The notes under the pieces are model-generated. The model searched no databases, was not told the DNA's origin, and saw nothing but the letters and a program-made list of their open reading frames with translations. Shown here in pieces: positions 1 to 64,000 of a stretch of DNA of 64,000 bases. The number at the start of each line of letters is the position of its first letter. The first letter of the stretch is position 1. The stretch comes from Bacteroidaceae bacterium. Lineage in GTDB: Bacteria > Bacteroidota > Bacteroidia > Bacteroidales > Bacteroidaceae. Where the stretch lies: contig JAFRTJ010000004.1 of the NCBI GenBank assembly GCA_017427185.1, positions 1 through 64,000 of the forward strand, read 5' to 3'. The translations under genes and the position numbers were made by a program.

Positions 1-2
1 CG

Positions 3-1223
3 CTTCTCCAAAAGGGTGACTATCCCTACATGAAAAGCCAGCAATACCAGCAATCGCTGGACTTCCAGCCAGACATCGTGCTCATCAAGCTGGGAACCAA
101 TGACACGAAACCCTGGAACTGGGAGCACAAGGCTGATTTCATGGAGGACTACAAGACGCTCATCGATTCCTATCGAGCCCTGAGTTCGAGGCCAAGAATC
201 ATTCTGCTCACTCCCCTGCGCTGTTTCCTGCCCGACAACGACCCAGGGATTTACAGCTGGCTAATAGCACAGGAGGTGAGGCCCATGGTGGAGGAAATGG
301 CCTACAAGGAGAAACTGGACATCATAAACATGCACAACGTGGTGGGTGACACGTGGGACACCGCTGTGATGCCCGACCGCGTGCATCCCTCAGCATTGGG
401 TGCTGGCAGCATGGCGCTGAAGATCTTCAAGCACCTGAATGTCAAGGAAGAGAGTGGGACGACGAGTGGCGAGGAACCTTTCTACAAGAAGGGAGCCTCG
501 ACCTTCAACTTTCACGGCTTCCAGGGGTTTGATTTCGAGAGTGACGGAGTGAAGTGCAAGGTGGTGGAGCCTTATGTGGTGGCTAAGGGGAAACCCTGGA
601 TATGGAGGGCACGCTTCTGGGGGCATGAACCGCAGACGGACATCGACCTGCTGGAGCGAGGCTATCATGTGGCTTACTGCGACGTGGCAGACCTCTTTGG
701 CTCACCAGAGGCGGTAAAGCGATGGAATGCCTTCTATCGCCACATGGCCAAGGCTGGATTCAGCCGCAAAATGGCTCTCGAGGGCATGAGCCGCGGAGGA
801 CTCATCATCTACAACTGGGCAGCCAAGAATCCAGGAAAGGTGGCTTGCATCTATGCGGATGCGCCCGTGATGGACATCACTCAATGGCCCATGGCCCTCG
901 AAGGCGACAAGGAAAACACTCAACGGATGATGAAGGCCTACGGATTCCAGAACGAGGAGGAGGCCAGGGCGTGGAAGGGAAATCCCAAGGACCATGCACG
1001 CAAGATGGCTCGCGCTGGCATCCCCATTCTCCACGTGGTGGGCGATATGGACGAAGATGTGCGCTATCAGTACAACACCAGAGTCTTCGAGGAGAAAATG
1101 AAGGAACTGGGAGCTCCCATCAAGGTGATTCACAAGCCCTCGATAGGCCATCACCCCCACTCGCTGAGCAACCCCCAGCCCATCGTCGACTTCATCCTGC
1201 AAGCCATGAATCAGGACAATTAG
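3..1223 (+). CDS. SGNH-hydrolase / alpha-beta hydrolase fusion esterase (5' truncated by window edge)
   Basis: The reading frame is open from base 3, so the gene begins before the window; the ATG at 30 is only an internal methionine. The first ~120 visible residues are the C-terminal half of an SGNH/GDSL hydrolase, with the block III motif GTND and the block V Asp-His motif DRVHPSALG. The rest, from about residue 160 of the visible part, is an alpha/beta hydrolase with nucleophile elbow GMSRGG, an acid region VGDMDEDV and a catalytic-His candidate in GHHPHSL. Two esterase folds in one chain suggest a carbohydrate deacetylase/esterase that strips ester groups from plant polysaccharide, which fits the rhamnosidases downstream. 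The substrate is inferred only. The signal peptide, if any, lies outside the window. Confidence 0.8.
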   Translation, partial: LLQKGDYPYMKSQQYQQSLDFQPDIVLIKLGTNDTKPWNWEHKADFMEDYKTLIDSYRALSSRPRIILLTPLRCFLPDNDPGIYSWLIAQEVRPMVEEMAYKEKLDIINMHNVVGDTWDTAVMPDRVHPSALGAGSMALKIFKHLNVKEESGTTSGEEPFYKKGASTFNFHGFQGFDFESDGVKCKVVEPYVVAKGKPWIWRARFWGHEPQTDIDLLERGYHVAYCDVADLFGSPEAVKRWNAFYRHMAKAGFSRKMALEGMSRGGLIIYNWAAKNPGKVACIYADAPVMDITQWPMALEGDKENTQRMMKAYGFQNEEEARAWKGNPKDHARKMARAGIPILHVVGDMDEDVRYQYNTRVFEEKMKELGAPIKVIHKPSIGHHPHSLSNPQPIVDFILQAMNQDN

Positions 1224-1338
1224 CAAAAGAACAGGAACATGTATAAGCCAAAACGCCTCTGAAGCAGATATTCCTATGAGGTACTTTGTCTTTCTCCCTT
1301 TATCGTCAATGAAGTGTCACACGTGAGTTTTGAAGATT

Positions 1339-1392
1339 CAACGTGTTAACTTTGCAAAGTCAACGTGTTGAGATCGCAAAGTCAACGTGTTG
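1339..1392. repeat. 22-bp-period decamer array 1 (3 units)
   Basis: Three decamers sit at 1339 (CAACGTGTTA, one mismatch), 1361 and 1383 (both CAACGTGTTG). The period is exactly 22 bp and the 12-bp spacers differ but end in gcaaagt. The array lies between the fusion esterase and the DUF6377 gene. It belongs to a family of seven such arrays in the window. Confidence 0.9.
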
Positions 1393-1473
1393 TCTTTCTT
1401 GTCCTCACCAGTAAGGTAACAGCAAGGTTAGCAATCAAACGCAGAAAAACTTGCTGAAACAAAAAAAAGACAG

Positions 1474-1481
1474 TATATTTG
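1474..1481 (+). promoter_or_regulatory. Bacteroidetes -7 promoter box, predicted leaderless
   Basis: TATATTTG fits the TAnnTTTG -7 consensus, with a TTG at 1451 at about the -33 position. Only 4 nt separate the box from the GTG start at 1486, so the transcript should begin at or next to the start codon. Confidence 0.6.
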
Positions 1482-1485
1482 CATT

Positions 1486-3150
1486 GTGAAACATCAATTT
1501 AAGACTTTTTTCACACTACTCGTTTGCCTGTTATATACCGTTAGCTGCCATCAGGCAGATAACGAGATACTATCGTACCGATTCAACGGGGTGAGCAACA
1601 AACAGCTTCAAAAACAGCTCGACTACCTGATTACCCACCGTGGCGTACAACAGCAGGAACGACTTGCGCGCGAAGAATATTTTAAGGTACGTATGCGAAA
1701 CAGTCCTTCGCTGCGCTTAAAGGGATTGTATGTCGATTCGCTTTACCATCTCTATATGCTGCACAACCCAGACTCTGCGCTTTACTACGAGGAAATGTGT
1801 CTAGACATAGCCCAGGAGTTGCACGATACGACATGGATAATATCATGTATGCTGGGGCAATATAAGACGTACTCTAACATTACCAGATTCTACGAAGCAG
1901 ACGACGTGCACCATGCTATCAACAAACTGCCGATAAACGATTCCCTCAATATATGTCGCTGCGTAGAGGCCTACCATCGTTCTTACCTTGAAGGTATCAT
2001 GTGCGCGGGATTGCCGCTGCAAGACTCTTTGTTCACAATAAGCCAAAAGCAATATTTGCGAGAGGCAGAAAAAATAATAAGGCCCCAGCATCCGTTATAT
2101 TACAGCACCTTGGCATTGAACGCACGATTTACTGATTATCAGCGGATTGACGAAGTTCAGAGGCACTTGGAAACAAGTCAAGGAGAGACTCACGAGGATG
2201 CCATAGAGTATCGCATGGCCGCTCTGTACTATCAGTCCCAGGCAAAGAAAGAAGAGGCTTTCCGATGCAATCTGATAAGTGCACTTATCGACACAAGGCT
2301 TGGCTGCTACTACCATGCAGGGGGAATCCTTGGACTCATAGAATATATGCGCGAGACAGGAGATATTCGCCACGCATATCTTTACTACGACTATGTTCAA
2401 GCTTGTGCCAACGAATACGGTAGTCCGAATTATCTCTACCAGCTCAACTACTCGTTCGATAACGTACGTGCCTCGTTTATGAATTACATAGAAAAAGCGC
2501 ACCATCGCACACGCATCTATTTAGGAATTAGTGTTTTATTCGCTTTAGCTATACTTTGGGTATGCTATGTTGTATACCGCCAAAGGGAGCACCTACGCCA
2601 TATTCGTTGGGAACTTCTTAGGAAAAATGAGGAATTGGAGAGCTTATTAGAGAAACTGCGCGAGAGAAACGTTGACCTGCAGGAGTCCAACACGGCCAAG
2701 GAGGAATACATCGCTCTGGCATTCGGCATCTGTAGCGACTACATCGACAAGCAGGAGAAGTTCCGGTCTACCATAAACAATCGCATCGTAACGAAAAAGT
2801 TTGCCGAAGCTCGTGAGATGTTGGATACCACCACGCTGGCAAAAGACGAATTACGAAACTTCTTTCGTCGTTTCGATGAGGTTTTCCTGCTCATATATCC
2901 AAATTTCATCAACCAGCTGAATGACTTACTGCGCCCTGAAGGTCGCATCGTCCCACCGAAATCTAAGCTGATGAATACTGAACTGCGCATTTGTGCCCTC
3001 ATTCGATTGGGTATTAAGGACAGCAAGCGTATAGCTGAATTTTTGCATTGCTCGCCACAAACTGTCTACAATAACCGACAACACATCCGATCCTCAGCAG
3101 CTCTTCCTGCACAGGAATTCATGCGGGCTTTCGAGAATTTGGGACGCTAA
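1486..3150 (+). CDS. DUF6377-type membrane-anchored HTH regulator
   Basis: This 554-aa protein has an N-terminal hydrophobic signal ending in a lipobox-like LYTVSC (about residues 16-21). A TPR-like helical region covers roughly residues 30-340, and one membrane helix lies near 344-365. A coiled-coil stretch follows (about 370-405), then a C-terminal DNA-binding part with a helix-turn-helix around KDSKRIAEFLHCSPQTVYN. This layout is typical of DUF6377 regulators in Bacteroidales, which are usually coupled to polysaccharide or surface-protein loci. The GTG start is chosen because it precedes the signal sequence. Two broken copies of its 3' end occur at 9787 and 17866, upstream of the GLUG gene and its relic. 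It probably senses in the periplasm and regulates the adjacent fasciclin gene; that target is inferred. Confidence 0.8.
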   Translation: MKHQFKTFFTLLVCLLYTVSCHQADNEILSYRFNGVSNKQLQKQLDYLITHRGVQQQERLAREEYFKVRMRNSPSLRLKGLYVDSLYHLYMLHNPDSALYYEEMCLDIAQELHDTTWIISCMLGQYKTYSNITRFYEADDVHHAINKLPINDSLNICRCVEAYHRSYLEGIMCAGLPLQDSLFTISQKQYLREAEKIIRPQHPLYYSTLALNARFTDYQRIDEVQRHLETSQGETHEDAIEYRMAALYYQSQAKKEEAFRCNLISALIDTRLGCYYHAGGILGLIEYMRETGDIRHAYLYYDYVQACANEYGSPNYLYQLNYSFDNVRASFMNYIEKAHHRTRIYLGISVLFALAILWVCYVVYRQREHLRHIRWELLRKNEELESLLEKLRERNVDLQESNTAKEEYIALAFGICSDYIDKQEKFRSTINNRIVTKKFAEAREMLDTTTLAKDELRNFFRRFDEVFLLIYPNFINQLNDLLRPEGRIVPPKSKLMNTELRICALIRLGIKDSKRIAEFLHCSPQTVYNNRQHIRSSAALPAQEFMRAFENLGR

Positions 3151-3330
3151 AGGAGGGGATATCTATAGTTTAGAAAGCCATAGAAAAGAAGATAAGATTT
3201 ACCGATTTTATCGAAACAAACAAACACAAAGAACTGATTCCTTGCATTTTAGCTTTTAAAATGATTTACGGATTTTCAAAAACTCTTGCATCGGTCGTGA
3301 AAAGTGTCGACCTTTGTAAGCGAAAACATG
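3085..3330 (+). repeat. Segmental repeat copy A: DUF6377 3' end plus downstream leader
   Basis: The last ~20 codons of the DUF6377 gene and ~180 bp of the following non-coding leader recur, clearly recognisable, at about 9787-10010 and 17866-18170. Shared landmarks include the tail encoding FENLGR-stop, a gattt(a)c(c/t)gattt stretch and the atgatttacggattttcaaaa(g)ctcttg segment. The leader ends upstream of the next gene in every case, so it probably carries a promoter or regulator target. Confidence 0.8.
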
Positions 3331-3373
3331 ATGTGAAAACATTCTAAAACATCAAAGCATTTGTGAACTTGTT

Positions 3374-5491
3374 ATGAAGAAGAGCATTATATGTTTGATG
3401 ACTGCTTTATTGATAGCAGCTTGTACGGAAGAAGTGGATACGTCTGCCCGCTATGTATTCCACGAAGATACCGCTATCGATTATATGAACAAGCTTCCTG
3501 ACTCCTACAGTACATACGTAGACCTACTCTTTAAGGTACCAGTAAGCAAAATCAGTCATACGACCGTGGGGCAGCTACTTACAGCTCGCGGTCATTATAC
3601 CGTCTTCGCACCTACTAACGAGGCTATTCAGCAATATCTCGATACACTTGCTGCCACACAAGAGTTTCTTACGGCTCCTTCCTGGGATGCATTTACCGAT
3701 AGCGTAAAGCTGGATAGTATACGCAAGGTAATCGTGCAGAACAGTATTATCGACAGCGGTGATTTAGGTATGCCTTACGAGGTGTCAGATTTCCCCATCA
3801 TTAACGGGGCCGAGCTGACAGACCCGACTCTAAACGACCATCGCATTTCGATATATTACAGCGACGAGAATGCTGACAGCTTGTGGGTGAATAAAGATTG
3901 TCCGATAAGTGTGAAGAACCGCGATATCAGGGTAATGAATGGCATGATTCATCAAATGGAGAAGGTAATCGCTCCGAAAGACATTACTGCAGATATCTAT
4001 ATTCAGGATGTTATCGACCGTCAAACGGAAGGTTTTCTGGTAATGGCAAGGGCAATCCAAGCCTGCGGTCTCATGGATACTCTCCGTACATTCCGCGATG
4101 ACGAATATGAACTGAAGTACCAACAAGGTCTGATTGGGGATCTCGATTGCAACTCAGCAGGAATGGGTAACTTTATCGCCTTTTCGCCTGAGCATCGTAA
4201 AGTGGGTTTCACGATTTTTGCAGAGACAGATGATTTCTGGCGCGAACAGGGGTTGAATCCTACCTCTCCCGACCTTCTTCAGGAATTGCAGCAATGGATT
4301 GAGAGTCAACATCTATATTCCGATTCCGATGCGTTTACGACAGACGACAATTATACGAATGAGCATAACCTGCTGAACCAATGGATTACTTACCATATCT
4401 TACCCATGCGTCTTGTATCAGACAAATTAGTAATCCATCATTCGGAAATAGGCTATAATATAAGGTTAAAAGGGGTTCTTGGGAATCCCGTGACCGAGTA
4501 TTATCCCTGCTATGGAAAACGTCGTCTGCTTAAACTTTACGAAAGCAAAAAAAGCGATGGAGTCCGGCTCAATCGTTTCGCGAAGTTCGATAATGGCAGA
4601 CGAGGAAATGGTGACGAGATAGACTGCGAACCCGACAAGGAAGGCATCCGCATTAACCGCGACAGTCCGATGGCAGAAATCAGCGGAATCGTGAATGCTT
4701 GCATTTATCCTATAAATGAGCCTCTTGCGTATACCGATGAGGTACGCGACAACTTAAAAAAGGAACGTATACGTTTTGACTTTATGGCCTGTTTTCCAGA
4801 GGCTATGACAAACGACATCCGAAAGAAAGACCTGTCTCACTCCAACGTGGATAATAGTCAGTTCGCTTATATACCTCCACGTTCCGTTTATCCATATTTC
4901 GAGAATCTTTGGTTGAGCGACCAAAGTAATTTCCGCTATACAAACTTCTATGGAGTTGGCGGTTGCCCACATCTATATGGCGATGAAGTCCTCTGTACGG
5001 GACGTTACGAGGTTACCTTGAAATTGCACCCTGTCCCACGCTCGGGCATCTATGAGTTGCGCTTCGGATATTGGGCTGATGGGGGACGAGGCATTGCACA
5101 AGTCTATTTTGGTGATAATGTGGATCACATGGCACCCACTGGCATTCCCATTAATTTTGCTATTGATGGTAACAATCGTATCTCAGGATGGGAGGAAGAT
5201 ACGGAAGATGACGAATATAATGCGGAAATAGATAAACGTATGCGTCACAATGGCTTTATGAAAGAGGGTAAAAGTATATGTCCTTTAGGAGATGTATCGC
5301 AGTCTGGACGTTATGATACCCATACTCTACGTCGAATACTTGTCCGCCAATATATTGATGCTGAAAAAGACTATTATCTTCGCATTAAGTCTGTCCTCGA
5401 TACAGAAACAAAGTGTTTTATGTTTGACTTCTTTGAATTTTGCCCTAAAGAAGTTTATGACAATCCCAATGAGCCTGAAGATATCTGGTAG
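3374..5491 (+). CDS. Fasciclin (FAS1) domain lipoprotein
   Basis: This 705-aa protein starts with a lipoprotein signal (LIAAC lipobox, Cys near residue 16). Residues ~30-195 form a FAS1 domain: the pattern TVGQLLTARGHYTVFAPTNE is characteristic, and the domain closes with NGMIHQMEKVIAP. A second FAS1-like region follows at about 205-385. The C-terminal ~300 residues look like a beta-rich ligand-binding or adhesion module that I do not recognise. Such proteins are common in Bacteroidales polysaccharide loci as surface adhesion or binding lipoproteins. It follows the DUF6377 regulator by 223 bp and that leader is the duplicated segment, which suggests a regulator-target pair. No enzymatic motif is visible. 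Confidence 0.8.
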   Translation: MKKSIICLMTALLIAACTEEVDTSARYVFHEDTAIDYMNKLPDSYSTYVDLLFKVPVSKISHTTVGQLLTARGHYTVFAPTNEAIQQYLDTLAATQEFLTAPSWDAFTDSVKLDSIRKVIVQNSIIDSGDLGMPYEVSDFPIINGAELTDPTLNDHRISIYYSDENADSLWVNKDCPISVKNRDIRVMNGMIHQMEKVIAPKDITADIYIQDVIDRQTEGFLVMARAIQACGLMDTLRTFRDDEYELKYQQGLIGDLDCNSAGMGNFIAFSPEHRKVGFTIFAETDDFWREQGLNPTSPDLLQELQQWIESQHLYSDSDAFTTDDNYTNEHNLLNQWITYHILPMRLVSDKLVIHHSEIGYNIRLKGVLGNPVTEYYPCYGKRRLLKLYESKKSDGVRLNRFAKFDNGRRGNGDEIDCEPDKEGIRINRDSPMAEISGIVNACIYPINEPLAYTDEVRDNLKKERIRFDFMACFPEAMTNDIRKKDLSHSNVDNSQFAYIPPRSVYPYFENLWLSDQSNFRYTNFYGVGGCPHLYGDEVLCTGRYEVTLKLHPVPRSGIYELRFGYWADGGRGIAQVYFGDNVDHMAPTGIPINFAIDGNNRISGWEEDTEDDEYNAEIDKRMRHNGFMKEGKSICPLGDVSQSGRYDTHTLRRILVRQYIDAEKDYYLRIKSVLDTETKCFMFDFFEFCPKEVYDNPNEPEDIW

Positions 5492-5546
5492 TCTATTGTG
5501 ATTTGGCTTTGATAATCAAGAATATATCCCTAAAAACAAATACAAG

Positions 5547-5639
5547 ATGGTTAGACCAACTCTTTTTCTCCTTTTTGTGGTCTGGTCGATAATACTGCAA
5601 GCTCAGACCAGAAACCCTTATCCTAAGCTGCGAGGGTGA
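5547..5639 (+). other. Orphaned signal-peptide start of the beta-helix gene (frameshift)
   Basis: An ATG at 5547 opens a good signal peptide (MVRPTLFLLFVVWS..., cleavage near LQAQ) that runs into a TGA at 5637. The next frame continues as ...LSCEGDHEIVLAAS into the downstream beta-helix protein. Removing one base in the CCC run near 5615-5617 joins the two. This is either a real inactivating or phase-variable frameshift or a sequencing error. Confidence 0.7.
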
Positions 5640-5649
5640 CCACGAGATA

Positions 5650-6864
5650 GTGTTGGCAGCAAGCAACAGTAGTGACGGAGACAAGGCTGCAGCCGACTAC
5701 GTGTGCACGGGACACAACGATGAACGGACAATTCAAAAAGCTATTGATGAGCTAGGCGGCTACGGTGAATTGCGACTGCTGAGCGGAGTTTATCGCATAG
5801 ACTCGTTTACCCCTACCGAGGACGGCACTCCGGCCTACGCTATAGGACTGAGCGGACAGGGAAAGAGTCACAACGGAAAGGATTTTCCTGTGCGTATTAT
5901 GATAAGAGGTGTAGACTCCAGCTTCTTTGGATTTTCTACGGAACCGAAGAATGACAACTTCAACGGGGTTACTCTTGCTGTAAGTCAGGAATGTTACGAC
6001 TCATTAAACGAGAAGGCGGAATACTCGGTAATACGTTGCCTGACGTACCGCGACGTACACTTGGACTTCGAGGGAATAGCGATGAATCTGCCTGATAATC
6101 AGAAAGCTATCTGTTGTTTCGACGGTTCCAGATTCGAGTCCATCCGTATGAAGGACTGCTACTTTCAGGCAAGCAACAAGAACGAGTACAATAAAGATGC
6201 CGTTCCTCACATGGGTGTTCTGGGGTGCGTAGGAGTTAGGGGAGTTCAAGGCGCGAACAACAGTTTCAAGTTTGATCTCTTTCAAGTGGCTTGTTTGAGT
6301 TTCGGAGTAGGCTTCCAGGTAGGTGGCGAGCATTATTATGGTTGTTATCTAAGCAGTGTGTTCTGCACTTACGGCTTTACGTTCAACAGTTACCCAATGA
6401 CGAGCGGCGTATGGGTTCACCCAATTACTCTGGTGAACTGCTGCGACGAGGCTCCAGGGAACTATCCCTTCTTCGGCGACAATCCAGGGCACCAGCCAAT
6501 AGACATCATCAACTTCAACATGGAGCACTATTGCAACTACTTTGAGGCTGGCGGAGCTCATTATGCCGAAGAGAAGGTGCCAGGGCAGTGGACAGGTACC
6601 TTCGACTACAGCATCATGAGCCGCGGAGAAGACGGCTACGTGCTGACAAACAGCCCCAAGAAGAAATTTTGGGCAGCAGGACACGGCTTGAACCTCCGCA
6701 CGAAAGACAATACGCAGAAACAAATCTGCTCCAGCGAAGAACGTCGGACCTACGAACCGAACTTCTTACAGGTAATATACGATACTACACTGCAGAAACT
6801 CCTTATCTGCATAGACCCCGTCAACAAAAAATGGCAGGTAGTAGAAGGAGACGTGATAGAGTAG
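5650..6864 (+). CDS. Right-handed beta-helix (pectate-lyase-like) protein, 5' frameshifted
   Basis: As it stands the frame uses a GTG start at 5650 and encodes 404 aa without a signal peptide; the true start is probably the ATG at 5547 in another frame. The opening YVCTGHNDERTIQKAIDELG is the standard entry of pectin-lyase-fold proteins, followed by a GVYRI strand. Regularly spaced hydrophobic and asparagine-rich turns support a single-domain right-handed beta helix. I cannot assign a lyase or hydrolase family, and no clear catalytic set is seen. It sits 79 bp upstream of the GH78 rhamnosidase on the same strand, so a pectin or rhamnogalacturonan role is plausible. If the frameshift is real, the protein would not be exported. 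Confidence 0.65.
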   Translation: MLAASNSSDGDKAAADYVCTGHNDERTIQKAIDELGGYGELRLLSGVYRIDSFTPTEDGTPAYAIGLSGQGKSHNGKDFPVRIMIRGVDSSFFGFSTEPKNDNFNGVTLAVSQECYDSLNEKAEYSVIRCLTYRDVHLDFEGIAMNLPDNQKAICCFDGSRFESIRMKDCYFQASNKNEYNKDAVPHMGVLGCVGVRGVQGANNSFKFDLFQVACLSFGVGFQVGGEHYYGCYLSSVFCTYGFTFNSYPMTSGVWVHPITLVNCCDEAPGNYPFFGDNPGHQPIDIINFNMEHYCNYFEAGGAHYAEEKVPGQWTGTFDYSIMSRGEDGYVLTNSPKKKFWAAGHGLNLRTKDNTQKQICSSEERRTYEPNFLQVIYDTTLQKLLICIDPVNKKWQVVEGDVIE

Positions 6865-6943
6865 CCTTCCCAAGAGGAGGGGAGAAGAAATACTTCTGTT
6901 ATGAAGCCATGGATAGCTTTATAAACAATAACCCCACAAAATA

Positions 6944-9628
6944 ATGAAAACCACATTTCTGACGATCTGTACGTTCTTTTCCTTCGCCTTACTGGCGCAG
7001 CAAACAATAACGAGCGAGAATCTGCGTGTCTATGATCTACAGACGGACTACGAGACGAATCCTCTCGGAATGGACAACGTTCGACCCACTTTCAGCTGGA
7101 AGATCGAGGCTCAGGAGAAAGGCGTACGTCAAGTGGCTTACCGCCTGCTCGTTGCAAGCTCAGAGGAACTATTGGAGAAGAACGAAGGGGATGTTTGGGA
7201 CTCGGGAGTAAAAGAATCACGAGAGAGCACAGGCATCACCTTCGAAGGAGTAGAACTGAAAAGCTTTGCCCGCTACTACTGGAAAGTAAAGGTAACGACA
7301 AATCAACGAGTAGACACAAAATGGTCGGAAACGGCCTTTTTTGAGATGGGCCCAATAAGACAGGGGGATTGGCTGGCTGGATGGATTAACTATACTGGCG
7401 GGCTGCCTGGAAGAGTGCTTTACTACAAGACGACTATCGAACCTGGACAAAAGGTAAAGATGGGACGCATCTATGTATCCGGACTGGGTTACAGCGAGTT
7501 GGAGATAAACCATCAGAAAGTAGGCGACCACGTATTAGATCCAGCTCAAAGTTCATACAGCAAACGCTGCTATTACGTTTCTTACGATGTGACGGAAATG
7601 CTGAAACCTGAAGCGAACACTGTAGTAATAACGACAGCTCCAGGATGGATGGGGATGTGCAAGCTCAGATTTCTGATGAGGGTACAACTCGAGGACGGAA
7701 ACTGGATCATCTACACTTCCGACAACATCCGGACACTTTGCGGAGAAAGAACTCTCTATAGTACCGTTTTCGACGGAGAGACTTATGATGCCCGAAACGA
7801 GAACAAGGAACTCTACGAGCCCTACAAACCACCCTTGCTGATGAATAAACAATGGGCTTTAGCCTGCAATGCGGATGAACCTACAGGAGTAATGACCTCT
7901 CAGCGAGTAGATCCTATTCGTGTAGTGGATTCCCTCAGCCCGACAACTCTGACGGCTCTGCCCAACGGAGACTACATAGTAGACGCTGGGCGGAACTTAG
8001 CTGGGTGGATGCGGATACGCGTAAAAGGCAAGGAGGGGCAGAAGATAACGATGCGCTATGCAGAAACCCTCCACGAGGACGGATCCATAAATCAGGACAA
8101 TCTGAGAAACGCCAAGGCAGAGGACATCTTCATTCTGAGCGGAAAGGGCATAGAGGAATGGGAACCTCGCTTTACCTACCACGGATTCCGCTACGTCCAA
8201 ATAAGCGGACTGACTTCTGCTCCAGCAGAGAGTGACCTCCAGGTACGTGTTGTTCGCTCTTCTGTTCCACAGACAGGAAGTTTCCATTGCTCTAACCAAC
8301 TGCTTAACGATATCCACCAGATGGTAGTGAACACCGAGTCTTCAAACCTGCACAGCGTTCCTACGGACTGTCCGCAAAGAGACGAACGTATGGGGTGGCT
8401 GAACGACCTCACTGTACGTATCGAACAGGCTATGTATAACTTCGATATGTCGCGCTTCTACCCTAAGTTCCTGCAGGACATTACCGATACGCAGGGCGAA
8501 GACGGAACGATTACCTGCGTAGCTCCCTTCCGTTTCGGAGCACGACCCGCTGACCCCGTTTGTGCCAGCTACCTGCTACTGGCCAATAAGTGCTATGAAT
8601 TCTACGGCAACAAAAACCTGATCCTTCAACACTTCTCCCATCTGAAAGCCTGGACAGACTACCTGCACAGCAGAACCAGGGACGGCATCGTAGATTACAG
8701 TTACTATGGAGACTGGTGCCCACCCAGGGAGTTCCTTGCAAGTCCGCTGTCAGGTGTGTCGCGCGATACACCTGGCCAACTCATTTCTACAGCTTATCTG
8801 TACCACTGTGAACGTGTTCTTGCTCAGATGGCTGGTGTGATAGGTCGTATGGAGGAAGTAGCTCGATACACGAAATTGGCTGAGGAGACGAGGGATGCCT
8901 TCAACCGCGCATACTGGAATGAGGAGAAGGGCGGATACGGTTCTAATAATCAGGCTTGCAACAGTATAGCGCTTTACATGGGGATGGCGAACGAGGAACA
9001 GGCTGGACGTGCAATAAAGAACCTCGTAGCTGATGTGGAAGCTCACGATTTCCATCTGACAACTGGCAACCTATGTACAAAGTATCTTTTGGAAGTGCTG
9101 AGTGACAGAGGATACCCAGAGGTAGCTTACCGTATTGCCACCCAGACGACTTATCCTAGTTGGGGATTCATGTTAAGCAAGGGAGCTACCACGCTATGGG
9201 AAAGGTGGGAATACCTGACGGGTGACGAGATGAATTCCCACAATCACCCTATGATGGGGTCTGTAGGTTCCTGGTTCTACAAGTACGTAGCAGGCATACG
9301 GAGCGATTTCAATCATCCTGCATTCAGTCAGTTCATCCTGCAACCTTATCCCTTCACCGAACTGGATAGTGCAGAAGGTGAACTGAAGACAGTAAAGGGC
9401 ACCATTCGCAGCTCTTGGAGGAAACAGAACGGGAAATTCATCCTTGCTATAGATATCCCTACCAATACGCAGGCTCTCGTTCACATTCCTACAAGTTCCG
9501 CAAAGAGCGTACGGGAAAGTGGTCGCAGTCTGAAAGGAAACGGACAGATTCATCTACAGGAAAGTAGCCCTACAGAAGTCATCTGCCTCGTTGGTTCTGG
9601 TCACTACGTATTTGAGTCGAAACTATGA
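6944..9628 (+). CDS. Alpha-L-rhamnosidase, GH78
   Basis: This 894-aa protein has a signal peptide (MKTTFLTICTFFSFALLAQ) and the GH78 layout. An N-terminal beta-sandwich opens with ENLRVYDL and contains NPLGMDNVRPTFSWK (about residues 24-120). A second sandwich follows near 130-330, and an (alpha/alpha)6 barrel begins near 440. The catalytic region has the hallmark DCPQRDERMGWLND, whose acidic residues carry out inverting hydrolysis. The barrel ends with the typical ATTLWERWEY and SHNHPMMGSVGSWFY motifs. It should remove terminal alpha-L-rhamnose from pectic side chains or glycosides in the periplasm or at the surface. The length is usual for the family. It stands between the beta-helix gene and repeat array 2. 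Confidence 0.93.
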   Translation: MKTTFLTICTFFSFALLAQQTITSENLRVYDLQTDYETNPLGMDNVRPTFSWKIEAQEKGVRQVAYRLLVASSEELLEKNEGDVWDSGVKESRESTGITFEGVELKSFARYYWKVKVTTNQRVDTKWSETAFFEMGPIRQGDWLAGWINYTGGLPGRVLYYKTTIEPGQKVKMGRIYVSGLGYSELEINHQKVGDHVLDPAQSSYSKRCYYVSYDVTEMLKPEANTVVITTAPGWMGMCKLRFLMRVQLEDGNWIIYTSDNIRTLCGERTLYSTVFDGETYDARNENKELYEPYKPPLLMNKQWALACNADEPTGVMTSQRVDPIRVVDSLSPTTLTALPNGDYIVDAGRNLAGWMRIRVKGKEGQKITMRYAETLHEDGSINQDNLRNAKAEDIFILSGKGIEEWEPRFTYHGFRYVQISGLTSAPAESDLQVRVVRSSVPQTGSFHCSNQLLNDIHQMVVNTESSNLHSVPTDCPQRDERMGWLNDLTVRIEQAMYNFDMSRFYPKFLQDITDTQGEDGTITCVAPFRFGARPADPVCASYLLLANKCYEFYGNKNLILQHFSHLKAWTDYLHSRTRDGIVDYSYYGDWCPPREFLASPLSGVSRDTPGQLISTAYLYHCERVLAQMAGVIGRMEEVARYTKLAEETRDAFNRAYWNEEKGGYGSNNQACNSIALYMGMANEEQAGRAIKNLVADVEAHDFHLTTGNLCTKYLLEVLSDRGYPEVAYRIATQTTYPSWGFMLSKGATTLWERWEYLTGDEMNSHNHPMMGSVGSWFYKYVAGIRSDFNHPAFSQFILQPYPFTELDSAEGELKTVKGTIRSSWRKQNGKFILAIDIPTNTQALVHIPTSSAKSVRESGRSLKGNGQIHLQESSPTEVICLVGSGHYVFESKL

Positions 9629-9679
9629 TCGGCTCTGCAGTCCCCTGTTGTACCGCAAAAAGTTGCAAAGCTACACCAT

Positions 9680-9694
9680 CCCCCCCCCCCCCCC
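9680..9694. repeat. Poly-C homopolymer tract (15 C)
   Basis: A run of 15 C residues lies about 52 bp after the GH78 stop codon and 39 bp before decamer array 2. It is not in a reading frame, so slippage would not alter a protein directly, but the tract is unusual for this sequence. Confidence 0.85.
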
Positions 9695-9732
9695 GTTTTC
9701 ATGCTGTTGTGGATACGTTATAAGGCCCATTT

Positions 9733-9786
9733 CAACGTGTTAATTTCCCCATTTCAACGTGTTGAGTCGGCAAAGTCAACGTGTTG
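9733..9786. repeat. 22-bp-period decamer array 2 (3 units, perhaps a decayed fourth)
   Basis: Units lie at 9733 (CAACGTGTTA, one mismatch), 9755 and 9777 (both CAACGTGTTG), exactly 22 bp apart. A decayed candidate, ggatacgtta, sits in register at 9711. The array ends at 9786 and homology to the 3' end of the DUF6377 gene starts within two or three bases, so it lies at a rearrangement breakpoint. Confidence 0.9.
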
Positions 9787-10010
9787 CGGCTCTTCCTGCA
9801 AAGGAATTCGTGCAGACTTTCGAGGATTTGGGACGTTAAAGCAGAGACTACCTATAGTTAGGAAAGCCAAAGCGAAGGGGATTATATTTACTGATTTTGT
9901 CGGAACAACTAAATGTAAATAGCTGATTCATTGTATTTTAGCCTTTATAATGATTTACTGATCTTCAAAAGCTCTTGTACAGATCAAAAAAAGTCCCAAA
10001 CTTTGCACTG
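9787..10010 (+). pseudogene. DUF6377 3'-end remnant plus leader (segmental repeat copy B)
   Basis: Bases 9787-9839 encode a tail homologous to the last ~17 residues of the DUF6377 regulator (ALPAKEFVQTFEDLGR, then TAA). About 170 bp of the same non-coding leader found after the intact gene follows. The remainder of the gene is missing. The leader carries an AAACTTTG box at 9998-10005 that could serve as the -7 element for the GLUG gene. Confidence 0.8.
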
Positions 10011-10053
10011 CAAAACATAGCAAAAACGACATTCAAAACACTAACATTAATAA

Positions 10054-13000
10054 ATGCTTATGAAAAAAACATTACTTTCCATGCTGACAGCAGCCACAAT
10101 CTGGCTGTGCAGCACAACGGGTTGGTCACAGACCACCATAGAGATTGGGACCGCAGAGGAATATGCTGCCTTTGCGGCCAGAGTAAACGAAGGTGAACGA
10201 AGCCTAAGCGCTGTTCTCACCGCCGACATCGACCTGACGGCCTATCAGGGAGAGGACTTCCCCATGCTGGGCGCAAACGATGGTGACAACATCGATCACG
10301 AATATCATGGCACGCTGGACGGAGCCGGCCACAAAGTAATTTACAATTTCACTGGCTGGCGTCACTGGACAGGACTGATCGGAGCCTTGGGTACCAACGG
10401 TGTGGTAAAGAATCTGGAGCTGTACGGATCACAAACCACCGAATGGTTGTGCATAGGTACCTTAGTTGGTTATTTGAACGGAGGTACTATCTCGCATTGT
10501 TTCAGCCATGTTACGTTGAATCTTACCGCTACAGGACTTTGCAACTGCGCTGGTCTGGTAGGTAGCGTAGGCTGGGGAGGACTGATTGAATACAGCGGCT
10601 GGGATGGAAACATTGTAAGTGAAACCGCAACGGATTGTGCTGGACTGGTAGGATGGGCTGGCTACGGCGTTACAATCAACAACTGCCTCTGTGCTGGAAC
10701 TATACCAGAAGGAGGAAATGCCTGTACAATCTCACGTAACATGGATGCAGCAGCCATCACCAATTGCTACTTCTTGAACGAGTATCAGGATACGAGAAAC
10801 GGAAGCATACAGATTACGGAAGAAGATCTGGCAAGCGGCCGTGCTTGTTGGTTGCTTAACGGAGGAGGTCTGACAGGGACCGGTTGGTTCCAAACATTGA
10901 ACGAAGACAAGATGCCCACGCCGAACAGCACACATAATATTATTTATAGCACGGACGGCGGCGTTACTTTCTGCGAACTATCATCCGACGTGAACAGCTT
11001 TCAGCAATTCATAGGTACCGTAAAGGACGAAGCCGATGAATTCCTGAGCGACGAGAACATAGATTATGGTAACACAGACGCTTATCAAGAAGCACTGGCT
11101 GCACTGGCTGCCAGTACGGCCAAGGAAGAAATGATTGCGAACTACGAAACCGTAGTTCATGAGCGAAACAAACTTGAAGCAAATGCTCTTCTGAAGATCT
11201 CCTCTGCCGAAGAATACGTCAACTATGCTGCTCAAATAAAGGCTGGAACAACAAACATGTCAGCCAAGCTTGTAACAGATATTGACTTGACAGAATACAA
11301 CGATAATTTCCCATTCTTAGGTACAACCGAGGTTCCCTTCACGAAAACATTCGACGGAGATGGGCATACTATCATAGTAAACTTCAGCAGCGCCGACCAT
11401 TATGCTGGTTTGTCGCAAGCGCTGAGTGGCATCTTCCGCAACATCGTTTTGGAAGGAAACATTTCCTGCGGTGGCCTGTGCAACGGTTCGTTCGTAGGCA
11501 ACTTGATGGGTGGAACCGTTCAGAACTGTGTAAGCCACGCTACGCTGTACATGAGTGTTGCTGGTCTGTGTGCATCAGGTGGCATTGTCGGAGCTACTTC
11601 AGGAAATAACAGTAGCCTGGTGGAGAACTGTCTGTTCGATGGACAGATGGAATCCGGTTCAGCTACCAACAACGGAGGTATCATAGGTTGGCCAGCGGCT
11701 TCAGAAACAACGGCACGGAACTGTATCTTTGCTGGTACACTGCCTGAAGAGGGAGCTTATACCATATCGGTAATCAATGCCCCTGTATCTTGTCAAAACT
11801 GCTACTACCTAAATGTCTATCAAGGCATTAACGCTGGCAGTTCACAGGTTTCAGAGGAACAGCTTAAAAGCGGAGAGCTTTGCTACATGCTAAACGGCAA
11901 CAAAGTAGGACAGAATTGGTTCCAGACTTTGGACGAAGATAAGACACCTCTGCCCTACAGTACACATGGAATCGTTTACAAGGCTGGCGAGGAGTATTAC
12001 AATCTGACAGAAGAAGAGAACTCTATACAACAATATTGCGAGCTACAACTGGAAGAAGCCGACACATATTTGAGCAAACACCTGTTCCAAACCTCATTGA
12101 AGGAACCTTACCTGCAGGCATTAGAGGCTTTGAAGCAGAATTCTACCATCAAGGACCTACTGGCCGCTATCGAAACGACAAATCAGATGCTCGATGAGAT
12201 AGTGAATTCTGTAGCTGCATACGAACATTATCAGGGAAAGATTGATGAAATAAAGACCTTCATCGAGGAGAACGGAAATACATTCGAAATGACGCCCTTC
12301 CTGCGGCGCTATTTAGAGGAGAGCATAGAGCCCTGTGAGCAATATACCTGTGGTTCTTACCTCTTCATTATAGAAAACTGCCTGCTCAACAACGAGGAAC
12401 TGGCTGCTGAGGAAGTCCGTGCACAGCAACTGTTGGATGATGCCGTGAACGGTGGTTATGGCCCAGGAGCCGACGTGACCACATTGCTGCTAAACGCCTC
12501 GTTCGCTCAGGACGACAAAGCCAGCGGATGGGAGTCTGACGGCGGTTTCAATGGCTACGTTGTAGATGCAGGAGGTGTAATGCGTGTTTTGGCCATGAAT
12601 AGTTGCCCAATGAATATTCACCAAACCATCAAAGACGTTAAGAACGGGTTCTATATCTACCAGATAAGCGGCTACACAGAAGTGGATGCCATGGATCCTG
12701 AAGCTGTATACAACTATACGGGCCTTGTCTACGCCAACGACAACAAGAACTATATGCAGACTCAGCGCAGTGGCCTCGTTCCCATAGAAGCAGGAGAAAA
12801 ATACGGCAACGACGTAGAGATGGTATACAACGGCGACTGGGAGGAAACTGGCTATGCTCCCTATACTTATACTGGTATGGGATATGTCTTTGCCGATGGG
12901 TATTATACGAACAGTATTCTGGTTAACGTAACCGATGGAACCCTTACAGTAGGAACAAACAATGAAGGTGTGAATGACCGCTTATGCATGACCTATATGG

Positions 13001-14430
13001 GCAATGTAAAACTGACCTACCTAGGCAATCTGGAAGAGGCCGCCGATCAGATAGATGCCTTACTGAATGACATGATAAAGAAAGCAAACCACCTGCTGAA
13101 CGATTATCTGGTATTGTTCGAAAACATGGATGCGCCGAACTACAGTACAAATCTGAAGGATGAACTGAAAGCGTGCATTACAAGTAACAATCTGAGTACT
13201 ACGGAACAGAAATACGAAGCAATCGTACGTTTGGGTAAACTCTTTGCCGATATCATTGCAAGTAAGCAGGCTTACACTCAATTGATTACCTTCAACGACA
13301 AATTGCTTGACCTATATTATAATTATCTGCCAGAAGACATGAGGAACGGATACGACGAGACGTACTATCAGGTGTTGGACATCTACAACGAGGGGGCATT
13401 GACAACCGATGAAGTAATAGCCAAGATAGAGGAATTGAAGCAGGACGAGAATTATCAGAAGTTCATCGTAGAGTACCCAATCGGAACCGCTGAAGAGTTT
13501 GTGGAATTCAGCAATCTCCTGAAGCAGGGGGCTCTAATCAATTATGCTGTATTGAAAGCTGACATCGACCTGACGGCTTATCAAGGAGAGGACTTCCCCT
13601 TCATAGGTACTACCGCTGTTCCATACGCAGGCACGCTAAATGGTAACGGGCATACGATAAAAGTGAACTTCACTAGCAATGAACATTATGCAGGTCTTTC
13701 CCAAGCTCTGCAGGGAACTTTCCAAAATATAATAATGGAAGGAACCATTACGGCTGGAGGTCTATGCAATGGTTCGTTTGTAGGCCATCTGCAAGCTGGT
13801 AAGATACTGAACTGCGTAAGCCACGTGAACATGATTCTGACCGTAGAAGGACTTTGCGCCTCTGGCGGAATTGTAGGAGCCAGCAACAATTGCTTGGTAG
13901 AAAACTGTCTGTTCGACGGAAAGCTAATTTCTGAGACTGCCACCAACAATGCTGGTATCGCTGGTTGGCCTTGTGGAGGAGAAGTGGTACGCAACTGCCT
14001 CTTCACTGGAACAATACCCAAGGGAGATGACTGGAACATTGTCTACGGAGCCAATGGAGCTGTCTATACTTGTGTAAACTGTTATTATTTGAATGCATAC
14101 GCGAGCAACAATGCAGACTGTACCCAAGTAACAGAAGAACAGCTGAGAAGCGGTGAAGTATGCTGGTTGCTGAATAACGGACACACCGATGAATTGGCAG
14201 GCTGGGGCCAATTGCTGGGTACCGATGAGACTCCCCTTCCCGATGCTACACGCGGAATCGTAGGCAAACAGAGCGACGGCACATATTGTAATGTGACAGA
14301 CGCTATCCAGGAGATTGCGAGCCAACCCAACGTTCTGTCGAAGGGTATCTACAACATACTGGGACAGAAAGTACAAAAGGTTCAGAAGGGCCTCTATATC
14401 ATCGACGGCAAAAAGGTGATGGTAAAGTAG
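10054..14430 (+). CDS. Large GLUG-type repeat secreted protein with C-terminal sorting-like domain
   Basis: This 1458-aa protein has a signal peptide (start either ATG 10054 or, better placed, ATG 10060 giving MKKTLLSMLTAATIW, cleaved near WSQ). Three long homologous modules lie at about residues 28-310, 385-650 and 1140-1420. Each starts with a (GTA/SA)EEY.xFA signature and a DIDLTAYQGEDFP-like strand, followed by GxGHTI and GLUG-like turns (CxxCxGLVG, NNxGIxGWP). Between modules 2 and 3 are helical linkers and a beta domain. The C-terminus (ILGQKVQKVQKGLYIIDGKK) resembles type IX secretion/por sorting domains common in Prevotella. It is probably a surface adhesin or carbohydrate-binding protein. 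A truncated paralogue lies at 18197. Confidence 0.75.
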   Translation: MLMKKTLLSMLTAATIWLCSTTGWSQTTIEIGTAEEYAAFAARVNEGERSLSAVLTADIDLTAYQGEDFPMLGANDGDNIDHEYHGTLDGAGHKVIYNFTGWRHWTGLIGALGTNGVVKNLELYGSQTTEWLCIGTLVGYLNGGTISHCFSHVTLNLTATGLCNCAGLVGSVGWGGLIEYSGWDGNIVSETATDCAGLVGWAGYGVTINNCLCAGTIPEGGNACTISRNMDAAAITNCYFLNEYQDTRNGSIQITEEDLASGRACWLLNGGGLTGTGWFQTLNEDKMPTPNSTHNIIYSTDGGVTFCELSSDVNSFQQFIGTVKDEADEFLSDENIDYGNTDAYQEALAALAASTAKEEMIANYETVVHERNKLEANALLKISSAEEYVNYAAQIKAGTTNMSAKLVTDIDLTEYNDNFPFLGTTEVPFTKTFDGDGHTIIVNFSSADHYAGLSQALSGIFRNIVLEGNISCGGLCNGSFVGNLMGGTVQNCVSHATLYMSVAGLCASGGIVGATSGNNSSLVENCLFDGQMESGSATNNGGIIGWPAASETTARNCIFAGTLPEEGAYTISVINAPVSCQNCYYLNVYQGINAGSSQVSEEQLKSGELCYMLNGNKVGQNWFQTLDEDKTPLPYSTHGIVYKAGEEYYNLTEEENSIQQYCELQLEEADTYLSKHLFQTSLKEPYLQALEALKQNSTIKDLLAAIETTNQMLDEIVNSVAAYEHYQGKIDEIKTFIEENGNTFEMTPFLRRYLEESIEPCEQYTCGSYLFIIENCLLNNEELAAEEVRAQQLLDDAVNGGYGPGADVTTLLLNASFAQDDKASGWESDGGFNGYVVDAGGVMRVLAMNSCPMNIHQTIKDVKNGFYIYQISGYTEVDAMDPEAVYNYTGLVYANDNKNYMQTQRSGLVPIEAGEKYGNDVEMVYNGDWEETGYAPYTYTGMGYVFADGYYTNSILVNVTDGTLTVGTNNEGVNDRLCMTYMGNVKLTYLGNLEEAADQIDALLNDMIKKANHLLNDYLVLFENMDAPNYSTNLKDELKACITSNNLSTTEQKYEAIVRLGKLFADIIASKQAYTQLITFNDKLLDLYYNYLPEDMRNGYDETYYQVLDIYNEGALTTDEVIAKIEELKQDENYQKFIVEYPIGTAEEFVEFSNLLKQGALINYAVLKADIDLTAYQGEDFPFIGTTAVPYAGTLNGNGHTIKVNFTSNEHYAGLSQALQGTFQNIIMEGTITAGGLCNGSFVGHLQAGKILNCVSHVNMILTVEGLCASGGIVGASNNCLVENCLFDGKLISETATNNAGIAGWPCGGEVVRNCLFTGTIPKGDDWNIVYGANGAVYTCVNCYYLNAYASNNADCTQVTEEQLRSGEVCWLLNNGHTDELAGWGQLLGTDETPLPDATRGIVGKQSDGTYCNVTDAIQEIASQPNVLSKGIYNILGQKVQKVQKGLYIIDGKKVMVK

Positions 14431-14458
14431 GATTCTTGGGTTAATAAATGAAGAGAGA

Positions 14459-14497
14459 GAAATGCTGCTTTCCTCGAAAGGGTGGAGGCGGCATTTC
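14459..14497. terminator. Hairpin terminator after the GLUG gene
   Basis: An inverted repeat pairs gaaatgctgc with the complementary ggcggcatttc around a gaaa-containing centre, 28 bp after the GLUG stop codon. The 3' arm runs into tctttaaat. Confidence 0.6.
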
Positions 14498-14523
14498 TTT
14501 AAATCCTGAAAAATAAGGAAAAA

Positions 14524-17500
14524 GTGAAAACGAAATGTTCTTTCTTTCGCCATGTAATTCTCCTATTTCTCGGCTTTTGGGTCGCATTCTCGCTCTATGC
14601 CCAGAAACAAGAGGCGGTTTCTCTCGAAAAGAACTTGGAAAGACTTCTCCCCAGTGAGAAACTCTTGGACAGACCCTTTGGGAGAAAAGACTTTGAGATG
14701 TTCGAGCATCCGGACAAGGTTTTCTACCCTGAGATATGGATCGACTGTCTCTGCGGAAATCTCTCGAAAAAGGGTATTCTGGCTGACTTAGAGGCAATCT
14801 CGGAGGCTGGTTTTGCAGGCGTACAAATGTTCTTCGGAAACAGAGGAGATGCCTGGCCTGGGGTTGAGCAGATTGCTTGCTTAAGTCCTCAGTGGGAGGA
14901 GTTTGTACAGTATGCTGCACAGGAATCTCAGAGACTCGGACTTCGCTTTACGCTTCAGAACTGCCCGGGATGGGCGATGGCCGGGGGACCTTGGATAAAG
15001 CCGGAGAAAGCCATGCGGCATATTGTGTGGAGTTCAGTCCACTCTCTGAGCGGAGAGCGTCAAGCGATATCATCTCACATCCAAGGCGGAGAGATCCGTC
15101 TTTCTCTCCCTAAAGCTCCACAGGCCGACGACTACGAATGGCGTGACTATCAGGACATTGCAGTACTGGCCTTTCCTACTCCACTGGGCGATACAGAAGG
15201 AGAGATTGTGCCTTCCTCCGTAGAACCTGCTTTTCCGCAAGGCATGACTCCTACGGACGATGCTCATCCTCACGTATTTACCATCCAGCTTCCAGAAGTA
15301 CGGACAGTCCGCTCCGTGGAATTTTCCTCCGTGCAGAGAGGCAATCATCAGTATAGTTACGACGTGGATATCCAGGGGAAATTAGAGGCGGTCTATCTGG
15401 ACGGTTCTACGCAGATTCTTTTCGACAGCAAATGGCCACAGTCTTGCTGGCAGGATGAGATGCCCTTTACTCTTGCTTGTCGGGAAACAGCACCCGCGAA
15501 AGAGTTTCGGCTAAGTATCAGCAACAGACGGGCTTTCTATACTCTCTTTTCTCTCCGTCTCTTCTCTCTGGCCAAGAAGAACAGTTGGGAGAACGAGGCT
15601 GGATGGTGTCTTCGCAGCATTCTGCACGAAGGAGATTTAGGTCAACCAAAGGAAGCCTACATTTCAGAAGTGAAAGACCTCACCGACGATCTGCAACCGG
15701 ACGGAATACTTCGCACCACCTTACCCTCCGGAGATTGGACAATCCTTCGGATAGGGCATGTGAATACAGGTAAGAAGAATGCACCTGCTCCTCCTGAAGC
15801 CACTGGATTCGAATGCAACAAATTCGACACAGAGGCTATAGACACACATTTCGACGGTTATATCGGCCGACTGGCAAAAGGTTCTCTCAGCGGACTTCTG
15901 GATGGCATGCTTCTGGATAGTTGGGAATGCGAGACACAAACCTGGACAGCCACGATGGAAGAAGAATTCCGTCGGATAAACGGTTATGAACTTCGCTCTT
16001 GGATACCGGCTCTCATGGGATATGTAGTACAGGACCCAGAGACTACATCCCGCTTCCTGCGCGACTGGCGTGCCACACTGAACGATCTGATAGTAAATAA
16101 GTTCTACAAGAGAATCTCCGAGAGAGGACACGAGACAGGACTTACGGTAACCTACGAGACAGCAGGAGGAGATGTCTTCCCAAGCGACATCATGGAATAC
16201 TACAAGTGGGCGGATATTCCGATGTGTGAGTTCTGGTTGCATCCTTCAGATGACTTTCTTGGTTCTCTCAATTTCAAGCCCATCAAACCGACCGCTTCAG
16301 CAGGTCGTCTTTATGGAAAGCGTCGTGTGGCTGCAGAAGCCTTTACCTCTTGGAGTACCACTTGGGACGAACAGTTCAGCAACCTCTGGGAGATAGCCAA
16401 TGTAAATACCACAGAAGGAGCATCCTATCTTATCTTCCAAGCCTATACCCACAATCCAAGACCTGATGAGTTGGTCCCAGGAACAAGTTTTGGCGACGGT
16501 ATCTGCACGCCTTTCCTAAGAGCTCAAACCTGGTGGAAGCACATGCATTCCTTTACTGATTGTGCAGCACGCACCTCATTCCTCCTTGAGAGAGGCAAAC
16601 CGGTAAGCGATGTCCTTTGGTATCTGGGCGATGAGTTAGACCACAAGCCTGACCAATATGCGCCCTTTCCTGAAGGTTACAAGTACGACTACTGCAATCC
16701 CGATGTGCTGCTCCATCGCCTGAAAGTGGAGAATGGCCTTCTTTGCACCCCAGAAGGACTCTCTTACCGCCTTCTCTATCTGCCCCAAACACGACGTATG
16801 CTTCCAGAAACATTAGAGAAGATCGTCCAACTGGTCGACGAAGGGGCTATTGTGGTGGGCGGACGTCCGGAAGGTCTTGCCACCTTGAGCGGAGGAGCAG
16901 CTTCACAGGAGTGCTGGAACAAAGCAGTGAAGACTTTGTGGGACGAAGGAAAAGTCTGCACGCTTCCCCTTGAAGAAGCCTTGGAGAAATACCATCTTCA
17001 TCCCGATCTGCAAGGCGGTCCGGTTCTCTGGCAGCACAGAAAAACGGAAGGAGCAGACTGGTACTATGTGTGCGCCCCGAAAGGTGGCTCTTTTGAAGGA
17101 ACTCTTTCCCTTCGTGCTCAGGGAAGTGTAGAGAGATGGAGCCCCATCACAGGGGAGCGTCTTTCCCTGGATTCTCAGGTACAGGGCGATAGAACCGAAG
17201 TACATGTATCGCTTCAACAGGCAGAGAGTTGCTTTCTGGTAGTGCAGCATAATTCCCGCAATCGAAAGTCAGAACAGATTGAACAAACAGGAAGCATTGC
17301 CATCGAGGGTCCCTGGACATTTTCTATTCCATCAGGATGGGGATTGGACCATCCCATTCAGCTTCCGTCTCTATCGTGGATCAAAGACCTCGATATCCCA
17401 GCTGAGGCAAAGGCTTTCTCTGGCACATCGACGTATGGCACACGCTTCTCCTTAGAAAAGAAGGAATCTCATACGCGCTATGTACTGAATCTTGGTGAGG

Positions 17501-17778
17501 TTGGACAGATTGCCCGTATCGTATTGAACGGCAAACCCTTACCCTGCCTCTGGATAGCTCCCTACGAGCAGGATATATCATCGCTTCTCTGGAAGGGAGA
17601 GAACGAACTCACGATAGAAATCACCAATACATGGTTCAACCGCCTTTCCTACGAGGCTGCTCTTCCTGAGACAGAACGAAAGACCTGGACGACACGTTAT
17701 CCTTCCCCCGAAGAACCTCTTCGGAAGAGCGGACTGAAAGGTCCTGTGAAAATAGACATCAGAAAACAAGAAAAATAA
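14524..17778 (+). CDS. GH106-family alpha-L-rhamnosidase-like protein
   Basis: This 1084-aa protein starts at a GTG and has a signal peptide ending near LYAQ. GH106 features include an N-terminal TIM-barrel entry (YPEIWIDCLCGNLSKKGILA, then DLEAISEAGFAGVQMF) and the family hallmark NCPGWAMAGGPWI. Barrel acidic motifs such as LLDSWECETQTW and TYETAGG follow, and beta-sandwich domains occupy the C-terminal third (galactose-binding-like, ending GLKGPVKI). GH106 enzymes remove alpha-L-rhamnose, notably from rhamnogalacturonan II and related polymers. Together with GH78 and the esterases this points to a complex rhamnose-containing plant glycan. A 93-bp gap with a terminator separates it from the GLUG gene. 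Confidence 0.85.
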   Translation: MKTKCSFFRHVILLFLGFWVAFSLYAQKQEAVSLEKNLERLLPSEKLLDRPFGRKDFEMFEHPDKVFYPEIWIDCLCGNLSKKGILADLEAISEAGFAGVQMFFGNRGDAWPGVEQIACLSPQWEEFVQYAAQESQRLGLRFTLQNCPGWAMAGGPWIKPEKAMRHIVWSSVHSLSGERQAISSHIQGGEIRLSLPKAPQADDYEWRDYQDIAVLAFPTPLGDTEGEIVPSSVEPAFPQGMTPTDDAHPHVFTIQLPEVRTVRSVEFSSVQRGNHQYSYDVDIQGKLEAVYLDGSTQILFDSKWPQSCWQDEMPFTLACRETAPAKEFRLSISNRRAFYTLFSLRLFSLAKKNSWENEAGWCLRSILHEGDLGQPKEAYISEVKDLTDDLQPDGILRTTLPSGDWTILRIGHVNTGKKNAPAPPEATGFECNKFDTEAIDTHFDGYIGRLAKGSLSGLLDGMLLDSWECETQTWTATMEEEFRRINGYELRSWIPALMGYVVQDPETTSRFLRDWRATLNDLIVNKFYKRISERGHETGLTVTYETAGGDVFPSDIMEYYKWADIPMCEFWLHPSDDFLGSLNFKPIKPTASAGRLYGKRRVAAEAFTSWSTTWDEQFSNLWEIANVNTTEGASYLIFQAYTHNPRPDELVPGTSFGDGICTPFLRAQTWWKHMHSFTDCAARTSFLLERGKPVSDVLWYLGDELDHKPDQYAPFPEGYKYDYCNPDVLLHRLKVENGLLCTPEGLSYRLLYLPQTRRMLPETLEKIVQLVDEGAIVVGGRPEGLATLSGGAASQECWNKAVKTLWDEGKVCTLPLEEALEKYHLHPDLQGGPVLWQHRKTEGADWYYVCAPKGGSFEGTLSLRAQGSVERWSPITGERLSLDSQVQGDRTEVHVSLQQAESCFLVVQHNSRNRKSEQIEQTGSIAIEGPWTFSIPSGWGLDHPIQLPSLSWIKDLDIPAEAKAFSGTSTYGTRFSLEKKESHTRYVLNLGEVGQIARIVLNGKPLPCLWIAPYEQDISSLLWKGENELTIEITNTWFNRLSYEAALPETERKTWTTRYPSPEEPLRKSGLKGPVKIDIRKQEK

Positions 17779-17865
17779 AACCTGCTATACAACACAAACT
17801 CTTTTTCCCCCTTCCTGGCATCCCTCTTCGCCATCTCCCTTTAGGCTGCCAACTCAGCGAGGGAC

Positions 17866-18170
17866 GTATAGCTGAATTCTTGCATTGTTCTCCACAAACC
17901 GTCTGCAATAACCGACAACACATCCGATCCTCAGCAGCTCCTTCTACACAGGAATTCATGCGGGCTTTCGAGAATTTGGGACGTTAAAGCATGGACTACC
18001 TTTAATTAAGAAAGCTAGATAATAGAGAATTAGATTTACCGATTTTGTCGAAAGTAATAAACGCAAATATCTGATTCTTTGCTTTTTAGCTTTTATAATG
18101 ATTTACGGATTTTCAAAAGCTCTTGCACAAGTCGAAAAAAGTCCCAAACTTTGCACTCGCAAAACATCGC
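17866..18170 (+). pseudogene. DUF6377 3'-end remnant plus leader (segmental repeat copy C)
   Basis: Bases 17866-17987 encode the last ~40 residues of a DUF6377 protein (IAEFLHCSPQTVCNNRQHI... ending FENLGR-stop), including the HTH helix, but no start. The same leader as copies A and B follows, with an AAACTTTG box at 18146-18153 upstream of the GLUG relic. It is longer and closer to the intact gene than copy B. Confidence 0.85.
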
Positions 18171-18196
18171 AAAAAAAATAAAACGACAAAACATTA

Positions 18197-18517
18197 ATGA
18201 ACATGAGAAAAACATTACTTTCCACGCTGACTGCAGCCATACTTTGGTTGTGCAGCACAACGGGATGGTCACAGACCACCTTAGAGATTGCGACAGCAGA
18301 AGAATATGCTGAATTTGCGGCAAGAGTAAACGAAGGTGAGCGAAGCCTATGCGCTGTTCTCACTGCCGACATTGACCTGACGGCCTATCAGGGTGAGGAC
18401 TTCCCCATGTTGGGAGCAAATGATGGTGACAACATCGATCACGCATACCATGGTACTCTGGACGGAGCTGGACACAAAGTAACTTATAATTTCACTGGCT
18501 GGCGTCACTGGAAATAA
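18197..18517 (+). pseudogene. Truncated GLUG-protein relic (internal deletion)
   Basis: This 106-codon frame closely matches the first ~106 residues of the large GLUG protein: same signal peptide and the same DIDLTAYQGEDFPMLGANDG segment. It then stops abruptly. At the stop the DNA jumps from the gtcactgga stretch (equivalent to 10361-10369) to ggaaataacagtagc (equivalent to 11602-11616). About 1.24 kb is thus deleted across a 3-base GGA microhomology. The short secreted product is unlikely to be functional. Confidence 0.85.
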
Positions 18518-18572
18518 CAGTAGCTTTTGAGAATAAATAATTACTTTTTACATTCAAGAAAACCAATTATAT

Positions 18573-20030
18573 ATGAAAACACTGAGATTCCTCTACATCC
18601 TCATACTGCTCTACCCTACACTGATACAAGGACGTGTCAATATGGGCCCTCTCCAAAGTGACGGTATGGTTCTTCAGCAAAATGCTGACGTAAAGTTGTG
18701 GGGATGGACACAGCCTAATCGCAAAGTGAGTGTGAAAGGTTCGTGGAACGGAAAGAAAATGAACACACGAAGCGATGATAAGGGACGTTTCGAGATAACG
18801 CTGAGGACTGGAGCAGGAAATTTTACTCCCCAAACCATCGAAGTGAATGATGGAGACAAACTTATCATCCGTGATGTATTGATTGGTGAAGTTTGGCTAT
18901 GCTCAGGTCAAAGCAACATGGAGATGCCTCTTCACGGATTTAGCAGTTGTCCAGTAGAAAACTCTGTAGAATACATCGCTGAGGCTGGAAAATACAGTGG
19001 CAAATTGCATCTTAACTTCGTATCCTGGTCACCCGCACCAGAACCTGCTGATACAGTTACAGCTATATGGCAAGACTGTACCCCTCTGAGTGCACGAGAT
19101 TTCTGTGCTGTGGGATACTTTTTTGGTATCCGTTTAGTGGAAACGTTGAATGTACCTGTTGGAATCATCAACAGCTCGTTGGGAGCGACTCGAGTGGAAG
19201 GATGGACACCTCAGGAAATCGTACAGAAATATCCTGGCGAAAATCTGAAGAGTGATGCCGTTAGGAATTGTGATAAGGTAAAACCTGGCAGAAATGTGGA
19301 TCGATCTCTCCCTTCAGTTTTCTACAATGGTATGATTCATCCTTTGGAAGGATATACGTTAAAGGGATTTCTATGGTATCAAGGTGAAGCGAATGTAAAC
19401 GAGCCGGAAAACTATTGCGAAAGATTCATAAATATGGTGCAAGCATGGCGTTATCGGTGGAAAGAAGATCTCATTCCTTTCTATTACGTTGAGATTTGTC
19501 CATATGATTATTTTTGGGAAAAAGACAAACGAACTGTCCCCTTGTTGAGAGAAGCACAATACAAAGCCCAGAACCTAATTCCCAACATGGGTATGGTCTG
19601 CACCAATGATTTAGTTAAAGACTACGAATACTGGGCAATACATCCCTGTATGAAGAAGGAAGTGGGCGATCGATTATGTTACTGGGCATTAGGTGCCACA
19701 TATAAAATCCCTGGAATAGACTATCGATATCCTGAATATCAAAGCATGGAGATAAAGGATGATCAAGTCATCCTGACATTCAAAAATGCAGAAAGTGGTT
19801 TCAATCGTAAGGTAGGTATTGAAGGTTTTGAAGTTGCTGGAACCGATAGCGTGTGGCATAAAGCGAGCGACATCGAAGTTTACAATGAAGATAGAATCTC
19901 TGTTAAATGCAAGGAGGTAAAAGAACCTGTTGCTGTTCGTTACTGCTTTCAGAGTTGGCTTCCAGGAAACCTAAAAGGGAACTCTGGCCTTCCCGTTATT
20001 CCCTTCAGAACAGATAACTGGGAAAGGTAA
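18573..20030 (+). CDS. Sialate O-acetylesterase-type carbohydrate esterase (SASA family)
   Basis: This 485-aa protein has a signal peptide (MKTLRFLYILILLYPTLIQG). The catalytic Ser motif WLCSGQSNMEMPL is typical of the SASA/CE family, and LWYQGEANVNEPE carries the second conserved block. A late Asp/His pair near DLVKDYEYWAIHPCMKK probably completes the catalytic set. An N-terminal beta-sandwich precedes the SGNH-like fold, as in sialate 9-O-acetylesterases. In this context the substrate is more likely O-acetylated pectin or hemicellulose than sialic acid, because no sialidase is present. It follows the GLUG relic by 55 bp and may use that relic's promoter. Confidence 0.85.
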   Translation: MKTLRFLYILILLYPTLIQGRVNMGPLQSDGMVLQQNADVKLWGWTQPNRKVSVKGSWNGKKMNTRSDDKGRFEITLRTGAGNFTPQTIEVNDGDKLIIRDVLIGEVWLCSGQSNMEMPLHGFSSCPVENSVEYIAEAGKYSGKLHLNFVSWSPAPEPADTVTAIWQDCTPLSARDFCAVGYFFGIRLVETLNVPVGIINSSLGATRVEGWTPQEIVQKYPGENLKSDAVRNCDKVKPGRNVDRSLPSVFYNGMIHPLEGYTLKGFLWYQGEANVNEPENYCERFINMVQAWRYRWKEDLIPFYYVEICPYDYFWEKDKRTVPLLREAQYKAQNLIPNMGMVCTNDLVKDYEYWAIHPCMKKEVGDRLCYWALGATYKIPGIDYRYPEYQSMEIKDDQVILTFKNAESGFNRKVGIEGFEVAGTDSVWHKASDIEVYNEDRISVKCKEVKEPVAVRYCFQSWLPGNLKGNSGLPVIPFRTDNWER

Positions 20031-20043
20031 TTTGAAGTATAAT

Positions 20044-20112
20044 TCAATCCTTGATGGTCACCTTTTTAATATAGACTTCTTTCAAAGGATGCTCCCTTTC
20101 ATCCGTGCGAAT
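20044..20112 (-). pseudogene. Possible short gene-end remnant, reverse strand
   Basis: In the 175-bp gap, the minus strand reads 22 codons (ending HPLKEVYIKKVTIKD-stop) bounded upstream by a stop. The text resembles the final beta-strand repeats of GH28/beta-helix proteins. It is too short to be certain and is recorded only as a possible relic. Confidence 0.25.
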
Positions 20113-20205
20113 TCAGGGGTTGTATTCACAACTCCCATTCCATCCAAGGGGTTGTTTTGTTCGAATGCACAAACAGAATAATAAAGAACCAATAACCAAC
20201 ACACG

Positions 20206-21630
20206 ATGAAAGCTCAACACATTGCTCGCTGTTTGCTTTGCACCGCGTTTCTTATAGCTACGGTGCTGCCCGTGCGTGCGGCCTACGTATATAAGAATCC
20301 CACCGACGACGAATTTCCCATTCTGGGGTGGTTTGGCATCCTGCCTGACGAAGAGCAGACGCCTGAGCGATATCGCGAGATGGCCGAGGCGGGATTCAAC
20401 ATCACGTTTCCGCATTTCTCGACACTCGCCCAAGTACGCCGTGCGCTGAATGCGATGAACGGCACGGGCATCCGTCTGCTGGCTGCGTGCAACGAGATAC
20501 AATCCGACCCAAAGAACACTCTTTATTATCTGCGCCGTCATCCGTTGGTGGTGGGCTATTTCATCGGCGACGAGCCGAACGTGGCTGGAATGCAGGCTTA
20601 CGGACAGGCATGCACCAATATCCGCAAATACGACCCGAACAAACTTGTCTATGGCAACCTATTGCCTATCTATATCAATGTAGCCGAGGTGGGTGCCACA
20701 AGCTATCGCGACTATGTGCAGAAATATATCGAGATAGTCAATACAGGTCTGCTGTCCTTCGACAATTACCCCATCGTACAATCTGGTTCATCGGCAGTCA
20801 TTCGCGATGGCTTCTTCGAGAACCTGCAAGTTATACATGAGGAGGCAGACCGTGTGGGATGGCCTTTCTGGGCATTCGCACTGGCTACGGCCCATAGTGC
20901 CTATCCCGTGCCCACACTGACGCATCTGCGATTGCAAATCTACAGCGACCTGGCCTTTGGTGCTCAGGGCATCCAGTATTTTACCTACTGGACACCGCTG
21001 GGCACGCCATGGGACTTTCACAATGCACCCATCGACGAGAACGGCAACCGTACTGGCGTCTATTACCTCATCCAGCGGGTGAACGGTGTGGTGCAGAACC
21101 TCTCGTGGGTCTTCCTGGGTGCTCACGTCAAGAACGTGGGATTCACGGCCGATGTGCCCCGTGGCTGTACCACCTACACCAAATTCCCCCAAGAGGTGAT
21201 ACGCCTAAAATGTGATCAGGGCCTCCTCGTCTCTGAGCTGGAGAACGGTGGTGAACGCTTTCTTGTATTGGTGAACCACTCGCTCTCGACAACCAAACGC
21301 ATCACTCTCTCGGCACGGGAAGGACGGATGATGAAAGTGCTGGAAACAGGAGAAACTGAAATGATTAAAATGGATGCCCGCTCAATCGAACCAGGCAACA
21401 TGATAGTCTATCAGTTGCTGGACGAGTCCGACGGGGTGGAACAACAACCCTCCGCGCCGAGCATACACGCCTATGCCGGAGATGGCTGCATCTGCGTTAA
21501 AGGCGGTGAAGCAAGCATCTACACAGTGGGCGGACAGTTTGTGGGGCGCACCAGCAATGTCCTACCTGTCTCGCCAGGTTTCTATGTTGTGCAGATGTCA
21601 CGCAGCAGCCGCAAGATATACGTACGCTGA
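20206..21630 (+). CDS. Secreted TIM-barrel glycosidase-like protein with sorting-like C-terminus
   Basis: This 474-aa protein has a signal peptide cleaved near VRAA. The body looks like a (beta/alpha)8 barrel of the GH42/GH5 type: PILGWFGILPDE at the first strand, EAGFNITFPHF, then VVGYFIGDEPN (likely acid/base Glu) and SFDNYPIV, with GIQYFTYWTP late in the barrel. A beta-sandwich follows (about residues 340-410). The last ~45 residues (ASIYTVGGQFVGR...GFYVVQM...KIYVR) look like a type IX-style sorting domain. Substrate and exact family are not assigned. GC content is higher than in its neighbours. It ends the carbohydrate locus before the mobile element. Confidence 0.65.
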   Translation: MKAQHIARCLLCTAFLIATVLPVRAAYVYKNPTDDEFPILGWFGILPDEEQTPERYREMAEAGFNITFPHFSTLAQVRRALNAMNGTGIRLLAACNEIQSDPKNTLYYLRRHPLVVGYFIGDEPNVAGMQAYGQACTNIRKYDPNKLVYGNLLPIYINVAEVGATSYRDYVQKYIEIVNTGLLSFDNYPIVQSGSSAVIRDGFFENLQVIHEEADRVGWPFWAFALATAHSAYPVPTLTHLRLQIYSDLAFGAQGIQYFTYWTPLGTPWDFHNAPIDENGNRTGVYYLIQRVNGVVQNLSWVFLGAHVKNVGFTADVPRGCTTYTKFPQEVIRLKCDQGLLVSELENGGERFLVLVNHSLSTTKRITLSAREGRMMKVLETGETEMIKMDARSIEPGNMIVYQLLDESDGVEQQPSAPSIHAYAGDGCICVKGGEASIYTVGGQFVGRTSNVLPVSPGFYVVQMSRSSRKIYVR

Positions 21631-21672
21631 AATGTTCTGAACCATTTCAAGAAAAAACAACAAATATTTTGC

Positions 21673-21694
21673 AATACGGATTATTTTCCGTATT
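21673..21694. terminator. Hairpin terminator between the glycosidase-like gene and the mobile element
   Basis: A perfect 8-bp stem (aatacgga / tccgtatt) with a 6-nt loop is followed by tttcg. A symmetrical run of T residues in the loop lets it act for both the + gene and the - relaxase gene. Confidence 0.6.
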
Positions 21695-21737
21695 TTCGCA
21701 AGCGAAACAAAACACCTTAAGAGCCTGAGAGTTCCAG

Positions 21738-23792
21738 TCAAGACACACCCCAACCATTCTTTTTCTTTGTGCCATCCCAGTTGGTAAGCTCACCGTTGGA
21801 GCCACCACCTCCTAAACTGATGCCTTCTCTTCCTCCTGACATAAGAAGCAAGTCCTTCATCAGTTCTTTCGGAACTGTCATCGCATCACAAAGTTGTCTC
21901 GTACGGGTAGCGGTAAGACCAGCCTTGAATTCGGACATGCCAGTCCATGACATTTTCTCCAATAAGTTGTTGGTAGCTGTTTTACGCTGTTCAACATCCA
22001 TCGGATCAAGGCCACGCTTGAATGCTTCAGCGACGATACCCATTGCAATGGTGTTGCCCTCCTTTGGTTGGAAATCGTTGTCTTTACGATGTGCAAAATC
22101 CTTGATGGCAGAAATGGCATCATCTATCCAACTGTCTATCTGTTGCCAGAAGTCTTTCTTGTTCTGTTGGATAGTGTTCCACAAGTCTCTTATTTCAGGA
22201 ACGGCCAGCATTTCTCGAACTTGGTTCTCTGCTTTCTCTGCACGTTGATGTTCGCTGTATGCCAGATTGCCTGAACGTACAGCCTCGGACTCGGCTTTGC
22301 CAAGCTTGGTATCGAGTTCTGCAATCTCATCGTTCTTCTGCTTGCGCAGATTAATGATGGCGGTCTCGTCTATCGTCGAGATTTTCTTCTTCAGTTGTGT
22401 GTTCTCCGCTGTCAGTCGCTCATTGGCTTTTTGTAACTGCTTGTTCTGCTCAATTATTTCTTTTGCGTCTTTCATTGCTTTCTGATAGAGCGACTTTCCC
22501 AACTTCAAGATGTCTTGCTTCTGTGCTTCCTTGGCTTCGAAGAGTGCAGTCTGCAGATCTGTGAGTATCTTCTTTATGGCTTCCTGCCGCTCTTCTCGCC
22601 ACTCCTTCTGTCCGAATGCAGGAATGGGCTTTTCGAGTTCAGCCTGTATTGCCTCGACTGCTTTCTTGACAAGGGGATCGGTTTTCAAGACAGGTACCAT
22701 CAAGTCCTCTTGCTTGATGTCCAGTATCTCGGCATATTTCTCCATTGTGGTCAGTTTGCCCTCGACTCTTTCCTTGCGCTGTTCGGCTTGTCGTGTCTCA
22801 TTCTCTATCTTGTCTTTCTCCTGTTCAAGTGCCTCCATTTCGGCTTGTGAATGTTCAAGTGATTCCTTTGCCTGACGTTCCGCTTCCAGTATTGCCTTGT
22901 TTTTGTGAACCCGTTCGCGCTGTTCCTCATCGGGTAGCATGGCAATGTCATCGCCCCGTTCCAATCCATACTTACGTCCCACTTGATTGTAATAATCAGT
23001 ATGCATCTGGTAATAGGTTCTTCCCACTGCATATTTGTCCTCTCCCCATACACGGGCGTATGATACGCATTCCTTTTCCCTCCGTTCGACTTCTGTTCTT
23101 ACGAAGTCGTTGCGGATTCCTTCGGGAAGTTTCTTCCACTCCTTATGGGAAAGTACCTTTGATTTATCATCCTTATGCACATATTTGACAGATGTACGAC
23201 CTCTGGCTTTTGTCTTTGCCACGGGGATTGTCTGGATTTGGATGTGAGGTGTGGTCTCGTCAAGATGGACATCGAAGCCGATAATATTCTTTGCTCCCCA
23301 ACGGTCACATGCCCAGTGGTAGGTGTCCATAGCCCAATCTTTGATGCCTTGTTTCAATACGACGTTGGCATTTCTTCTTTGCAGGGTAAAGTCCACGTCT
23401 TGTTCACCAAATGCAAGACGTGTCAGCACATGATGGTCACCACTGACGATGATTCCGACGGTGCAGTTTGGACTGTTGTCGGAGTAACCCATAGGATTGT
23501 TCTTGTCCTTGTAGGGCATGAAACCAAGATCGTCAAGACGCTTCTGCAAACGCTCATGAAGTGGCACGGGATTGGAACCAAGGGGAACAATCTTGCCCTT
23601 GTTGTTTATCTCAAAGTTGAGATGCTTGCGTGAGAAATCATAGTGATTATTCGTATCTTGATTTTTCAGACGGTATGTTTTCTCGTCCCATCCGCGACGT
23701 TCAGGTTCGTAGCCTTCGGCAGCAGAAAAGGACTTGGCTGGTGCGCCTACATGAATGGCGGCACGGGGTATATTGTTTCTTGATTTAGACAT
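21738..23792 (-). CDS. MobV/Pre-type relaxase (mobilization protein)
   Basis: This 684-aa protein carries the Mob_Pre domain in its first ~230 residues. Motif I-like SRKHLNFEINNKGK lies near residues 54-67, and the metal-binding/nicking region contains HLDETTPHIQIQ. This is a variant of the usual HxDExxPHxH in which the last His is replaced by Gln. Residues ~290-560 form a long charged coiled coil (EQEKDKIENETRQAEQ-like), normal for this family. It would nick one strand at oriT and lead it into a recipient cell. The hairpin-rich stretch directly upstream (23793-24099) is the natural oriT candidate. Whether the His to Gln change affects activity is unknown. Confidence 0.85.
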   Translation of the reverse strand: MSKSRNNIPRAAIHVGAPAKSFSAAEGYEPERRGWDEKTYRLKNQDTNNHYDFSRKHLNFEINNKGKIVPLGSNPVPLHERLQKRLDDLGFMPYKDKNNPMGYSDNSPNCTVGIIVSGDHHVLTRLAFGEQDVDFTLQRRNANVVLKQGIKDWAMDTYHWACDRWGAKNIIGFDVHLDETTPHIQIQTIPVAKTKARGRTSVKYVHKDDKSKVLSHKEWKKLPEGIRNDFVRTEVERREKECVSYARVWGEDKYAVGRTYYQMHTDYYNQVGRKYGLERGDDIAMLPDEEQRERVHKNKAILEAERQAKESLEHSQAEMEALEQEKDKIENETRQAEQRKERVEGKLTTMEKYAEILDIKQEDLMVPVLKTDPLVKKAVEAIQAELEKPIPAFGQKEWREERQEAIKKILTDLQTALFEAKEAQKQDILKLGKSLYQKAMKDAKEIIEQNKQLQKANERLTAENTQLKKKISTIDETAIINLRKQKNDEIAELDTKLGKAESEAVRSGNLAYSEHQRAEKAENQVREMLAVPEIRDLWNTIQQNKKDFWQQIDSWIDDAISAIKDFAHRKDNDFQPKEGNTIAMGIVAEAFKRGLDPMDVEQRKTATNNLLEKMSWTGMSEFKAGLTATRTRQLCDAMTVPKELMKDLLLMSGGREGISLGGGGSNGELTNWDGTKKKNGWGVS

Positions 23793-24099
23793 AATGTAAT
23801 TCTTTTGAAGTAATGATTAGATGTAATTCGGGTCTCGGGTGGAACCTGAGTGGAGGGTCGAGGGAGAGAGTCACTCCCTCGCAGATGCAGTCTGTCATAG
23901 ATGTCGCGGACATCTTTTCTTGTCAGGGCTGCACTGTTTGATGGGAAGCGCCTCACCCCTCGGAGAGCATAATGGGACTTTTTAAGGGAGCGAAGCGAAT
24001 CTAAAAGTCCATATTATGTTATGGGATTATTGGGAAATCCCCCTTGGCGAACGCCTCCACTCAAGTCACCAGAGAACAAGAGGATCACTTAGTGCCTCT
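23793..24099. other. oriT candidate upstream of the relaxase
   Basis: This 307-bp gene-free stretch contains several inverted repeats. The largest pairs cataatgggacttttta (23968-23984) with taaaagtccatattatg (24002-24018). Others are agggagagagtcactccct near 23863 and gggatt/aaatccc near 24024. Hairpins directly upstream of a MobV-type relaxase gene are where the origin of transfer normally lies. The nick site is not identified. Confidence 0.5.
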
Positions 24100-24759
24100 T
24101 CATCGGTTGACAGGTGACGTGGCTTTCGCCCATTCCCTGTCTCGCAGATAGACATAGAGATAGGTACGTGAACTGAGGTCACCTTGCAATCTTTGGGCAT
24201 AAGCGAATGCTGACGTTCGCTCGTCTTCGCTGAGTTGCTGCCATACACCGAATGCTTGCGATTCGTTGTCACCAATCTTCTCATAACACTCCTTCATTCG
24301 CTCAAAGGAAGAGGTGACATCGCATGCGTTGAAATCGTTGAATCCTTCTGCAATGCCAGTATCATTAGATGTATTAGCGTCTGATGATTCGGTTGGCGCT
24401 TCTTCCATTGCTTTTGGCTTTGCATTAGTAGCGTTAGGTGAATTTGCTACGTTCGTTGCGCTCGCAGTATTGGCTTTCTTTGCAGAACTATTAGCGGAAC
24501 TATTATTCCTTGCAGTTCTACACTTTGCACTCTCGCTGCATTTGCGACTTTTCTGCTCCGCAGCCATTCGCTGAGAATCCAGGTCTTGTGCAATCAAATC
24601 GAAGTAGGCTTCCAGACGCAGGTCACCAAGGTCTGTTCGTGTACCTTCTGTAGCATAGGTCACCAATGCCTTTACCAGTTTTCCCACTTCGGCATTCGGA
24701 CGTGCACATGCTACTATGAGCACGTTCGCTAAAAACTGAAATCTGTCAAGTGACTTCAT
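24100..24759 (-). CDS. Mobile-element accessory protein, unknown function
   Basis: This protein has ~219 aa when started at the internal ATG MKSLDRFQF, which is better placed than the upstream ATG at 24786. Residues ~1-65 are helical (FLANVLIVACARPNAEVGK). The middle (about 70-140) is a low-complexity Ser/Asn/Ala/Lys linker (NNSSANSSAKKANTASATN). The last ~70 residues form a second helical domain (ERMKECYEKIGDNESQAFGVW). I do not recognise a catalytic motif. Its place between the relaxase/oriT and the excisionase-like gene suggests an accessory mobilization or replication-control role, which is inference only. Confidence 0.55.
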   Translation of the reverse strand: MKSLDRFQFLANVLIVACARPNAEVGKLVKALVTYATEGTRTDLGDLRLEAYFDLIAQDLDSQRMAAEQKSRKCSESAKCRTARNNSSANSSAKKANTASATNVANSPNATNAKPKAMEEAPTESSDANTSNDTGIAEGFNDFNACDVTSSFERMKECYEKIGDNESQAFGVWQQLSEDERTSAFAYAQRLQGDLSSRTYLYVYLRDREWAKATSPVNR

Positions 24760-24791
24760 AATTGTTACTTTTTTACGGTTAAACAATAAGG

Positions 24792-25175
24792 TTAATCATG
24801 CCAGTCCGCTTTGTTCGGCTTACGTTTATGCGAAGAGAGAATAGCCTCATTCTCCTCATCAGCAGTAAGTGGTACAGTGTTCCTGCGGTTCGCCTCCAGC
24901 CATCGGTCAAGCTCGTCCTGATACAGGAGCCATCTTCTGCCAGGCTTGGTGGCCGGTATGGTACCATCCTCCAGTTTCATGTACATCGTACCCTTGGGTA
25001 TGTGCGTGTACTCGATGGCTTCCTCCACAGTCATGGGCTTGTGGCGGTTCTCCTTAGTTGGTTTGTCACTCAGTTCCTGCTGCCTTGACAGCATCGCTCT
25101 CATGCCCATCACCTCATCCCGAAGCTGGGCGACGACCTGCGGGAGGTCGTTGAATGTTACTTCTTTTTGTTCCAT
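24792..25175 (-). CDS. Excisionase-like helix-turn-helix protein
   Basis: This 127-aa protein contains a MerR/HTH_17-type DNA-binding domain in its second half: MTVEEAIEYTHIPKGTMYMK is followed by the wing GTIPATKPGRRWLLYQDELD. The N-terminal ~45 residues (QVVAQLRDEVMGMRAMLSRQ) look like a short coiled coil for dimerisation. Such proteins act as recombination directionality factors or regulators in Bacteroides mobilizable elements. Its upstream region shares a promoter-like module with the integrase gene, suggesting joint control of excision. Confidence 0.8.
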   Translation of the reverse strand: MEQKEVTFNDLPQVVAQLRDEVMGMRAMLSRQQELSDKPTKENRHKPMTVEEAIEYTHIPKGTMYMKLEDGTIPATKPGRRWLLYQDELDRWLEANRRNTVPLTADEENEAILSSHKRKPNKADWHD

Positions 25176-25197
25176 AAAATTGATGGTCTTGGATTAG

Positions 25198-25265
25198 AGA
25201 CCGGGTGCAAAGGAACTGAATGATGCAGTACTGATTCCGATTACTTCCAACCATTCATCATTAAT
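25198..25265 (-). promoter_or_regulatory. Promoter module copy 1 (excisionase-like gene)
   Basis: On the minus strand the segment running from gattaatga through taatcgga to gcatcattcagttcc and TTTGCACCC precedes the HTH gene. It closely matches the segment upstream of the integrase. TTCCTTTG resembles the -7 box (TAnnTTTG). Confidence 0.65.
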
Positions 25266-25339
25266 CAAACAATCATCAGAAAAGAACTGGAAGTTCTGGT
25301 AATAATCGGATAAAAAGTATTGGAATGGGCAAAAAGAAA

Positions 25340-25379
25340 GTGGGCGAAAACTGATGCGCAAACATCAATTTTCGCCCAC
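25340..25379. terminator. Strong hairpin in the element's intergenic region
   Basis: An 11-bp perfect stem (gtgggcgaaaa / ttttcgcccac) encloses an 18-nt loop. The loop itself contains tgatg and catca, which can extend the stem. It separates the excisionase-like gene from the membrane protein gene. Confidence 0.6.
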
Positions 25380-25493
25380 TGCGAGAGTGTGTCTATAAAA
25401 ATCTTACATTATTGGATATAAGGGAAATAGGTTATATGAAACATTGTCTGTGTTCTACAAGCTTTTATCTTGGAATCTGATAGTCCTTTGCTT

Positions 25494-25539
25494 AAAAATC
25501 AGTGAAAACGGAAAAATATTTTGCTTTTCGCTGATTTTT
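25494..25539 (-). terminator. Terminator of the membrane-protein gene
   Basis: Arms aaaaatcagtgaaaa and ttttcgctgattttt (one mismatch) form a 15-bp stem beginning 16 bp after the stop codon of the minus-strand gene at 25555. The outer T-run suits termination in either direction. Confidence 0.6.
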
Positions 25540-25554
25540 GAAAGACAAGCATGG

Positions 25555-26301
25555 TTATTCATAGTGGAAATGCCAGTCGTCTTTGTCCGGCTCATCTATC
25601 AAAATACTGCCCTTGTTGGGCTGGAACTTGAAGTTCCTTGTACTGTCTTGGGACATATCCATGAATATGGTCGGAAACATTTGCATGATGAAGTCGGCAC
25701 GGGCATAGCCATTATAGCCGTTCTTGGTGCCCAAACGCTCACCTATGTTCCATACGAAGTGACGGAGGTCAACAGTAGTCAGCTTTTGTTTAAGGCGGAC
25801 AGGCACAGGCTTGTAAGTAAAATCTTCCGTCCATTTCTGAATCTCCTCACAGAGTTTCTCCAGTTCCTCGTTGTCATAGACAAAAGGGGACATGGTGTGT
25901 CTGGCATAGTCGATGATGGCAGCAATCACCATCTGTCTTTGCTGTGCTTGTTCCTGCTCATACTCCTTACAGCGTTGGGCGTATGAGATACGTTCAACAT
26001 CGGTATCGCTATTTACTCTTTCCGATTCAACAGGCACTTCTTCCTCGATAATTTGCGGAAGAAGTGTTTGCTTGTTCCACTTTTTAGGCAGCAAATCCAC
26101 CAATACGGACTGGAACATAATGTACAACAGCCAAAGAAGGAGGTTGCACAGTAAGAATGCCGTCCACTTGGCAAGCCTGTCCTGCTGGAAATCGGCACCG
26201 ACTTTCAGGGCCACGAACATGGAGATTGTGAGGAATACCACTCCTGGGCATCCCCACAGGAGACAAAGATCTCGCAGATTAAGTGATTTCGTTGTAATCA
26301 T
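25555..26301 (-). CDS. Two-helix membrane protein of the mobilizable element, unknown function
   Basis: This 248-aa protein has two hydrophobic helices near residues 12-34 (LLWGCPGVVFLTISMFVAL) and 44-68 (WTAFLLCNLLLWLLYIMF). A soluble ~170-residue C-terminal part has charged helices (KEYEQEQAQQRQMVIAAIID) and ends DEPDKDDWHFHYE. No catalytic motif is recognised. It has its own -7 box (TAACTTTG) upstream and two hairpins downstream, so it seems to be an independent transcription unit. Proteins of this shape occur as accessory genes in Bacteroides elements; a role in entry exclusion or mating-pore contact would be speculation. Confidence 0.6.
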   Translation of the reverse strand: MITTKSLNLRDLCLLWGCPGVVFLTISMFVALKVGADFQQDRLAKWTAFLLCNLLLWLLYIMFQSVLVDLLPKKWNKQTLLPQIIEEEVPVESERVNSDTDVERISYAQRCKEYEQEQAQQRQMVIAAIIDYARHTMSPFVYDNEELEKLCEEIQKWTEDFTYKPVPVRLKQKLTTVDLRHFVWNIGERLGTKNGYNGYARADFIMQMFPTIFMDMSQDSTRNFKFQPNKGSILIDEPDKDDWHFHYE

Positions 26302-26371
26302 TTGTTATATCATTTGGTTTAACTTGTCATTATCAGTTGGAAGTTGCCCGTATTGGGGCACTTTCGGAGCA

Positions 26372-26379
26372 CAAAGTTA
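26372..26379 (-). promoter_or_regulatory. -7 box for the membrane-protein gene
   Basis: TAACTTTG on the minus strand lies ~70 bp before the start at 26301. The preceding aataatcgaag echoes the modules upstream of the integrase and excisionase-like genes. Confidence 0.6.
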
Positions 26380-26399
26380 CTTCGATTATTGCTAACAGC

Positions 26400-26586
26400 T
26401 GATGATAATTCAAATTATCTGCACCATTTTCACATAAGTTAGCCAATTGGTTCTAAATCATACTCGAAATAGTACCAATATCATACTCAGAATGAGGTGT
26501 ATATGATAAATGGAGGGAAAGAAAAAGGGAGAAACATAGCCTCTCCCGATTCTACATATATACATATAATAGGTAGACTATGTGTG
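26400..26586. other. Gene-free stretch downstream of the integrase (possible attachment/arm sites)
   Basis: This AT-rich segment has a short palindrome (gataattcaaattatc), two direct copies of atcatactc about 25 bp apart, and a gggaga/tctccc hairpin. It is not coding. In integrative elements the region beside int often holds the attachment site and integrase arm sites, but no core repeat was confirmed. Confidence 0.3.
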
Positions 26587-27732
26587 CTACTGTCCCACCA
26601 CTTTCAACTGCACCGTCTTAGTCGGTTTGAGTGTAATGCGGTTGACAGACTCTCTCTTTGAGTCATCTGCCATGGTTGCATATATCTGTGTGGTCGATAC
26701 GTTCTTGTGCCCCAGCATATGTTGGACGGTATAGACACTTGTACCTGCATCCACCTGTAATGAGCCGAAGGTATGGCGGCTGCAATGGAACGAGATTTTC
26801 TTGGTGATACCAGCGGCTTTCAGCCAATTCTTCAAGGGTGTCTGCGTCATTTTGTCTGAGAATCCTTCGAACACTTTACCTGTTCCGCTGCCGCCAATCA
26901 GTTCCAGTGCCTCGTCACTGATGGGATTATTCACAAGTTCCTTGGTCTTCTGCATACGAAGAGTGACGTACATTCCTCCATCACCATATGGTTGTATGTT
27001 CTCCCATGTGAGCTGACGAATGTCGCTCTTTCTCAATCCTGTCAAACAGGCAAAGAGGAAAGCTGTCTTCAGCACGGGATATTCACATGGGGTGTTCGCC
27101 AACCTGACAAGTTCATCCTTGGACAGGTGTTCTTTCTCTGTCGGTATAGTATCTATACGCTCCAAGAAACCATTGGGATTTTCCATAATTTTGTGCTCCC
27201 TGTAGGCGGTGTGAAGCACAGCACGAAAGGTTGACCAGTAGCCAGCAACGCTATTGATGTGCAACTTGTGTTCTGTGTGGATGGTCTGCGGAGCGGTCAG
27301 CAAATAATCACGGAACTTGTTGCACAGGTCAACATTGATTTCATCGAAACGGCACTTGCCGTTGGCAAACCGCTCGAAGTGCTTATAGACGTGCTGCCAC
27401 TTGCAGTTCTTCTTGTCTGCCTTCATCTTGAAGTAGGCAAGGAAGTCGCCCTTCATCTTGTCTCGGTCAAAGAAGTCATACCTTTCATTGACTATGGACT
27501 CATAACGACGGCATCGGAGGGCTTCTGCCTTCTCGCGCATACGGTCGTTGTAGTCTCGTTCACGCTGGTTCTTCGGCTTGGCATAAATGTAGATACCAAG
27601 GGATTCATGACGCATAACCTTCATGGTCGATTCGTCACGATAGCCTGGGTAGTAGTCCAGATAGAAGGACAACTGTTCTCCGCCTTTGATTTTCCGTGTG
27701 CGAAGGGTCACGGTCTTACAGATGTTACTCAT
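26587..27732 (-). CDS. Tyrosine recombinase / integrase
   Basis: This 381-aa phage-type site-specific recombinase of the Bacteroidetes family has a SAM-like arm-binding/core-binding region around residues 90-190. The catalytic domain contains the first Arg in LTGLRKSDIRQLTW, the HxxR box in HCSRHTFGSLQVDAG, then GHKNVSTTQIYATM with the nucleophile Tyr. All catalytic residues appear intact. It would integrate and excise the surrounding element, probably with the excisionase-like HTH protein. The start follows a promoter module shared with that gene. The length is normal for the family. Confidence 0.93.
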   Translation of the reverse strand: MSNICKTVTLRTRKIKGGEQLSFYLDYYPGYRDESTMKVMRHESLGIYIYAKPKNQRERDYNDRMREKAEALRCRRYESIVNERYDFFDRDKMKGDFLAYFKMKADKKNCKWQHVYKHFERFANGKCRFDEINVDLCNKFRDYLLTAPQTIHTEHKLHINSVAGYWSTFRAVLHTAYREHKIMENPNGFLERIDTIPTEKEHLSKDELVRLANTPCEYPVLKTAFLFACLTGLRKSDIRQLTWENIQPYGDGGMYVTLRMQKTKELVNNPISDEALELIGGSGTGKVFEGFSDKMTQTPLKNWLKAAGITKKISFHCSRHTFGSLQVDAGTSVYTVQHMLGHKNVSTTQIYATMADDSKRESVNRITLKPTKTVQLKVVGQ

Positions 27733-27781
27733 ACATGTATTTTTATTATTGTTGATAATTCAAGGTGGAGCGTTTCTCCAC

Positions 27782-27850
27782 GGGTGCAAAGGAACTCAAT
27801 GATGCGGTGCTGACTCCGATTATTCACGATAATCCGTCATTAATCATTCA
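27782..27850 (-). promoter_or_regulatory. Promoter module copy 2 (integrase gene)
   Basis: This segment is homologous to 25198-25265: the minus strand reads gattaatga, then taatcgga, then gcatcattgagttcc, ending TTTGCACCCG about 50 bp before the integrase ATG. It suggests shared regulation of int and the excisionase-like gene. Confidence 0.65.
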
Positions 27851-27862
27851 AAATGGTAGAAA

Positions 27863-28870
27863 TCAGAATCCAGCAGCCCTTCTTTCTGCCATCACCCGCT
27901 TTACATCGGAACGAAGAAGCAGGTTGATTCTGCCAACCTTGGTCTTCTCAATGTGCTTTACATTGACGATGTGGCAGATGTTAGCTTTTGTCAGCCCATA
28001 AAGTTCCTGCACCTGTTCAACGGTATAATAGTTTTCGTCTGATAATAGGTCGGTACGGCGAAGTTCATCAAAGTGACTTTGGGAGTAGTAGGTACGTCCG
28101 TACTCGCGCTTGGTCGGTATCTTGTGACGATGGGCGTATGAACGGACAGCAGTAAGGTTGATGCCATAGCGGTTTGCAACCTCTTGGGGAGTAAGCCAGT
28201 CGACAATGGCATCAAGGTCAATGCAAGTGCCAAAAACGGCCTCAATGTGTTTCTTGCTATAGTAGTTTCGGCCAGCAATTCGGCACATGGGTATCTGATG
28301 ACGCTTAGCAGAAGCATAGAGCCAAGATTGTTTGACTTTATAGGTCTGCATCACTTCCTCGCCAGAGTAGTATTCAAGGACTTCATCTGTGGGTAGTACA
28401 TTCTTAGTGTCTTTTCTCGAAGACGTTCTTTGTTTCTTGGATACTACCTTTTTCGGTTTTGAACAGGGAATGACCCGATTGTAAGGATTGCTATCAAACA
28501 TCTTTTCAATGTCACTCCTGCGGACAAGAGCCATTCGGCTACTTAACCGAGAGGCTGGCAGCTTTCCCTGCTCAACAAGTTTATAAACATACTGACGGGT
28601 ACAGCCTAAAAGAATGGCTGCTTTAGAGAAGGTCAAGTACTCCTGTTGCTGGAGTTCCATCACTGGCTCAATGGCACGGAGGAATTCACGTTGCCTTTTC
28701 TTCTTGCTTTCCTTTGCTTGCTCGGCACATTCCTCCGAACAATACTTCTGCGTTCCGCTGTTCGGAACAAACATTTTGCCACAAAGGGCACACTTTCTGC
28801 TCTTTGACATACTTGCGATATTTATGGGTTCAACATGTTCTTTGTTGTACCTCTCCGCAAGTAAACTCAT
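27863..28870 (-). CDS. Zinc-ribbon multi-HTH DNA-binding protein
   Basis: This 335-aa protein may instead start at the internal ATG 28810 (MSKSRKCALCGKMF). A treble-clef/zinc-ribbon-like motif lies near the N-terminus (CALCGKMFVPNSGTQKYCSE). Three or more HTH_17-type modules follow: one with FSKAAILLGCTRQYVYKLVE, one with QEVANRYGINLTAVRSYAHR and one with VEQVQELYGLTKANICHIVN. Serial excisionase-like HTH modules suggest binding to repeated sites, for example at element ends or oriT. It is transcribed towards the integrase from a -7 box at 29035-29042 with a long (~160 nt) leader. No enzymatic domain is seen. Confidence 0.75.
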   Translation of the reverse strand: MSLLAERYNKEHVEPINIASMSKSRKCALCGKMFVPNSGTQKYCSEECAEQAKESKKKRQREFLRAIEPVMELQQQEYLTFSKAAILLGCTRQYVYKLVEQGKLPASRLSSRMALVRRSDIEKMFDSNPYNRVIPCSKPKKVVSKKQRTSSRKDTKNVLPTDEVLEYYSGEEVMQTYKVKQSWLYASAKRHQIPMCRIAGRNYYSKKHIEAVFGTCIDLDAIVDWLTPQEVANRYGINLTAVRSYAHRHKIPTKREYGRTYYSQSHFDELRRTDLLSDENYYTVEQVQELYGLTKANICHIVNVKHIEKTKVGRINLLLRSDVKRVMAERRAAGF

Positions 28871-29034
28871 GTCAGCCGTGGACTCTCATTGTCGCCTTTC
28901 GCCACGATGTTGCTTTCCTCAAAAGCTGCTTAGGAATCTGTTATCTGTCGTTACCCATCAGAAACCATTGTCAACTACGATCACGATGTGGCAAAAAATA
29001 AGCTCCGTAAATTCCCTGCGGTAGAAATACGTTG

Positions 29035-29042
29035 CAAATATA
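29035..29042 (-). promoter_or_regulatory. -7 box for the multi-HTH gene
   Basis: TATATTTG on the minus strand lies ~165 bp upstream of the ATG at 28870, or ~225 bp from 28810. The long leader could carry regulation, but no known riboswitch is recognised in it. Confidence 0.6.
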
Positions 29043-29158
29043 TGGGGAATTTCCGAAGCAACCAAAAATGCCTTCCGAAGTGTTAAAATCTAAAAGTAGC
29101 TGTAATACAATGGTTTATGTTTGGTTGTTTTGTGTTATTCATGGTTGTTTAGAGGTCT

Positions 29159-29487
29159 CTAAATACATCCAGAGAACGCAGACGCACCAATGCTCGTCAC
29201 ACTATTTGGAATAGTAACAGAGGTGAGAGCGTAGCATCCAATGAAAGCACAACTGTTGATACGGGTCACATTATAGGAAATCCCATTATAAGTGATTGAT
29301 GATGGAATTTTCACAGAACCAGAATAACAATTATCAATAGGAGACCGTATGTGCCTTGTTTACGAGTTACTATAGCTTCTTTTGTTTCTGAATTAACATC
29401 ATAGTAGATTCCTCCTACTTGGACATAGCGTGCTTTTACAAATATTGGAAATAAAATTAAAACAAAAAGTAAGATTTCCTTTTTCAT
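29159..29487 (-). pseudogene. BspA-like leucine-rich-repeat surface protein relic
   Basis: The minus strand starts ATG at 29487 with a signal peptide (MKKEILLFVLILFPIFVKA), then YVQVGGIYYDVNSET. This frame ends in a stop; the neighbouring frame continues with [17 protein letters not shown] and [20 protein letters not shown], the classic LRR_5/BspA repeat. It then stops at GC-I-stop at 29159. A frameshift plus loss of the rest of the gene make it a relic. The loss coincides with the presumed right edge of the mobilizable element. Confidence 0.7.
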
Positions 29488-29558
29488 ATTTATTGCAGTT
29501 TAATATTTATACGTTCTAACTCCCATTGTCAAAAAAATGATTGATGCTATGATTTAAG

Positions 29559-30125
29559 TTAATATTGAAATTCTTCTTCAAAAGTAGAATAAATATTCTG
29601 TATTTCCTCGTTGACTATCGATAAGATTTTATTAGCAGGTCGTAACAATCGGACTTGAAATTCAGAAAACGATTTGGCCCCATGGAATATGTTGCATCTC
29701 ATAAAGTAAAGTGTTTGTAAAAGGGAAAGCAACATGCTTTGATGATTTCCACTATTCCAGTTCTCTGATAGTTTAGGGTCTGTTGTGCCATCTGACGACA
29801 AAACAGAAAAGTTATTAGTTATAATTACTGAACCAAGTTCTTTGGCAGATATGTCAATTCTTTTTATAAGATTGTTAAGATTGGAAGAATAATTACAGAG
29901 CAAATCGCAGATTACTTCAGTACAATATTTTCTGTCTTTTCCTACTTTTTCCTTTTGTGGTTTAATCACATTAACTAAAGCAGCATAAATTATGAAATGT
30001 GATATGAATTTGTCGAACTCATATCTTTTCTCGTCATTTTTTATTTTCCTTACCTTTCGTTTCCAATTTTGAACAAATTTTTTGACATATGGAAAAGCGA
30101 GAAAATCGAAATCCTCATAAACCAT
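29559..30125 (-). CDS. Small HEPN-like protein, candidate RNase/defence factor
   Basis: This 188-aa, AT-rich, largely helical protein has no signal peptide or membrane segment. Near residue 143 it reads LYFMRCNIFHGAKSF: the RCNIFH hexapeptide fits the Rx4H motif of HEPN domains, and the following GAK and the leucine-rich helix are typical of the RNNLFHG-type HEPN proteins. HEPN domains cut or bind RNA in many toxin-antitoxin and phage-defence systems. No partner antitoxin protein is next to it. Instead a structured RNA with its own terminator lies 77 bp upstream on the same strand. Family membership is inferred from one motif and the helical pattern; the function is unproven. Confidence 0.55.
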   Translation of the reverse strand: MVYEDFDFLAFPYVKKFVQNWKRKVRKIKNDEKRYEFDKFISHFIIYAALVNVIKPQKEKVGKDRKYCTEVICDLLCNYSSNLNNLIKRIDISAKELGSVIITNNFSVLSSDGTTDPKLSENWNSGNHQSMLLSLLQTLYFMRCNIFHGAKSFSEFQVRLLRPANKILSIVNEEIQNIYSTFEEEFQY

Positions 30126-30202
30126 GTTGCTGACTTTATATATTTTTCCCTATGACCCCCAAGTTCAGGCTTTACTTTATTTGTCACAGTTAATTACATA
30201 AC

Positions 30203-30525
30203 AAAAAACGTGGGTATCCACCTTCTGCTCGTCCACTGGTTGAGGCCTACCACAGCCCACGTTGGTTGACGAACAGAGTGATACCCACGCAATGTATTGC
30301 TGATTCACCCGTAAGTGTGCGATGAAGGTATGGATAACCTTCACGCACACAACGGGATACACATATTCAGCATACCCGTGGCATCATACTCCGCATTGTC
30401 TTTGACCAACGTTAGAATGTGGTAATTTCAACCAGTCAATCGACAAAGCATCGTGTGACGCTTTTCCGTTATGTAGTGCCCTGCCCAATATTTCCGGCTC
30501 TCACCAGAGCCATCATCAGGCAGTT
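30203..30525 (-). ncRNA. Highly structured ~320-nt candidate non-coding RNA
   Basis: Read on the minus strand from a clean -7 box, the RNA folds into successive domains. A 5' stem pairs CUGCC (30523-30519) with GGCAG (30485-30481) and contains a GGCUC/GAGCC hairpin. An AAAGCGUC/GAUGCUUU hairpin follows, then nested UUGUC/GACAA and UUGAC/GUCAA stems. A long arm pairs CCCGU, GUGUGCG and GAAGGU (30356-30337) with their complements (30329-30308). The 3' hairpin pairs gatacccacg (30280-30289) with cgtgggtatc (30209-30218), has an inner 10-bp stem, and is followed by U6 (30208-30203). No good ORF exists. It is not recognisably tmRNA, RNase P RNA, SRP RNA or a riboswitch. Confidence 0.65.
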
Positions 30526-30531
30526 GCGATG

Positions 30532-30539
30532 CAAAATTA
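30532..30539 (-). promoter_or_regulatory. -7 box of the candidate ncRNA
   Basis: TAATTTTG on the minus strand is followed by catcgcaactgcc, placing the RNA start near 30525. An upstream TTG-rich stretch lies at about the -33 distance. Confidence 0.65.
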
Positions 30540-30630
30540 CGAAAATATTCTGAATAACTACAAGGTAAGACAAAAATTTCAAAAAATGCATCTGAAAAAA
30601 GATTTCAACTTCCAGAAGAATCTAGTCCAA

Positions 30631-30684
30631 GAACACGTTGAATCGAGCAAGTCGACACGTTGAAATGACGAAGTCAACACGTTG
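30631..30684. repeat. 22-bp-period decamer array 3 (3 units)
   Basis: Units lie at 30631 (GAACACGTTG), 30653 (CGACACGTTG) and 30675 (CAACACGTTG), exactly 22 bp apart. The centre is AC rather than GT. Spacers end in aagt, as in arrays 1 and 2. It lies ~100 bp upstream of the ncRNA promoter. Confidence 0.85.
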
Positions 30685-30795
30685 TCTTTTTTGAAAGGAC
30701 AGTAGTTGCATAGACATACACAAAAAAGTGGGTTCACCAGCCAGCGTGTTGGCTCTGCTACTTAATTTCTGGTTGCTTCACTACACCAGAAATCA

Positions 30796-30962
30796 AATGA
30801 ACTCAAAAATAGCCTACACTCTACACCAGGGGGCTTAACACACTATGAATCAACGTGATATACGGGTGTAGGCTTACAAAACAGCCTACACCCTTGTTTC
30901 TTTCTGATAGCCAGCATGTTAGGGGTGTTCGGTGTAGAGTGTAGGTCACTTTTGAGTTCATT
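30796..30962. repeat. Nested inverted repeats (167-bp palindromic element)
   Basis: A 32-bp outer inverted repeat (30796-30827 and 30931-30962, three mismatches; inner halves cctacactctacacc and ggtgtagagtgtagg) encloses a perfect 11-bp inverted repeat (gggtgtaggct at 30864, agcctacaccc at 30882). The interior holds no convincing gene. It could be a MITE-like unit or a binding region for a replication or primase-type protein. Confidence 0.75.
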
Positions 30963-30964
30963 GA

Positions 30965-31090
30965 AATCAACAAATCAACGATGACGATGACGAGGACGAT
31001 GACGAGGACGAGGACGAAAACGAGGACGATGACGATGAGGATGAGGATGAGGATGAGGAGAACGAGGACTGGCAAACAGTAACGACTTAA
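30965..31090 (+). pseudogene. Acidic C-terminal tail remnant
   Basis: Directly after the palindromic element a frame reads NQQIN, then ~25 nearly uninterrupted Asp/Glu codons (GAT/GAC/GAG repeats), then NEDWQTVTT-stop. It has no start codon. It looks like the last part of a longer gene whose body has been lost. On the minus strand it gives a spurious Val/Leu/Ile-rich frame. Confidence 0.45.
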
Positions 31091-31158
31091 CTACTACTCC
31101 GCCTGCGCCTGAGCACCCACTGGAGCGCAAGAACTACAGACTACTTCAGAAACTTCAG

Positions 31159-31275
31159 TCAAATAAATTTGGCATTTCGCTCGTTTATTCGTAACTTTGA
31201 ACGTATGTTCGAAATTTCTCTCACTCGGAAATGCTCAAATAAATTTGGCATTTCGCTCGTTTATTCGTAATTTTG
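31159..31275 (+). promoter_or_regulatory. Duplicated promoter: 76-bp direct repeat with two -7 boxes
   Basis: The ~35-bp segment that runs from tcaaataaatttggcat through ttcgctcg to tttattcgtaa occurs at 31159 and 31235, 76 bp apart. Each copy runs into a -7 box: TAACTTTG at 31192-31199 and TAATTTTG at 31268-31275. The second lies 20 bp before the ATG at 31296. Tandem copies imply two start points or a duplicated regulator site. Confidence 0.75.
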
Positions 31276-31295
31276 CAGAAAGATTAAGAAAAAAC

Positions 31296-34271
31296 ATGAC
31301 GCTGAAGGATACCTCTTTCGTTGACTTGATGCTCAGACGCATCTGCAACGTTCTCTTGTTGGCAAACCCATACGATGCTTTCATGCTGGAAGACGACGGG
31401 CGCGTGGATGAGAAGATTTTCTCGGAATACGCGCGGCTGGGACTTCGCTTCCCTCCCCGTTTCATTCAAGTGGCCAGCAAGGAAGAGGCTGAAGAAAAGA
31501 TGACCAGCGAGAAGATTGATCTGGTCATCTGTATGCCTGCTGCCTCCAGCAATGATGTGTTCGACATTGCCCGTTCCATCAAAGAGGCTTATTCCCACAT
31601 ACCCATTGTGGTGCTCACGCCTTTCAGCCACGGTATCACGAAGAGAATGCAGAACGAGGACCTGTCGGCTTTCGAATATGTGTTCTGCTGGTTGGGAAAT
31701 ACGGAGCTCCTGCTGAGTATCATCAAGCTGATGGAGGACCGCCTGAATCTGGAACACGATATCCGTAGCGCTGGCGTACAGATGATTATGGTGGTGGAGG
31801 ACAGCATCCGTTTCTACAGCAGCATCCTGCCCAACCTCTACAGGTTTGTGCTCCAGCAGAGTCTGGAGTTCGCTACGGAGGCGCTCAACACCTCGCTGGA
31901 GACGTTGCGTATGCGTGGCCGTCCAAAAATCGTTCTGGCACGCAATTACGAGGAAGCCTGGTCGCTCTACAGCCAATTCTCGAACAACACGTTGGGAATT
32001 ATCTCGGATTGCCGCTTCCCTCTTCATGCAGGAGGACCCAAGGACGAGGATGCTGGCTTCAAACTTCTCTCTGCCATCCGCTCCAATGATCCCTACATCC
32101 CCCTGATCATGGACTCCAGCGAGACGGAGAAAGAGAAGCTTGCCAGGAAATGTGGCGCGCACTTCATCGACAAGAATTCCAAGAAGATTGACGTGGACCT
32201 GCGCGATAAGGTTCAGCGCTACTTCGGTTTTGGCGATTTCGTCTTCCGCGACCCAAAGACGATGAAAGAGATCGTGCGCGTACATAATTTGAAAGACTTG
32301 CAGGACAACATCATGACGGTCCCCACGCAGAGTCTCCTCTACCACGTATCCCACAACAATGTGAGCCGATGGTTGGCGAGCAGAGCGCTCTTCCCCATTG
32401 CCGAATTCCTGAAACACATCACTTGGGACAGTCTGCAGGATGTGGACATGCATCGCCAGATTATCCTGGACGCTATCGTCGCCTACCGCAGAATGAAGAA
32501 CCAGGGCGTTGTGGCTGTCTTCCAGCGCGAACGTTTCGACCAATACTCCAACTTCGCCCGTATCGGCGATGGAAGCCTGGGCGGAAAAGGGCGTGGCCTT
32601 GCCTTCATCGACCATATCATGAAACGCCATACCGACCTGAACGAGATTCCTGGCGTAGTGACCCGCATCCCCAAGACGGTCGTCCTCTGTACAGACGTGT
32701 TCGACGAGTTCATGGACACCAATGACTTATATCAAGTGGCATTGAGCGACATCTCAGACGAGGACATCCTGCAGCACTTCCTTCGCGGCCGACTGCCCAT
32801 GCGTTTGCTTGGCGACCTGGAAGCTTTCCTGCAAGTCGTGGAATCGCCCATCGCCATCCGCAGCAGCAGCTTGCTCGAGGACTCCCATTATCAGCCGTTT
32901 GCTGGTGTCTACAGCACCTACATGATTCCCTACAGCCCAGACAAATACGAGCGCCTTGCCATGCTGTCCGACGCCATCAAGGCTGTCTATGCAAGCGTGT
33001 TCTATCGGGCCAGCAAGGATTACATGACTGCCACAAGCAATGTGATTGACCAAGAGAAGATGGCTGTCATCCTGCAAGAAGTGGTTGGCGAACAGCATGG
33101 ACCCCGTTTCTATCCTGTCATCAGCGGTGTGGCCCGCAGCATAAACTACTACCCTATCAACGAAGAGAAGGCGGAAGAAGGTACCGTCAGCCTAGCTCTT
33201 GGATTGGGCAAATACATCGTAGACGGTGGCACCAGCCTTCGCGTCTGTCCTGCCCATCCTAATCAAGTGCTGCAAATGAGCGAGATGGACTTTGCCCTGA
33301 AGGATACGCAGACACATTTTCTCGCTCTGGAAGCCAACAGCGCCAAGTCGTCCAAAGAGGAAAATCCAGGGATGGAATCTGGAATGCATTTCGTTGTAGA
33401 CGAAGGTTTCAATCTGAAGAGATGGTCCGTACGTGATGCTGAACAGGACGGAACCCTCCAATGGATTTGCTCTACTTTCGACCCCTTCAACCAATGCATT
33501 TACGATGGCTTCTACGAAGGAAGGAATCGGAAAATAATCTCTTTTGCTGGCGTATTGCAGCACGGAGTGTTCCCTCTGCCTGAACTGATGCAAAAGATTC
33601 TCCGCTATGGAGAAGATGAAATGCGCCGTCCAGTGGAAATCGAGTTCGCTGTGAATTTGCACGCAGACAAGACGGGAGAATTCAACCTTCTGCAGATCCG
33701 TCCTATGGTGGACAACCGTATGGCCTTGGATGAGGACTTGACCAAGATTCCTGATGAGAAATGTCTGCTTCGATCCCATAATGCCATAGGGCACGGCATC
33801 TTCAACGAGATTTCAGATATCGTTTACGTGAAGACAAAAGGATTCTCTGCTAGCGACAATGCCACCATAGCCGAAGAGGTGGAATCCATCAACCGCACAT
33901 TCATCGATGATGAGCAACAATCAGGATCTTATCTGCTGATTGGTCCTGGCCGCTGGGGAAGCAGTGATCCCTGGTTGGGGATTCCTGTGAAATGGCCCAA
34001 CATATCTTGTGCCCAAGTCATCGTAGAAGCTGGACTTGCGAATTTCCAAGTCGATCCATCGCAAGGAACTCATTTCTTCCAGAACCTTACCTCTCTGGGA
34101 GTGGGATATCTCACCATCAATGCCTTCCTTGGCGATGGAATCTACCGCGAAGAGAAACTCAACGAGCTACCTGCCGTCCAGGAAACTGCCCACGTTCGAC
34201 ATGTCCGCATGGAGAAACCGATTACAATCAAGATAGACGGACTGCACAAAGAAGCCGTGGTAATGGAATAG
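31296..34271 (+). CDS. PEP/pyruvate-binding (PEP-synthase-like) protein with receiver-like N-terminal domains
   Basis: The start is set at ATG 31296 (991 aa) because both promoter boxes lie upstream of it; the longer frame from 31197 would start at or before them. Residues ~15-145 and ~165-300 look like two CheY-like receiver folds. The first has DLVICMP where the phosphoacceptor should be, and the second has VVEDSI, IISDCRF and a late FIDKNSK. From ~390 on comes an ATP-grasp PPDK_N/PEP-synthase domain (GDGSLGGKGRGLAFID, SPIAIRSSSLLEDSH, LQIRPMV). I see no phosphohistidine swivel motif. It is annotated as PEP synthase in relatives, but the catalytic role is uncertain; a regulatory phosphotransfer protein is possible. 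Confidence 0.75.
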   Translation: MTLKDTSFVDLMLRRICNVLLLANPYDAFMLEDDGRVDEKIFSEYARLGLRFPPRFIQVASKEEAEEKMTSEKIDLVICMPAASSNDVFDIARSIKEAYSHIPIVVLTPFSHGITKRMQNEDLSAFEYVFCWLGNTELLLSIIKLMEDRLNLEHDIRSAGVQMIMVVEDSIRFYSSILPNLYRFVLQQSLEFATEALNTSLETLRMRGRPKIVLARNYEEAWSLYSQFSNNTLGIISDCRFPLHAGGPKDEDAGFKLLSAIRSNDPYIPLIMDSSETEKEKLARKCGAHFIDKNSKKIDVDLRDKVQRYFGFGDFVFRDPKTMKEIVRVHNLKDLQDNIMTVPTQSLLYHVSHNNVSRWLASRALFPIAEFLKHITWDSLQDVDMHRQIILDAIVAYRRMKNQGVVAVFQRERFDQYSNFARIGDGSLGGKGRGLAFIDHIMKRHTDLNEIPGVVTRIPKTVVLCTDVFDEFMDTNDLYQVALSDISDEDILQHFLRGRLPMRLLGDLEAFLQVVESPIAIRSSSLLEDSHYQPFAGVYSTYMIPYSPDKYERLAMLSDAIKAVYASVFYRASKDYMTATSNVIDQEKMAVILQEVVGEQHGPRFYPVISGVARSINYYPINEEKAEEGTVSLALGLGKYIVDGGTSLRVCPAHPNQVLQMSEMDFALKDTQTHFLALEANSAKSSKEENPGMESGMHFVVDEGFNLKRWSVRDAEQDGTLQWICSTFDPFNQCIYDGFYEGRNRKIISFAGVLQHGVFPLPELMQKILRYGEDEMRRPVEIEFAVNLHADKTGEFNLLQIRPMVDNRMALDEDLTKIPDEKCLLRSHNAIGHGIFNEISDIVYVKTKGFSASDNATIAEEVESINRTFIDDEQQSGSYLLIGPGRWGSSDPWLGIPVKWPNISCAQVIVEAGLANFQVDPSQGTHFFQNLTSLGVGYLTINAFLGDGIYREEKLNELPAVQETAHVRHVRMEKPITIKIDGLHKEAVVME

Positions 34272-34307
34272 ACCATCACCACGGCTCTATATAAGGTTTT
34301 GCTGAAA

Positions 34308-35495
34308 TCACTTCTTCATCATTGCATATCCAGCAATGTAGACATAGCATACCAAAGGCACAACGAAAGCTACAGGCATGCTGCCAGTATTGTCTGCAAT
34401 ATAACCCATCATCAAAGGAGCCACAGCACCTCCCACAATCGTCATAATGAGTACGGAAGAGGCCATTTTCTTATTCCCTCCTGAATCTCGAAGGGCTAAA
34501 GAGAAAATCGTGGGGAACATGATACTCTCGCACAAATATACCACAAAGAAGGCAACCAGAGTTATCATGCCACTGCCCATCACGATGACAGCCGTTGCCA
34601 ACGCAGCCAATACGGCATAGATCAGCAGCAGGCGACTAGCACGGAAGAAGTTCATCACCCATCCACCTGTCAAGCGACCGAAAACGAAAAGTCCCATACC
34701 TCCAAAGCCCAACCACTGGGATGCTTGCGTATGACTGGTGCCCGTATTCTCCACCATATAATTGATGAAGAAACTGTTCACTCCCGTCTGAGCGGCGACA
34801 TACAAGAACAAGGCAACAACTCCAAGAATGAAAGCTGTGTTCCAAAGATTACCATGAGAATCCTCCGCTTGAGTCTCCACTTCATCCTTTATCTCTGGAA
34901 GCTTTACCTTCGAGAACACCAATGCCACCAACAGAACCACAATTCCAACAATAGTGTATGGAAGAGCGATATCACCCCCAGAAAAGAGTAACATGCCGCC
35001 AATCAACGGACCAACAATCCAGCCGAATCCATTCAGGGATTGAGACAAGTTGATACGGCTCTCTGCCTTGCTGGGCTCGCCCAATACGGTTGTATAGGGA
35101 TTGGCTGAGGTCTCCAAACACGTCAGGCCGCATCCTATCACAAACAAGGAAAAAACGAAGAAGGGGAAAGAATTGATTCGTGAGCCAGGAATGAACATCA
35201 AAGCACCTATGCCATAAAGCAAAAGACCAGTAATCACACCAGCACGATATCCATAACGCCGGATGATGTATCCTGCTGGCAGGGCCATCAGAAAGTAACC
35301 ACCATAGACAGCCACCTGAACAAAGGAAGCCATCGTCTTGCTGATCTTGAAGGATTCCTGAAAATGAGGATTCAAAACCTCCAGGATGCTATGTGCAAAT
35401 CCCCAAAAAAAGAAAAGAGAACTAATGAGCAGAAAGGGAACCAGATAATTGTTTCCCTGATAGCAGAATAATGAATTTTGTTTTTCTGTTTTCAT
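34308..35495 (-). CDS. Sugar MFS transporter, FHS family (fucose-permease-like)
   Basis: The protein has ~395 aa from the internal ATG at 35495 (MKTEKQNSLF); the ATG at 35537 would overlap the previous gene by a few bases. It has 12 predicted membrane helices. The opening VPFLLISSLFFFWGFAHSIL and LNPHFQESF motif is typical of L-fucose/glucose H+ symporters of the FHS group, as are YGGYFLMALPAGYIIRRYGY and CLETSANPYTTVLG. It should import a hexose or deoxyhexose by proton symport; fucose or rhamnose would fit the carbohydrate locus, but specificity cannot be read from sequence. It is translationally close to the upstream symporter gene. Confidence 0.85.
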   Translation of the reverse strand: MKTEKQNSLFCYQGNNYLVPFLLISSLFFFWGFAHSILEVLNPHFQESFKISKTMASFVQVAVYGGYFLMALPAGYIIRRYGYRAGVITGLLLYGIGALMFIPGSRINSFPFFVFSLFVIGCGLTCLETSANPYTTVLGEPSKAESRINLSQSLNGFGWIVGPLIGGMLLFSGGDIALPYTIVGIVVLLVALVFSKVKLPEIKDEVETQAEDSHGNLWNTAFILGVVALFLYVAAQTGVNSFFINYMVENTGTSHTQASQWLGFGGMGLFVFGRLTGGWVMNFFRASRLLLIYAVLAALATAVIVMGSGMITLVAFFVVYLCESIMFPTIFSLALRDSGGNKKMASSVLIMTIVGGAVAPLMMGYIADNTGSMPVAFVVPLVCYVYIAGYAMMKK

Positions 35496-35530
35496 ACCGA
35501 TTGTTACTATAATTTGTTTCTGTTTATCAA

Positions 35531-36937
35531 TTACCATCCTTCCAATTCGTCCACAATCTCATGGAATTGCTCCTTATGAAACTCCGGATTCTTGCCTGAA
35601 CGCCGTTGAGCCAAATAATCATCCAGCAGCAGGAAAGAGTATCTGGCTAACATAAGAACAGAGGTCAGATTCAGAATGGTCATCAAAGCCATCGCCAAAT
35701 CCACGATACACCACGCCTGCTGCAACGTGAGGAAACCTCCAGCCATCACAACAAATCCGCTGACAAAACGAAACGTCGTAATTGCCCATTTCTTGTCACA
35801 AATGAAACGGATATTGGCTTCGCCATAAAAATAATTGGCAATAATGGTGCTATAAGCAAACAGGAAGATGCAGAGCGTTAGATACCATGAACCCATACTG
35901 CCCAAATGGTAATTCATGGCACGGGAAGTCAGAATAATCCCATCGTCATTACCATCATAGAATCCGCTGAGCAGAATGATGAAGGCTGTACAGGAACATA
36001 TAAGTATGGTATCAGTGAAAACTCCCAAGCTCTGCAACAAACCCTGCTTCACAGGATGAGAAATGGAAGCTGTGGCAGCCGCATTGGGAGCTGATCCCTC
36101 ACCGGCTTCATTACTGAAGAGCCCACGTTTCACTCCCTGCATAATAGCCATTCCGACAGCGCCTCCAGCCGCCTGCTGCCAACCGAAAGCACTCTTTATT
36201 ATTAAGGCTAACATAGCAGGGACCTTATCAATATTCAGAATCAGAATAATCATGGACAACAACAAATATCCGATTGCCATTATGGGAACCATCGTTGCTG
36301 AGAATCGGGCAATACGATGAACACCACCAAAGATGATGACAAGTGTCAAGGCCGTAATAGCATAAGCAACCCACCTGACAGGCAAATGGAAAGCATCGCC
36401 AATTGCATCGCATAAAGTATTACTCTGCACCACCTGATTCGCCAAACCAAATCCAAAGATGATGAAAACGGCAAACAAAACTCCCATCCATCTGCGATGC
36501 AAGCCATATTGCATCTGATAGGCAGGGCCACCATAGTAGCTGTCTGCCCCACGACGTTTAAACAACTGCGCCAAAGTAGCTTCCATGAAAGCTGTACCTG
36601 CACCAAAAAGAGCCATGATCCACATCCAGAAAACGGATCCAGGACCACCAACGAAAATTGCGCTGGCTACACCTGCAAGGTTTCCTGTCCCAACTCTACT
36701 GCTTAGACTAATGGCAAATGCCTGAAACGAAGATATTCTCTTATGCCTGGATTTTTCAGTATCTTTCTCGAAAGATGAGGATGAGAACAAGAGACGGAAC
36801 ATCTCTCCAATGCCCGTGAATTGGATAGCATGCAGATTCCATGTAAAATAAATGGCGCATACCACCAACATGGGAATAACAAAATAGGTCCACAGAAAAT
36901 CGTTTATATCTGATACAACAGAAAGTATAATATCCAT
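35531..36937 (-). CDS. Alanine/glycine:cation symporter (AGCS family)
   Basis: The protein has ~468 aa from ATG 36937 (MDIILSVVSDINDFLW). The upstream ATG at 36976 is rejected because the -7 box TATATTTG lies between the two. It has about 10-11 membrane helices and the family signature SSRVGTGNLAGVASAIFVGG followed by GAGTAFMEATLAQLFK. Such carriers import alanine or glycine with Na+ (or H+). The end overlaps or abuts the MFS gene, so the two are likely co-transcribed. Confidence 0.9.
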   Translation of the reverse strand: MDIILSVVSDINDFLWTYFVIPMLVVCAIYFTWNLHAIQFTGIGEMFRLLFSSSSFEKDTEKSRHKRISSFQAFAISLSSRVGTGNLAGVASAIFVGGPGSVFWMWIMALFGAGTAFMEATLAQLFKRRGADSYYGGPAYQMQYGLHRRWMGVLFAVFIIFGFGLANQVVQSNTLCDAIGDAFHLPVRWVAYAITALTLVIIFGGVHRIARFSATMVPIMAIGYLLLSMIILILNIDKVPAMLALIIKSAFGWQQAAGGAVGMAIMQGVKRGLFSNEAGEGSAPNAAATASISHPVKQGLLQSLGVFTDTILICSCTAFIILLSGFYDGNDDGIILTSRAMNYHLGSMGSWYLTLCIFLFAYSTIIANYFYGEANIRFICDKKWAITTFRFVSGFVVMAGGFLTLQQAWCIVDLAMALMTILNLTSVLMLARYSFLLLDDYLAQRRSGKNPEFHKEQFHEIVDELEGW

Positions 36938-36955
36938 GGCAAAAACATTTTCGTG

Positions 36956-36963
36956 CAAATATA
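36956..36963 (-). promoter_or_regulatory. -7 box of the AGCS symporter gene
   Basis: TATATTTG on the minus strand lies 18 bp upstream of the chosen ATG and inside the longer frame, which decides the start codon. Confidence 0.65.
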
Positions 36964-37028
36964 CGACAAAAGACAAACATATACAAGGAAATCATCTCAC
37001 TTGCATATCCTGTACGAATATTTTTTGT

Positions 37029-37036
37029 TACCTTTG
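37029..37036 (+). promoter_or_regulatory. -7 box of the cobalamin biosynthesis operon
   Basis: TACCTTTG matches the consensus and lies ~118 bp before the ThiD-like start. No B12 riboswitch is seen in the leader, unlike the uptake operon downstream. Confidence 0.6.
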
Positions 37037-37153
37037 CAGGAAAAATATGCATTATTGAATTAATTAAAAGGTCATTCCAAACCATCGCCAGACAAAAAAG
37101 CAGAGAACATATAGGTGGTTGTCAAGAATGAGCTTAAGAGACATGAGATATCA

Positions 37154-37930
37154 ATGGAAAAGATAGAGAATACAGGAAAAGTATTCCTGATAGCTGGAAG
37201 TGAGCCTTTGGGAAGCGCTGGCGTACAAGCAGACACGAAAGCCATTACACGTTGTGGCGGTTGGGCTGCCGCTGCCCTCACTTGCATTGTGGACGAAGAT
37301 GTAAACTGCATTAAAAGCATTTATCATCTGCCAACTGAATTGATTGTTTCTCAAGCAGAATCCTTTTTGAGTACGGTGGGAGCAGATTGCATCAAAACTG
37401 GCGTATTGCCCACAGCGGAAATCATTCGTAGTGTAGCTGGAGTCCTCCAGAAATACAACAGGCAACCAATTTTGATCGATCCTGTCATCGTGAATTTTGC
37501 TGGCGAACAACTGGTGAGTGACGAATGTATTGCCGCCTATAAGAATGATCTATTTCCACTCGCCACTTTGATTACGCCAAACTTCCGAGAGGCAGAGTTC
37601 TTGCTTGGACACAAGATTCAAGATGTGGAGGCTGACCTGCGTTGGCTGAGTCATTGGGGGTGCTCTGTCATCGTAAAGAGCATCGAGGAAGGAAAGTATC
37701 TTGTGGACTATCTTTATGACAAAAAGACGGATACGGTGACGCCTTATCCCAAAAAGAAACTTCATTTGACTGACCGTAACGGAACAGGGGACACGCTAGC
37801 CAGTGCGATTGCCACCCATCTGGCAAAGGGTGAAGACTTGCAGACATCCGTGTCTCGCGCTGAAGCATATATGCAGTACTTCTTGGCTGGACCTCGCTAC
37901 TACATCAGCGTAAACAATCCTTCGAAATAA
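37154..37930 (+). CDS. ThiD-like hydroxymethylpyrimidine/phosphomethylpyrimidine kinase family protein
   Basis: The protein has ~258 aa from ATG 37154 (MEKIENTGKVFLIAGSEP); the ATG at 37115 gives a 13-residue extension of no obvious value. It is a ribokinase-fold protein with GSEPLGSAGVQADTKAITRCGG (substrate-binding N-terminal block), IKTGVLPTAEI, LIDPVIVNFAGEQL, TPNFREAEFLLG and the C-terminal anion hole DRNGTGDTLASAIA. These are ThiD-family marks. In the family the enzyme phosphorylates HMP and HMP-P for thiamine. Here it heads a cobalamin gene set (9 bp before cobQ), so it may serve vitamin metabolism more widely; this is inferred from position only. Confidence 0.8.
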   Translation: MEKIENTGKVFLIAGSEPLGSAGVQADTKAITRCGGWAAAALTCIVDEDVNCIKSIYHLPTELIVSQAESFLSTVGADCIKTGVLPTAEIIRSVAGVLQKYNRQPILIDPVIVNFAGEQLVSDECIAAYKNDLFPLATLITPNFREAEFLLGHKIQDVEADLRWLSHWGCSVIVKSIEEGKYLVDYLYDKKTDTVTPYPKKKLHLTDRNGTGDTLASAIATHLAKGEDLQTSVSRAEAYMQYFLAGPRYYISVNNPSK

Positions 37931-37938
37931 CGACTGAT

Positions 37939-39369
37939 ATGGAGCGAGACAGCAAACAATTGCATCCCATCATGCTGGCGGGAACGGGTTCTGATGTAGG
38001 CAAGAGCATCATCTGCACAGCACTATGTCGCATTCTGTGGCAAGATGGATACCACCCAGCTCCTTTTAAAGCGCAGAATATGGCATTGAATTCCTATGTG
38101 ACACCAGAGGGATTAGAAATAGGACGCGCTCAAGCTGTACAAGCGGAAGCAGCCTGCATTCCCTGCCACACAGACATGAATCCCATCCTGCTGAAACCCA
38201 ATTCCGAACATACCACACAAGTGGTAATGAACGGCAAACCCATTGGCAACCGTTCTGCCTACGAGTATTTCCGCAAGGAAGGTCACGAGGAGCTACGCAA
38301 TGCTGTCCATGAAGCTTACGACCGATTGAGCAGACAATACAATCCCATTATCATGGAGGGTGCTGGGAGTATTTCGGAAATCAACCTTCGCGATACTGAT
38401 ATTGTAAACATGTCTATGGCTCGACACGCGAATGCTGATGTCATTCTGGTCGCAGACATCGATCGGGGGGGAGTCTTTGCCAGCACTTATGGAAGCATTA
38501 TGTTGCAGACACCCGAGGATCGTAATCGTATTCGAGGCATTATCGTCAATAAATTCCAGGGAGATATTCGTCTTTTTGCGGAAGGACGGCGTATGATGGA
38601 AGATATATGTGGAGTGCCTGTGCTGGGAGTCGTACCGATGTTCCATGATATCTATATTGATGAGGAAGATAGTGTGGAACTTTCCCAAAAACGACATTCG
38701 TCAACCGAAAGTAAAGTACAGATTGCAGTCGTACTGATGAGGCATTTAAGCAACTTTACGGATTTCGACACCCTTGAGCGGGATAAACGGGTGAATCTAT
38801 TTTACACAAACAACACCCATGACATAGAAAAAGCTGACATCATCATCTTACCTGGCACAAAGGCAACACTGGATGATTTGCTCGAACTGCGCCGCAATGG
38901 AGTGGCTCAAGCTATTTTGCATGCTCATCACGATGGAAAAACAATTGTAGGCATCTGCGGCGGTTACCAGATGTTGGGCCAAACGGTAAGTGACCCTGAC
39001 GGCATCGAGGGCAGCATTTCCCAATTGCCAGGCCTGGGATTGCTGCCTATTGATACGGTCATGACGGCCGAAAAGACAACCAGGCGAGTAGAATTTGAGT
39101 TTGAAGGCGAGAAATGTTATGGCTATGAGATTCATCAGGGTCGTAGTACCACAGAAAAACAAATCCTGCAAGAAAGCAATTGCATTGGTACGTATCTTCA
39201 TGGATTTCTGGATAACGCACCTGTCATCAACTATCTACTGAAGAACAAAGCGACTAATACTCCACAAATAAGTCCTGAGGAATTCAAGAATATGCAATAT
39301 GATTTGCTTGCAGACCATGTGCGGAAATACGTAAACATCAACGAGCTATACAAAATCATGGGATTATGA
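37939..39369 (+). CDS. cobQ: Cobyric acid synthase
   Basis: This 476-aa glutamine-dependent amidotransferase amidates the side chains of adenosylcobyrinic acid diamide to give cobyric acid. The N-terminal P-loop-like GTGSDVGKSIICTALCRI and the block PAPFKAQNMALNSYVT are hallmarks. The central region has VADIDRGGVFASTYGS. The C-terminal glutaminase domain holds the nucleophile Cys in IVGICGGYQMLGQ and a His in YEIHQGRS and GTYLHGFLDN. All expected parts are present and length is normal. It overlaps the next gene by the ATGA tetranucleotide, showing translational coupling. Confidence 0.95.
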   Translation: MERDSKQLHPIMLAGTGSDVGKSIICTALCRILWQDGYHPAPFKAQNMALNSYVTPEGLEIGRAQAVQAEAACIPCHTDMNPILLKPNSEHTTQVVMNGKPIGNRSAYEYFRKEGHEELRNAVHEAYDRLSRQYNPIIMEGAGSISEINLRDTDIVNMSMARHANADVILVADIDRGGVFASTYGSIMLQTPEDRNRIRGIIVNKFQGDIRLFAEGRRMMEDICGVPVLGVVPMFHDIYIDEEDSVELSQKRHSSTESKVQIAVVLMRHLSNFTDFDTLERDKRVNLFYTNNTHDIEKADIIILPGTKATLDDLLELRRNGVAQAILHAHHDGKTIVGICGGYQMLGQTVSDPDGIEGSISQLPGLGLLPIDTVMTAEKTTRRVEFEFEGEKCYGYEIHQGRSTTEKQILQESNCIGTYLHGFLDNAPVINYLLKNKATNTPQISPEEFKNMQYDLLADHVRKYVNINELYKIMGL

Positions 39370-40376
39370 TCAAAGGACACGGTGATGACACATACAAGTA
39401 TTCCAATATACGATTGAACTTCAGCTCCAACGTATATTCCCACTTCAATCACGAGGGACTTTTCGCTTACTTAGCCAGCAGGCTAAACAAAGTGGAATCC
39501 TATCCGGAACCTGTTCCCATGAGTCTGGAGAAAGAGCTCGCCATAGAATTAGGTTTAAAGGAAGAGAACGTCTGTGTGACCAATGGGGCTACCGAAGCCA
39601 TCTATTTGATTGCCCAAGCTTTCCGACACAACAAGACTGCCATCCTCATGCCCACCTTCTCAGAATACAAGGATGCCTGTACCCTTCATGAACATACGCT
39701 CTACCCCATATATTCTCTCCAGCAGATTCCTCAGCAGGCAGAAATGGTGTGGTTATGCAATCCCAACAATCCAACAGGCACCGTCCTCCCAAAAGATGAT
39801 TTAACACGAACCTTTGGCAATCATCCAAAGACAGTATTTGTGGTGGATGCAAGCTATGCTCCATTTACCGAAAAAGCTGTCGTCAAATCCAATGAAGCTG
39901 CAGAAATGCCAAATGTGCTGATGCTGCATTCCATGACAAAAGAGTTTTCTATTCCTGGACTCCGATTAGGCTACATTACAGGCGAAGAACAGCTCTTGAC
40001 GCAAATCAGGCTTCAGCGCATGCCCTGGTCTGTCAACCAACTTGCCATCGATGCAGGTCACTATGCTTTACGCCACCCAGAGGAATTCCAGTTCGACCTG
40101 TATGCCCTGATGCAAGAACGCCAACGGGTTGCAGAATGCCTCACCCGCTTAGGGTGCATCGATGTTTGGCCATCCGACACGCACATTCTTCTCTGCAGAT
40201 TGCGGTTTGGGAATTCTGCCGACCTGAAAGATTTCCTTGCTGTTGAGAAAGGCATTCTCATACGTGACGCCAGCAACTTCGACGCGTTGGGACCAGACTT
40301 CTTTCGCATTGCCATTCAGACAGCCAAGGAAAACGACGAACTGATTAAAGCTATTGAGGAATGGATCTGCATGTGA
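39366..40376 (+). CDS. cobD: Threonine-phosphate decarboxylase-type PLP enzyme of cobalamin synthesis
   Basis: This 336-aa class I/II aminotransferase-fold protein has the start LNFSSNVYSHFNHEG (the N-S-N substrate region of CobC/CobD), TNGATEAIYLIAQAF, WLCNPNNPTGTVLP, VDASYAPF and the PLP-binding Lys in HSMTKEFSIPGLRLGY. In the pathway it makes (R)-1-aminopropan-2-ol O-phosphate from threonine phosphate, the linker attached by CbiB, whose gene follows directly. It overlaps both neighbours (4 bp upstream, 16 bp downstream). The naming is confusing: Salmonella cobD is Pseudomonas cobC. Confidence 0.88.
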   Translation: MIKGHGDDTYKYSNIRLNFSSNVYSHFNHEGLFAYLASRLNKVESYPEPVPMSLEKELAIELGLKEENVCVTNGATEAIYLIAQAFRHNKTAILMPTFSEYKDACTLHEHTLYPIYSLQQIPQQAEMVWLCNPNNPTGTVLPKDDLTRTFGNHPKTVFVVDASYAPFTEKAVVKSNEAAEMPNVLMLHSMTKEFSIPGLRLGYITGEEQLLTQIRLQRMPWSVNQLAIDAGHYALRHPEEFQFDLYALMQERQRVAECLTRLGCIDVWPSDTHILLCRLRFGNSADLKDFLAVEKGILIRDASNFDALGPDFFRIAIQTAKENDELIKAIEEWICM

Positions 40377-41347
40377 CCATATTCTGCATCATAATTCCTT
40401 TACTTATCGGATGGAGCATGGATATGATGTTAGGCGACCCTGAAGGATTACCTCATCCGATTGTCTTCTTTGGAAAGTGGATTGCATATTGGGAAAAGCT
40501 TTTAAACCACGGGGCACACCTTATCCTGAAAGGCGCCCTGACAGCCGTATGCAGCATTTCCCTGACATTCATCATAATATGGTTTCTGATGAAAGGTATC
40601 AGCCATTACGAGTTTCTTTACATACCCATCACCAGCATAGGCGTCTTTTATTGTTTAGCAGGTCACACGCTGCGGCGAGAGGTAAGATTGACTTTCGAGG
40701 CTGTGGATGAGAGCATAGAACGTGGACGTGCTCAAGTAGGAAGGATTGTGGGACGAGACACAGCCAATCTTTCGGCTCAAGAGATACGTACAGCTGCATT
40801 AGAGACATTGGCTGAGAATCTCTCCGACGGAGTAATTGCACCTCTTTTCTGGTATGCTTTGTTAGGATTACCTGGCATAATGGCATATAAGATGGTGAAT
40901 ACTTTAGACTCAATGATAGGTTATCAGAACGAACGATACAAACAATTTGGCTGTTGGGCAGCCCATATCGATGACATAGCAAACTACATCCCTGCCCGCA
41001 TCTCAGCCGTGCTGATTCTCCTAGCCTATAATTGTCACATCGGATTTCGAAGGAGGAAAGGATTCCTTGAATTATGGGCTTTCACACGAAAGTTTGGTCC
41101 ACAGCATGCCTCTCCCAACTCAGGATGGCCCGAAGCTGCATTGGCAGGTATCTTGGATTGCCAATTCGGCGGATCGCACAATTATTTTGGGAAAGTCTTT
41201 TACAAGCCACACATTGGAACCAATCCGCGCTATCTCAATACAGAAGACATGCTATTGAGTATTCATTTAGTGTGGATTGCCGAAATCCTTGCCGTCCTGA
41301 TCATCTCCACAACCTATCTACTTGCAGGTTGGTGCCTTTCCATCTGA
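40361..41347 (+). CDS. cbiB: Adenosylcobinamide-phosphate synthase
   Basis: This 328-aa integral membrane protein joins the aminopropanol (phosphate) linker to adenosylcobyric acid. Family motifs are visible: DMMLGDPEGLPHPIVFFGK near the N-terminus, GRIVGRDT-like VGRIVGRDTANLSAQEIRTA, ETLAENLSDGVIAPLFWY and YKMVNTLDSMIGYQNERY, then AHIDDIANYIPARISAVL and QHASPNSGWPEAALAG. Four or five membrane helices are expected. It ends the biosynthesis operon; cobU, cobS and cobT are not in this window. Decamer array 4 follows its stop by 58 bp. Confidence 0.93.
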   Translation: MDLHVTIFCIIIPLLIGWSMDMMLGDPEGLPHPIVFFGKWIAYWEKLLNHGAHLILKGALTAVCSISLTFIIIWFLMKGISHYEFLYIPITSIGVFYCLAGHTLRREVRLTFEAVDESIERGRAQVGRIVGRDTANLSAQEIRTAALETLAENLSDGVIAPLFWYALLGLPGIMAYKMVNTLDSMIGYQNERYKQFGCWAAHIDDIANYIPARISAVLILLAYNCHIGFRRRKGFLELWAFTRKFGPQHASPNSGWPEAALAGILDCQFGGSHNYFGKVFYKPHIGTNPRYLNTEDMLLSIHLVWIAEILAVLIISTTYLLAGWCLSI

Positions 41348-41405
41348 TATCGAGCGGAAAAGCCAATCTTGATTCGAAAAACAGAGGACGAGAAGGACCA
41401 AGATG

Positions 41406-41481
41406 CAACACGTTGAGACCCACAAGTCAACACGTTGAGACCCACAAGTCATCACGTTGAAATCGCAAACACAACACGTTG
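41406..41481. repeat. 22-bp-period decamer array 4 (4 units)
   Basis: Units lie at 41406, 41428 and 41472 (CAACACGTTG) and 41450 (CATCACGTTG, one mismatch), exactly 22 bp apart. Two of the three spacers are identical (agacccacaagt). It lies between cbiB and the B12 riboswitch promoter, and a run of T8 follows the last unit. Confidence 0.92.
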
Positions 41482-41523
41482 ATTTTTTTTAACCTTAAAT
41501 TTGGCGGAAACAAGAATATTGAA

Positions 41524-41531
41524 TACCTTTG
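41524..41531 (+). promoter_or_regulatory. -7 box of the B12 uptake operon
   Basis: TACCTTTG lies just before the riboswitch, so the transcript starts at about 41537 with the aptamer at its 5' end. Confidence 0.65.
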
Positions 41532-41534
41532 CAG

Positions 41535-41690
41535 TCAGAATAGCGGAAATGGGAATCTGGTGTGAATCCAGAACTGTCCCGCAGCTGTAAGTTCCGTTGA
41601 ATCCGTGATGGGAAGAAAGCCACTGGAGCAACATTCTGGGAAGGCATCATCAGTCAGGAGGAACAAGTCAGAAAACCTACCGCCAATTCT
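41535..41690 (+). promoter_or_regulatory. Cobalamin (AdoCbl) riboswitch
   Basis: Conserved blocks of the B12 aptamer appear in order: gggaatctggtg with gaatccagaactg, the core cccgcagctgtaa, gttccg, the gccactgg block with ctgggaaggc, and the B12-box-like agtcaggagg...acctaccgcc at 41650-41684. It precedes the B12 uptake operon by ~70 bp, the standard place for repression of transport genes when cobalamin is plentiful. Confidence 0.9.
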
Positions 41691-41758
41691 ATGTTATAAC
41701 CATTTAACTAATGCGCGAGGACGTGTTTGTATAACTAATTAAAATAAATGTAAAGAAA

Positions 41759-42511
41759 ATGAAAAAGATTTATTTCATGGCAATGCTGCTGTGTGCAGGT
41801 TTTGCCTTCACTTCTTGTGATGAAGATGATGAATTGGAACCAAATGCTGTTGAGGACAACACCCTGACATTATCTTTCGAGGGAAGTTATTTCGACGCGC
41901 TGATTGACTCACCTCAATATGGCGGCAAACTGCTCTATGGCGAGAATGCAAAGAATTACAGTTGGACGGATGCCACAACCAAGATAACAGGCGGAATGAC
42001 CAACGCATGGGGTGGTGAATATGGCTTTGCAGAAGGCGGTGTTGCCATCAGCAACTATATTGATTCAAACATCAGCGAGGCACGCACTTATACTGACCAG
42101 CTGTCGGTTCCCGTAAGTAACGGCAGCAAAAATTTCGCTGTTGTATATTGCGGTGCAAGCATCAGTTTCTCTGACGGATCAGCTCACATTATCAATTCAA
42201 TGGACATCATCCCCACCACCTATTTGTTGAGCATTATCAGAAATGGTGACGGCTATGCTAAAGCATTGAAGGAAGCTGGTGACTATTGCAAAGTAATCAT
42301 TACCGGCTTCAATGGTGAAGTGAAAACCGGCAATGTTGAGCTGATGATTGCAATGGAGGGCGGTTTCCTGACAAAATGGTTCGAAGCTGACTTGACTTCA
42401 CTGGGTAAAGTTACAAAGCTGGAATTCTCGATGGCCAGCAATGACGTTTCCGATTGGGGCATGAAAGCTCCCACCTACTTTGCATTCGACAACGTAGAGA
42501 TCCAAAAGTAA
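41759..42511 (+). CDS. btuH: BtuH-like surface B12-binding lipoprotein (DUF4465 type)
   Basis: This 250-aa lipoprotein has a signal and lipobox (GFAFTSC, Cys near 20) followed by the acidic export-type stretch DEDDELEP. The body is beta-rich, with WGGEYGFAEGGVAISNYID and KVIITGFNGEVKTGNVE, and ends with DVSDWGMKAPTYFAFDNVEI, features of DUF4465 proteins. In Bacteroides, BtuH proteins of this family bind cobalamin at the cell surface. It is the first gene after the riboswitch, directly ahead of the btuG-like gene. I assign the symbol by family and context, not by a search. Confidence 0.8.
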   Translation: MKKIYFMAMLLCAGFAFTSCDEDDELEPNAVEDNTLTLSFEGSYFDALIDSPQYGGKLLYGENAKNYSWTDATTKITGGMTNAWGGEYGFAEGGVAISNYIDSNISEARTYTDQLSVPVSNGSKNFAVVYCGASISFSDGSAHIINSMDIIPTTYLLSIIRNGDGYAKALKEAGDYCKVIITGFNGEVKTGNVELMIAMEGGFLTKWFEADLTSLGKVTKLEFSMASNDVSDWGMKAPTYFAFDNVEIQK

Positions 42512-42561
42512 AGACCTTTTTCCTGCTCAAAAGATTCTGTCGTGAGAGGATAATTATTTTG

Positions 42562-43680
42562 ATGAGACAAAAAAAACTATATGTGTACATGCTGCTGACA
42601 GTCATTAGTCTGTTGGCAGCATGTTCTGGTTCTGAGAATGGCATAGAAGAAGAGAACTTTGCCAATACAGGTCAAGGTGTCTTCATCCTCAACGAAGGCA
42701 ATTACAATAGTGGGAACAGTACCCTTTCCTATTACAATCCAGAAACAAAAACCGTAGAGAACGGGGTCTTCAAAAGAGCAAATGACCGCAAATTAGGTGA
42801 TACAGGTCAATCCGTCACCATACATGATGGAGTGGCTTATATCGCTGTCGAAAACAGCGGCATTGTTTGGGGGATTGACACGGAGACATTCCGTGTAAAA
42901 GGACAATTGACATCTTCTCAAACCGAACACATGATAAATCCCCGCTACGTTCATGTCATTAGCGACACGAAAGCTTATGTGACAGATCTTTATTCACCAT
43001 ACATCACCATTTTCAACCCAAAATCATTTCAGCACATCGGTAGCATCAGTATTCCTGAGGCGAAATCGAACGGCTATGCCAGCACGGAGCTAATGGTAAA
43101 ATATGGGAAATACGTGTTTGTCAATTGCTGGTGCTACACCGATTTGATTGTTGTGATAGATACTGAACAAGATGCCGTCGTAGACTCCATCCATCTGAAA
43201 ACCAGTTTTCAACCCAAAAGCATGATGTTGGATGCACGAAACAAATTGTGGGTTATTACAGATGGGGGCTATACCACGAATGACGATTCCTATGGAGAAA
43301 ACATCCCCCATCTATATAGAATTGACGCAGAAACTCATTCGATAGAAGACGATCAAGCATTGGATACCGACGAATCAACCGTTCAAATCGCCATTAACTC
43401 AACTCGAGACACGCTCTACATAATCAACAACGACATTTATCGAATGGGCATCCAGGAGAACCATGTGCCCGTACGACCTTTTATCCAAGCACCCAAAGAT
43501 AACAAGGGAGCGCGACACAAACTATATGGAATTAACGTGAATCCACGCAACGGAGACATCTATGTGGCCGATGCTGTAGATTATTCACAAAGCGGTATGA
43601 TATATCGCTATTCTCGAGAAGGTGCATTACTAGACCAATTCAGAGTAGGCATCAATCCCAATGGATTTGCTTTCAAATAA
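42562..43680 (+). CDS. btuG: BtuG-like surface lipoprotein (beta-propeller)
   Basis: The start is placed at ATG 42562 (MRQKKLYVYMLLTVI), giving ~372 aa with lipobox LLAAC; the longer frame begins inside the previous gene. The mature part has repeated propeller blades, each near a GVFILNEG, YIAVENSG, AYVTDLYS, VFVNCW, LWVITDGG, LYIIN or IYVADAVDY strand, as in DUF5074/YncE-like propellers. In Bacteroides thetaiotaomicron BtuG caps BtuB and captures B12 with very high affinity. Its place between btuH-like and btuB under the riboswitch fits that role. Confidence 0.85.
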   Translation: MRQKKLYVYMLLTVISLLAACSGSENGIEEENFANTGQGVFILNEGNYNSGNSTLSYYNPETKTVENGVFKRANDRKLGDTGQSVTIHDGVAYIAVENSGIVWGIDTETFRVKGQLTSSQTEHMINPRYVHVISDTKAYVTDLYSPYITIFNPKSFQHIGSISIPEAKSNGYASTELMVKYGKYVFVNCWCYTDLIVVIDTEQDAVVDSIHLKTSFQPKSMMLDARNKLWVITDGGYTTNDDSYGENIPHLYRIDAETHSIEDDQALDTDESTVQIAINSTRDTLYIINNDIYRMGIQENHVPVRPFIQAPKDNKGARHKLYGINVNPRNGDIYVADAVDYSQSGMIYRYSREGALLDQFRVGINPNGFAFK

Positions 43681-43691
43681 AATATGTTCGC

Positions 43692-45173
43692 ATGAGAAGA
43701 CATCATTACTTTATATTTTATTATCTCCCATTTCTATTATGTGTCCTTTCCTTATCTTCTTGTTCGGATAAAGATCCCATAACAGGTCCAGTACCCATTA
43801 TCACATGGAAAATGTCAGGAGGACGCTTTACCACCTATACAGGTGAGACCATTATGCTTGTCCCTGATATAGAGAATATCGATGAGACTACCACTTACCA
43901 ATGGAGTATCGATGGAAAAACCGTAGGTACCGCTGACAGTTATACATTCTTATCAGAAACAACTGGGGAGTATTATATAGCCTTTCATGTCACCAACAAA
44001 TTCGGTTCTGCTGATGACGAAGTCAAAGTTACCGTGAAAGAACGTACTACGGAACTTTGGCCAGAAATACCACGTAATGACAGTACCTTCACATGGAAAT
44101 TTCCATTCACGGATATCAATATACCCATTGGACGTGACATTCATCTGCGTCCATACATGCAGACTTGTAATAATGGCGTGACATATACTTGGACGATGGA
44201 TGGAACAACAATCTCAAATACTCAAGAAACTGTCTTTACGGGGACAAGCGAAGGACAGTATTTGCTAAACCTGACAGCCACACGGAATGATTCCATCCTT
44301 GGAACTCAAGATTTCACCATCAACGTATGCCCTGCCGCAGGAGTATATCGCCGGAACCAATCTGGAGCATCTATGGTAAACAAAATCTTTGAATACATGC
44401 CCGCTCCTGGCCATCAAGTAAATGGATACATTATTGTGGGTGAAAGTTTTCCCAAAGGCTGTAGTCATGAACAGGCTTGCAATATCGTACTTGATCATTT
44501 CCGCAACCGATGGATGGCAAGTCTTGGAGGGCAAGGGGGGTACTTGATAGCAGGTTTTGATCACAGCGTACCCAATAAAGGTAATGAATACGATCTCTGC
44601 ATTAAAGGAAATCCATTCAATTACCAATCTGAGCCAGGCATTATTTGGGTTAGTCAGGATGTTAATGGAGATGGACTTCCCAATGATTTATGGTATGAAC
44701 TGGCTGGTTCGGAATATGGAACAACCAATGAACGTCAAGAGTATGCCGTTACATATTATCGTCCACAGGATGCATGCTCTTCAGTAGGATGGCGTGACTT
44801 GGATGGAGCAGAAGATTACATTCCCTACATGAGTTATTGGAATCCCCAACCTTATTATTGGCAAGATTGGCAAGAAAGTGATGAAATGACATTCTTTGGA
44901 ACTCGCCTTCTCAGTCATCACACTTATGCTAATGGCTATTCTGATATTCCACCTTATGATTGGGGATATGCAGACAACTATGGTTCTGATTTTATTGAGG
45001 GGGCAGAAGGGAAAATGGGTTATTACCATATCCAGCAGGCTCGCACCTGGGATGGAAAAGAAGCAAACCTGCAATACATAGATTTTGTGAAAGTCCAGAC
45101 TGCTCAAACAGGATGGACACCTAATCTTGGAGATATCAGTACAGAAATTTATTACATTGGCGAAGTTAAGTGA
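43692..45173 (+). CDS. PKD-domain surface lipoprotein of the B12 operon
   Basis: This 493-aa lipoprotein (SLSSCSD lipobox) has two N-terminal PKD-like beta-sandwich domains: one with YTGETIMLVPDIENIDET and YQWSIDGK, the other with PIGRDIHLRPYMQTC and YTWTMDG. From ~230 on comes a compact C-terminal domain with GGQGGYLIAGFDHSVPN, NGDGLPNDLWYELAGSEYG and GYADNYGSDF. Proteins of this form sit next to btuB in many Bacteroidetes B12 loci. Its biochemical role is not established as far as I know; an accessory cobamide-binding or gating lipoprotein is likely. It overlaps btuB by 4 bp. Confidence 0.75.
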   Translation: MRRHHYFIFYYLPFLLCVLSLSSCSDKDPITGPVPIITWKMSGGRFTTYTGETIMLVPDIENIDETTTYQWSIDGKTVGTADSYTFLSETTGEYYIAFHVTNKFGSADDEVKVTVKERTTELWPEIPRNDSTFTWKFPFTDINIPIGRDIHLRPYMQTCNNGVTYTWTMDGTTISNTQETVFTGTSEGQYLLNLTATRNDSILGTQDFTINVCPAAGVYRRNQSGASMVNKIFEYMPAPGHQVNGYIIVGESFPKGCSHEQACNIVLDHFRNRWMASLGGQGGYLIAGFDHSVPNKGNEYDLCIKGNPFNYQSEPGIIWVSQDVNGDGLPNDLWYELAGSEYGTTNERQEYAVTYYRPQDACSSVGWRDLDGAEDYIPYMSYWNPQPYYWQDWQESDEMTFFGTRLLSHHTYANGYSDIPPYDWGYADNYGSDFIEGAEGKMGYYHIQQARTWDGKEANLQYIDFVKVQTAQTGWTPNLGDISTEIYYIGEVK

Positions 45174-47191
45174 TGAGGTATTTATTGGTCATCTCTATAC
45201 TTCTCGCATGCTCAAGCATGATGGCTCAGGATACTCTTCGCACGATACAAGTAAATGCGACGAGAAGGCTTCGGGATACAGGTATTCAGAAGACCACGTT
45301 GGACACCTCGGTTCTTCATGATAACATTTCCCTTTCTATGGCTGATATCTTGTCAAAGCACACCACCCTTTTTATTAAGACATACGGACGTGCCACAGAA
45401 TCTACAGCAGAATTCCGCGGTACCTCACCCAGCCACACTCAAGTCCTTTGGAATGGGATACGAATCAATTCTCCCATGCTAGGAACGTTGGACTTTAGCA
45501 CTATTCCTGGTTATCTTGTCGATGAAACTACTCTTTATCATGGGGCATCCAGTATCAACATCTCTGGTGGCGGTTTAGGAGGTGCAGTAGAACTGAAGAC
45601 TAAACCAACAGATTTCCAAGGGACATCTCTCCAATACATCCAAGGTCTCGGATCATACAGCACTTATGATCAATTCCTTCGGGCAACCTACACAAACAAT
45701 CACTGGAGCAGTAGCACACGAATCAATTATTCAACGTCCAAAAATGATTTCTTCTATACAAATTATGACAAGAAAGTGGACGAAAGAGACCAAGAAGGCA
45801 ACATTATACATAGCTATCATCCAAGAGAGAGAAACAAAAGTGGATATTTTGATGATTTGCATATAATGCAAGATGTCTTTTATAATGATTTAAAAGGAAA
45901 TCGCATTGGACTCATGGCCTGGTATTCCTATATCAATCGAGGTCTTCCCTTCTTAAGTGTAGATTACAAAGATGATAGCGATTTTACCAACGAGCAGAAA
46001 TATAACACAGCACGAGCAGTCTTCTCATGGGACCACAGTCTTGAAAAATGGAAATTAAGTTTAAAAGGTGGCTATCAATACCAAGATGTAGCCTATGACT
46101 ATTTTACCACCCGAGAAGAGACCAACACAAACATCACGCACAGCAAGAGCTTCACCAACATGGGAACCTTCCAATGTGAAGCTGATTTTATACCCAGCGA
46201 GCATTGGATGTTGCAAGCAAACTTATCTACAAATTACAATCATGTACGCAGCTATGATCGCAGTCCTTTCCATATCGGAGACAATTATGATAAAGGACGT
46301 ATGGAAAACGATGTATCTATCCAAGCTCGCTGGCGTCCTATTCAGCCATTTTCTATGGCTGTCGTACTACGGGAAGAAGTGTATCGCGATGATTTCGTTC
46401 CTCTGATTCCTGCCTTTTTTGTTGACTATATGATTTGTCGTCCATGGAATTTGGTCCTGAAAGCATCTGTTGCCCGCAACTATCGCTACCCTTCTATGAA
46501 TGATTTGTATTTTCAGCCTGGAGGAAACCCCAATCTTAAACCGGAATCAGGTTTCACATACGATGGAGGAATAGAATTCAAAATTCCCATTCGTAACGCA
46601 GAAATAAGCGGGAACATAAGTGCTTTCGATTCCTATATCGACGACTGGATCCAGTGGCTTCCAAACACGAAAGGGTTTTGGGAACCAAGTAATATTCGCA
46701 AAGTTCACAACTACGGAACTGAGATGAGACTGAACATTGACTACAAACTTACCCGTGATTGGCGATTACAAATAAGCGGCAACAAAGCTTTCACACCTTC
46801 CATCAATCGAGGCGAGAAACTTAATTCCAATGATTCTTCCTACGGAAAACAACTTTGCTATGTGCCACGCCATTCAACAAACTTATGCGGTCAGATATCT
46901 TGGAAAAGCTGGAGTTTTTCATATAAATGGAATCACTATAGTGAGCGTTTCACGACAACCAGCAACGAAGTTAATTATATCACAGGTCGGCTGAAGCCTT
47001 ACTACATGTCAGACATCAGTTTAGAGAAGACCTTTTTATGGAGATGGGGACACGCCTCAATAAAAGGGGTTATCAACAATCTCTTTGATACTGAATACGT
47101 AACGGTTCTATCCCGTCCAATGGCGCCACGGAACTATGAGATATACTTTGAATTTCGACCACAATGGAAAAGAAAATCATCTGTAAATTAG
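45170..47191 (+). CDS. btuB: TonB-dependent cobalamin receptor BtuB
   Basis: This 673-aa outer-membrane beta-barrel has a signal peptide (SILLACSSMMAQ). A plug domain follows at residues ~30-150, with MADILSKHTTLFIKTYG, STAEFRGTSPSHTQVLWNGI and SGGGLGGAVEL, then 22 predicted strands including NLKPESGFTYDGGIEF and the C-terminal FDTEYVTVLSRPMAPRNYEI ending EFRPQW. It transports cobamides across the outer membrane using TonB energy. Operon context (riboswitch, btuG/btuH-like, btuFCD) makes B12 the substrate. It overlaps btuF by 28 bp. Confidence 0.9.
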   Translation: MMRYLLVISILLACSSMMAQDTLRTIQVNATRRLRDTGIQKTTLDTSVLHDNISLSMADILSKHTTLFIKTYGRATESTAEFRGTSPSHTQVLWNGIRINSPMLGTLDFSTIPGYLVDETTLYHGASSINISGGGLGGAVELKTKPTDFQGTSLQYIQGLGSYSTYDQFLRATYTNNHWSSSTRINYSTSKNDFFYTNYDKKVDERDQEGNIIHSYHPRERNKSGYFDDLHIMQDVFYNDLKGNRIGLMAWYSYINRGLPFLSVDYKDDSDFTNEQKYNTARAVFSWDHSLEKWKLSLKGGYQYQDVAYDYFTTREETNTNITHSKSFTNMGTFQCEADFIPSEHWMLQANLSTNYNHVRSYDRSPFHIGDNYDKGRMENDVSIQARWRPIQPFSMAVVLREEVYRDDFVPLIPAFFVDYMICRPWNLVLKASVARNYRYPSMNDLYFQPGGNPNLKPESGFTYDGGIEFKIPIRNAEISGNISAFDSYIDDWIQWLPNTKGFWEPSNIRKVHNYGTEMRLNIDYKLTRDWRLQISGNKAFTPSINRGEKLNSNDSSYGKQLCYVPRHSTNLCGQISWKSWSFSYKWNHYSERFTTTSNEVNYITGRLKPYYMSDISLEKTFLWRWGHASIKGVINNLFDTEYVTVLSRPMAPRNYEIYFEFRPQWKRKSSVN

Positions 47192-48270
47192 TCTGCTTGC
47201 TGACATATGTTTGTAGCGTACTCATAACAGCCTGCCAACACCATGAGTCCATTTCTACCAACGAGGAGGGCGACACCATATCACTACGTTACGCCCGCAA
47301 CCTGACAATGGTGCAATATGAGAATCGCCTGGAAGTCTTTCAACGCAATCCCTGGGATACCAGCAAGGTTCTGAATCACTACACGATTGTTCAAGAGAAA
47401 GGAAAATATCCCAACGAAGTATTGGTACCATTGAAGAAAGCTGCAGTCTTCACCTCTGTTCATTGCGCTCTATTACAAGAATTAGGTGTGGAGACCTCGA
47501 TTGGAGGTGTATATGATCTCCAATACATACATCTTCCGTTTATCACGCAGAAAGTAAAAGCAGGTTCCATTCTGGATCTTGGGAACGCCATGAATCCCAA
47601 CATTGAACTTGTCATGGAACTTCATCCTGACGCATTAATGCCCAATCCCTTTGAGAATAGCGGAGGATATGGCCGTTTGGAACAATTGGGTATTCCCATC
47701 ATAGAATGTGCCGACTATATGGAGGTAAGTCCTTTGGCACGAGCAGAATGGATGCGCTTCTATGGACGTCTTTTTGGAGTGGGAAAGGAAGCCGACAGTT
47801 TATTCCTCCAGATTGAACAACGCTATCTCTCACTATGTGAAAAGGCTTTGCAAGCCAAGACTCACCCCAAGCTGATCTGCGACATTCCTTACAGCGGGCA
47901 ATGGATGCTTCCTGGTCATGAAAGTACGATGGGACAAATGTATAATGATGCAGGAGCAGACTATGTTTTCAATGATCTGAAAGGTGCAGGCAGCATTCCT
48001 CTAAGCATCGAGCATGTCCTGGATCGCGCCTTGACATCAGACATCTGGATATTCAAGCATCATGGTCCTATCACTCGTAAACAAATTTACCAAGACACTC
48101 CCTTGCTTAAGGATGTTCCAGCCTCCATGTGGTTCTGCGATACCTCCACAAGCGGGTTCTACGAGGAGACACCCTTCCATCCAGAGCGTTTATTGGCCAA
48201 TTTAGTACAAATTTTGCATCCAGAACTTGGCATTCAAGCAGAAAAAGCGTATTTTTGCTCCTACGAATGA
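47164..48270 (+). CDS. btuF: B12 ABC-transporter substrate-binding lipoprotein
   Basis: This 368-aa periplasmic binding protein has a lipobox (VLITAC, Cys near 25). It has the two-lobe fold of the iron-siderophore/B12 class: RYARNLTMVQYEN, AAVFTSVHCALLQELGVET, SIGGVYDLQYI, NIELVMELHPDALM, PYSGQWMLPGHESTMGQMYN and FETPFHPERLLANL-like EETPFHPERLLANLVQILHP. It should hand cobalamin from the periplasm to BtuCD. It overlaps btuB at its start and btuC by ATGA at its end. Confidence 0.88.
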   Translation: MEKKIICKLVCLLTYVCSVLITACQHHESISTNEEGDTISLRYARNLTMVQYENRLEVFQRNPWDTSKVLNHYTIVQEKGKYPNEVLVPLKKAAVFTSVHCALLQELGVETSIGGVYDLQYIHLPFITQKVKAGSILDLGNAMNPNIELVMELHPDALMPNPFENSGGYGRLEQLGIPIIECADYMEVSPLARAEWMRFYGRLFGVGKEADSLFLQIEQRYLSLCEKALQAKTHPKLICDIPYSGQWMLPGHESTMGQMYNDAGADYVFNDLKGAGSIPLSIEHVLDRALTSDIWIFKHHGPITRKQIYQDTPLLKDVPASMWFCDTSTSGFYEETPFHPERLLANLVQILHPELGIQAEKAYFCSYE

Positions 48271-49280
48271 AACAGGTAAGCATTTTAATCGCATTAGCTT
48301 TGACAGTAGCCCTCTTAGCTGTTGCCAATCTGCTATGGGGCTCTCTCAGTATCCCCATAGAGGATGTGTGGCGTATCCTCTGTGGTGAGGAAATTGAGGG
48401 ACACGCAAGTTGGACCTACATCATTCGTCAAAGCCGTGTGCCTCAGATGATTACAGCCATTCTTTGTGGTGCCTCGTTAAGCACGTGCGGTCTTATGCTC
48501 CAAACCACCTTCCGCAATCCTTTGGCAGGTCCTTCCATTCTAGGAATAGATTCTGGTGCTAATTTGGCAGTAGCCATCGTGATGCTTCTTTTAGGAGGAA
48601 CGGTCACCTTGGGAAGTCTCAGTATAGCTGGATACTTGCTTGTGGTTATGGCAGCTATGGTGGGCGCATTGTGTATCATGATGCTTTTAATGTTACTTTC
48701 CCGCATACTGCACAGCAAAGTAATGCTCCTCATTACAGGCGTTATCATCAGTTATGTTACGGGTAGCATCATCCAATTGCTCAACTATACAGCTACTGAA
48801 GAAGGAGTTCATAGTTTCATCCTTTGGGGTATGGGAAACTTCAGCAACGTAAGCATGGACCGCTTGCCACTCTTCAGCCTTCTCATTCTGATAGGACTCT
48901 TTATGGCATTACTCATGATAAAACCTCTGGATGCTCTTCTGCTTGGTGACCGCTATGCACAGAATCTAGGAATACGCATTCAGCGGGTTCGACAAGGCCT
49001 GCTTCTCATCACAGGTATACTGACAGCTACCACGACTGCTTTCTGCGGCCCAATTTCCTTTTTAGGATTGGCAGTTCCGCATATTGCACGCTTAACACTT
49101 GGTACCAGCATCCATCGTGTCCTCTTGCCTGGTGCCATGCTGATGGGGGCGATATTGACACTCATCTGCAATCTGTTGAGCACTTTGCCACGAAATGGCA
49201 GCCTCATTCCTATCAATGTGATTACTCCCATCATAGGATCGCCTGTCATCTTGTATGTCATTCTAAAGAGAGACAAATAA
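48267..49280 (+). CDS. btuC: B12 ABC-transporter permease
   Basis: This FecCD-family permease has 337 aa from ATG 48267 (MKQVSILIALALTVALL), which overlaps the btuF stop; the longer frame from 48129 lies inside btuF. It has about 10 membrane helices. Family marks are RVPQMITAILCGASLSTCGLM, the QTTFRNPLAGPSILGIDSGANL loop, VTLGSLSI, GDRYAQNLGIRIQRVR and CGPISFLGLAVPHIARLTLG (coupling helix to BtuD). It forms the inner-membrane channel for cobalamin. Confidence 0.92.
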   Translation: MKQVSILIALALTVALLAVANLLWGSLSIPIEDVWRILCGEEIEGHASWTYIIRQSRVPQMITAILCGASLSTCGLMLQTTFRNPLAGPSILGIDSGANLAVAIVMLLLGGTVTLGSLSIAGYLLVVMAAMVGALCIMMLLMLLSRILHSKVMLLITGVIISYVTGSIIQLLNYTATEEGVHSFILWGMGNFSNVSMDRLPLFSLLILIGLFMALLMIKPLDALLLGDRYAQNLGIRIQRVRQGLLLITGILTATTTAFCGPISFLGLAVPHIARLTLGTSIHRVLLPGAMLMGAILTLICNLLSTLPRNGSLIPINVITPIIGSPVILYVILKRDK

Positions 49281-49315
49281 AACAAACATAGTACAAACAA
49301 CAAAAACTTACTGAC

Positions 49316-50911
49316 ATGAAAAAGATAATCTTTGCTTTGATTGCCACACTGATGAGTTTCAACTCAATGGCAGAAGTCACCTACCAAGTGATTCCACTTC
49401 CTCAATCCATCAAGCTCGACCCATCGGGCAAGAGTGCGCAACTGATTAAGGGACAAGTTGTTTCGTATCCTGCTGACAATGCAATGATGAAGCGAAACGC
49501 TCAGTTCGCACAAGAGTTTCTGGGCCTGACGCCTCAAGCTGCCGCCAAGAAAGTGAAGACACCCGTCAACCTGACGCTAGGCCTTCAGAGTGAGAATCCT
49601 GATGCTTACCAGATAACGATTGACAAGAAGGGGATCACCATCCAGGGCGCCAGCGAAAGCGGAGTCTTTTATGGAATCCAAACCTTACGCAAGAGTGTGG
49701 CTCTCGAAGAGGGCGACACCATCTCCCTACCCTTTGCTACAATAATTGGCGAACCACGTTTCCAATATCGTGGCACGATGCTCGATTGCGCACGTCATTT
49801 CTTCCCCGTTACCTTCATCAAGGAATTCATCGATATCCTTGCCCTGCATGGAGTGAACAAGTTTCATTGGCATCTGACTGACGACCAGGGGTGGCGTTTC
49901 GAAGTAAAGGCTCTGCCTGAGCTTGCCAAGAAAGGAAGCTATCGTCCCTACACCATCATTGGCAGTAATGTAGGACTGGGTCAGGGCGATCCCATCTGGG
50001 ACGACACACCTGAAGAAGGCTATTACACGCAAGCTGAACTGCGTGAAATCGTCCAGTATGCCCAAGAGCGTTATATCACCATCATTCCTGAGATTGACCT
50101 CCCTGGCCACATGGTGGCAGCCCTCAGCGTGTATCCTAATCTGGGTTGCACAGGTGGTCCTTATTTCGTTCGCCCTTATTGGGGAGTGGATCCTGACGTT
50201 CTTTGTGCAGGCAACCCTGAGACTTTGAAATTCATCCACACCGTATTGGGAGAGCTCTGTGAGGTATTTCCCAGCAAATACATTCATGTAGGTGGCGACG
50301 AGAGCCCCAGAGACCGCTGGAAGAAATGCGAGAAATGTCAAAACAAGAAGAAAGAATTGCAACTGGACAACGAGGCTCAGCTGCAGACTTACATCCTCAA
50401 GGACGTAGAGAAATTCCTTAGCCAGCATGGACGTGAGCTGATCGGATGGGACGAGATTCTCGAAGGAGGCCTGTCAGAAGGCGCTACCGTCATGAGCTGG
50501 CGCGGCTACAAAGGTGGCATCACAGCAGCCCGTCTCCACCATCGCGTCATTATGACTCCCACAGACAACTGCTACATCGACTACTACCAACTCAAGAACC
50601 AGCGCGCCCAGCCTCATGCCATTGGAGGATATCTGCCTTTGAGCAAGGTCTACGCAATGGAGCCCATTCCAAGCGATCTGACTGAAGAAGAAGGGAAATT
50701 CATCTTAGGGGCTCAATGCAATCTCTGGACAGAGTATGTCTTAAGCCCCAAACATGCAGAATACATGCTCCTGCCCCGCCTGGATGCAATGTGCGAGGTT
50801 CAATGGCTCCAGCCTGACCAGAAGAACTTCGAAGCCTTCACGACACGTCTGGCCGATATGGAGAAACTTTACAAGAAACTTGGTTACAGCTACTGCACCG
50901 CCTACGAGTAA
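49316..50911 (+). CDS. Beta-N-acetylhexosaminidase, GH20, inserted in the btu operon
   Basis: This 531-aa protein has a signal peptide (FALIATLMSFNSMAEV). A GH20b-type alpha/beta domain lies at ~25-150 (YQITIDKKGITIQGASESG). The catalytic TIM barrel contains QYRGTMLDCARHFFPV, HWHLTDDQGWRFE, EIDLPGHMVAAL and the Asp-Glu catalytic pair in HVGGDESPRDRW, then GWDEILEGG. It removes terminal GlcNAc or GalNAc from glycans using substrate-assisted catalysis. It lies between btuC (35 bp) and btuD (36 bp) on the same strand, an unexpected place. No B12 link is known; it may simply share the transcript. Confidence 0.92.
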   Translation: MKKIIFALIATLMSFNSMAEVTYQVIPLPQSIKLDPSGKSAQLIKGQVVSYPADNAMMKRNAQFAQEFLGLTPQAAAKKVKTPVNLTLGLQSENPDAYQITIDKKGITIQGASESGVFYGIQTLRKSVALEEGDTISLPFATIIGEPRFQYRGTMLDCARHFFPVTFIKEFIDILALHGVNKFHWHLTDDQGWRFEVKALPELAKKGSYRPYTIIGSNVGLGQGDPIWDDTPEEGYYTQAELREIVQYAQERYITIIPEIDLPGHMVAALSVYPNLGCTGGPYFVRPYWGVDPDVLCAGNPETLKFIHTVLGELCEVFPSKYIHVGGDESPRDRWKKCEKCQNKKKELQLDNEAQLQTYILKDVEKFLSQHGRELIGWDEILEGGLSEGATVMSWRGYKGGITAARLHHRVIMTPTDNCYIDYYQLKNQRAQPHAIGGYLPLSKVYAMEPIPSDLTEEEGKFILGAQCNLWTEYVLSPKHAEYMLLPRLDAMCEVQWLQPDQKNFEAFTTRLADMEKLYKKLGYSYCTAYE

Positions 50912-50947
50912 TTTGGAGAACAAATCCTCAGTAGCTGAAAAAGGAAT

Positions 50948-51706
50948 ATGATTGAACTCAAGAACCTGACTACGGGCTATGGTGAACACATCGTAGCCCT
51001 CAGTATCAACTCCATCATCCCTGAAGGAAATCTTATCAGCCTCTTAGGGCCGAATGGTGTGGGCAAGAGTACCCTCCTGCGCACCCTTTGCGCCTTCCAG
51101 CCTGCCATCTCTGGCGACATCATCATCAATGGCACCTCTCTCCAAGAACTTACCCAAGCCCAATTGAGCCGAATCATCAGCGTTGTGCTGACTGAGCGAC
51201 TCGACGTTCGTGCGATGACGGTCCATAATCTTGTTTCCCTGGGACGAAGCCCCTATACAGGCTTCTGGGGACGACTGGATGAGGAAGACGAGAGGCAAGT
51301 AAGCCAAGCCATCGACCAAGTGGGGATTTCTGAGCTCTACGAGCGGGAGATTGGGACCCTAAGCGATGGAGAACTTCAGAAAGCCATGATAGCCAAAGCT
51401 TTGGCCCAGCAGACTCCCATCATCCTACTGGATGAACCCACAGCTTTCCTGGATTTCCCCTCTAAAGTGGAAATGATGCGCATGTTGCACCGTCTCGCCC
51501 ACGAGATGAACAAGACTATTTTCCTCAGCACACACGACGTGGAGATGGCTCTCCAACTCAGCGACCAGCTTTGGCTCATGACTGCAGAAGGAGTCCACTC
51601 TGGCACGCCTGATGAACTCACAGCTGATGGAAGCCTGGCAGATTTCATCCATATCGAGGGCATCCATTTTGACTCAGAAAGAAAATTGTTCATCATCGAA
51701 CATTAA
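50948..51706 (+). CDS. btuD: B12 ABC-transporter ATPase
   Basis: This 252-aa ABC ATPase of the FecE/BtuD class has Walker A GPNGVGKST, Q-loop region around SVVLTERLDVRAMT, signature LSDGELQKAMIAKALAQ, Walker B IILLDEPTAFLD and switch His in STHDVEMALQ. It would power the BtuC channel. It is separated from btuC only by the GH20 gene, which runs the same way, so the split of btuC and btuD still permits one transcript. Decamer array 5 lies 70 bp downstream. Confidence 0.88.
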   Translation: MIELKNLTTGYGEHIVALSINSIIPEGNLISLLGPNGVGKSTLLRTLCAFQPAISGDIIINGTSLQELTQAQLSRIISVVLTERLDVRAMTVHNLVSLGRSPYTGFWGRLDEEDERQVSQAIDQVGISELYEREIGTLSDGELQKAMIAKALAQQTPIILLDEPTAFLDFPSKVEMMRMLHRLAHEMNKTIFLSTHDVEMALQLSDQLWLMTAEGVHSGTPDELTADGSLADFIHIEGIHFDSERKLFIIEH

Positions 51707-51776
51707 GCGGATTCCGCCATCGATTGGCAGCCTTCCGCATCCCATTTGTCGAACTAAAGAAAAGGCTGCGGAAAGA

Positions 51777-51852
51777 CAACACGTTGAAAAGGCAAAATCA
51801 ACACGTTGAAACCTCGAAGACAACACGTTGGTTCTGGCATTTCAACACGTTG
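51777..51852. repeat. 22-bp-period decamer array 5 (4 units, all exact)
   Basis: Four exact copies of CAACACGTTG lie at 51777, 51799, 51821 and 51843, a period of exactly 22 bp. The three spacers all differ. The array lies in the convergent gap between btuD and the DUF4861 gene. Confidence 0.95.
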
Positions 51853-51893
51853 CGATTTCTGACGCCAAAAATCGTCCTGCAGGACTTGTGATT

Positions 51894-53063
51894 TCAGAAT
51901 TTCAAGTTCAAAGGTTCCTTGAGGGCCACTCCGCAATCCACTTTCAGGGGTTCCTGCAGCAAAACCTTGTAATCCTTCAGGAGACTTTCCCAAACATTCA
52001 TCGAAGGCACATCGTATCCGCTCCATCCTGAGCCGAAATAGTAGACGAAGGTCTCGCCATCTGTATAGGGTTTCCTGCCTATCACATGACCAATGCCCAT
52101 CGAGACTTCCTTTTCCAGCGGAAGATATTCCAGCTTGCTCATCTTCTCTGGATACAGACAGGCGACATAGAGCTGACCGTTTCGCGTCTTGGGCGAACTG
52201 ATATTGTCGGCATAGGCGACGTATTGATTCTTCTTATTGATTATGTATGCGTGAGGATTATCCTTATGCACTACGAGGCCTGAGACGACATCCGTCTTTC
52301 CGCTGATGCCTTTATAGGTCACTTCGCAACGCACCAGATGACTGCCCCTGTCCTGTCGAATCAGTCGAGTCTCTGTGAAACTTTCCTCATGCCTGTAGGT
52401 CAAACGGGCGGTAAATCTGAGTGGGCCGTTGTCCAATATCTCCACCTCATCGTAAACGATCGAATAGAGGAGGCTGTCGCCACGCATCAAAGCTGGAGCA
52501 CCACAGCCTAGCGTTGGTCCTACCGTATAGGCATCCATCCCCAATCCATGATCCTCGTGATAGGATACTTTGTTTTTGAATAATCCCTGATACAGGCTGT
52601 CGAGGCTGGGAGCAGGTTGATTCTTAGTGAAACAATCTATTCCATGAGGGTTGTCCCTGCGCAAATCCGGCCCATACAGACGCCACGCGTTGCGGTCGTT
52701 CTCCCATCCCAAATCATCGCGGCGCTCAGGATAGACACGTCCGCTCACGTCGTTGCGATACTTCTGAGGCTGACCTACCGTGATCTCATAGCGCTCAGTT
52801 TCCAGCGGATGAGCCATTGATTGCACCAGCAGAAGGCCATCATATGTCAGTTGGCTAGGCACCTCCACCCCATCTGCATTCTTTACCAGAATAGGCGTCC
52901 CCTGTGCCACACCCAGTTTGAAGTACACCTCTTTGGCAGGGAATTCTGCCAGGTCTCTCCTGTTCAGGTCAACAGGATTGGTTACGTGCACCATAACGGT
53001 CTGCCCTACTCCACTAAGACTCAGCAGGAAAAAACCAAGAAACAAGAAACTACTCTTTTTCAT
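51894..53063 (-). CDS. DUF4861 family secreted protein
   Basis: The protein has 389 aa from ATG 53063 (MKKSSFLFLGFFLLSL), which gives a clean signal peptide cleaved near GVGQ; the longer frame from 53129 lies inside the upstream gene. The body is beta-rich, with VTNPVDLNRRDLAEFPAKEV, ENDRNAWRLYGPDLR, KVSYHEDHGLGMDAYTVGPT, GCGAPALM and YYFGSGWSGYDV. These match my memory of DUF4861, a family found near pectin and uronate degradation genes. The reaction is unknown. It overlaps the radical SAM gene by 14 bp, so the two are co-transcribed, though a functional link is not obvious. Confidence 0.75.
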   Translation of the reverse strand: MKKSSFLFLGFFLLSLSGVGQTVMVHVTNPVDLNRRDLAEFPAKEVYFKLGVAQGTPILVKNADGVEVPSQLTYDGLLLVQSMAHPLETERYEITVGQPQKYRNDVSGRVYPERRDDLGWENDRNAWRLYGPDLRRDNPHGIDCFTKNQPAPSLDSLYQGLFKNKVSYHEDHGLGMDAYTVGPTLGCGAPALMRGDSLLYSIVYDEVEILDNGPLRFTARLTYRHEESFTETRLIRQDRGSHLVRCEVTYKGISGKTDVVSGLVVHKDNPHAYIINKKNQYVAYADNISSPKTRNGQLYVACLYPEKMSKLEYLPLEKEVSMGIGHVIGRKPYTDGETFVYYFGSGWSGYDVPSMNVWESLLKDYKVLLQEPLKVDCGVALKEPLNLKF

Positions 53064-53997
53064 AATCATAAACTGTCTGTCTGTTCTCTGAGAGAGAACT
53101 TTTCGAGGCAAGGCCGTTCTCTCGTTCATCCAGAAGATTCTTTAAAAGGTTTGCGAACTCGTAATTCTTCAGCCCCCAGTTGGGAGCGACAAGCAGGTCA
53201 GGGGGACATTGGCTCACAAAGCGCTCCAGGACGAGTGTCTGGGGCAGATGAGCAATATAGTCCAACACCAAACGAATGTAGTCCTCTGCCTTTGGAAGAG
53301 GCCAAGGATGACGTTCATACTCGTGAGCGAGAGCCGTTCCTCGAATGATCTGCAACTGATGCAGTTTAAGTGTTGTCAGGGGAAGCTTGGCGATCTCGTC
53401 GGCCTGACGCATAAGCTCATCATGGCTCTCCCAGGGGAATCCAAGGATGACATGCCCTCCAACACGGATGCCTTGCTCTACAGTTCTGCGGACTGCTTCC
53501 TTTGTTTGGGCGAACGTATGCCCTCGATTGACACGACGCAACGTGTCGTCGCTTGCACTCTCTATCCCATACTCCACCAGCAGAAAAGTTCGCTGGTTCA
53601 GCTCTGCCAAATAATCCAGCAAGGCATCAGGCATGCAGTCAGGACGGGTCCCTATGACAAGCCCAACGACATCCTCCACGCTGATTGCCTCCTCATACAA
53701 AGTCCTCAGGCGCCCTAAATCTCCATACGTGTTCGTGTACGCCTGGAAGTAAGCCAAGTACTTCATTGTCGGATACTTGCGAGCAAAGAAACGCTTCCCT
53801 TCCTCCAGTTGCTCGCTCACCGTCTGCGTGGGTTGGCAATAGGCTGGATTGAATGTCTGGTTGAGGCAGAAAGTGCAACCTCCAGTCCCCACCTTGCCGT
53901 CCCTGTTGGGACAAGTGAAGCCAGCATTGACAGAAATCTTCTGCACCTTCGTGCCCAACTGTTCCTTCAGCCAGGAGCCAAATTCCACATATTTCAT
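53050..53997 (-). CDS. TIGR01212/YhcC-type radical SAM protein
   Basis: This 315-aa protein opens with FGSWLKEQLGTKVQKISVN. The [4Fe-4S]/SAM cysteines lie in the family-specific pattern CPNRDG...GGCTFC, followed by NPAYCQP. Later motifs are GTRPDCMPDALLDYL, EYGIESASDDTLRRVNRGH, HVILGFPWESHDE and LKLHQLQIIRGTALA, all typical of the YhcC-like group. The catalysed reaction is not known to me. Its -7 box lies only 4 nt before the ATG, predicting a leaderless transcript. Confidence 0.88.
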   Translation of the reverse strand: MKYVEFGSWLKEQLGTKVQKISVNAGFTCPNRDGKVGTGGCTFCLNQTFNPAYCQPTQTVSEQLEEGKRFFARKYPTMKYLAYFQAYTNTYGDLGRLRTLYEEAISVEDVVGLVIGTRPDCMPDALLDYLAELNQRTFLLVEYGIESASDDTLRRVNRGHTFAQTKEAVRRTVEQGIRVGGHVILGFPWESHDELMRQADEIAKLPLTTLKLHQLQIIRGTALAHEYERHPWPLPKAEDYIRLVLDYIAHLPQTLVLERFVSQCPPDLLVAPNWGLKNYEFANLLKNLLDERENGLASKSSLSENRQTVYDYEKE

Positions 53998-54001
53998 GCC
54001 A

Positions 54002-54009
54002 CAAAATTA
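54002..54009 (-). promoter_or_regulatory. -7 box, predicted leaderless start of the radical SAM gene
   Basis: TAATTTTG on the minus strand is followed by tggc and then ATG at 53997. The 4-nt distance equals that of the DUF6377 gene. Confidence 0.6.
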
Positions 54010-54073
54010 CAAAAAAAACATAAACGTTACCTATCTCCCTCTAAGAAACTCTTTTACTCTCAACGAAAAGTAT

Positions 54074-54081
54074 TATCTTTG
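54074..54081 (+). promoter_or_regulatory. -7 box of the DPP IV gene
   Basis: TATCTTTG matches TAnnTTTG and lies 30 bp before the ATG at 54111. Confidence 0.65.
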
Positions 54082-54110
54082 CACATAGAAAACAATAAAC
54101 GAATAGCAAA

Positions 54111-56315
54111 ATGAAGAGATTTTCATTCCTTCTCAGCCTCCTGATAGCCGTCTCTCTGAATAACTTTGCCGGCGAGGATCTGAACCTCAACGACCTCTGT
54201 CGTGGTGTATATAGTGCGCAACGCATCTATGGTGTCACTCCCATGCTTGATGGAGAGAGCTACAGCCAAATGAGCCCAGACCGCAAACAAATCCTGCAAT
54301 ACAGTTTCAAGACAGGCGAGCAGACGGGCGTCATCTTCGATGTCAACAATACAAAGGGGCGACTCAGCATCAGTTCCATCGATGGCTACATCATGAGCCC
54401 TACCGAGGCCCACATCCTACTGAAGACTGAGACGAAGAGCATTTATCGGCACAGTCAGACAGCCGTTTACTATATCTATAATGTAAAGAACCGCACCCTC
54501 GCTCCACTCTCTGACGGAGGCCCTCAGGAAGTTCCCCTCTGGAGCCGCGACGGGAACATGGTGGCATTCGTTCGCGACAACAACCTCTTCCTGGTCAAAC
54601 TGCTCTTCGACAACGCCGAAAGCCAGATCACCAAAGATGGCAAGTTCAACGAGATCATCAACGGTAAACCTGATTGGGTCAACGAGGAGGAATTCTCGTT
54701 CAATCGTGCTTTCGATTTCAATGCTGACAACACCATGCTTGCCTGGATACGCTACGATGAGACAAAGGTGCCACTTTACTCCTTCCCTTGGTTCAAGGGG
54801 CTGTCTCCTGTGAAAGAAGAATATGCCGATTATCCAGGCGCATACCAATACAAATACCCCATTGCAGGAGCCCAGAACAGCACAGTTACCGTTCAGACCT
54901 TCGACATCAAGAGCCGTGTCATTCGAGACATGAAACTCCCTCTCGACCCAGATGGCTACATTCCACGCATCGTCTTCTCGAGTGACCCTGAAAAGCTGCT
55001 TGTTCTCACTCAGAACCGTCATCAGGACCGTCTCGACATCTACGTGGCAAATCCTCGAAGCACAGAGTGTCGCGTCATCGTGCGTGACCAGGCAGAAAAA
55101 TACATTACGGAAGACCCCTACAAAAACTTCCTTCCTCACCCTGGAGGTTTCGTGCTCATGAGCGAAAGGAGTGGCTACAATCACCTTTATCTCTACGAGC
55201 TTACTGGTACCCTGAAACGCCAGCTCACGACGGGCAATTTCGTGGTCACCAACTACTACGGCTACGACGAGAAGACAGGCACCGTCTACTACGCCAGCAA
55301 TCAGGAAGGCTCCACGCGCAAAGCCATCTACAAGAGTGATGCGAAGGGGAAGGTAACCAAGCTCTCAAGTCAAGAGGGCACCAACGACGCTATCTTCAGC
55401 ACGGGATGCCGCTATTTCATGAACACCTACAGCAATCTCAACACCCCTCCTGTCACTAGCCTTTGCGACAACAATGGAAAGACACTCAAGGTCCTCATTG
55501 ATAACAAGGAATTGCAACAAACGCTCTCCACCAAAAACATAGGTGAACGTCGACTGTTCTCTTTCAAGACGCAGGATGGCATAGAACTGAATGGCTTCAT
55601 GGTCCTCCCTCCCAATTTCAGCGAAAGCAAGAAATACCCTGTCGTGATGCATCAGTACAGCGGCCCAGGAAGTCAGCAAGTGCTGGATAGCTGGAACGTG
55701 GGCAACATGGGCGGAGCACTCTACGAACAATATCTGGCTGAGCAGGGCTACATCTGCGTCTGTGTGGACGGAAGAGGCACAGGTGGACGTGGAAGGGACT
55801 TCGAGCAATGCACCTACCTCAAGTTAGGACAGCTGGAGAGTCACGATCAAGTGGAAGCAGCCATTTACCTCGCCACTTTGCCCTATGTCGATAAAGACCA
55901 CATCGGCATCTGGGGATGGAGTTACGGAGGTTTCAACACCCTGATGAGCATGAGCGAGGGACGTCCCGTCTTCGCCTGCGGAGTAGCCGTTGCCCCACCC
56001 ACCAACTGGCGCTACTACGATTCCATCTATACGGAACGTTTCATGCGTACGCCCAACGAGAACAAGGAAGGCTATGATGTCAGCCCCATCGGACGTGCCA
56101 GCCAACTGAGCGGACACCTCCTCATCTGTCACGGAATGGCTGATGACAACGTTCATTTCCGCAACACAGCCGAGTATTCAGAAGCCCTCGTGCAAGCCGA
56201 CAAAGATTTCCGTGAACTGGTCTACACCAACCGCAATCACAGCATTTACGGAGGCAACACACGCATCCATCTTTTCCGCCAGATCACCAATCATTTCAAC
56301 GAATACCTGAAATAG
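54111..56315 (+). CDS. Dipeptidyl-peptidase IV-type serine protease (S9B)
   Basis: This 734-aa protein has a signal peptide (MKRFSFLLSLLIAVSL). An N-terminal eight-bladed propeller (~35-480) contains the double-Glu motif DWVNEEEFSF that binds the substrate N-terminus. A C-terminal alpha/beta hydrolase carries nucleophile GWSYGG, the acid in ADDNVHF and the His in NRNHSIYGG. It removes Xaa-Pro (and Xaa-Ala) dipeptides from peptides in the periplasm; Porphyromonas and Prevotella use such enzymes for peptide feeding. All catalytic residues are intact and the length is normal. It has its own promoter; the GH43-like gene follows after 43 bp. Confidence 0.92.
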   Translation: MKRFSFLLSLLIAVSLNNFAGEDLNLNDLCRGVYSAQRIYGVTPMLDGESYSQMSPDRKQILQYSFKTGEQTGVIFDVNNTKGRLSISSIDGYIMSPTEAHILLKTETKSIYRHSQTAVYYIYNVKNRTLAPLSDGGPQEVPLWSRDGNMVAFVRDNNLFLVKLLFDNAESQITKDGKFNEIINGKPDWVNEEEFSFNRAFDFNADNTMLAWIRYDETKVPLYSFPWFKGLSPVKEEYADYPGAYQYKYPIAGAQNSTVTVQTFDIKSRVIRDMKLPLDPDGYIPRIVFSSDPEKLLVLTQNRHQDRLDIYVANPRSTECRVIVRDQAEKYITEDPYKNFLPHPGGFVLMSERSGYNHLYLYELTGTLKRQLTTGNFVVTNYYGYDEKTGTVYYASNQEGSTRKAIYKSDAKGKVTKLSSQEGTNDAIFSTGCRYFMNTYSNLNTPPVTSLCDNNGKTLKVLIDNKELQQTLSTKNIGERRLFSFKTQDGIELNGFMVLPPNFSESKKYPVVMHQYSGPGSQQVLDSWNVGNMGGALYEQYLAEQGYICVCVDGRGTGGRGRDFEQCTYLKLGQLESHDQVEAAIYLATLPYVDKDHIGIWGWSYGGFNTLMSMSEGRPVFACGVAVAPPTNWRYYDSIYTERFMRTPNENKEGYDVSPIGRASQLSGHLLICHGMADDNVHFRNTAEYSEALVQADKDFRELVYTNRNHSIYGGNTRIHLFRQITNHFNEYLK

Positions 56316-56358
56316 TGTGGAATATGAAAATAAATAATAATGAATAATGTGAACTACC

Positions 56359-58125
56359 ATGAAGAATCTTGACAGGTTGGCAACAAAGTTGGCTTGCCTT
56401 CTAATACTGCTCGTTTCCTTTTCTTGCAACAAGGAGACAGACTTTTCGCGGGTTGTCACAAACCCTATTGATGTGGATTATGCCTTCACTCGTGAGCATT
56501 CCGAAGGAGGCCGTGAGGCAGCAGACCCTGTTGTAGTTCTTTTCGGCGACCGTTATTACATGTTTGCATCCAAATCTTATGGCTATTGGAGTTCCGAAGA
56601 CATGCATCACTGGACCTTCATCACCAACAACCTGCTGCCTTTCGATCTTTACGCGCCAGCTGTGATGAGCTACAAGAATGAGCTCTACTTCATGGCATCT
56701 TTTCAGAACAGATTATATAAGACTTCTTCCCCAGAAGATGGTGACTCCTGGGTTGTAGCCTCCGACTCCATCTGCGCCTATCGCGACGATCCTTCAAGGA
56801 TCATAATAGACCCCTATCTCTTTGTGGATGACGACGATAGGGTTTATCTCTACTGGGGATGCAGCCAAGTGGAACCCATACAAGGTGTAGAGTTGGATAC
56901 CGAAAACGGTTTCCGTGCCAAAGACAATCCCGTTGAACTCATTCCCCATAACGAGAAAATATACGGATGGGAATGTCGAGGAGACAAAAACGACACATCA
57001 GACCCCAGCAGTAACGAAGGCTCAGCCATGTTCAAATACAATGGCCGCTACTATCTGCAATATGCGGGACCTGGTACTGAATTCGACTGCTATGGAGACG
57101 GACTATACGTGGGAGATTCGCCCCTAGGTCCCTTTACTCACTACGAAAACTCGCCTTTCAGCATCAAACCCGGAGGATGGATGACGGGTGCTGGACATGG
57201 CGACACCTTCCAAGACAAGTATGGCAACTGGTGGCATGTATCTTCAACTGTTGTATGCCAACGTTTTCTCTTCGAGCGCCGCATAGGTTTCTATCCTGTC
57301 ATCTTTACCGAAGAGGGCTTCATCCACGCGCTGACAGACTTCTCTGATTATCCTTACATCCTTCCCAACCGCAAGATGGACTGGAAGAAAGAGTCGCCCT
57401 GGACTGGATGGATGGATCTTTCCCTCGGCAAAACGGCTACAGCATCCTCCCAGAAAGAGAATCATCCCGCCTCCCTTGCTACAGACAACACCATAAAGAC
57501 GTGGTGGAGTGCAACCAGTGGAGAACCAAGGGAATGGATAGCTGTCGACCTGGAACAAACGTGCCGCATTCATGCCGTGCAGACCAACTTTGCTGATGAG
57601 GATTTCGGCATGTATGAGACCAATCGACCCAAATCGCCATACAAGTACAGAGTAGAAGCCTCGGACGACGGATCGAATTGGCGAATGATATGTGACATGT
57701 CAAACAATACCACTACCCGCCCACACGAACTGATTGTACTCCCCAAACCCGTAAAAGCCAGACACATTCGACTCACGAACACAGGCCAGCTGACAGGCAA
57801 GTTCTCAGTTCACGACCTTCGTGTCTTTGGTATCGCGCCAGGCAAGAAACCAGATTCTGTGAAGGAAATCAGTATTGCAAGAAATTCCGACAAGAGGAGG
57901 ATTGAGGCGTCTTGGCCTGCGGCAGATCGTGCGCAAGGGTATGTCCTGCACTGGGGAACTCGTCCAGACGAGCTATTCAGCACTTGCCAGGCTATGGGTA
58001 CAAGCTTGGAACTTGGCCTTTTCTCCAACAATCAGGACTACTACTTCCGTGTAGACGCCTTCAATGGAAGTGGAATTACCCAAGGTACTGCCATCGCTTC
58101 AACAAGTCATCCCTCAGAAAACTAA
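56359..58125 (+). CDS. GH43-like lipoprotein with F5/8 type C and fibronectin-type domains
   Basis: This 588-aa lipoprotein has lipobox LLVSFSC (Cys near residue 23). Residues ~45-340 form a five-bladed GH43-type propeller: EAADPVVVLFGDRYYMFAS places the catalytic base Asp, DPYLFVDDDDRVYLYWG is the pKa-modulator region, and WECRGDKNDTSDPSSNEGSA is the likely acid region. Residues ~352-492 are an F5/8 type C (CBM32-like) domain (GKTATASSQKENHPASLATD, WWSATSG, HIRLTNTG), and ~500-588 a fibronectin III-like domain. It probably acts on arabinose- or xylose-containing glycans at the surface. The exact subfamily is uncertain. Confidence 0.85.
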   Translation: MKNLDRLATKLACLLILLVSFSCNKETDFSRVVTNPIDVDYAFTREHSEGGREAADPVVVLFGDRYYMFASKSYGYWSSEDMHHWTFITNNLLPFDLYAPAVMSYKNELYFMASFQNRLYKTSSPEDGDSWVVASDSICAYRDDPSRIIIDPYLFVDDDDRVYLYWGCSQVEPIQGVELDTENGFRAKDNPVELIPHNEKIYGWECRGDKNDTSDPSSNEGSAMFKYNGRYYLQYAGPGTEFDCYGDGLYVGDSPLGPFTHYENSPFSIKPGGWMTGAGHGDTFQDKYGNWWHVSSTVVCQRFLFERRIGFYPVIFTEEGFIHALTDFSDYPYILPNRKMDWKKESPWTGWMDLSLGKTATASSQKENHPASLATDNTIKTWWSATSGEPREWIAVDLEQTCRIHAVQTNFADEDFGMYETNRPKSPYKYRVEASDDGSNWRMICDMSNNTTTRPHELIVLPKPVKARHIRLTNTGQLTGKFSVHDLRVFGIAPGKKPDSVKEISIARNSDKRRIEASWPAADRAQGYVLHWGTRPDELFSTCQAMGTSLELGLFSNNQDYYFRVDAFNGSGITQGTAIASTSHPSEN

Positions 58126-58155
58126 ACGCCTCCCAACCAGTCACTTTCCTGATTT

Positions 58156-58231
58156 CGACACGTTGTGTTGGCAGGAAGAACGTGTTGAGTCCGCAGTTTC
58201 AACGTGTCGTTCCTCCTGTTTCAACGTGTTG
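58156..58231. repeat. 22-bp-period decamer array 6 (4 units, mixed orientation)
   Basis: Units lie at 58156 (CGACACGTTG), 58178 (GAACGTGTTG), 58200 (CAACGTGTCG) and 58222 (CAACGTGTTG), exactly 22 bp apart. Three carry one mismatch each. It follows the GH43-like gene by 30 bp. Confidence 0.88.
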
Positions 58232-58426
58232 TTCCTTTTGGGTTGAATGGAAGTTTCTTCAATTTTGTTACTTTGCCGTTTTCGCTACTCTCAGGTTCTT
58301 CCCCTATATAGCATATATAATAGCACGTCATTCATTATTTATTCAACACTAGTGTCCTATTATGAAGAAAAACTGCCAACTGGTTTGTTTGTAACCAATT
58401 AGCAGAACTATAGACAATTAAAGAAG

Positions 58427-58500
58427 TGACCCCGGAGGGATTCTAACCCTCGACCTTCAGAACCGGAATCTGACGCTCTATACAGCTAAGCTACGGGGCC
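58427..58500 (-). tRNA. tRNA-Arg (anticodon CCG)
   Basis: The minus strand folds as a complete cloverleaf: acceptor ggccccg/cggggtc, anticodon arm tcaga-ttccggt-tctga with anticodon CCG, T arm gaggg-ttagaat-ccctc, and A as discriminator. CCA is not encoded. The tRNA reads CGG arginine codons. It lies between the GH43-like and acyl-CoA synthetase genes; no integrated element is next to it. Confidence 0.93.
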
Positions 58501-58678
58501 GAAAAAAGAAAGTGACGCGAAATCACCATGCAAAGATACAATTTTAAGTCGAATCTGCCAAAAGATATTTGGTTGTTTTGATGGTTTCTGTCTTCTTTCA
58601 CCCCATGCGGCAAGGGGGAAAGTAGAAAAAAAGTGAAGATTACTGCATAAAACACTTTGATGATTGAGACGAACTTAG

Positions 58679-58686
58679 TAATTTTG
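58679..58686 (+). promoter_or_regulatory. -7 box of the acyl-CoA synthetase gene
   Basis: TAATTTTG lies 25 bp before the ATG at 58711. Confidence 0.65.
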
Positions 58687-58710
58687 TAGCAGCAAGAAAA
58701 CATTAATGCA

Positions 58711-60792
58711 ATGATCAACAGACAACTTCTACACCCTGAAAGCATTGTCGTGATAGGGGGCTCCAACAATATGCACAAGCCAGGGGGAGCTATCGTGAGG
58801 AACCTGGTGCAAGGTGGTTACAAAGGAACCCTGCGAGTGGTGAATCCAAGAGAGGATGAGATACAGGGCATCAAGGCATTCCATGATGCGAAGGAACTGC
58901 CTCCCACAGAAATGGCTATTCTGGTGGTTGCGGCAAAGTATTGCCCAGATTACGTGAAATACCTGGCAGCAGAAAAAGAGGTGAAAGCCTTCATCATCAT
59001 ATCTGCAGGGTTTGGAGAGGAAACGCAGGAAGGAGCGGAACGTGAACGGCAGATCCTGGACTACTGCAATCAGTATGGATGTGCTTTGATTGGCCCAAAC
59101 TGTATAGGCATGATGAACGATTGGTACCACGGAGTCTTCACGAAGCCTATTCCGCAACTGCGTCCAGAAGGAGTGGACTTCATCTCAGGATCAGGTGCAA
59201 CAGCTGTCTTCATTCTGGAATCTGCTGTGATAAAAGGCTTGCCCTTCAATTCCGTCTGGAGTATCGGCAATGGTAAGCAAATAGGGATTGAGGATGTGCT
59301 TCAGTATATGGACGAGCATTTCAATCCTGAACAGGATTCAAAGATAAAGTTGCTCTATATCGAGAATATTGCTGATCCAGACAAACTGCTTTATCATGCT
59401 GGCTCCCTCATTCGAAAAGGATGCCACATCGCAGCCATCAAGGCAGGAAGCTCAGAGAGTGGAAGCCGTGCGGCAAACAGTCATACTGGGGCTATGGCCA
59501 GCAGCGAATCGGCTGTGGAAGCTTTGTTCAGGAAGGCGGGAATCGTAAGATGCTATTCTCGCGAAGAGTTGACTACGGTTGGATGCATCTTCACTCTGCC
59601 AAGCCTGACAGGTAAGAACTTTGCCATCGTGACGCATGCAGGTGGACCTGGAGTAATGCTGACGGACGCTCTATCGAAAGGTGGGTTGCATGTTCCACGC
59701 ATAGATGGCCCAATGGCAGAGGAACTGAAATCGAAACTCTTTCAGGGCGCCTCTGTGGCGAATCCTATCGACATCCTGGCAACAGGCACAGCAGAGCAAC
59801 TGGGCATCGCGATAGATTACTGCGAGGAAAAGTTCGATGGGATCGATGCCATCTTTGTCATCTTTGGCACTCCTGGGTTGGTGCGGCCCTATGAAGCCTA
59901 CAACATCCTGGACAGCAAGATACGAAAAGGCAAGAAGCCCATCTTCCCTATCCTGCCTTCAGTGCATACTGCAGGACCTGAGGTGGCAGAGTTTCTGCAG
60001 AAGGGACACGTTAATTTCTCTGATGAAGTAACGTTGGCCAACAGCTTGGCACGCGTGATGAGCACTCCCCAACCAGCTCCGCCTGAAGTGAATCTCTTTG
60101 GAGTGGATGTTCCACGAATACGTGACATCGTGACAGGCATCAAAGAATCAGGCTACATCTCACCCAATCTGGTGCGTGAAATTTTCAGTTGCGCTGGAAT
60201 ACCTATGGTGCAAGAGCTCGTGTCTGACCAGAAAGAGGAATTGACAAGCTTTGCTGAGAAGATAGGCTACCCTGTGGTGGCCAAAGTGGTAGGACCTATC
60301 CACAAGAGCGACGTGGGCGGTGTGGCGCTGAATATCCGCAGCAAGGAGCATCTGGCATTAGAGTTCGATCGAATGATGAGGATACGTGACGCCAAGGCTG
60401 TAATGGTGCAGAAGATGCTGCAGGGAACAGAACTTTTCATTGGCGCCAAATACGAATCACGATTCGGACATGTGGTTCTGTGCGGGCTTGGAGGCATTTT
60501 CGTAGAAGTCCTGAAAGACGTATCAAGCGGTCTGGCACCTCTCTCCATGAGTGAGGCTGAATCGATGATCCACAGCCTGAAAGCCTACAAGATTTTGCGA
60601 GGAACACGTGGGCAGAAGGGCATCAATGAGCGCAAATACCAGGAGATCATCGTCAAGCTGTCTACCCTGCTTCGATTCGCCACAGAGATCAAGGAGCTGG
60701 ACATCAATCCTCTGCTGGCCGACGAGAACGAAGTGACTGCCGTAGATGCCAGGATCTGGATTGAAAAGCCTCAGGATGAAACTGACAAATAA
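58711..60792 (+). CDS. Acetate/acyl-CoA ligase, ADP-forming (fused alpha-beta chains)
   Basis: This 693-aa protein has a CoA-binding Rossmann domain (~5-130: SIVVIGGSNNMHKPGGAIVRN, LIGPNCIGMMN). A succinyl-CoA-ligase-like part follows, with GNGKQIGIEDVLQYM and the phospho-His site SRAANSHTGAMASSESAVEA. The C-terminal ATP-grasp domain (~480-690) has VVAKVVGPIHKSDVGGVALNI, GTELFIGAKYESRFGHVVLCGLGG and LDINPLLAD. It interconverts acyl-CoA, ADP and Pi with acid, CoA and ATP, allowing ATP gain in fermentation. It is a single transcription unit with its own promoter. Confidence 0.9.
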   Translation: MINRQLLHPESIVVIGGSNNMHKPGGAIVRNLVQGGYKGTLRVVNPREDEIQGIKAFHDAKELPPTEMAILVVAAKYCPDYVKYLAAEKEVKAFIIISAGFGEETQEGAERERQILDYCNQYGCALIGPNCIGMMNDWYHGVFTKPIPQLRPEGVDFISGSGATAVFILESAVIKGLPFNSVWSIGNGKQIGIEDVLQYMDEHFNPEQDSKIKLLYIENIADPDKLLYHAGSLIRKGCHIAAIKAGSSESGSRAANSHTGAMASSESAVEALFRKAGIVRCYSREELTTVGCIFTLPSLTGKNFAIVTHAGGPGVMLTDALSKGGLHVPRIDGPMAEELKSKLFQGASVANPIDILATGTAEQLGIAIDYCEEKFDGIDAIFVIFGTPGLVRPYEAYNILDSKIRKGKKPIFPILPSVHTAGPEVAEFLQKGHVNFSDEVTLANSLARVMSTPQPAPPEVNLFGVDVPRIRDIVTGIKESGYISPNLVREIFSCAGIPMVQELVSDQKEELTSFAEKIGYPVVAKVVGPIHKSDVGGVALNIRSKEHLALEFDRMMRIRDAKAVMVQKMLQGTELFIGAKYESRFGHVVLCGLGGIFVEVLKDVSSGLAPLSMSEAESMIHSLKAYKILRGTRGQKGINERKYQEIIVKLSTLLRFATEIKELDINPLLADENEVTAVDARIWIEKPQDETDK

Positions 60793-60843
60793 AAAGGCAT
60801 AAAGAAACACCTCGTACAAGCCCTCTCGTCGACTCGCCAGACT

Positions 60844-60919
60844 CAACACGTTGTCTTTGCGGTTTCAACGTGTTGTCTTTGCGGTTTCAACGTGTTGTCT
60901 TTGCGGTTTCAACACGTTG
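60844..60919. repeat. 22-bp-period decamer array 7 (4 exact units, inverted pairs)
   Basis: Units lie at 60844 (CAACACGTTG), 60866 and 60888 (CAACGTGTTG) and 60910 (CAACACGTTG), exactly 22 bp apart. All three spacers are the same (tctttgcggttt). Units 1-2 and 3-4 are perfect reverse complements, so each pair could form a 10-bp stem with a 12-nt loop. Confidence 0.95.
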
Positions 60920-61106
60920 CAATAAAAAGGCTGTTTTTTTGCATGCTGCAGACCATCATGTCAACTTTGCTCCTTTCCCTTTTTTCCAACGATTCCTCAT
61001 GTGCGCTGATGAATAAAATCGAGGTGAACTGAAGGATAACGGAACCAAGCCTGATTATATTTCCTAAAAACAACATCCATCCTTGTCACATTTCAGAAGA
61101 AATCAT

Positions 61107-61114
61107 TATCTTTG
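61107..61114 (+). promoter_or_regulatory. -7 box of the sugar isomerase/epimerase-like gene
   Basis: TATCTTTG lies 47 bp before the ATG at 61161. Confidence 0.65.
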
Positions 61115-61160
61115 CAGAAAAGAGAAACGAACTTAATACTAACTGATAAAACAAAGAATC

Positions 61161-62156
61161 ATGAGAAATGCTAGATTAGTGACTCTGATGAGTTGTCAAT
61201 GGGCAGACATGGATCTGGATACCCTTTGCGGCAAGGCTGCTGACATGGGATACGATGGTATCGAACTTGCCATTTGGGGCAATCATCTGGATCCAATTCG
61301 TGCCGCTAAGGATGATGCTTACGTCAAGGAGATAAAAGGCATCTTCGAGAAACATGGCCTTGTGGTGAAAGCATTGTGTGCCCATGTACCCAGCCAATGT
61401 GTTGGAGACTACAATGACCCTCGTCTGAACAACTTCGCTCCCGCTGAGCTGGCTGACAATCCTGACGGCATACGTGCTTGGGCTATCGAGACGATGAAGG
61501 CTGCCGCCATCTCAGCCCGCAAGTTGGGAGCCTATTGCGTGACAGGTTTCGTTGGTTCCACCATCTGGAAGTACATGTACTCCTTCCCTCAGACTACTGA
61601 GGAGATGATAGAACGCGGATTCCAAGAGATTTATGATCTCTGGTGTCCTATCCTGGATGTATTCAAGGAGAACGGAATAAAATACTGTCTGGAGGTTCAT
61701 CCTGCTGAGATAGCTTTCGACTATTATACCACGAAACGCCTTCTGGAGAAGTTTAAGGACCGTCCTGAGTTTGGATTGAACTTCGACCCAAGTCATCTCC
61801 AATGGCAGGGCATATCACCTCATGTCTTCCTGGAGGACTTCATCGATCGTGTTTATCATGTGCACATGAAGGATTGTGCTGTGACGTTGAATGGACGCAA
61901 TGGTCTGCTTTGCTCCCACATCGACTTTGGTGATCTGCGTCGCGGCTGGAACTTCCGTTCTTTGGGACATGGTGACGTGAATTTCGAAGAGATTATTCGC
62001 GTACTGAATGCTTACAATTACGAGGGTCCTCTCTCCGTAGAATGGGAGGATTCTGGAATGGATAGAGAGTATGGTGCCAGAGAGGCCTGCGAGTTTGTCC
62101 GCAAGATTGATTTCAAGCCTTCAGACATCAAGTTCGATGCAGCCATTAAATCATAA
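61161..62156 (+). CDS. Sugar phosphate isomerase/epimerase-like TIM-barrel protein
   Basis: This 331-aa AP-endonuclease-2-like (xylose-isomerase-like) barrel has no signal peptide, so it is cytoplasmic. Strand motifs include GYDGIELAIWGNHLD, LVVKALCAHVPSQCVGDY, IKYCLEVHPAEIAFDY (metal Glu), GLNFDPSHLQWQG (Asp/His pair), VYHVHMKDCA (His) and PLSVEWEDSGMDREYG (final Glu). This metal-ligand set is complete. Proteins of the family act as sugar or inositol isomerases, epimerases or dehydratases; the substrate cannot be told here. A bidirectional terminator follows. Confidence 0.8.
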   Translation: MRNARLVTLMSCQWADMDLDTLCGKAADMGYDGIELAIWGNHLDPIRAAKDDAYVKEIKGIFEKHGLVVKALCAHVPSQCVGDYNDPRLNNFAPAELADNPDGIRAWAIETMKAAAISARKLGAYCVTGFVGSTIWKYMYSFPQTTEEMIERGFQEIYDLWCPILDVFKENGIKYCLEVHPAEIAFDYYTTKRLLEKFKDRPEFGLNFDPSHLQWQGISPHVFLEDFIDRVYHVHMKDCAVTLNGRNGLLCSHIDFGDLRRGWNFRSLGHGDVNFEEIIRVLNAYNYEGPLSVEWEDSGMDREYGAREACEFVRKIDFKPSDIKFDAAIKS

Positions 62157-62179
62157 GGTTTCAACCATATAAAAAGAGC

Positions 62180-62211
62180 AGAAGAGGCTTTTCTAACAAG
62201 AAGCCTCTTCT
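62180..62211. terminator. Bidirectional terminator between convergent genes
   Basis: An 11-bp perfect stem (agaagaggctt / aagcctcttct) with a 10-nt loop lies between the convergent isomerase-like and phosphatase-family genes. It is flanked by aaaaagag on one side and tcttttcc on the other, so it suits both strands. Confidence 0.75.
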
Positions 62212-62264
62212 CTCTTTTCCAATCCAAGCGAAACACTTGGTCTCGTCGATCACAACACGACGAA

Positions 62265-63182
62265 TCACTTTTTCTCAAAAATCTGAGTAGCCTTTCCGCG
62301 CCAAGCCTGAGGGTCCTGGATGCCAAATATGTCAGCAATGGTGGATGCCACGTCAAACTGCATGACTACATCAGGAATCTCGTAGTTCTTCTTTACTCCT
62401 TTACCACAATACACAACAGGAACCGTCAGCTCGTCTGGATGGTTGCCTCCATGCCCAGTACCTACTCCACCATGATCAGACGTCAGGATGATGATCGTGT
62501 CATCGTAGATGCCTGCATCCTTCACAGCCTGAACAATCTGACCAATCTGGCTGTCCACGCGATTGACACAATCGAAATACTTCGACGTGTGATGACCGTC
62601 GTGATGACCTGCATGGTCCACCTGGTCGATATGTATGAAGAACAGGTCTGGCTTCTTCTCCTTAATATACTTGGCTGCTTCATCTGGCGTATCTCTCTCC
62701 ACATTGGAGCCCTTGATATGTTTCACGTGATTGCAATCGAGACTATCCACATAATACTTTATCGTACCCCACTCATGTTGCACTCCAATCTCAGCATTGG
62801 GATAGGCTTGACGAACTACATGGAAAATAGTGGGGAACAGTCCGTGTTCAGCAGTTGTCACGGCTGGAACAGCTGGCCCATTCGAGTTGTCAACGATACC
62901 ATTCATGCAGGGTAAGGCAGAAGAAAACATGGCTCCCCAGTTGGGACCACTGACAGAAGGCATTACTGTGCGAGCCTTGATTGTCCATGCGCCCTCACTC
63001 ATCAGCTGGCGAATGTTCTTCATCTCACAATTGAAGGAATCGCGGAAAGCATAAGCTCCCCATCCATCAACGCCAATCCAGACCACATGCTGGGCACGAC
63101 GGGTTCTACCACTCGAGTTCCTGCGCCCGTAAGCAGATGTCAAAGTCAATACGGACAAAAGTAAAATCAAAATCTTTTTCAT
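62265..63182 (-). CDS. Alkaline-phosphatase-superfamily protein (phosphodiesterase/pyrophosphatase type)
   Basis: This 305-aa protein has a signal peptide (MKKILILLLSVLTLTSAYG). The type I phosphodiesterase/nucleotide pyrophosphatase fold is seen from VVWIGVDGWGAYAF (metal Asp). The nucleophile region follows in MPSVSGPNWGAMFSSALP, then FFIHIDQVDHAGHHDGHH (metal Asp and His), ILTSDHGGVGTGHGG (Asp-His) and a last His in GNHPDELTVPVVYCGKGV. It should hydrolyse phosphate mono- or diesters in the periplasm. The substrate is unknown. A -7 box lies at 63240-63247. Confidence 0.85.
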   Translation of the reverse strand: MKKILILLLSVLTLTSAYGRRNSSGRTRRAQHVVWIGVDGWGAYAFRDSFNCEMKNIRQLMSEGAWTIKARTVMPSVSGPNWGAMFSSALPCMNGIVDNSNGPAVPAVTTAEHGLFPTIFHVVRQAYPNAEIGVQHEWGTIKYYVDSLDCNHVKHIKGSNVERDTPDEAAKYIKEKKPDLFFIHIDQVDHAGHHDGHHTSKYFDCVNRVDSQIGQIVQAVKDAGIYDDTIIILTSDHGGVGTGHGGNHPDELTVPVVYCGKGVKKNYEIPDVVMQFDVASTIADIFGIQDPQAWRGKATQIFEKK

Positions 63183-63239
63183 GTCTTTTTGAGTTTTATG
63201 ATTGTGCTGTTTCTTCTTTCATAATACTTGATTTGGTTA

Positions 63240-63247
63240 CAAAATTA
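63240..63247 (-). promoter_or_regulatory. -7 box of the phosphatase-family gene
   Basis: TAATTTTG on the minus strand lies 57 bp upstream of the ATG at 63182. Confidence 0.6.
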
Positions 63248-63408
63248 CAAATAAAATCGCACATCTCCCTTATTTCCCCCCAACTATTTTTACTCATTAT
63301 CCTCCACTTTACATTCTTTTACGAAAGAAAAGAAAGGGAAATTGGCTCAAAATACACTATGATGACACTTTTCTTGCCCATCTTGTTGACAAATTGAAAA
63401 TAAAGATT

Positions 63409-63416
63409 TACCTTTG
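63409..63416 (+). promoter_or_regulatory. -7 box of asnA
   Basis: TACCTTTG lies 38 bp before the ATG at 63455. A second candidate, TAATTTTG, follows at 63421-63428. Confidence 0.6.
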
Positions 63417-63454
63417 CAGATAATTTTGATATGAAACTGACAAAAGATTGAAAA

Positions 63455-64000
63455 ATGAGTAAACTTTTGAAGCCTGCAGGGTATAAGCCATTGCTAGACC
63501 TGAAACAAACAGAAATGGCCATAAAGAAGATCAAAGATTTCTTTCTGAATAGTCTGAGCACAGAATTGAGGCTGCGCCGTGTGACGGCTCCTCTCTTTGT
63601 GTTGCGCGGATTGGGAATCAATGATGACCTGAATGGCGTGGAACGTCCTGTAAGTTTCCCCATCAAGGACATGGGCGAGTCCGTTGCTGAGGTGGTTCAT
63701 TCGCTGGCCAAATGGAAACGTCTGACTCTGGCAGAGTACGAGATACAGCCAGGATACGGCATCGTGACAGACATGAATGCCATCCGTGCCGATGAGGAAA
63801 TGGACAACCTGCACAGTCTCTATGTGGACCAATGGGATTGGGAACGAGTGATGAAGGCTGAGGAACGGAATTTGGTCTATCTAAAGAAGATTGTAAGACG
63901 CATTTATGGTGCCATCCTTCGTACAGAGTTCTACATCAGCGAATCTTTCCCTCAGCTGCATCCCTATCTGCCTGAGGAAATCCACTTTATCCATAGCGAA
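63455..64000 (+). CDS. asnA: Aspartate-ammonia ligase (3' truncated by window edge)
   Basis: The first 182 residues are visible; the gene continues beyond the window. The ATG at 63455 opens MSKLLKPAGYKPLLDLKQTE, the normal AsnA start. The class II tRNA-synthetase-like fold shows RLRRVTAPLFVLRGLGINDD, LNGVERPVSFPIKD, EVVHSLAKWKRLTLAEYEI, GIVTDMNAIRADEEMDNLHS and YVDQWDWERVM, all diagnostic of AsnA. It makes asparagine from aspartate, ammonia and ATP in the cytoplasm. It is a housekeeping gene with its own promoter. Confidence 0.92.
   Translation, partial: MSKLLKPAGYKPLLDLKQTEMAIKKIKDFFLNSLSTELRLRRVTAPLFVLRGLGINDDLNGVERPVSFPIKDMGESVAEVVHSLAKWKRLTLAEYEIQPGYGIVTDMNAIRADEEMDNLHSLYVDQWDWERVMKAEERNLVYLKKIVRRIYGAILRTEFYISESFPQLHPYLPEEIHFIHSE

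Follow-up and report, generated by a model that had tools for sequence, protein, structure and literature searches.

A decamer array adjoining a DUF6377 gene remnant in a Bacteroidaceae genome is probably a boundary element and not the driver of a deletion

The DNA analysed here (the window) is a stretch of 64,000 nucleotides, positions 1 to 64,000 of contig JAFRTJ010000004.1, from a Bacteroidaceae bacterium (assembly GCA_017427185.1), whose genome is called G000 below. In its first 20 kb, an alpha-L-rhamnosidase gene is followed by a short array of decamers, the last codons of a DUF6377 gene and a gene encoding 1458 aa, and an intact DUF6377 gene lies upstream. The features that matter to the argument are listed by window coordinate and strand.

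1339 to 1392, forward strand: array 1, 93 bp 5' of the intact DUF6377 gene, bounding on the left a block that a second genome, G044, also has
1486 to 3150, forward strand: intact DUF6377 gene (copy A), GTG start at 1486, PF19904 (E=5.8e-66); its protein has a signal-like N-terminal segment, a probable membrane segment and a putative HTH-like C-terminal segment
6944 to 9628, forward strand: alpha-L-rhamnosidase gene, 5' of array 2, PF17389 (E=5.3e-103)
9733 to 9786, forward strand: array 2, three decamers at a 22-bp period, 104 bp 3' of the rhamnosidase stop
9786 to 9839, forward strand: copy B, the final 17 codons and stop of a DUF6377 gene, touching the last decamer
9840 to 10053, forward strand: leader/promoter region of the 1458-aa gene, with conserved counterparts at copies A, C and D
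10054 to 14430, forward strand: 1458-aa gene, 3' of the remnant (the 'GLUG' gene of the preliminary description)
about 17859 to 17987, forward strand: copy C, a third DUF6377 tail, starting from codon 513, without an array
18203 to 18517, forward strand: shortened duplicate of the first part of the gene at 10054 (about 100 aa), 3' of copy C
41406 to 41481, reverse strand: array at one end of an indel of about 4.4 kb relative to G044, its outer edge being the indel end
60844 to 60919, no strand assigned: array missing from the colinear intergene of G044 and of a third genome, G122

Array 2 consists of CAACGTGTTA (9733-9742) and two copies of CAACGTGTTG (9755-9764 and 9777-9786). The preliminary description had the array ending at 9786 and running into about 17 DUF6377 codons, and this is what we find: from 9786, the final base of the last decamer, the sequence is 80.5% identical over 113 bp to 3097-3209, which is the end of the intact DUF6377 gene with its 3' flank, and it comprises 17 codons and a stop. 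Translated from 9786, copy B reads AALPAKEFVQTFEDLGR and then the stop, and the intact gene ends in AALPAQEFMRAFENLGR and then its stop. The array occupies the place expected for DUF6377 codons 513-536. The spacing of array 1, which had been put at about 95 bp upstream of the full gene, was likewise accurate, with 93 bp between the last base of the array, 1392, and the GTG at 1486. Furthermore, the identical array-remnant junction is present, base for base, on contig C37 of G044 (L031, RGIG8159, from water-buffalo rumen), a second genome of the genus, and the fusion is therefore neither strain-specific nor an assembly slip. Within the G000 sample, exact repeats between array 2 and the other arrays reach 18 bp at most, a length at which a misjoin would not come easily; with the junction common to both genomes, this places the junction before the G000/G044 split or makes it the product of exchange between them. 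Between the rhamnosidase stop and array 2 there is also a run of 15 C (9680-9694), and G044 is about 90 bp longer in this region.

Copy A scores 223 bits against PF19904, whose gathering cut-off is 36.7, and is the only full-length gene in G000 matched by the DUF6377 protein. The remnants B and C align to the DUF6377 C-terminus and are both too short for Pfam scoring; copy C keeps 41-42 DUF6377 codons and copy B keeps 17. Contig C25 carries a fourth leader copy at 2143-2349 (copy D), joined there to the tail end of a different truncated reading frame. The preliminary description mentioned neither the tail at 17.9 kb (C) nor the leader copy on contig C25 (D), and both stand without an array, so that arrays are missing at two of the three truncated DUF6377 copies. 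The leader of copy B (87% identical to that of G044) corresponds to 3151-3373 at copy A and to 17985-18202 at copy C, and it is conserved at 77-82% ahead of different genes. Because the leader has been kept before different genes, selection probably acts on the promoter or leader rather than on the remnant peptide. Similarly, since a gene of one kind stands behind both B and C, and more codons remain in C, copy B would have lost more DUF6377 sequence after the two diverged. The 1458-aa gene belongs to no Pfam family at E<=0.001 and has a close relative in G044 only, the others among the matches listed having about 37% identity or less. Literature searches on DUF6377 and on the decamer returned nothing relevant.

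It had been proposed that array 2 once preceded a full DUF6377 gene and that the DNA between the array and the end of the gene was then lost. The loss of sequence stands, given the longer tail of copy C. The former order of array and gene is not supported: the arrangement of array, full DUF6377 gene and 1458-aa gene, which a comparison of orthologous loci was expected to reveal, occurs in 0 of the 139 genomes searched, and array 2 is barely closest to array 1. We considered whether array 2 arose from array 1 when DUF6377 was duplicated and rejected this, as array 1 is the best match among about 70 arrays by one base only (45/54 vs 44/54). An array-free version of the rhamnosidase-remnant junction was not found among relatives either, G044 being the sole other genome with the locus and having the array. 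As neither a full-length nor an array-free version of the copy B locus was found, the order of events there stays inferred.

The decamers belong to a large family. With up to one mismatch, the decamer occurs 33 times in the window, against 3.8 occurrences expected from shuffled sequence, and adjacent decamer pairs at the same tolerance number 271 (152+119) in the G000 genome. The unit consensus is CAACGTGTTG followed by a 12-bp spacer; the core is 10 bp with 4-bp arms (CAAC..GTTG), and the spacer is variable and non-palindromic. Exact decamer pairs are confined to three of the 139 genomes of the genus (G000, G044 and G122). A common 8-bp core at 22-bp spacing occurs in 15 of 301 genomes of the family, and arrays with the 22-bp period and other cores are present in the relatives G091, G128, G026, G049, G167 and G226. 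In a 622-kb sample of G000 (41 array calls, 38 distinct arrays), the gaps that hold arrays are convergent in 18 cases, tandem in 19 and divergent in 2, compared with a baseline of 42 convergent, 147 tandem and 52 divergent for all gaps of at least 40 bp. Most arrays thus follow a stop codon or separate convergent genes, and array 2, at 104 bp past a stop, is in an ordinary position. Where orthologous arrays can be compared, the decamers persist, and it is the spacers and the number of units that differ. Of 70 arrays, 30 have 25 or more identical bases in common with another array; for array 1 and array 2, the longest exact matches to other arrays of the G000 sample are 19 and 18 bp.

Whole arrays are also gained or lost, and one can appear between colinear flanks with hardly any DNA lost next to it. 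The array at 60844-60919 is missing from otherwise colinear DNA in G044 and G122, and a small array of three units in G000 (C77:62241-62273), about 67 bp between matching flanks, is cleanly absent in G044. The latter lies in the short leader of a putative phosphofructokinase gene and forms a filled/empty site pair. No clear target-site duplication was seen at filled/empty array sites, and a reading of the arrays as mobile-element insertions was rejected on this ground. Aligned array pairs and the filled/empty sites examined, which do not amount to a systematic search, have no flank in common.

Three arrays of the window (those at 1339, 9733 and 41406) lie exactly at junctions. Array 1 marks the left edge of DNA shared with G044 at 96.8% identity over 1339-9668 and at 92.7% over 9692-14523, compared with about 80-86% for most aligned DNA. 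Relative to L031, this 13-kb block (1339-14523) is a mosaic of stretches that are 100% identical and stretches that are 83-92% identical, a pattern that suggests repeated recent exchange. The left flanks of array 1 differ between G000 and G044; the aligned arrays agree over two decamers and one spacer and then diverge, which places the junction inside the array. Gene X, the neighbour of array 1 in G044, was considered as the original owner of the array and rejected, its orthologue in G000 and G122 being without a detected array. At 41406, the indel corresponds to two more genes in G044, across the array from 41482-41720. By its appearance, this last stretch, to the right of the array, is a candidate cobalamin riboswitch leader. 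The check named in the preliminary description, whether other arrays coincide with breakpoints, comes out positive for array 1 and the array at 41406 as G000/G044 boundaries, but not as a general excess once gaps are matched.

That comparison covered 1.30 Mb of G000 and 0.90 Mb of G044, one species pair with incomplete genomes, in which gene calls were approximate (longest open frame) and the two directions of comparison were not independent. Without matching, breaks fell in 16 of 27 array gaps and in 34 of 95 others (122 scorable gaps; p=0.025). Long gaps and convergent gaps break more often, however, and these are the gaps in which arrays occur. When labels were shuffled within strata of gap length and orientation, the apparent enrichment of synteny breaks at arrays vanished and was rejected: 16 array gaps were broken against 15.85 expected (p=0.57; 27 array junctions, limited power), and in the reciprocal comparison 12 were broken against 10.1 expected (p=0.21; 19 array junctions, limited power). 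Of 28 broken gaps, 4 had homology ending at or within the array, compared with 22% for pseudo-arrays placed in array-free gaps. Enrichment over matched sites, which would define a recombination hotspot, was thus not found at the limited power of these tests. The broader claim of the preliminary description, that the arrays may mark or promote recombination, fails against this result; arrays not enriched at rearrangement junctions, the outcome it had named beforehand as contradicting it, is what the matched test gave, again with limited power.

The explanation that we favour, with rather better than even confidence, is that the array is a boundary element sometimes found at junctions and not the driver of the deletion, and that copy B is the relic of a regulator cassette. 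The DUF6377 gene and the promoter/leader of its neighbour would have been duplicated several times as a regulator-target cassette. In the extra copies the regulator would then have been lost, with the end of its reading frame and the promoter behind it retained, the promoter by selection. At copy B, the left neighbour would have been the rhamnosidase gene with a decamer array at its 3' end, and the join would have fallen at the array edge, the array itself deriving from the rhamnosidase side. More generally, arrays sit mostly at gene 3' ends, where joins are tolerated, and their units are gained, lost and exchanged over time, as suits a boundary element. Four points count against this explanation, namely the exact fit to the array edge (bases within 3 bp outside an array edge make up about 0.4% of the bases in 3'-end gaps), the location of three window arrays at junctions, the limited power of the tests and the higher break rates before matching.

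An unlikely but not negligible alternative is that arrays promote recombination, either through short homologies or as protein-bound break sites where deletions or transferred blocks start or end. This process would have yielded three products, namely the loss at copy B, the indel at 41406 and the left border of the 13-kb block. In its favour, a junction falls within array 1 between two genomes whose identity is elsewhere about 80-86%, and an indel of about 4.4 kb ends exactly at an array; the lack of a detected array beside gene X in G000 or G122 implies that array 1 came with the island, and the sharing of at least 25 bases by 30 of 70 arrays and the higher unmatched break rates point the same way. 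However, the matched tests were negative, two of the three truncated DUF6377 copies have no array, and exact matches of arrays 1 and 2 to other arrays in the G000 sample are no longer than 19 and 18 bases. An identity of 18-19 bp is short for RecA-type exchange, and homologous recombination between arrays at the copy B locus was rejected for stretches of this length.

Somewhat less probable still is that the deletion came first and that a new array was then seeded, by arrival or by growth, where the rhamnosidase gene already met the DUF6377 tail. The gain and loss of arrays at otherwise colinear sites, and the tail remnants C and D without arrays, would accord with such a history, but no relative was found with the junction and without the array, and G044 carries both. 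An assembly artefact caused by repeats, which the hundreds of arrays per genome and the many contigs might bring to mind, is very improbable at array 2 given the same junction in a second genome record and a longest exact repeat of 18 bp within the G000 sample, and a small chance of a misjoin is left at array 1, where the left flanks of the two genomes differ.

On the favoured explanation, in which the array marks a boundary, the copy B locus is an ordinary gene remnant and the array is probably a passive feature of a boundary that tolerates rearrangements. The matched test cautions against reading much into repeats found at a junction, since these repeats occur in places that tolerate junctions anyway. 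The family of arrays stands out more, with hundreds of arrays per genome, a fixed 22-bp step, a location mostly at gene 3' ends and other cores in related genera. A period of 22 bp puts the units on approximately the same side of the helix, which suggests that a protein binds the arrays. A more ambitious and doubtful proposal is that the 22-bp arrays are lineage-specific, helix-phased binding arrays for such a protein that mark gene ends and serve as preferred seams for array-to-array exchange or loss of whole gene blocks in rumen Bacteroidaceae.

Short repeats with comparable habits are known from other bacteria. In enterobacteria and pseudomonads, REP/BIME elements comprise hundreds of short palindromic intergenic units in arrays, mainly at gene 3' ends and in convergent gaps. 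Like these, the decamer arrays are high in copy number, intergenic, preferentially at gene 3' ends and rare between divergent genes. Unlike them, they repeat a 10-bp core strictly every 22 bp, with spacers that vary, whereas REP units are 34-36 bp and form hairpins; a hairpin palindrome of 20-40 nt with the REP signature is not seen in the decamer arrays. REPs flanking the O157-antigen cluster of E. coli coincide with possible recombination points, with the cause only speculated upon (PMC3158064). The NIME/dRS3 repeats are a second parallel, being hundreds of short dispersed repeats between genes, and in Neisseria, NIME elements were the most frequent elements at the borders of rearranged blocks (PMC9778887). 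That study counted elements up to 700 bp from a border, and the parts of it consulted here contain no matched control (PMC9778887). In NIME, dRS3 is a 20-bp inverted repeat flanking RS units of 50-150 bp; no RS-like units were seen here, and the decamers are not 20-bp ATTCCC-N8-GGGAAT repeats flanking such units. Within the Bacteroidales, the BrickBuilt minisatellite-MITE of Porphyromonas gingivalis is intergenic, with a 23-nt unit and strain-variable copy number (PMC4596501), and its unit length is near-identical to the 22-bp period. However, BrickBuilt has 19 copies, units without spacers, and leader and tail segments with terminal inverted repeats, while the decamer arrays occupy hundreds of sites, combine a conserved core with a variable spacer rather than a 23-nt spacer-free tandem unit, and have no leader or tail that we could see. 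By analogy, then, the arrays resemble REP/BIME or NIME in location and in their presence at some junctions, and in sequence they match none of these systems.

As a separate observation, 22 bp recurs as a tandem-repeat period across many Bacteroidaceae genomes with quite different unit sequences (G026, G049, G091, G099, G167, G226 and G128), and several of these units are palindromic around CACGTG, for example TTGTCTCACACGTGAGACAACG in G026.

Follow-up and report, generated by a model that had tools for sequence, protein, structure and literature searches.

A conserved structured leader RNA ahead of exchangeable accessory genes in Bacteroidaceae and Prevotellaceae

What is the role of an ornate RNA of about 320 nt that lies directly in front of a gene for a HEPN-like protein? 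Such a pair is found on the minus strand of the window, by which we mean the whole stretch of 64,000 nucleotides analysed here, and the original prediction regarded it as a dedicated RNA-protein cassette, possibly a defence or toxin-antitoxin-like system. Below we describe the RNA, its distribution, the genes behind it and a possible mode of action.

A structured RNA with covarying helices

The RNA itself could be confirmed: it comprises 323 nt on the minus strand and has covarying helices, and its minimum free energy (MFE) of -140.8 kcal/mol compares with a mean of -97.6 kcal/mol for shuffled sequences (z -10.5), none of 100 shuffles being equal. The predicted -7 promoter was located in front of it, and the start of the HEPN-like ORF (30125) follows 76–77 nt past the U-run on the same strand, in agreement with the expected distance of about 77 bp. 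The features of the locus are as follows.

30532–30539, minus strand: leader promoter, -7 box TAATTTTG; TAnnTTTG at the equivalent site in 113 of 129 homologues
30481–30523, minus strand: variable 5' domain with hairpin CTGCC...GGGCAG; paired in the MFE fold, sequence varying among homologues
30202–30466, minus strand: conserved RNA core, corresponding to the 264-position covariance model R1 (E 2e-61 in its own genome)
30445–30464, minus strand: P1 hairpin AAAGCGTC/GATGCTTT; 95% of cells paired in alignment A2, mostly invariant
30405–30436, minus strand: 5' strands of H2 (30428–30436), H3 (30418–30424) and H4 (30405–30410); top covarying pairs among 127 sequences
30375–30405, minus strand: highly conserved stretch TCAAAGAC...GCCACGGG including strand a (30377–30385), from the conservation profile
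30315–30350, minus strand: P5 hairpin GTGTGCG...CGCACAC; 92% of cells paired, near-invariant
30280–30289, minus strand: strand b, the 5' side of T1 (CGTGGGTATC); alignment helix
30268–30277, minus strand: 5' strand of T2, partner 30224–30233; 96% of cells paired, four pairs changed on both sides
30235–30266, minus strand: T-loop with the 3' strands of H4 (30261–30266), H3 (30248–30254) and H2 (30235–30243); alignment and covariation
30209–30218, minus strand: strand c GATACCCACG, the 3' side of T1, complementary also to loop d; alignment and covariation
30203–30208, minus strand: U-run behind the T1/T2 stem, which may form an intrinsic terminator with it; nearly all homologues retain the T-run
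30149–30169, minus strand: pre-start hairpin, its loop d GGGGGTC (30154–30160) pairing with strand c; c·d covariation, cognate versus permuted loops
29559–30125, minus strand: 188-aa HEPN-like gene (RCNIFHG motif), cargo of the window leader; ORF and motif
29137–29487, minus strand: broken BspA-type leucine-rich-repeat gene 3' of the HEPN-like gene; frame with stops

Next door, mobilizable-element-like genes encode a Mob_Pre-like protein, HTH_17 proteins and a tyrosine integrase (21738–28870, minus strand), and a low-complexity GAYGAS repeat, acidic and DDDE-like if translated, and two copies of CAAATAAATTTGGCATTTCGCTCGTTTATTCGTAA are located at 30977–31070 and about 31160–31270.

In an alignment of 21 sequences 88.9% of the cells were paired and 147 were changed on both sides, as compared to 55 in shuffles (0 of 500 as high) and 12–46 in slid structures. 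An unsupervised scan of 127 sequences placed the strongest covarying pairs in H2, H3, H4, T1, T2 and c·d. The latter pairing is present in 91.7% of the cells with double changes in four of its seven pairs, and cognate c·d loops beat permuted ones (mean run 5.6 vs 4.6, with a maximum of 4.9 over 200 permutations). H4 was paired in 57% of the cells of the 19-sequence alignment A1 versus about 85% on the larger alignment, and strands a and b can pair with weak covariation. The conserved architecture consists of P1, P5, the long-range H2/H3/H4 helix, the T1/T2 stem and the hairpin past the U-run, a set that replaces the five local helical domains proposed originally, among which the last hairpin had been missed. 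By eye, two local hairpins, P2 and T3, had seemed to expose H3 in the form of kissing loops, which was unsupported as aligned. The T1/T2 stem and U-run were not flagged by a standard terminator scan; the loop of this stem is longer than 30 nt. As G-U cells are in excess over A-C cells (111 vs 45), the structure acts as an RNA of the minus, that is the leader, strand. A folded single-stranded DNA site was rejected, as this bias and the conserved promoter favour RNA.

Distribution of the RNA and its position ahead of genes

With scoring limited to five candidates per genome, the covariance model R1 (264 positions, 21 sequences) gave matches in 257 of the 399 family genomes, and 22 of the 30 genera were represented; several leader copies per family genome are common. 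Among genomes drawn from the order 37 of 295 had matches, often with weaker scores. The window's own genome carries three copies of the RNA according to blastn (100, 86 and 69% identity), and 23 of 139 genus genomes contain matches. Named carriers include Bacteroides finegoldii DSM 17565, Phocaeicola coprocola DSM 17136, Xylanibacter ruminicola D31d and X. caecicola. In distant families the RNA is reduced to about 160 nt (read by eye): P1, the T stem, an H2/H3-like pairing and the hairpin after the T-run are retained, whereas much of the conserved middle is missing.

No Rfam family was found by cmscan at the gathering threshold for 30202–30530, where chance-level matches alone appeared up to E 5, and leader cores from 20 distant loci likewise gave no Rfam match; with no Rfam 15 match to the leader, a known RNA family was rejected. 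The terms searched also retrieved no matching RNA from the main texts of the papers on the B. thetaiotaomicron transcriptome and the 2021 microbiome RNA survey (PMC7366714, PMC10994844, PMC8040213). Among phages and plasmids blastn found no match to the window RNA, and from 14 pattern matches in IMG/VR the model retrieves only one, which is truncated at a contig end. As these viral pattern matches are chance matches to a palindromic 20-mer, a phage- or plasmid-borne element was rejected. The covariance search against Rfam and relatives that had been proposed with the prediction thus ended with strong covariation and no Rfam family: the leader RNA is real and conserved, and it lies outside the public RNA family libraries searched.

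Counting codirectional ORFs of at least 80 aa with a start within 420 nt, we found one behind the RNA in 116 of 125 loci with room, and 64 of them start at +60 to +80 after the U-run. The mirrored upstream region, used as control, gave 38 of 113 loci with two in this range. The RNA has a fixed position ahead of a codirectional gene, as is characteristic of a leader RNA. Furthermore, a TAnnTTTG motif lies ahead of the RNA at 113 of the 129 loci, as compared to 3.9% of control windows, and one of 83 loci has it in the interval from the U-run to the start codon. With a -7 box before the RNA and almost none between its U-run and the gene, expression of the gene thus seems to require that the RNA be transcribed first. 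That the HEPN-like gene has no -7 box of its own, as predicted, proved to be general in the family, and its suspected reliance on read-through is consistent with the distribution of promoters and -7 boxes as judged by sequence. The same numbers argue for a 5' leader and against a separate sRNA, which was rejected.

Cargo genes and their exchange

The first genes behind the leader (n = 103) include about 25 DNA methyltransferases (13 C5 DNA methylases, eight Dam/D12 methylases and four of Eco57I type), two DISARM DrmD, two putAbiC, six BspA leucine-rich-repeat proteins, six acyltransferase-3 and two glycosyltransferase 2 proteins, as well as many lipoprotein-like proteins and proteins of no recognised family; these proportions are approximate, since a large share of the loci come from one pattern search. 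As 31 relative genomes hold 35 C5-methylase matches, roughly one per genome, the enrichment of C5 methylases amounts to about two orders of magnitude. The cargo genes share no pathway, which is unusual for a metabolite riboswitch, and the RNA apparently serves any gene located behind it as an on/off leader. Leaders of C5-methylase operons in six loci (L047, L055, L093, L094, L044 and L108) share an extra conserved stretch of about 100 nt between hairpin and gene, which translates as a spurious ORF start and is possibly another RNA domain.

The cargo in the window carries the HEPN-type motif R-C-N-I-F-H-G, the criterion for a HEPN protein being an Rx4-6H motif within an all-helical domain. Its AlphaFold model is all-helical with low confidence (mean pLDDT 48.8), and the ORF gave no Pfam, PADLOC, NCBIfam or PDB sequence match. 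Because of this low confidence, the label "HEPN-like" taken over from the prediction rests on the motif. The sole HEPN relative among 301 family genomes (G325; 49% identical, RCNIFH motif conserved) is likewise found behind the leader RNA and before a BspA gene. Locus L297 has an intact BspA gene where the window has a broken one, and the order RNA, Abi/HEPN-like or unnamed gene, BspA recurs in L033, L043, L045 and L297.

Could RNA and HEPN protein nevertheless form a toxin-antitoxin or defence cassette, in which the RNA inhibits the protein in a type III-like manner? The order of promoter, RNA, terminator and protein gene would fit, being similar to the RNA, terminator and protein gene of ToxIN, as would the only HEPN relative in 301 genomes being again located behind the RNA. 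However, the tandem short RNA repeats of type III systems are absent, and the genes behind most homologous RNAs encode neither toxins nor HEPN proteins, with glycosyltransferases, acyltransferases, lipoproteins and DNA methyltransferases occupying the same slot, so that we regard this explanation as highly improbable. HEPN is one of many cargos, as the genes following homologous RNAs belong to dozens of unrelated families, the outcome that the original prediction itself had named as speaking against its cassette. Its link to defence survives in part: defence genes are enriched behind the RNA, but RNA and HEPN do not form a dedicated pair.

By sequence comparison, leader and cargo are evolutionarily uncoupled. 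In 252 locus pairs the two leaders share 80% identity or more, and in 162 of these the first genes are unrelated. In L181 and L150 the leaders are 98–100% identical with divergence past the leader, and in L194 and L227, both from one genome, the final approximately 100 nt of the leader are identical and the genes behind unrelated. Two species (L118/L180, also L312/L313) have a common 4.4-kb accessory block of four genes in unrelated surroundings, with the cargo being 98–100% identical from the RNA end on (part of it compared position by position) and the leader about 75–80%. No terminal repeats or recombinase were found at this one sharp-edged block, the one examined, and a mobile element with terminal repeats was rejected on this basis.

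Such exchange would also be expected if the leader were chiefly the constant end of a gene cassette whose cargo is swapped by homologous recombination, with RNA regulation being secondary. The many similar leaders with unrelated first genes, the identity breaks at or near the leader end and the shared block with cargo closer than leader all agree with this explanation, but the one block examined showed neither terminal repeats nor a recombinase, and recombination alone leaves the covarying helices, the promoter and the switch strands unexplained, while the G-U bias favours RNA. As the main explanation we therefore consider it unlikely, yet it is compatible with the bistable leader described below. 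Integron gene cassettes show a similar combination of a constant element beside exchangeable accessory cargo, but the element described here is located 5', transcribed and RNA-structured, the cassettes are not arrayed and no attC or integrase was noticed, the boundaries examined for repeats being those of the L118/L180 block, where there were none.

A putative two-state leader

In our opinion the RNA is likely a cis-acting bistable attenuator-type leader ahead of exchangeable defence and surface cargo, with termination, switching and its input being predicted features. H2–H4 pairs core positions 31–62 with 201–232, which are exactly the loop closed by T1/T2. As a helix of this length is hard to fit linkerless into that loop, H2–H4 and T1/T2 should compete at least partly, and they are probably mutually exclusive on geometric grounds, a pseudoknot with all helices formed being also possible. 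Forced folds are about 4 kcal/mol apart on average, of about -105 kcal/mol, with either sign among the 21 sequences. Since 233–259 are transcribed after 201–232, H2–H4 could form first and T1/T2 would need help.

Transcription would start at the -7 promoter and cross the RNA before reaching the gene. In the first fold, H2-H3-H4 would disrupt T1/T2 and the polymerase would read through, whereas in the second T1/T2 would close just before the U-run and transcription would stop. In the read-through transcript strand c, released from b, may pair with hairpin loop d about 20–30 nt before the start codon, resulting in a second, translational layer of control. The choice of fold would be set by some input (a ligand, a protein, or the state of polymerase or ribosome), perhaps acting via the conserved stretch between H4 and P5, and the HEPN-like gene in the window would be one cargo of this leader.

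Alternatively, the RNA might resemble put or EAR RNA and act in cis on RNA polymerase, causing processive antitermination or relieving polarity, and thereby aid the transcription of long horizontally acquired operons. It does head accessory operons, e.g. R-M and DISARM drmD, and its elaborate fold is constant while the cargo varies. However, the cargo is in many cases just one short gene, the leader itself contains a U-run stem as well as a hairpin directed at the start codon, and it shows no Rfam similarity to EAR, making such a function rather improbable. The bistable leader resembles attenuators and riboswitches as a kind in its 5' position, own upstream promoter, two probably competing folds, U-run stem and near-start hairpin, and differs from them in having no Rfam match, no cargo pathway in common and a leader uncoupled from its cargo, as well as in strand c, which would alternate between partner b and a copy of b in the downstream loop. 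In the cobalamin riboswitch the receptor domain forms a kissing interaction with a hairpin located near the start codon, which is similar to the arrangement proposed for the leader, but there is no Rfam similarity and cargo and architecture differ. A cobalamin riboswitch is present elsewhere in the window (41488–41698, plus strand; RF00174, 90.9 bits).

The DUF805 and DUF805b RNAs (RF03081, RF02914) are cis-regulatory RNAs in Rfam and occur in leader-bearing Bacteroidales loci, but they are distinct and short (68 and 35 positions), and neither the leader core nor the window contains a match to them. Both were observed downstream of the leader (L281:2471-2539, minus strand, and L194:2254-2291, plus strand), so that leader and DUF805-type RNA may both act on one gene. 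In L281 the DUF805-type RNA is located between a short-form leader and the gene.

Tentatively, the bistable leader could even be the core of a general platform for RNA-led expression, which would respond to one shared signal (e.g. infection, or polymerase or ribosome stress), release R-M, DISARM, Abi/HEPN or surface-modifying cargo and obtain new cargo by recombination at the leader 3' end, a possibility that we regard as fairly unlikely.

In summary, an RNA of about 330 nt with covarying helices is present in about two thirds of the sampled Bacteroidaceae and Prevotellaceae genomes and absent from Rfam 15, and the expression of accessory defence and surface genes in these gut bacteria seems to be under its control. 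To our knowledge, little is understood of how Bacteroidales regulate their restriction-modification and abortive-infection genes. The leader offers one common and directly testable control element for such genes, and its structure suggests a clear two-state design that is testable base by base.
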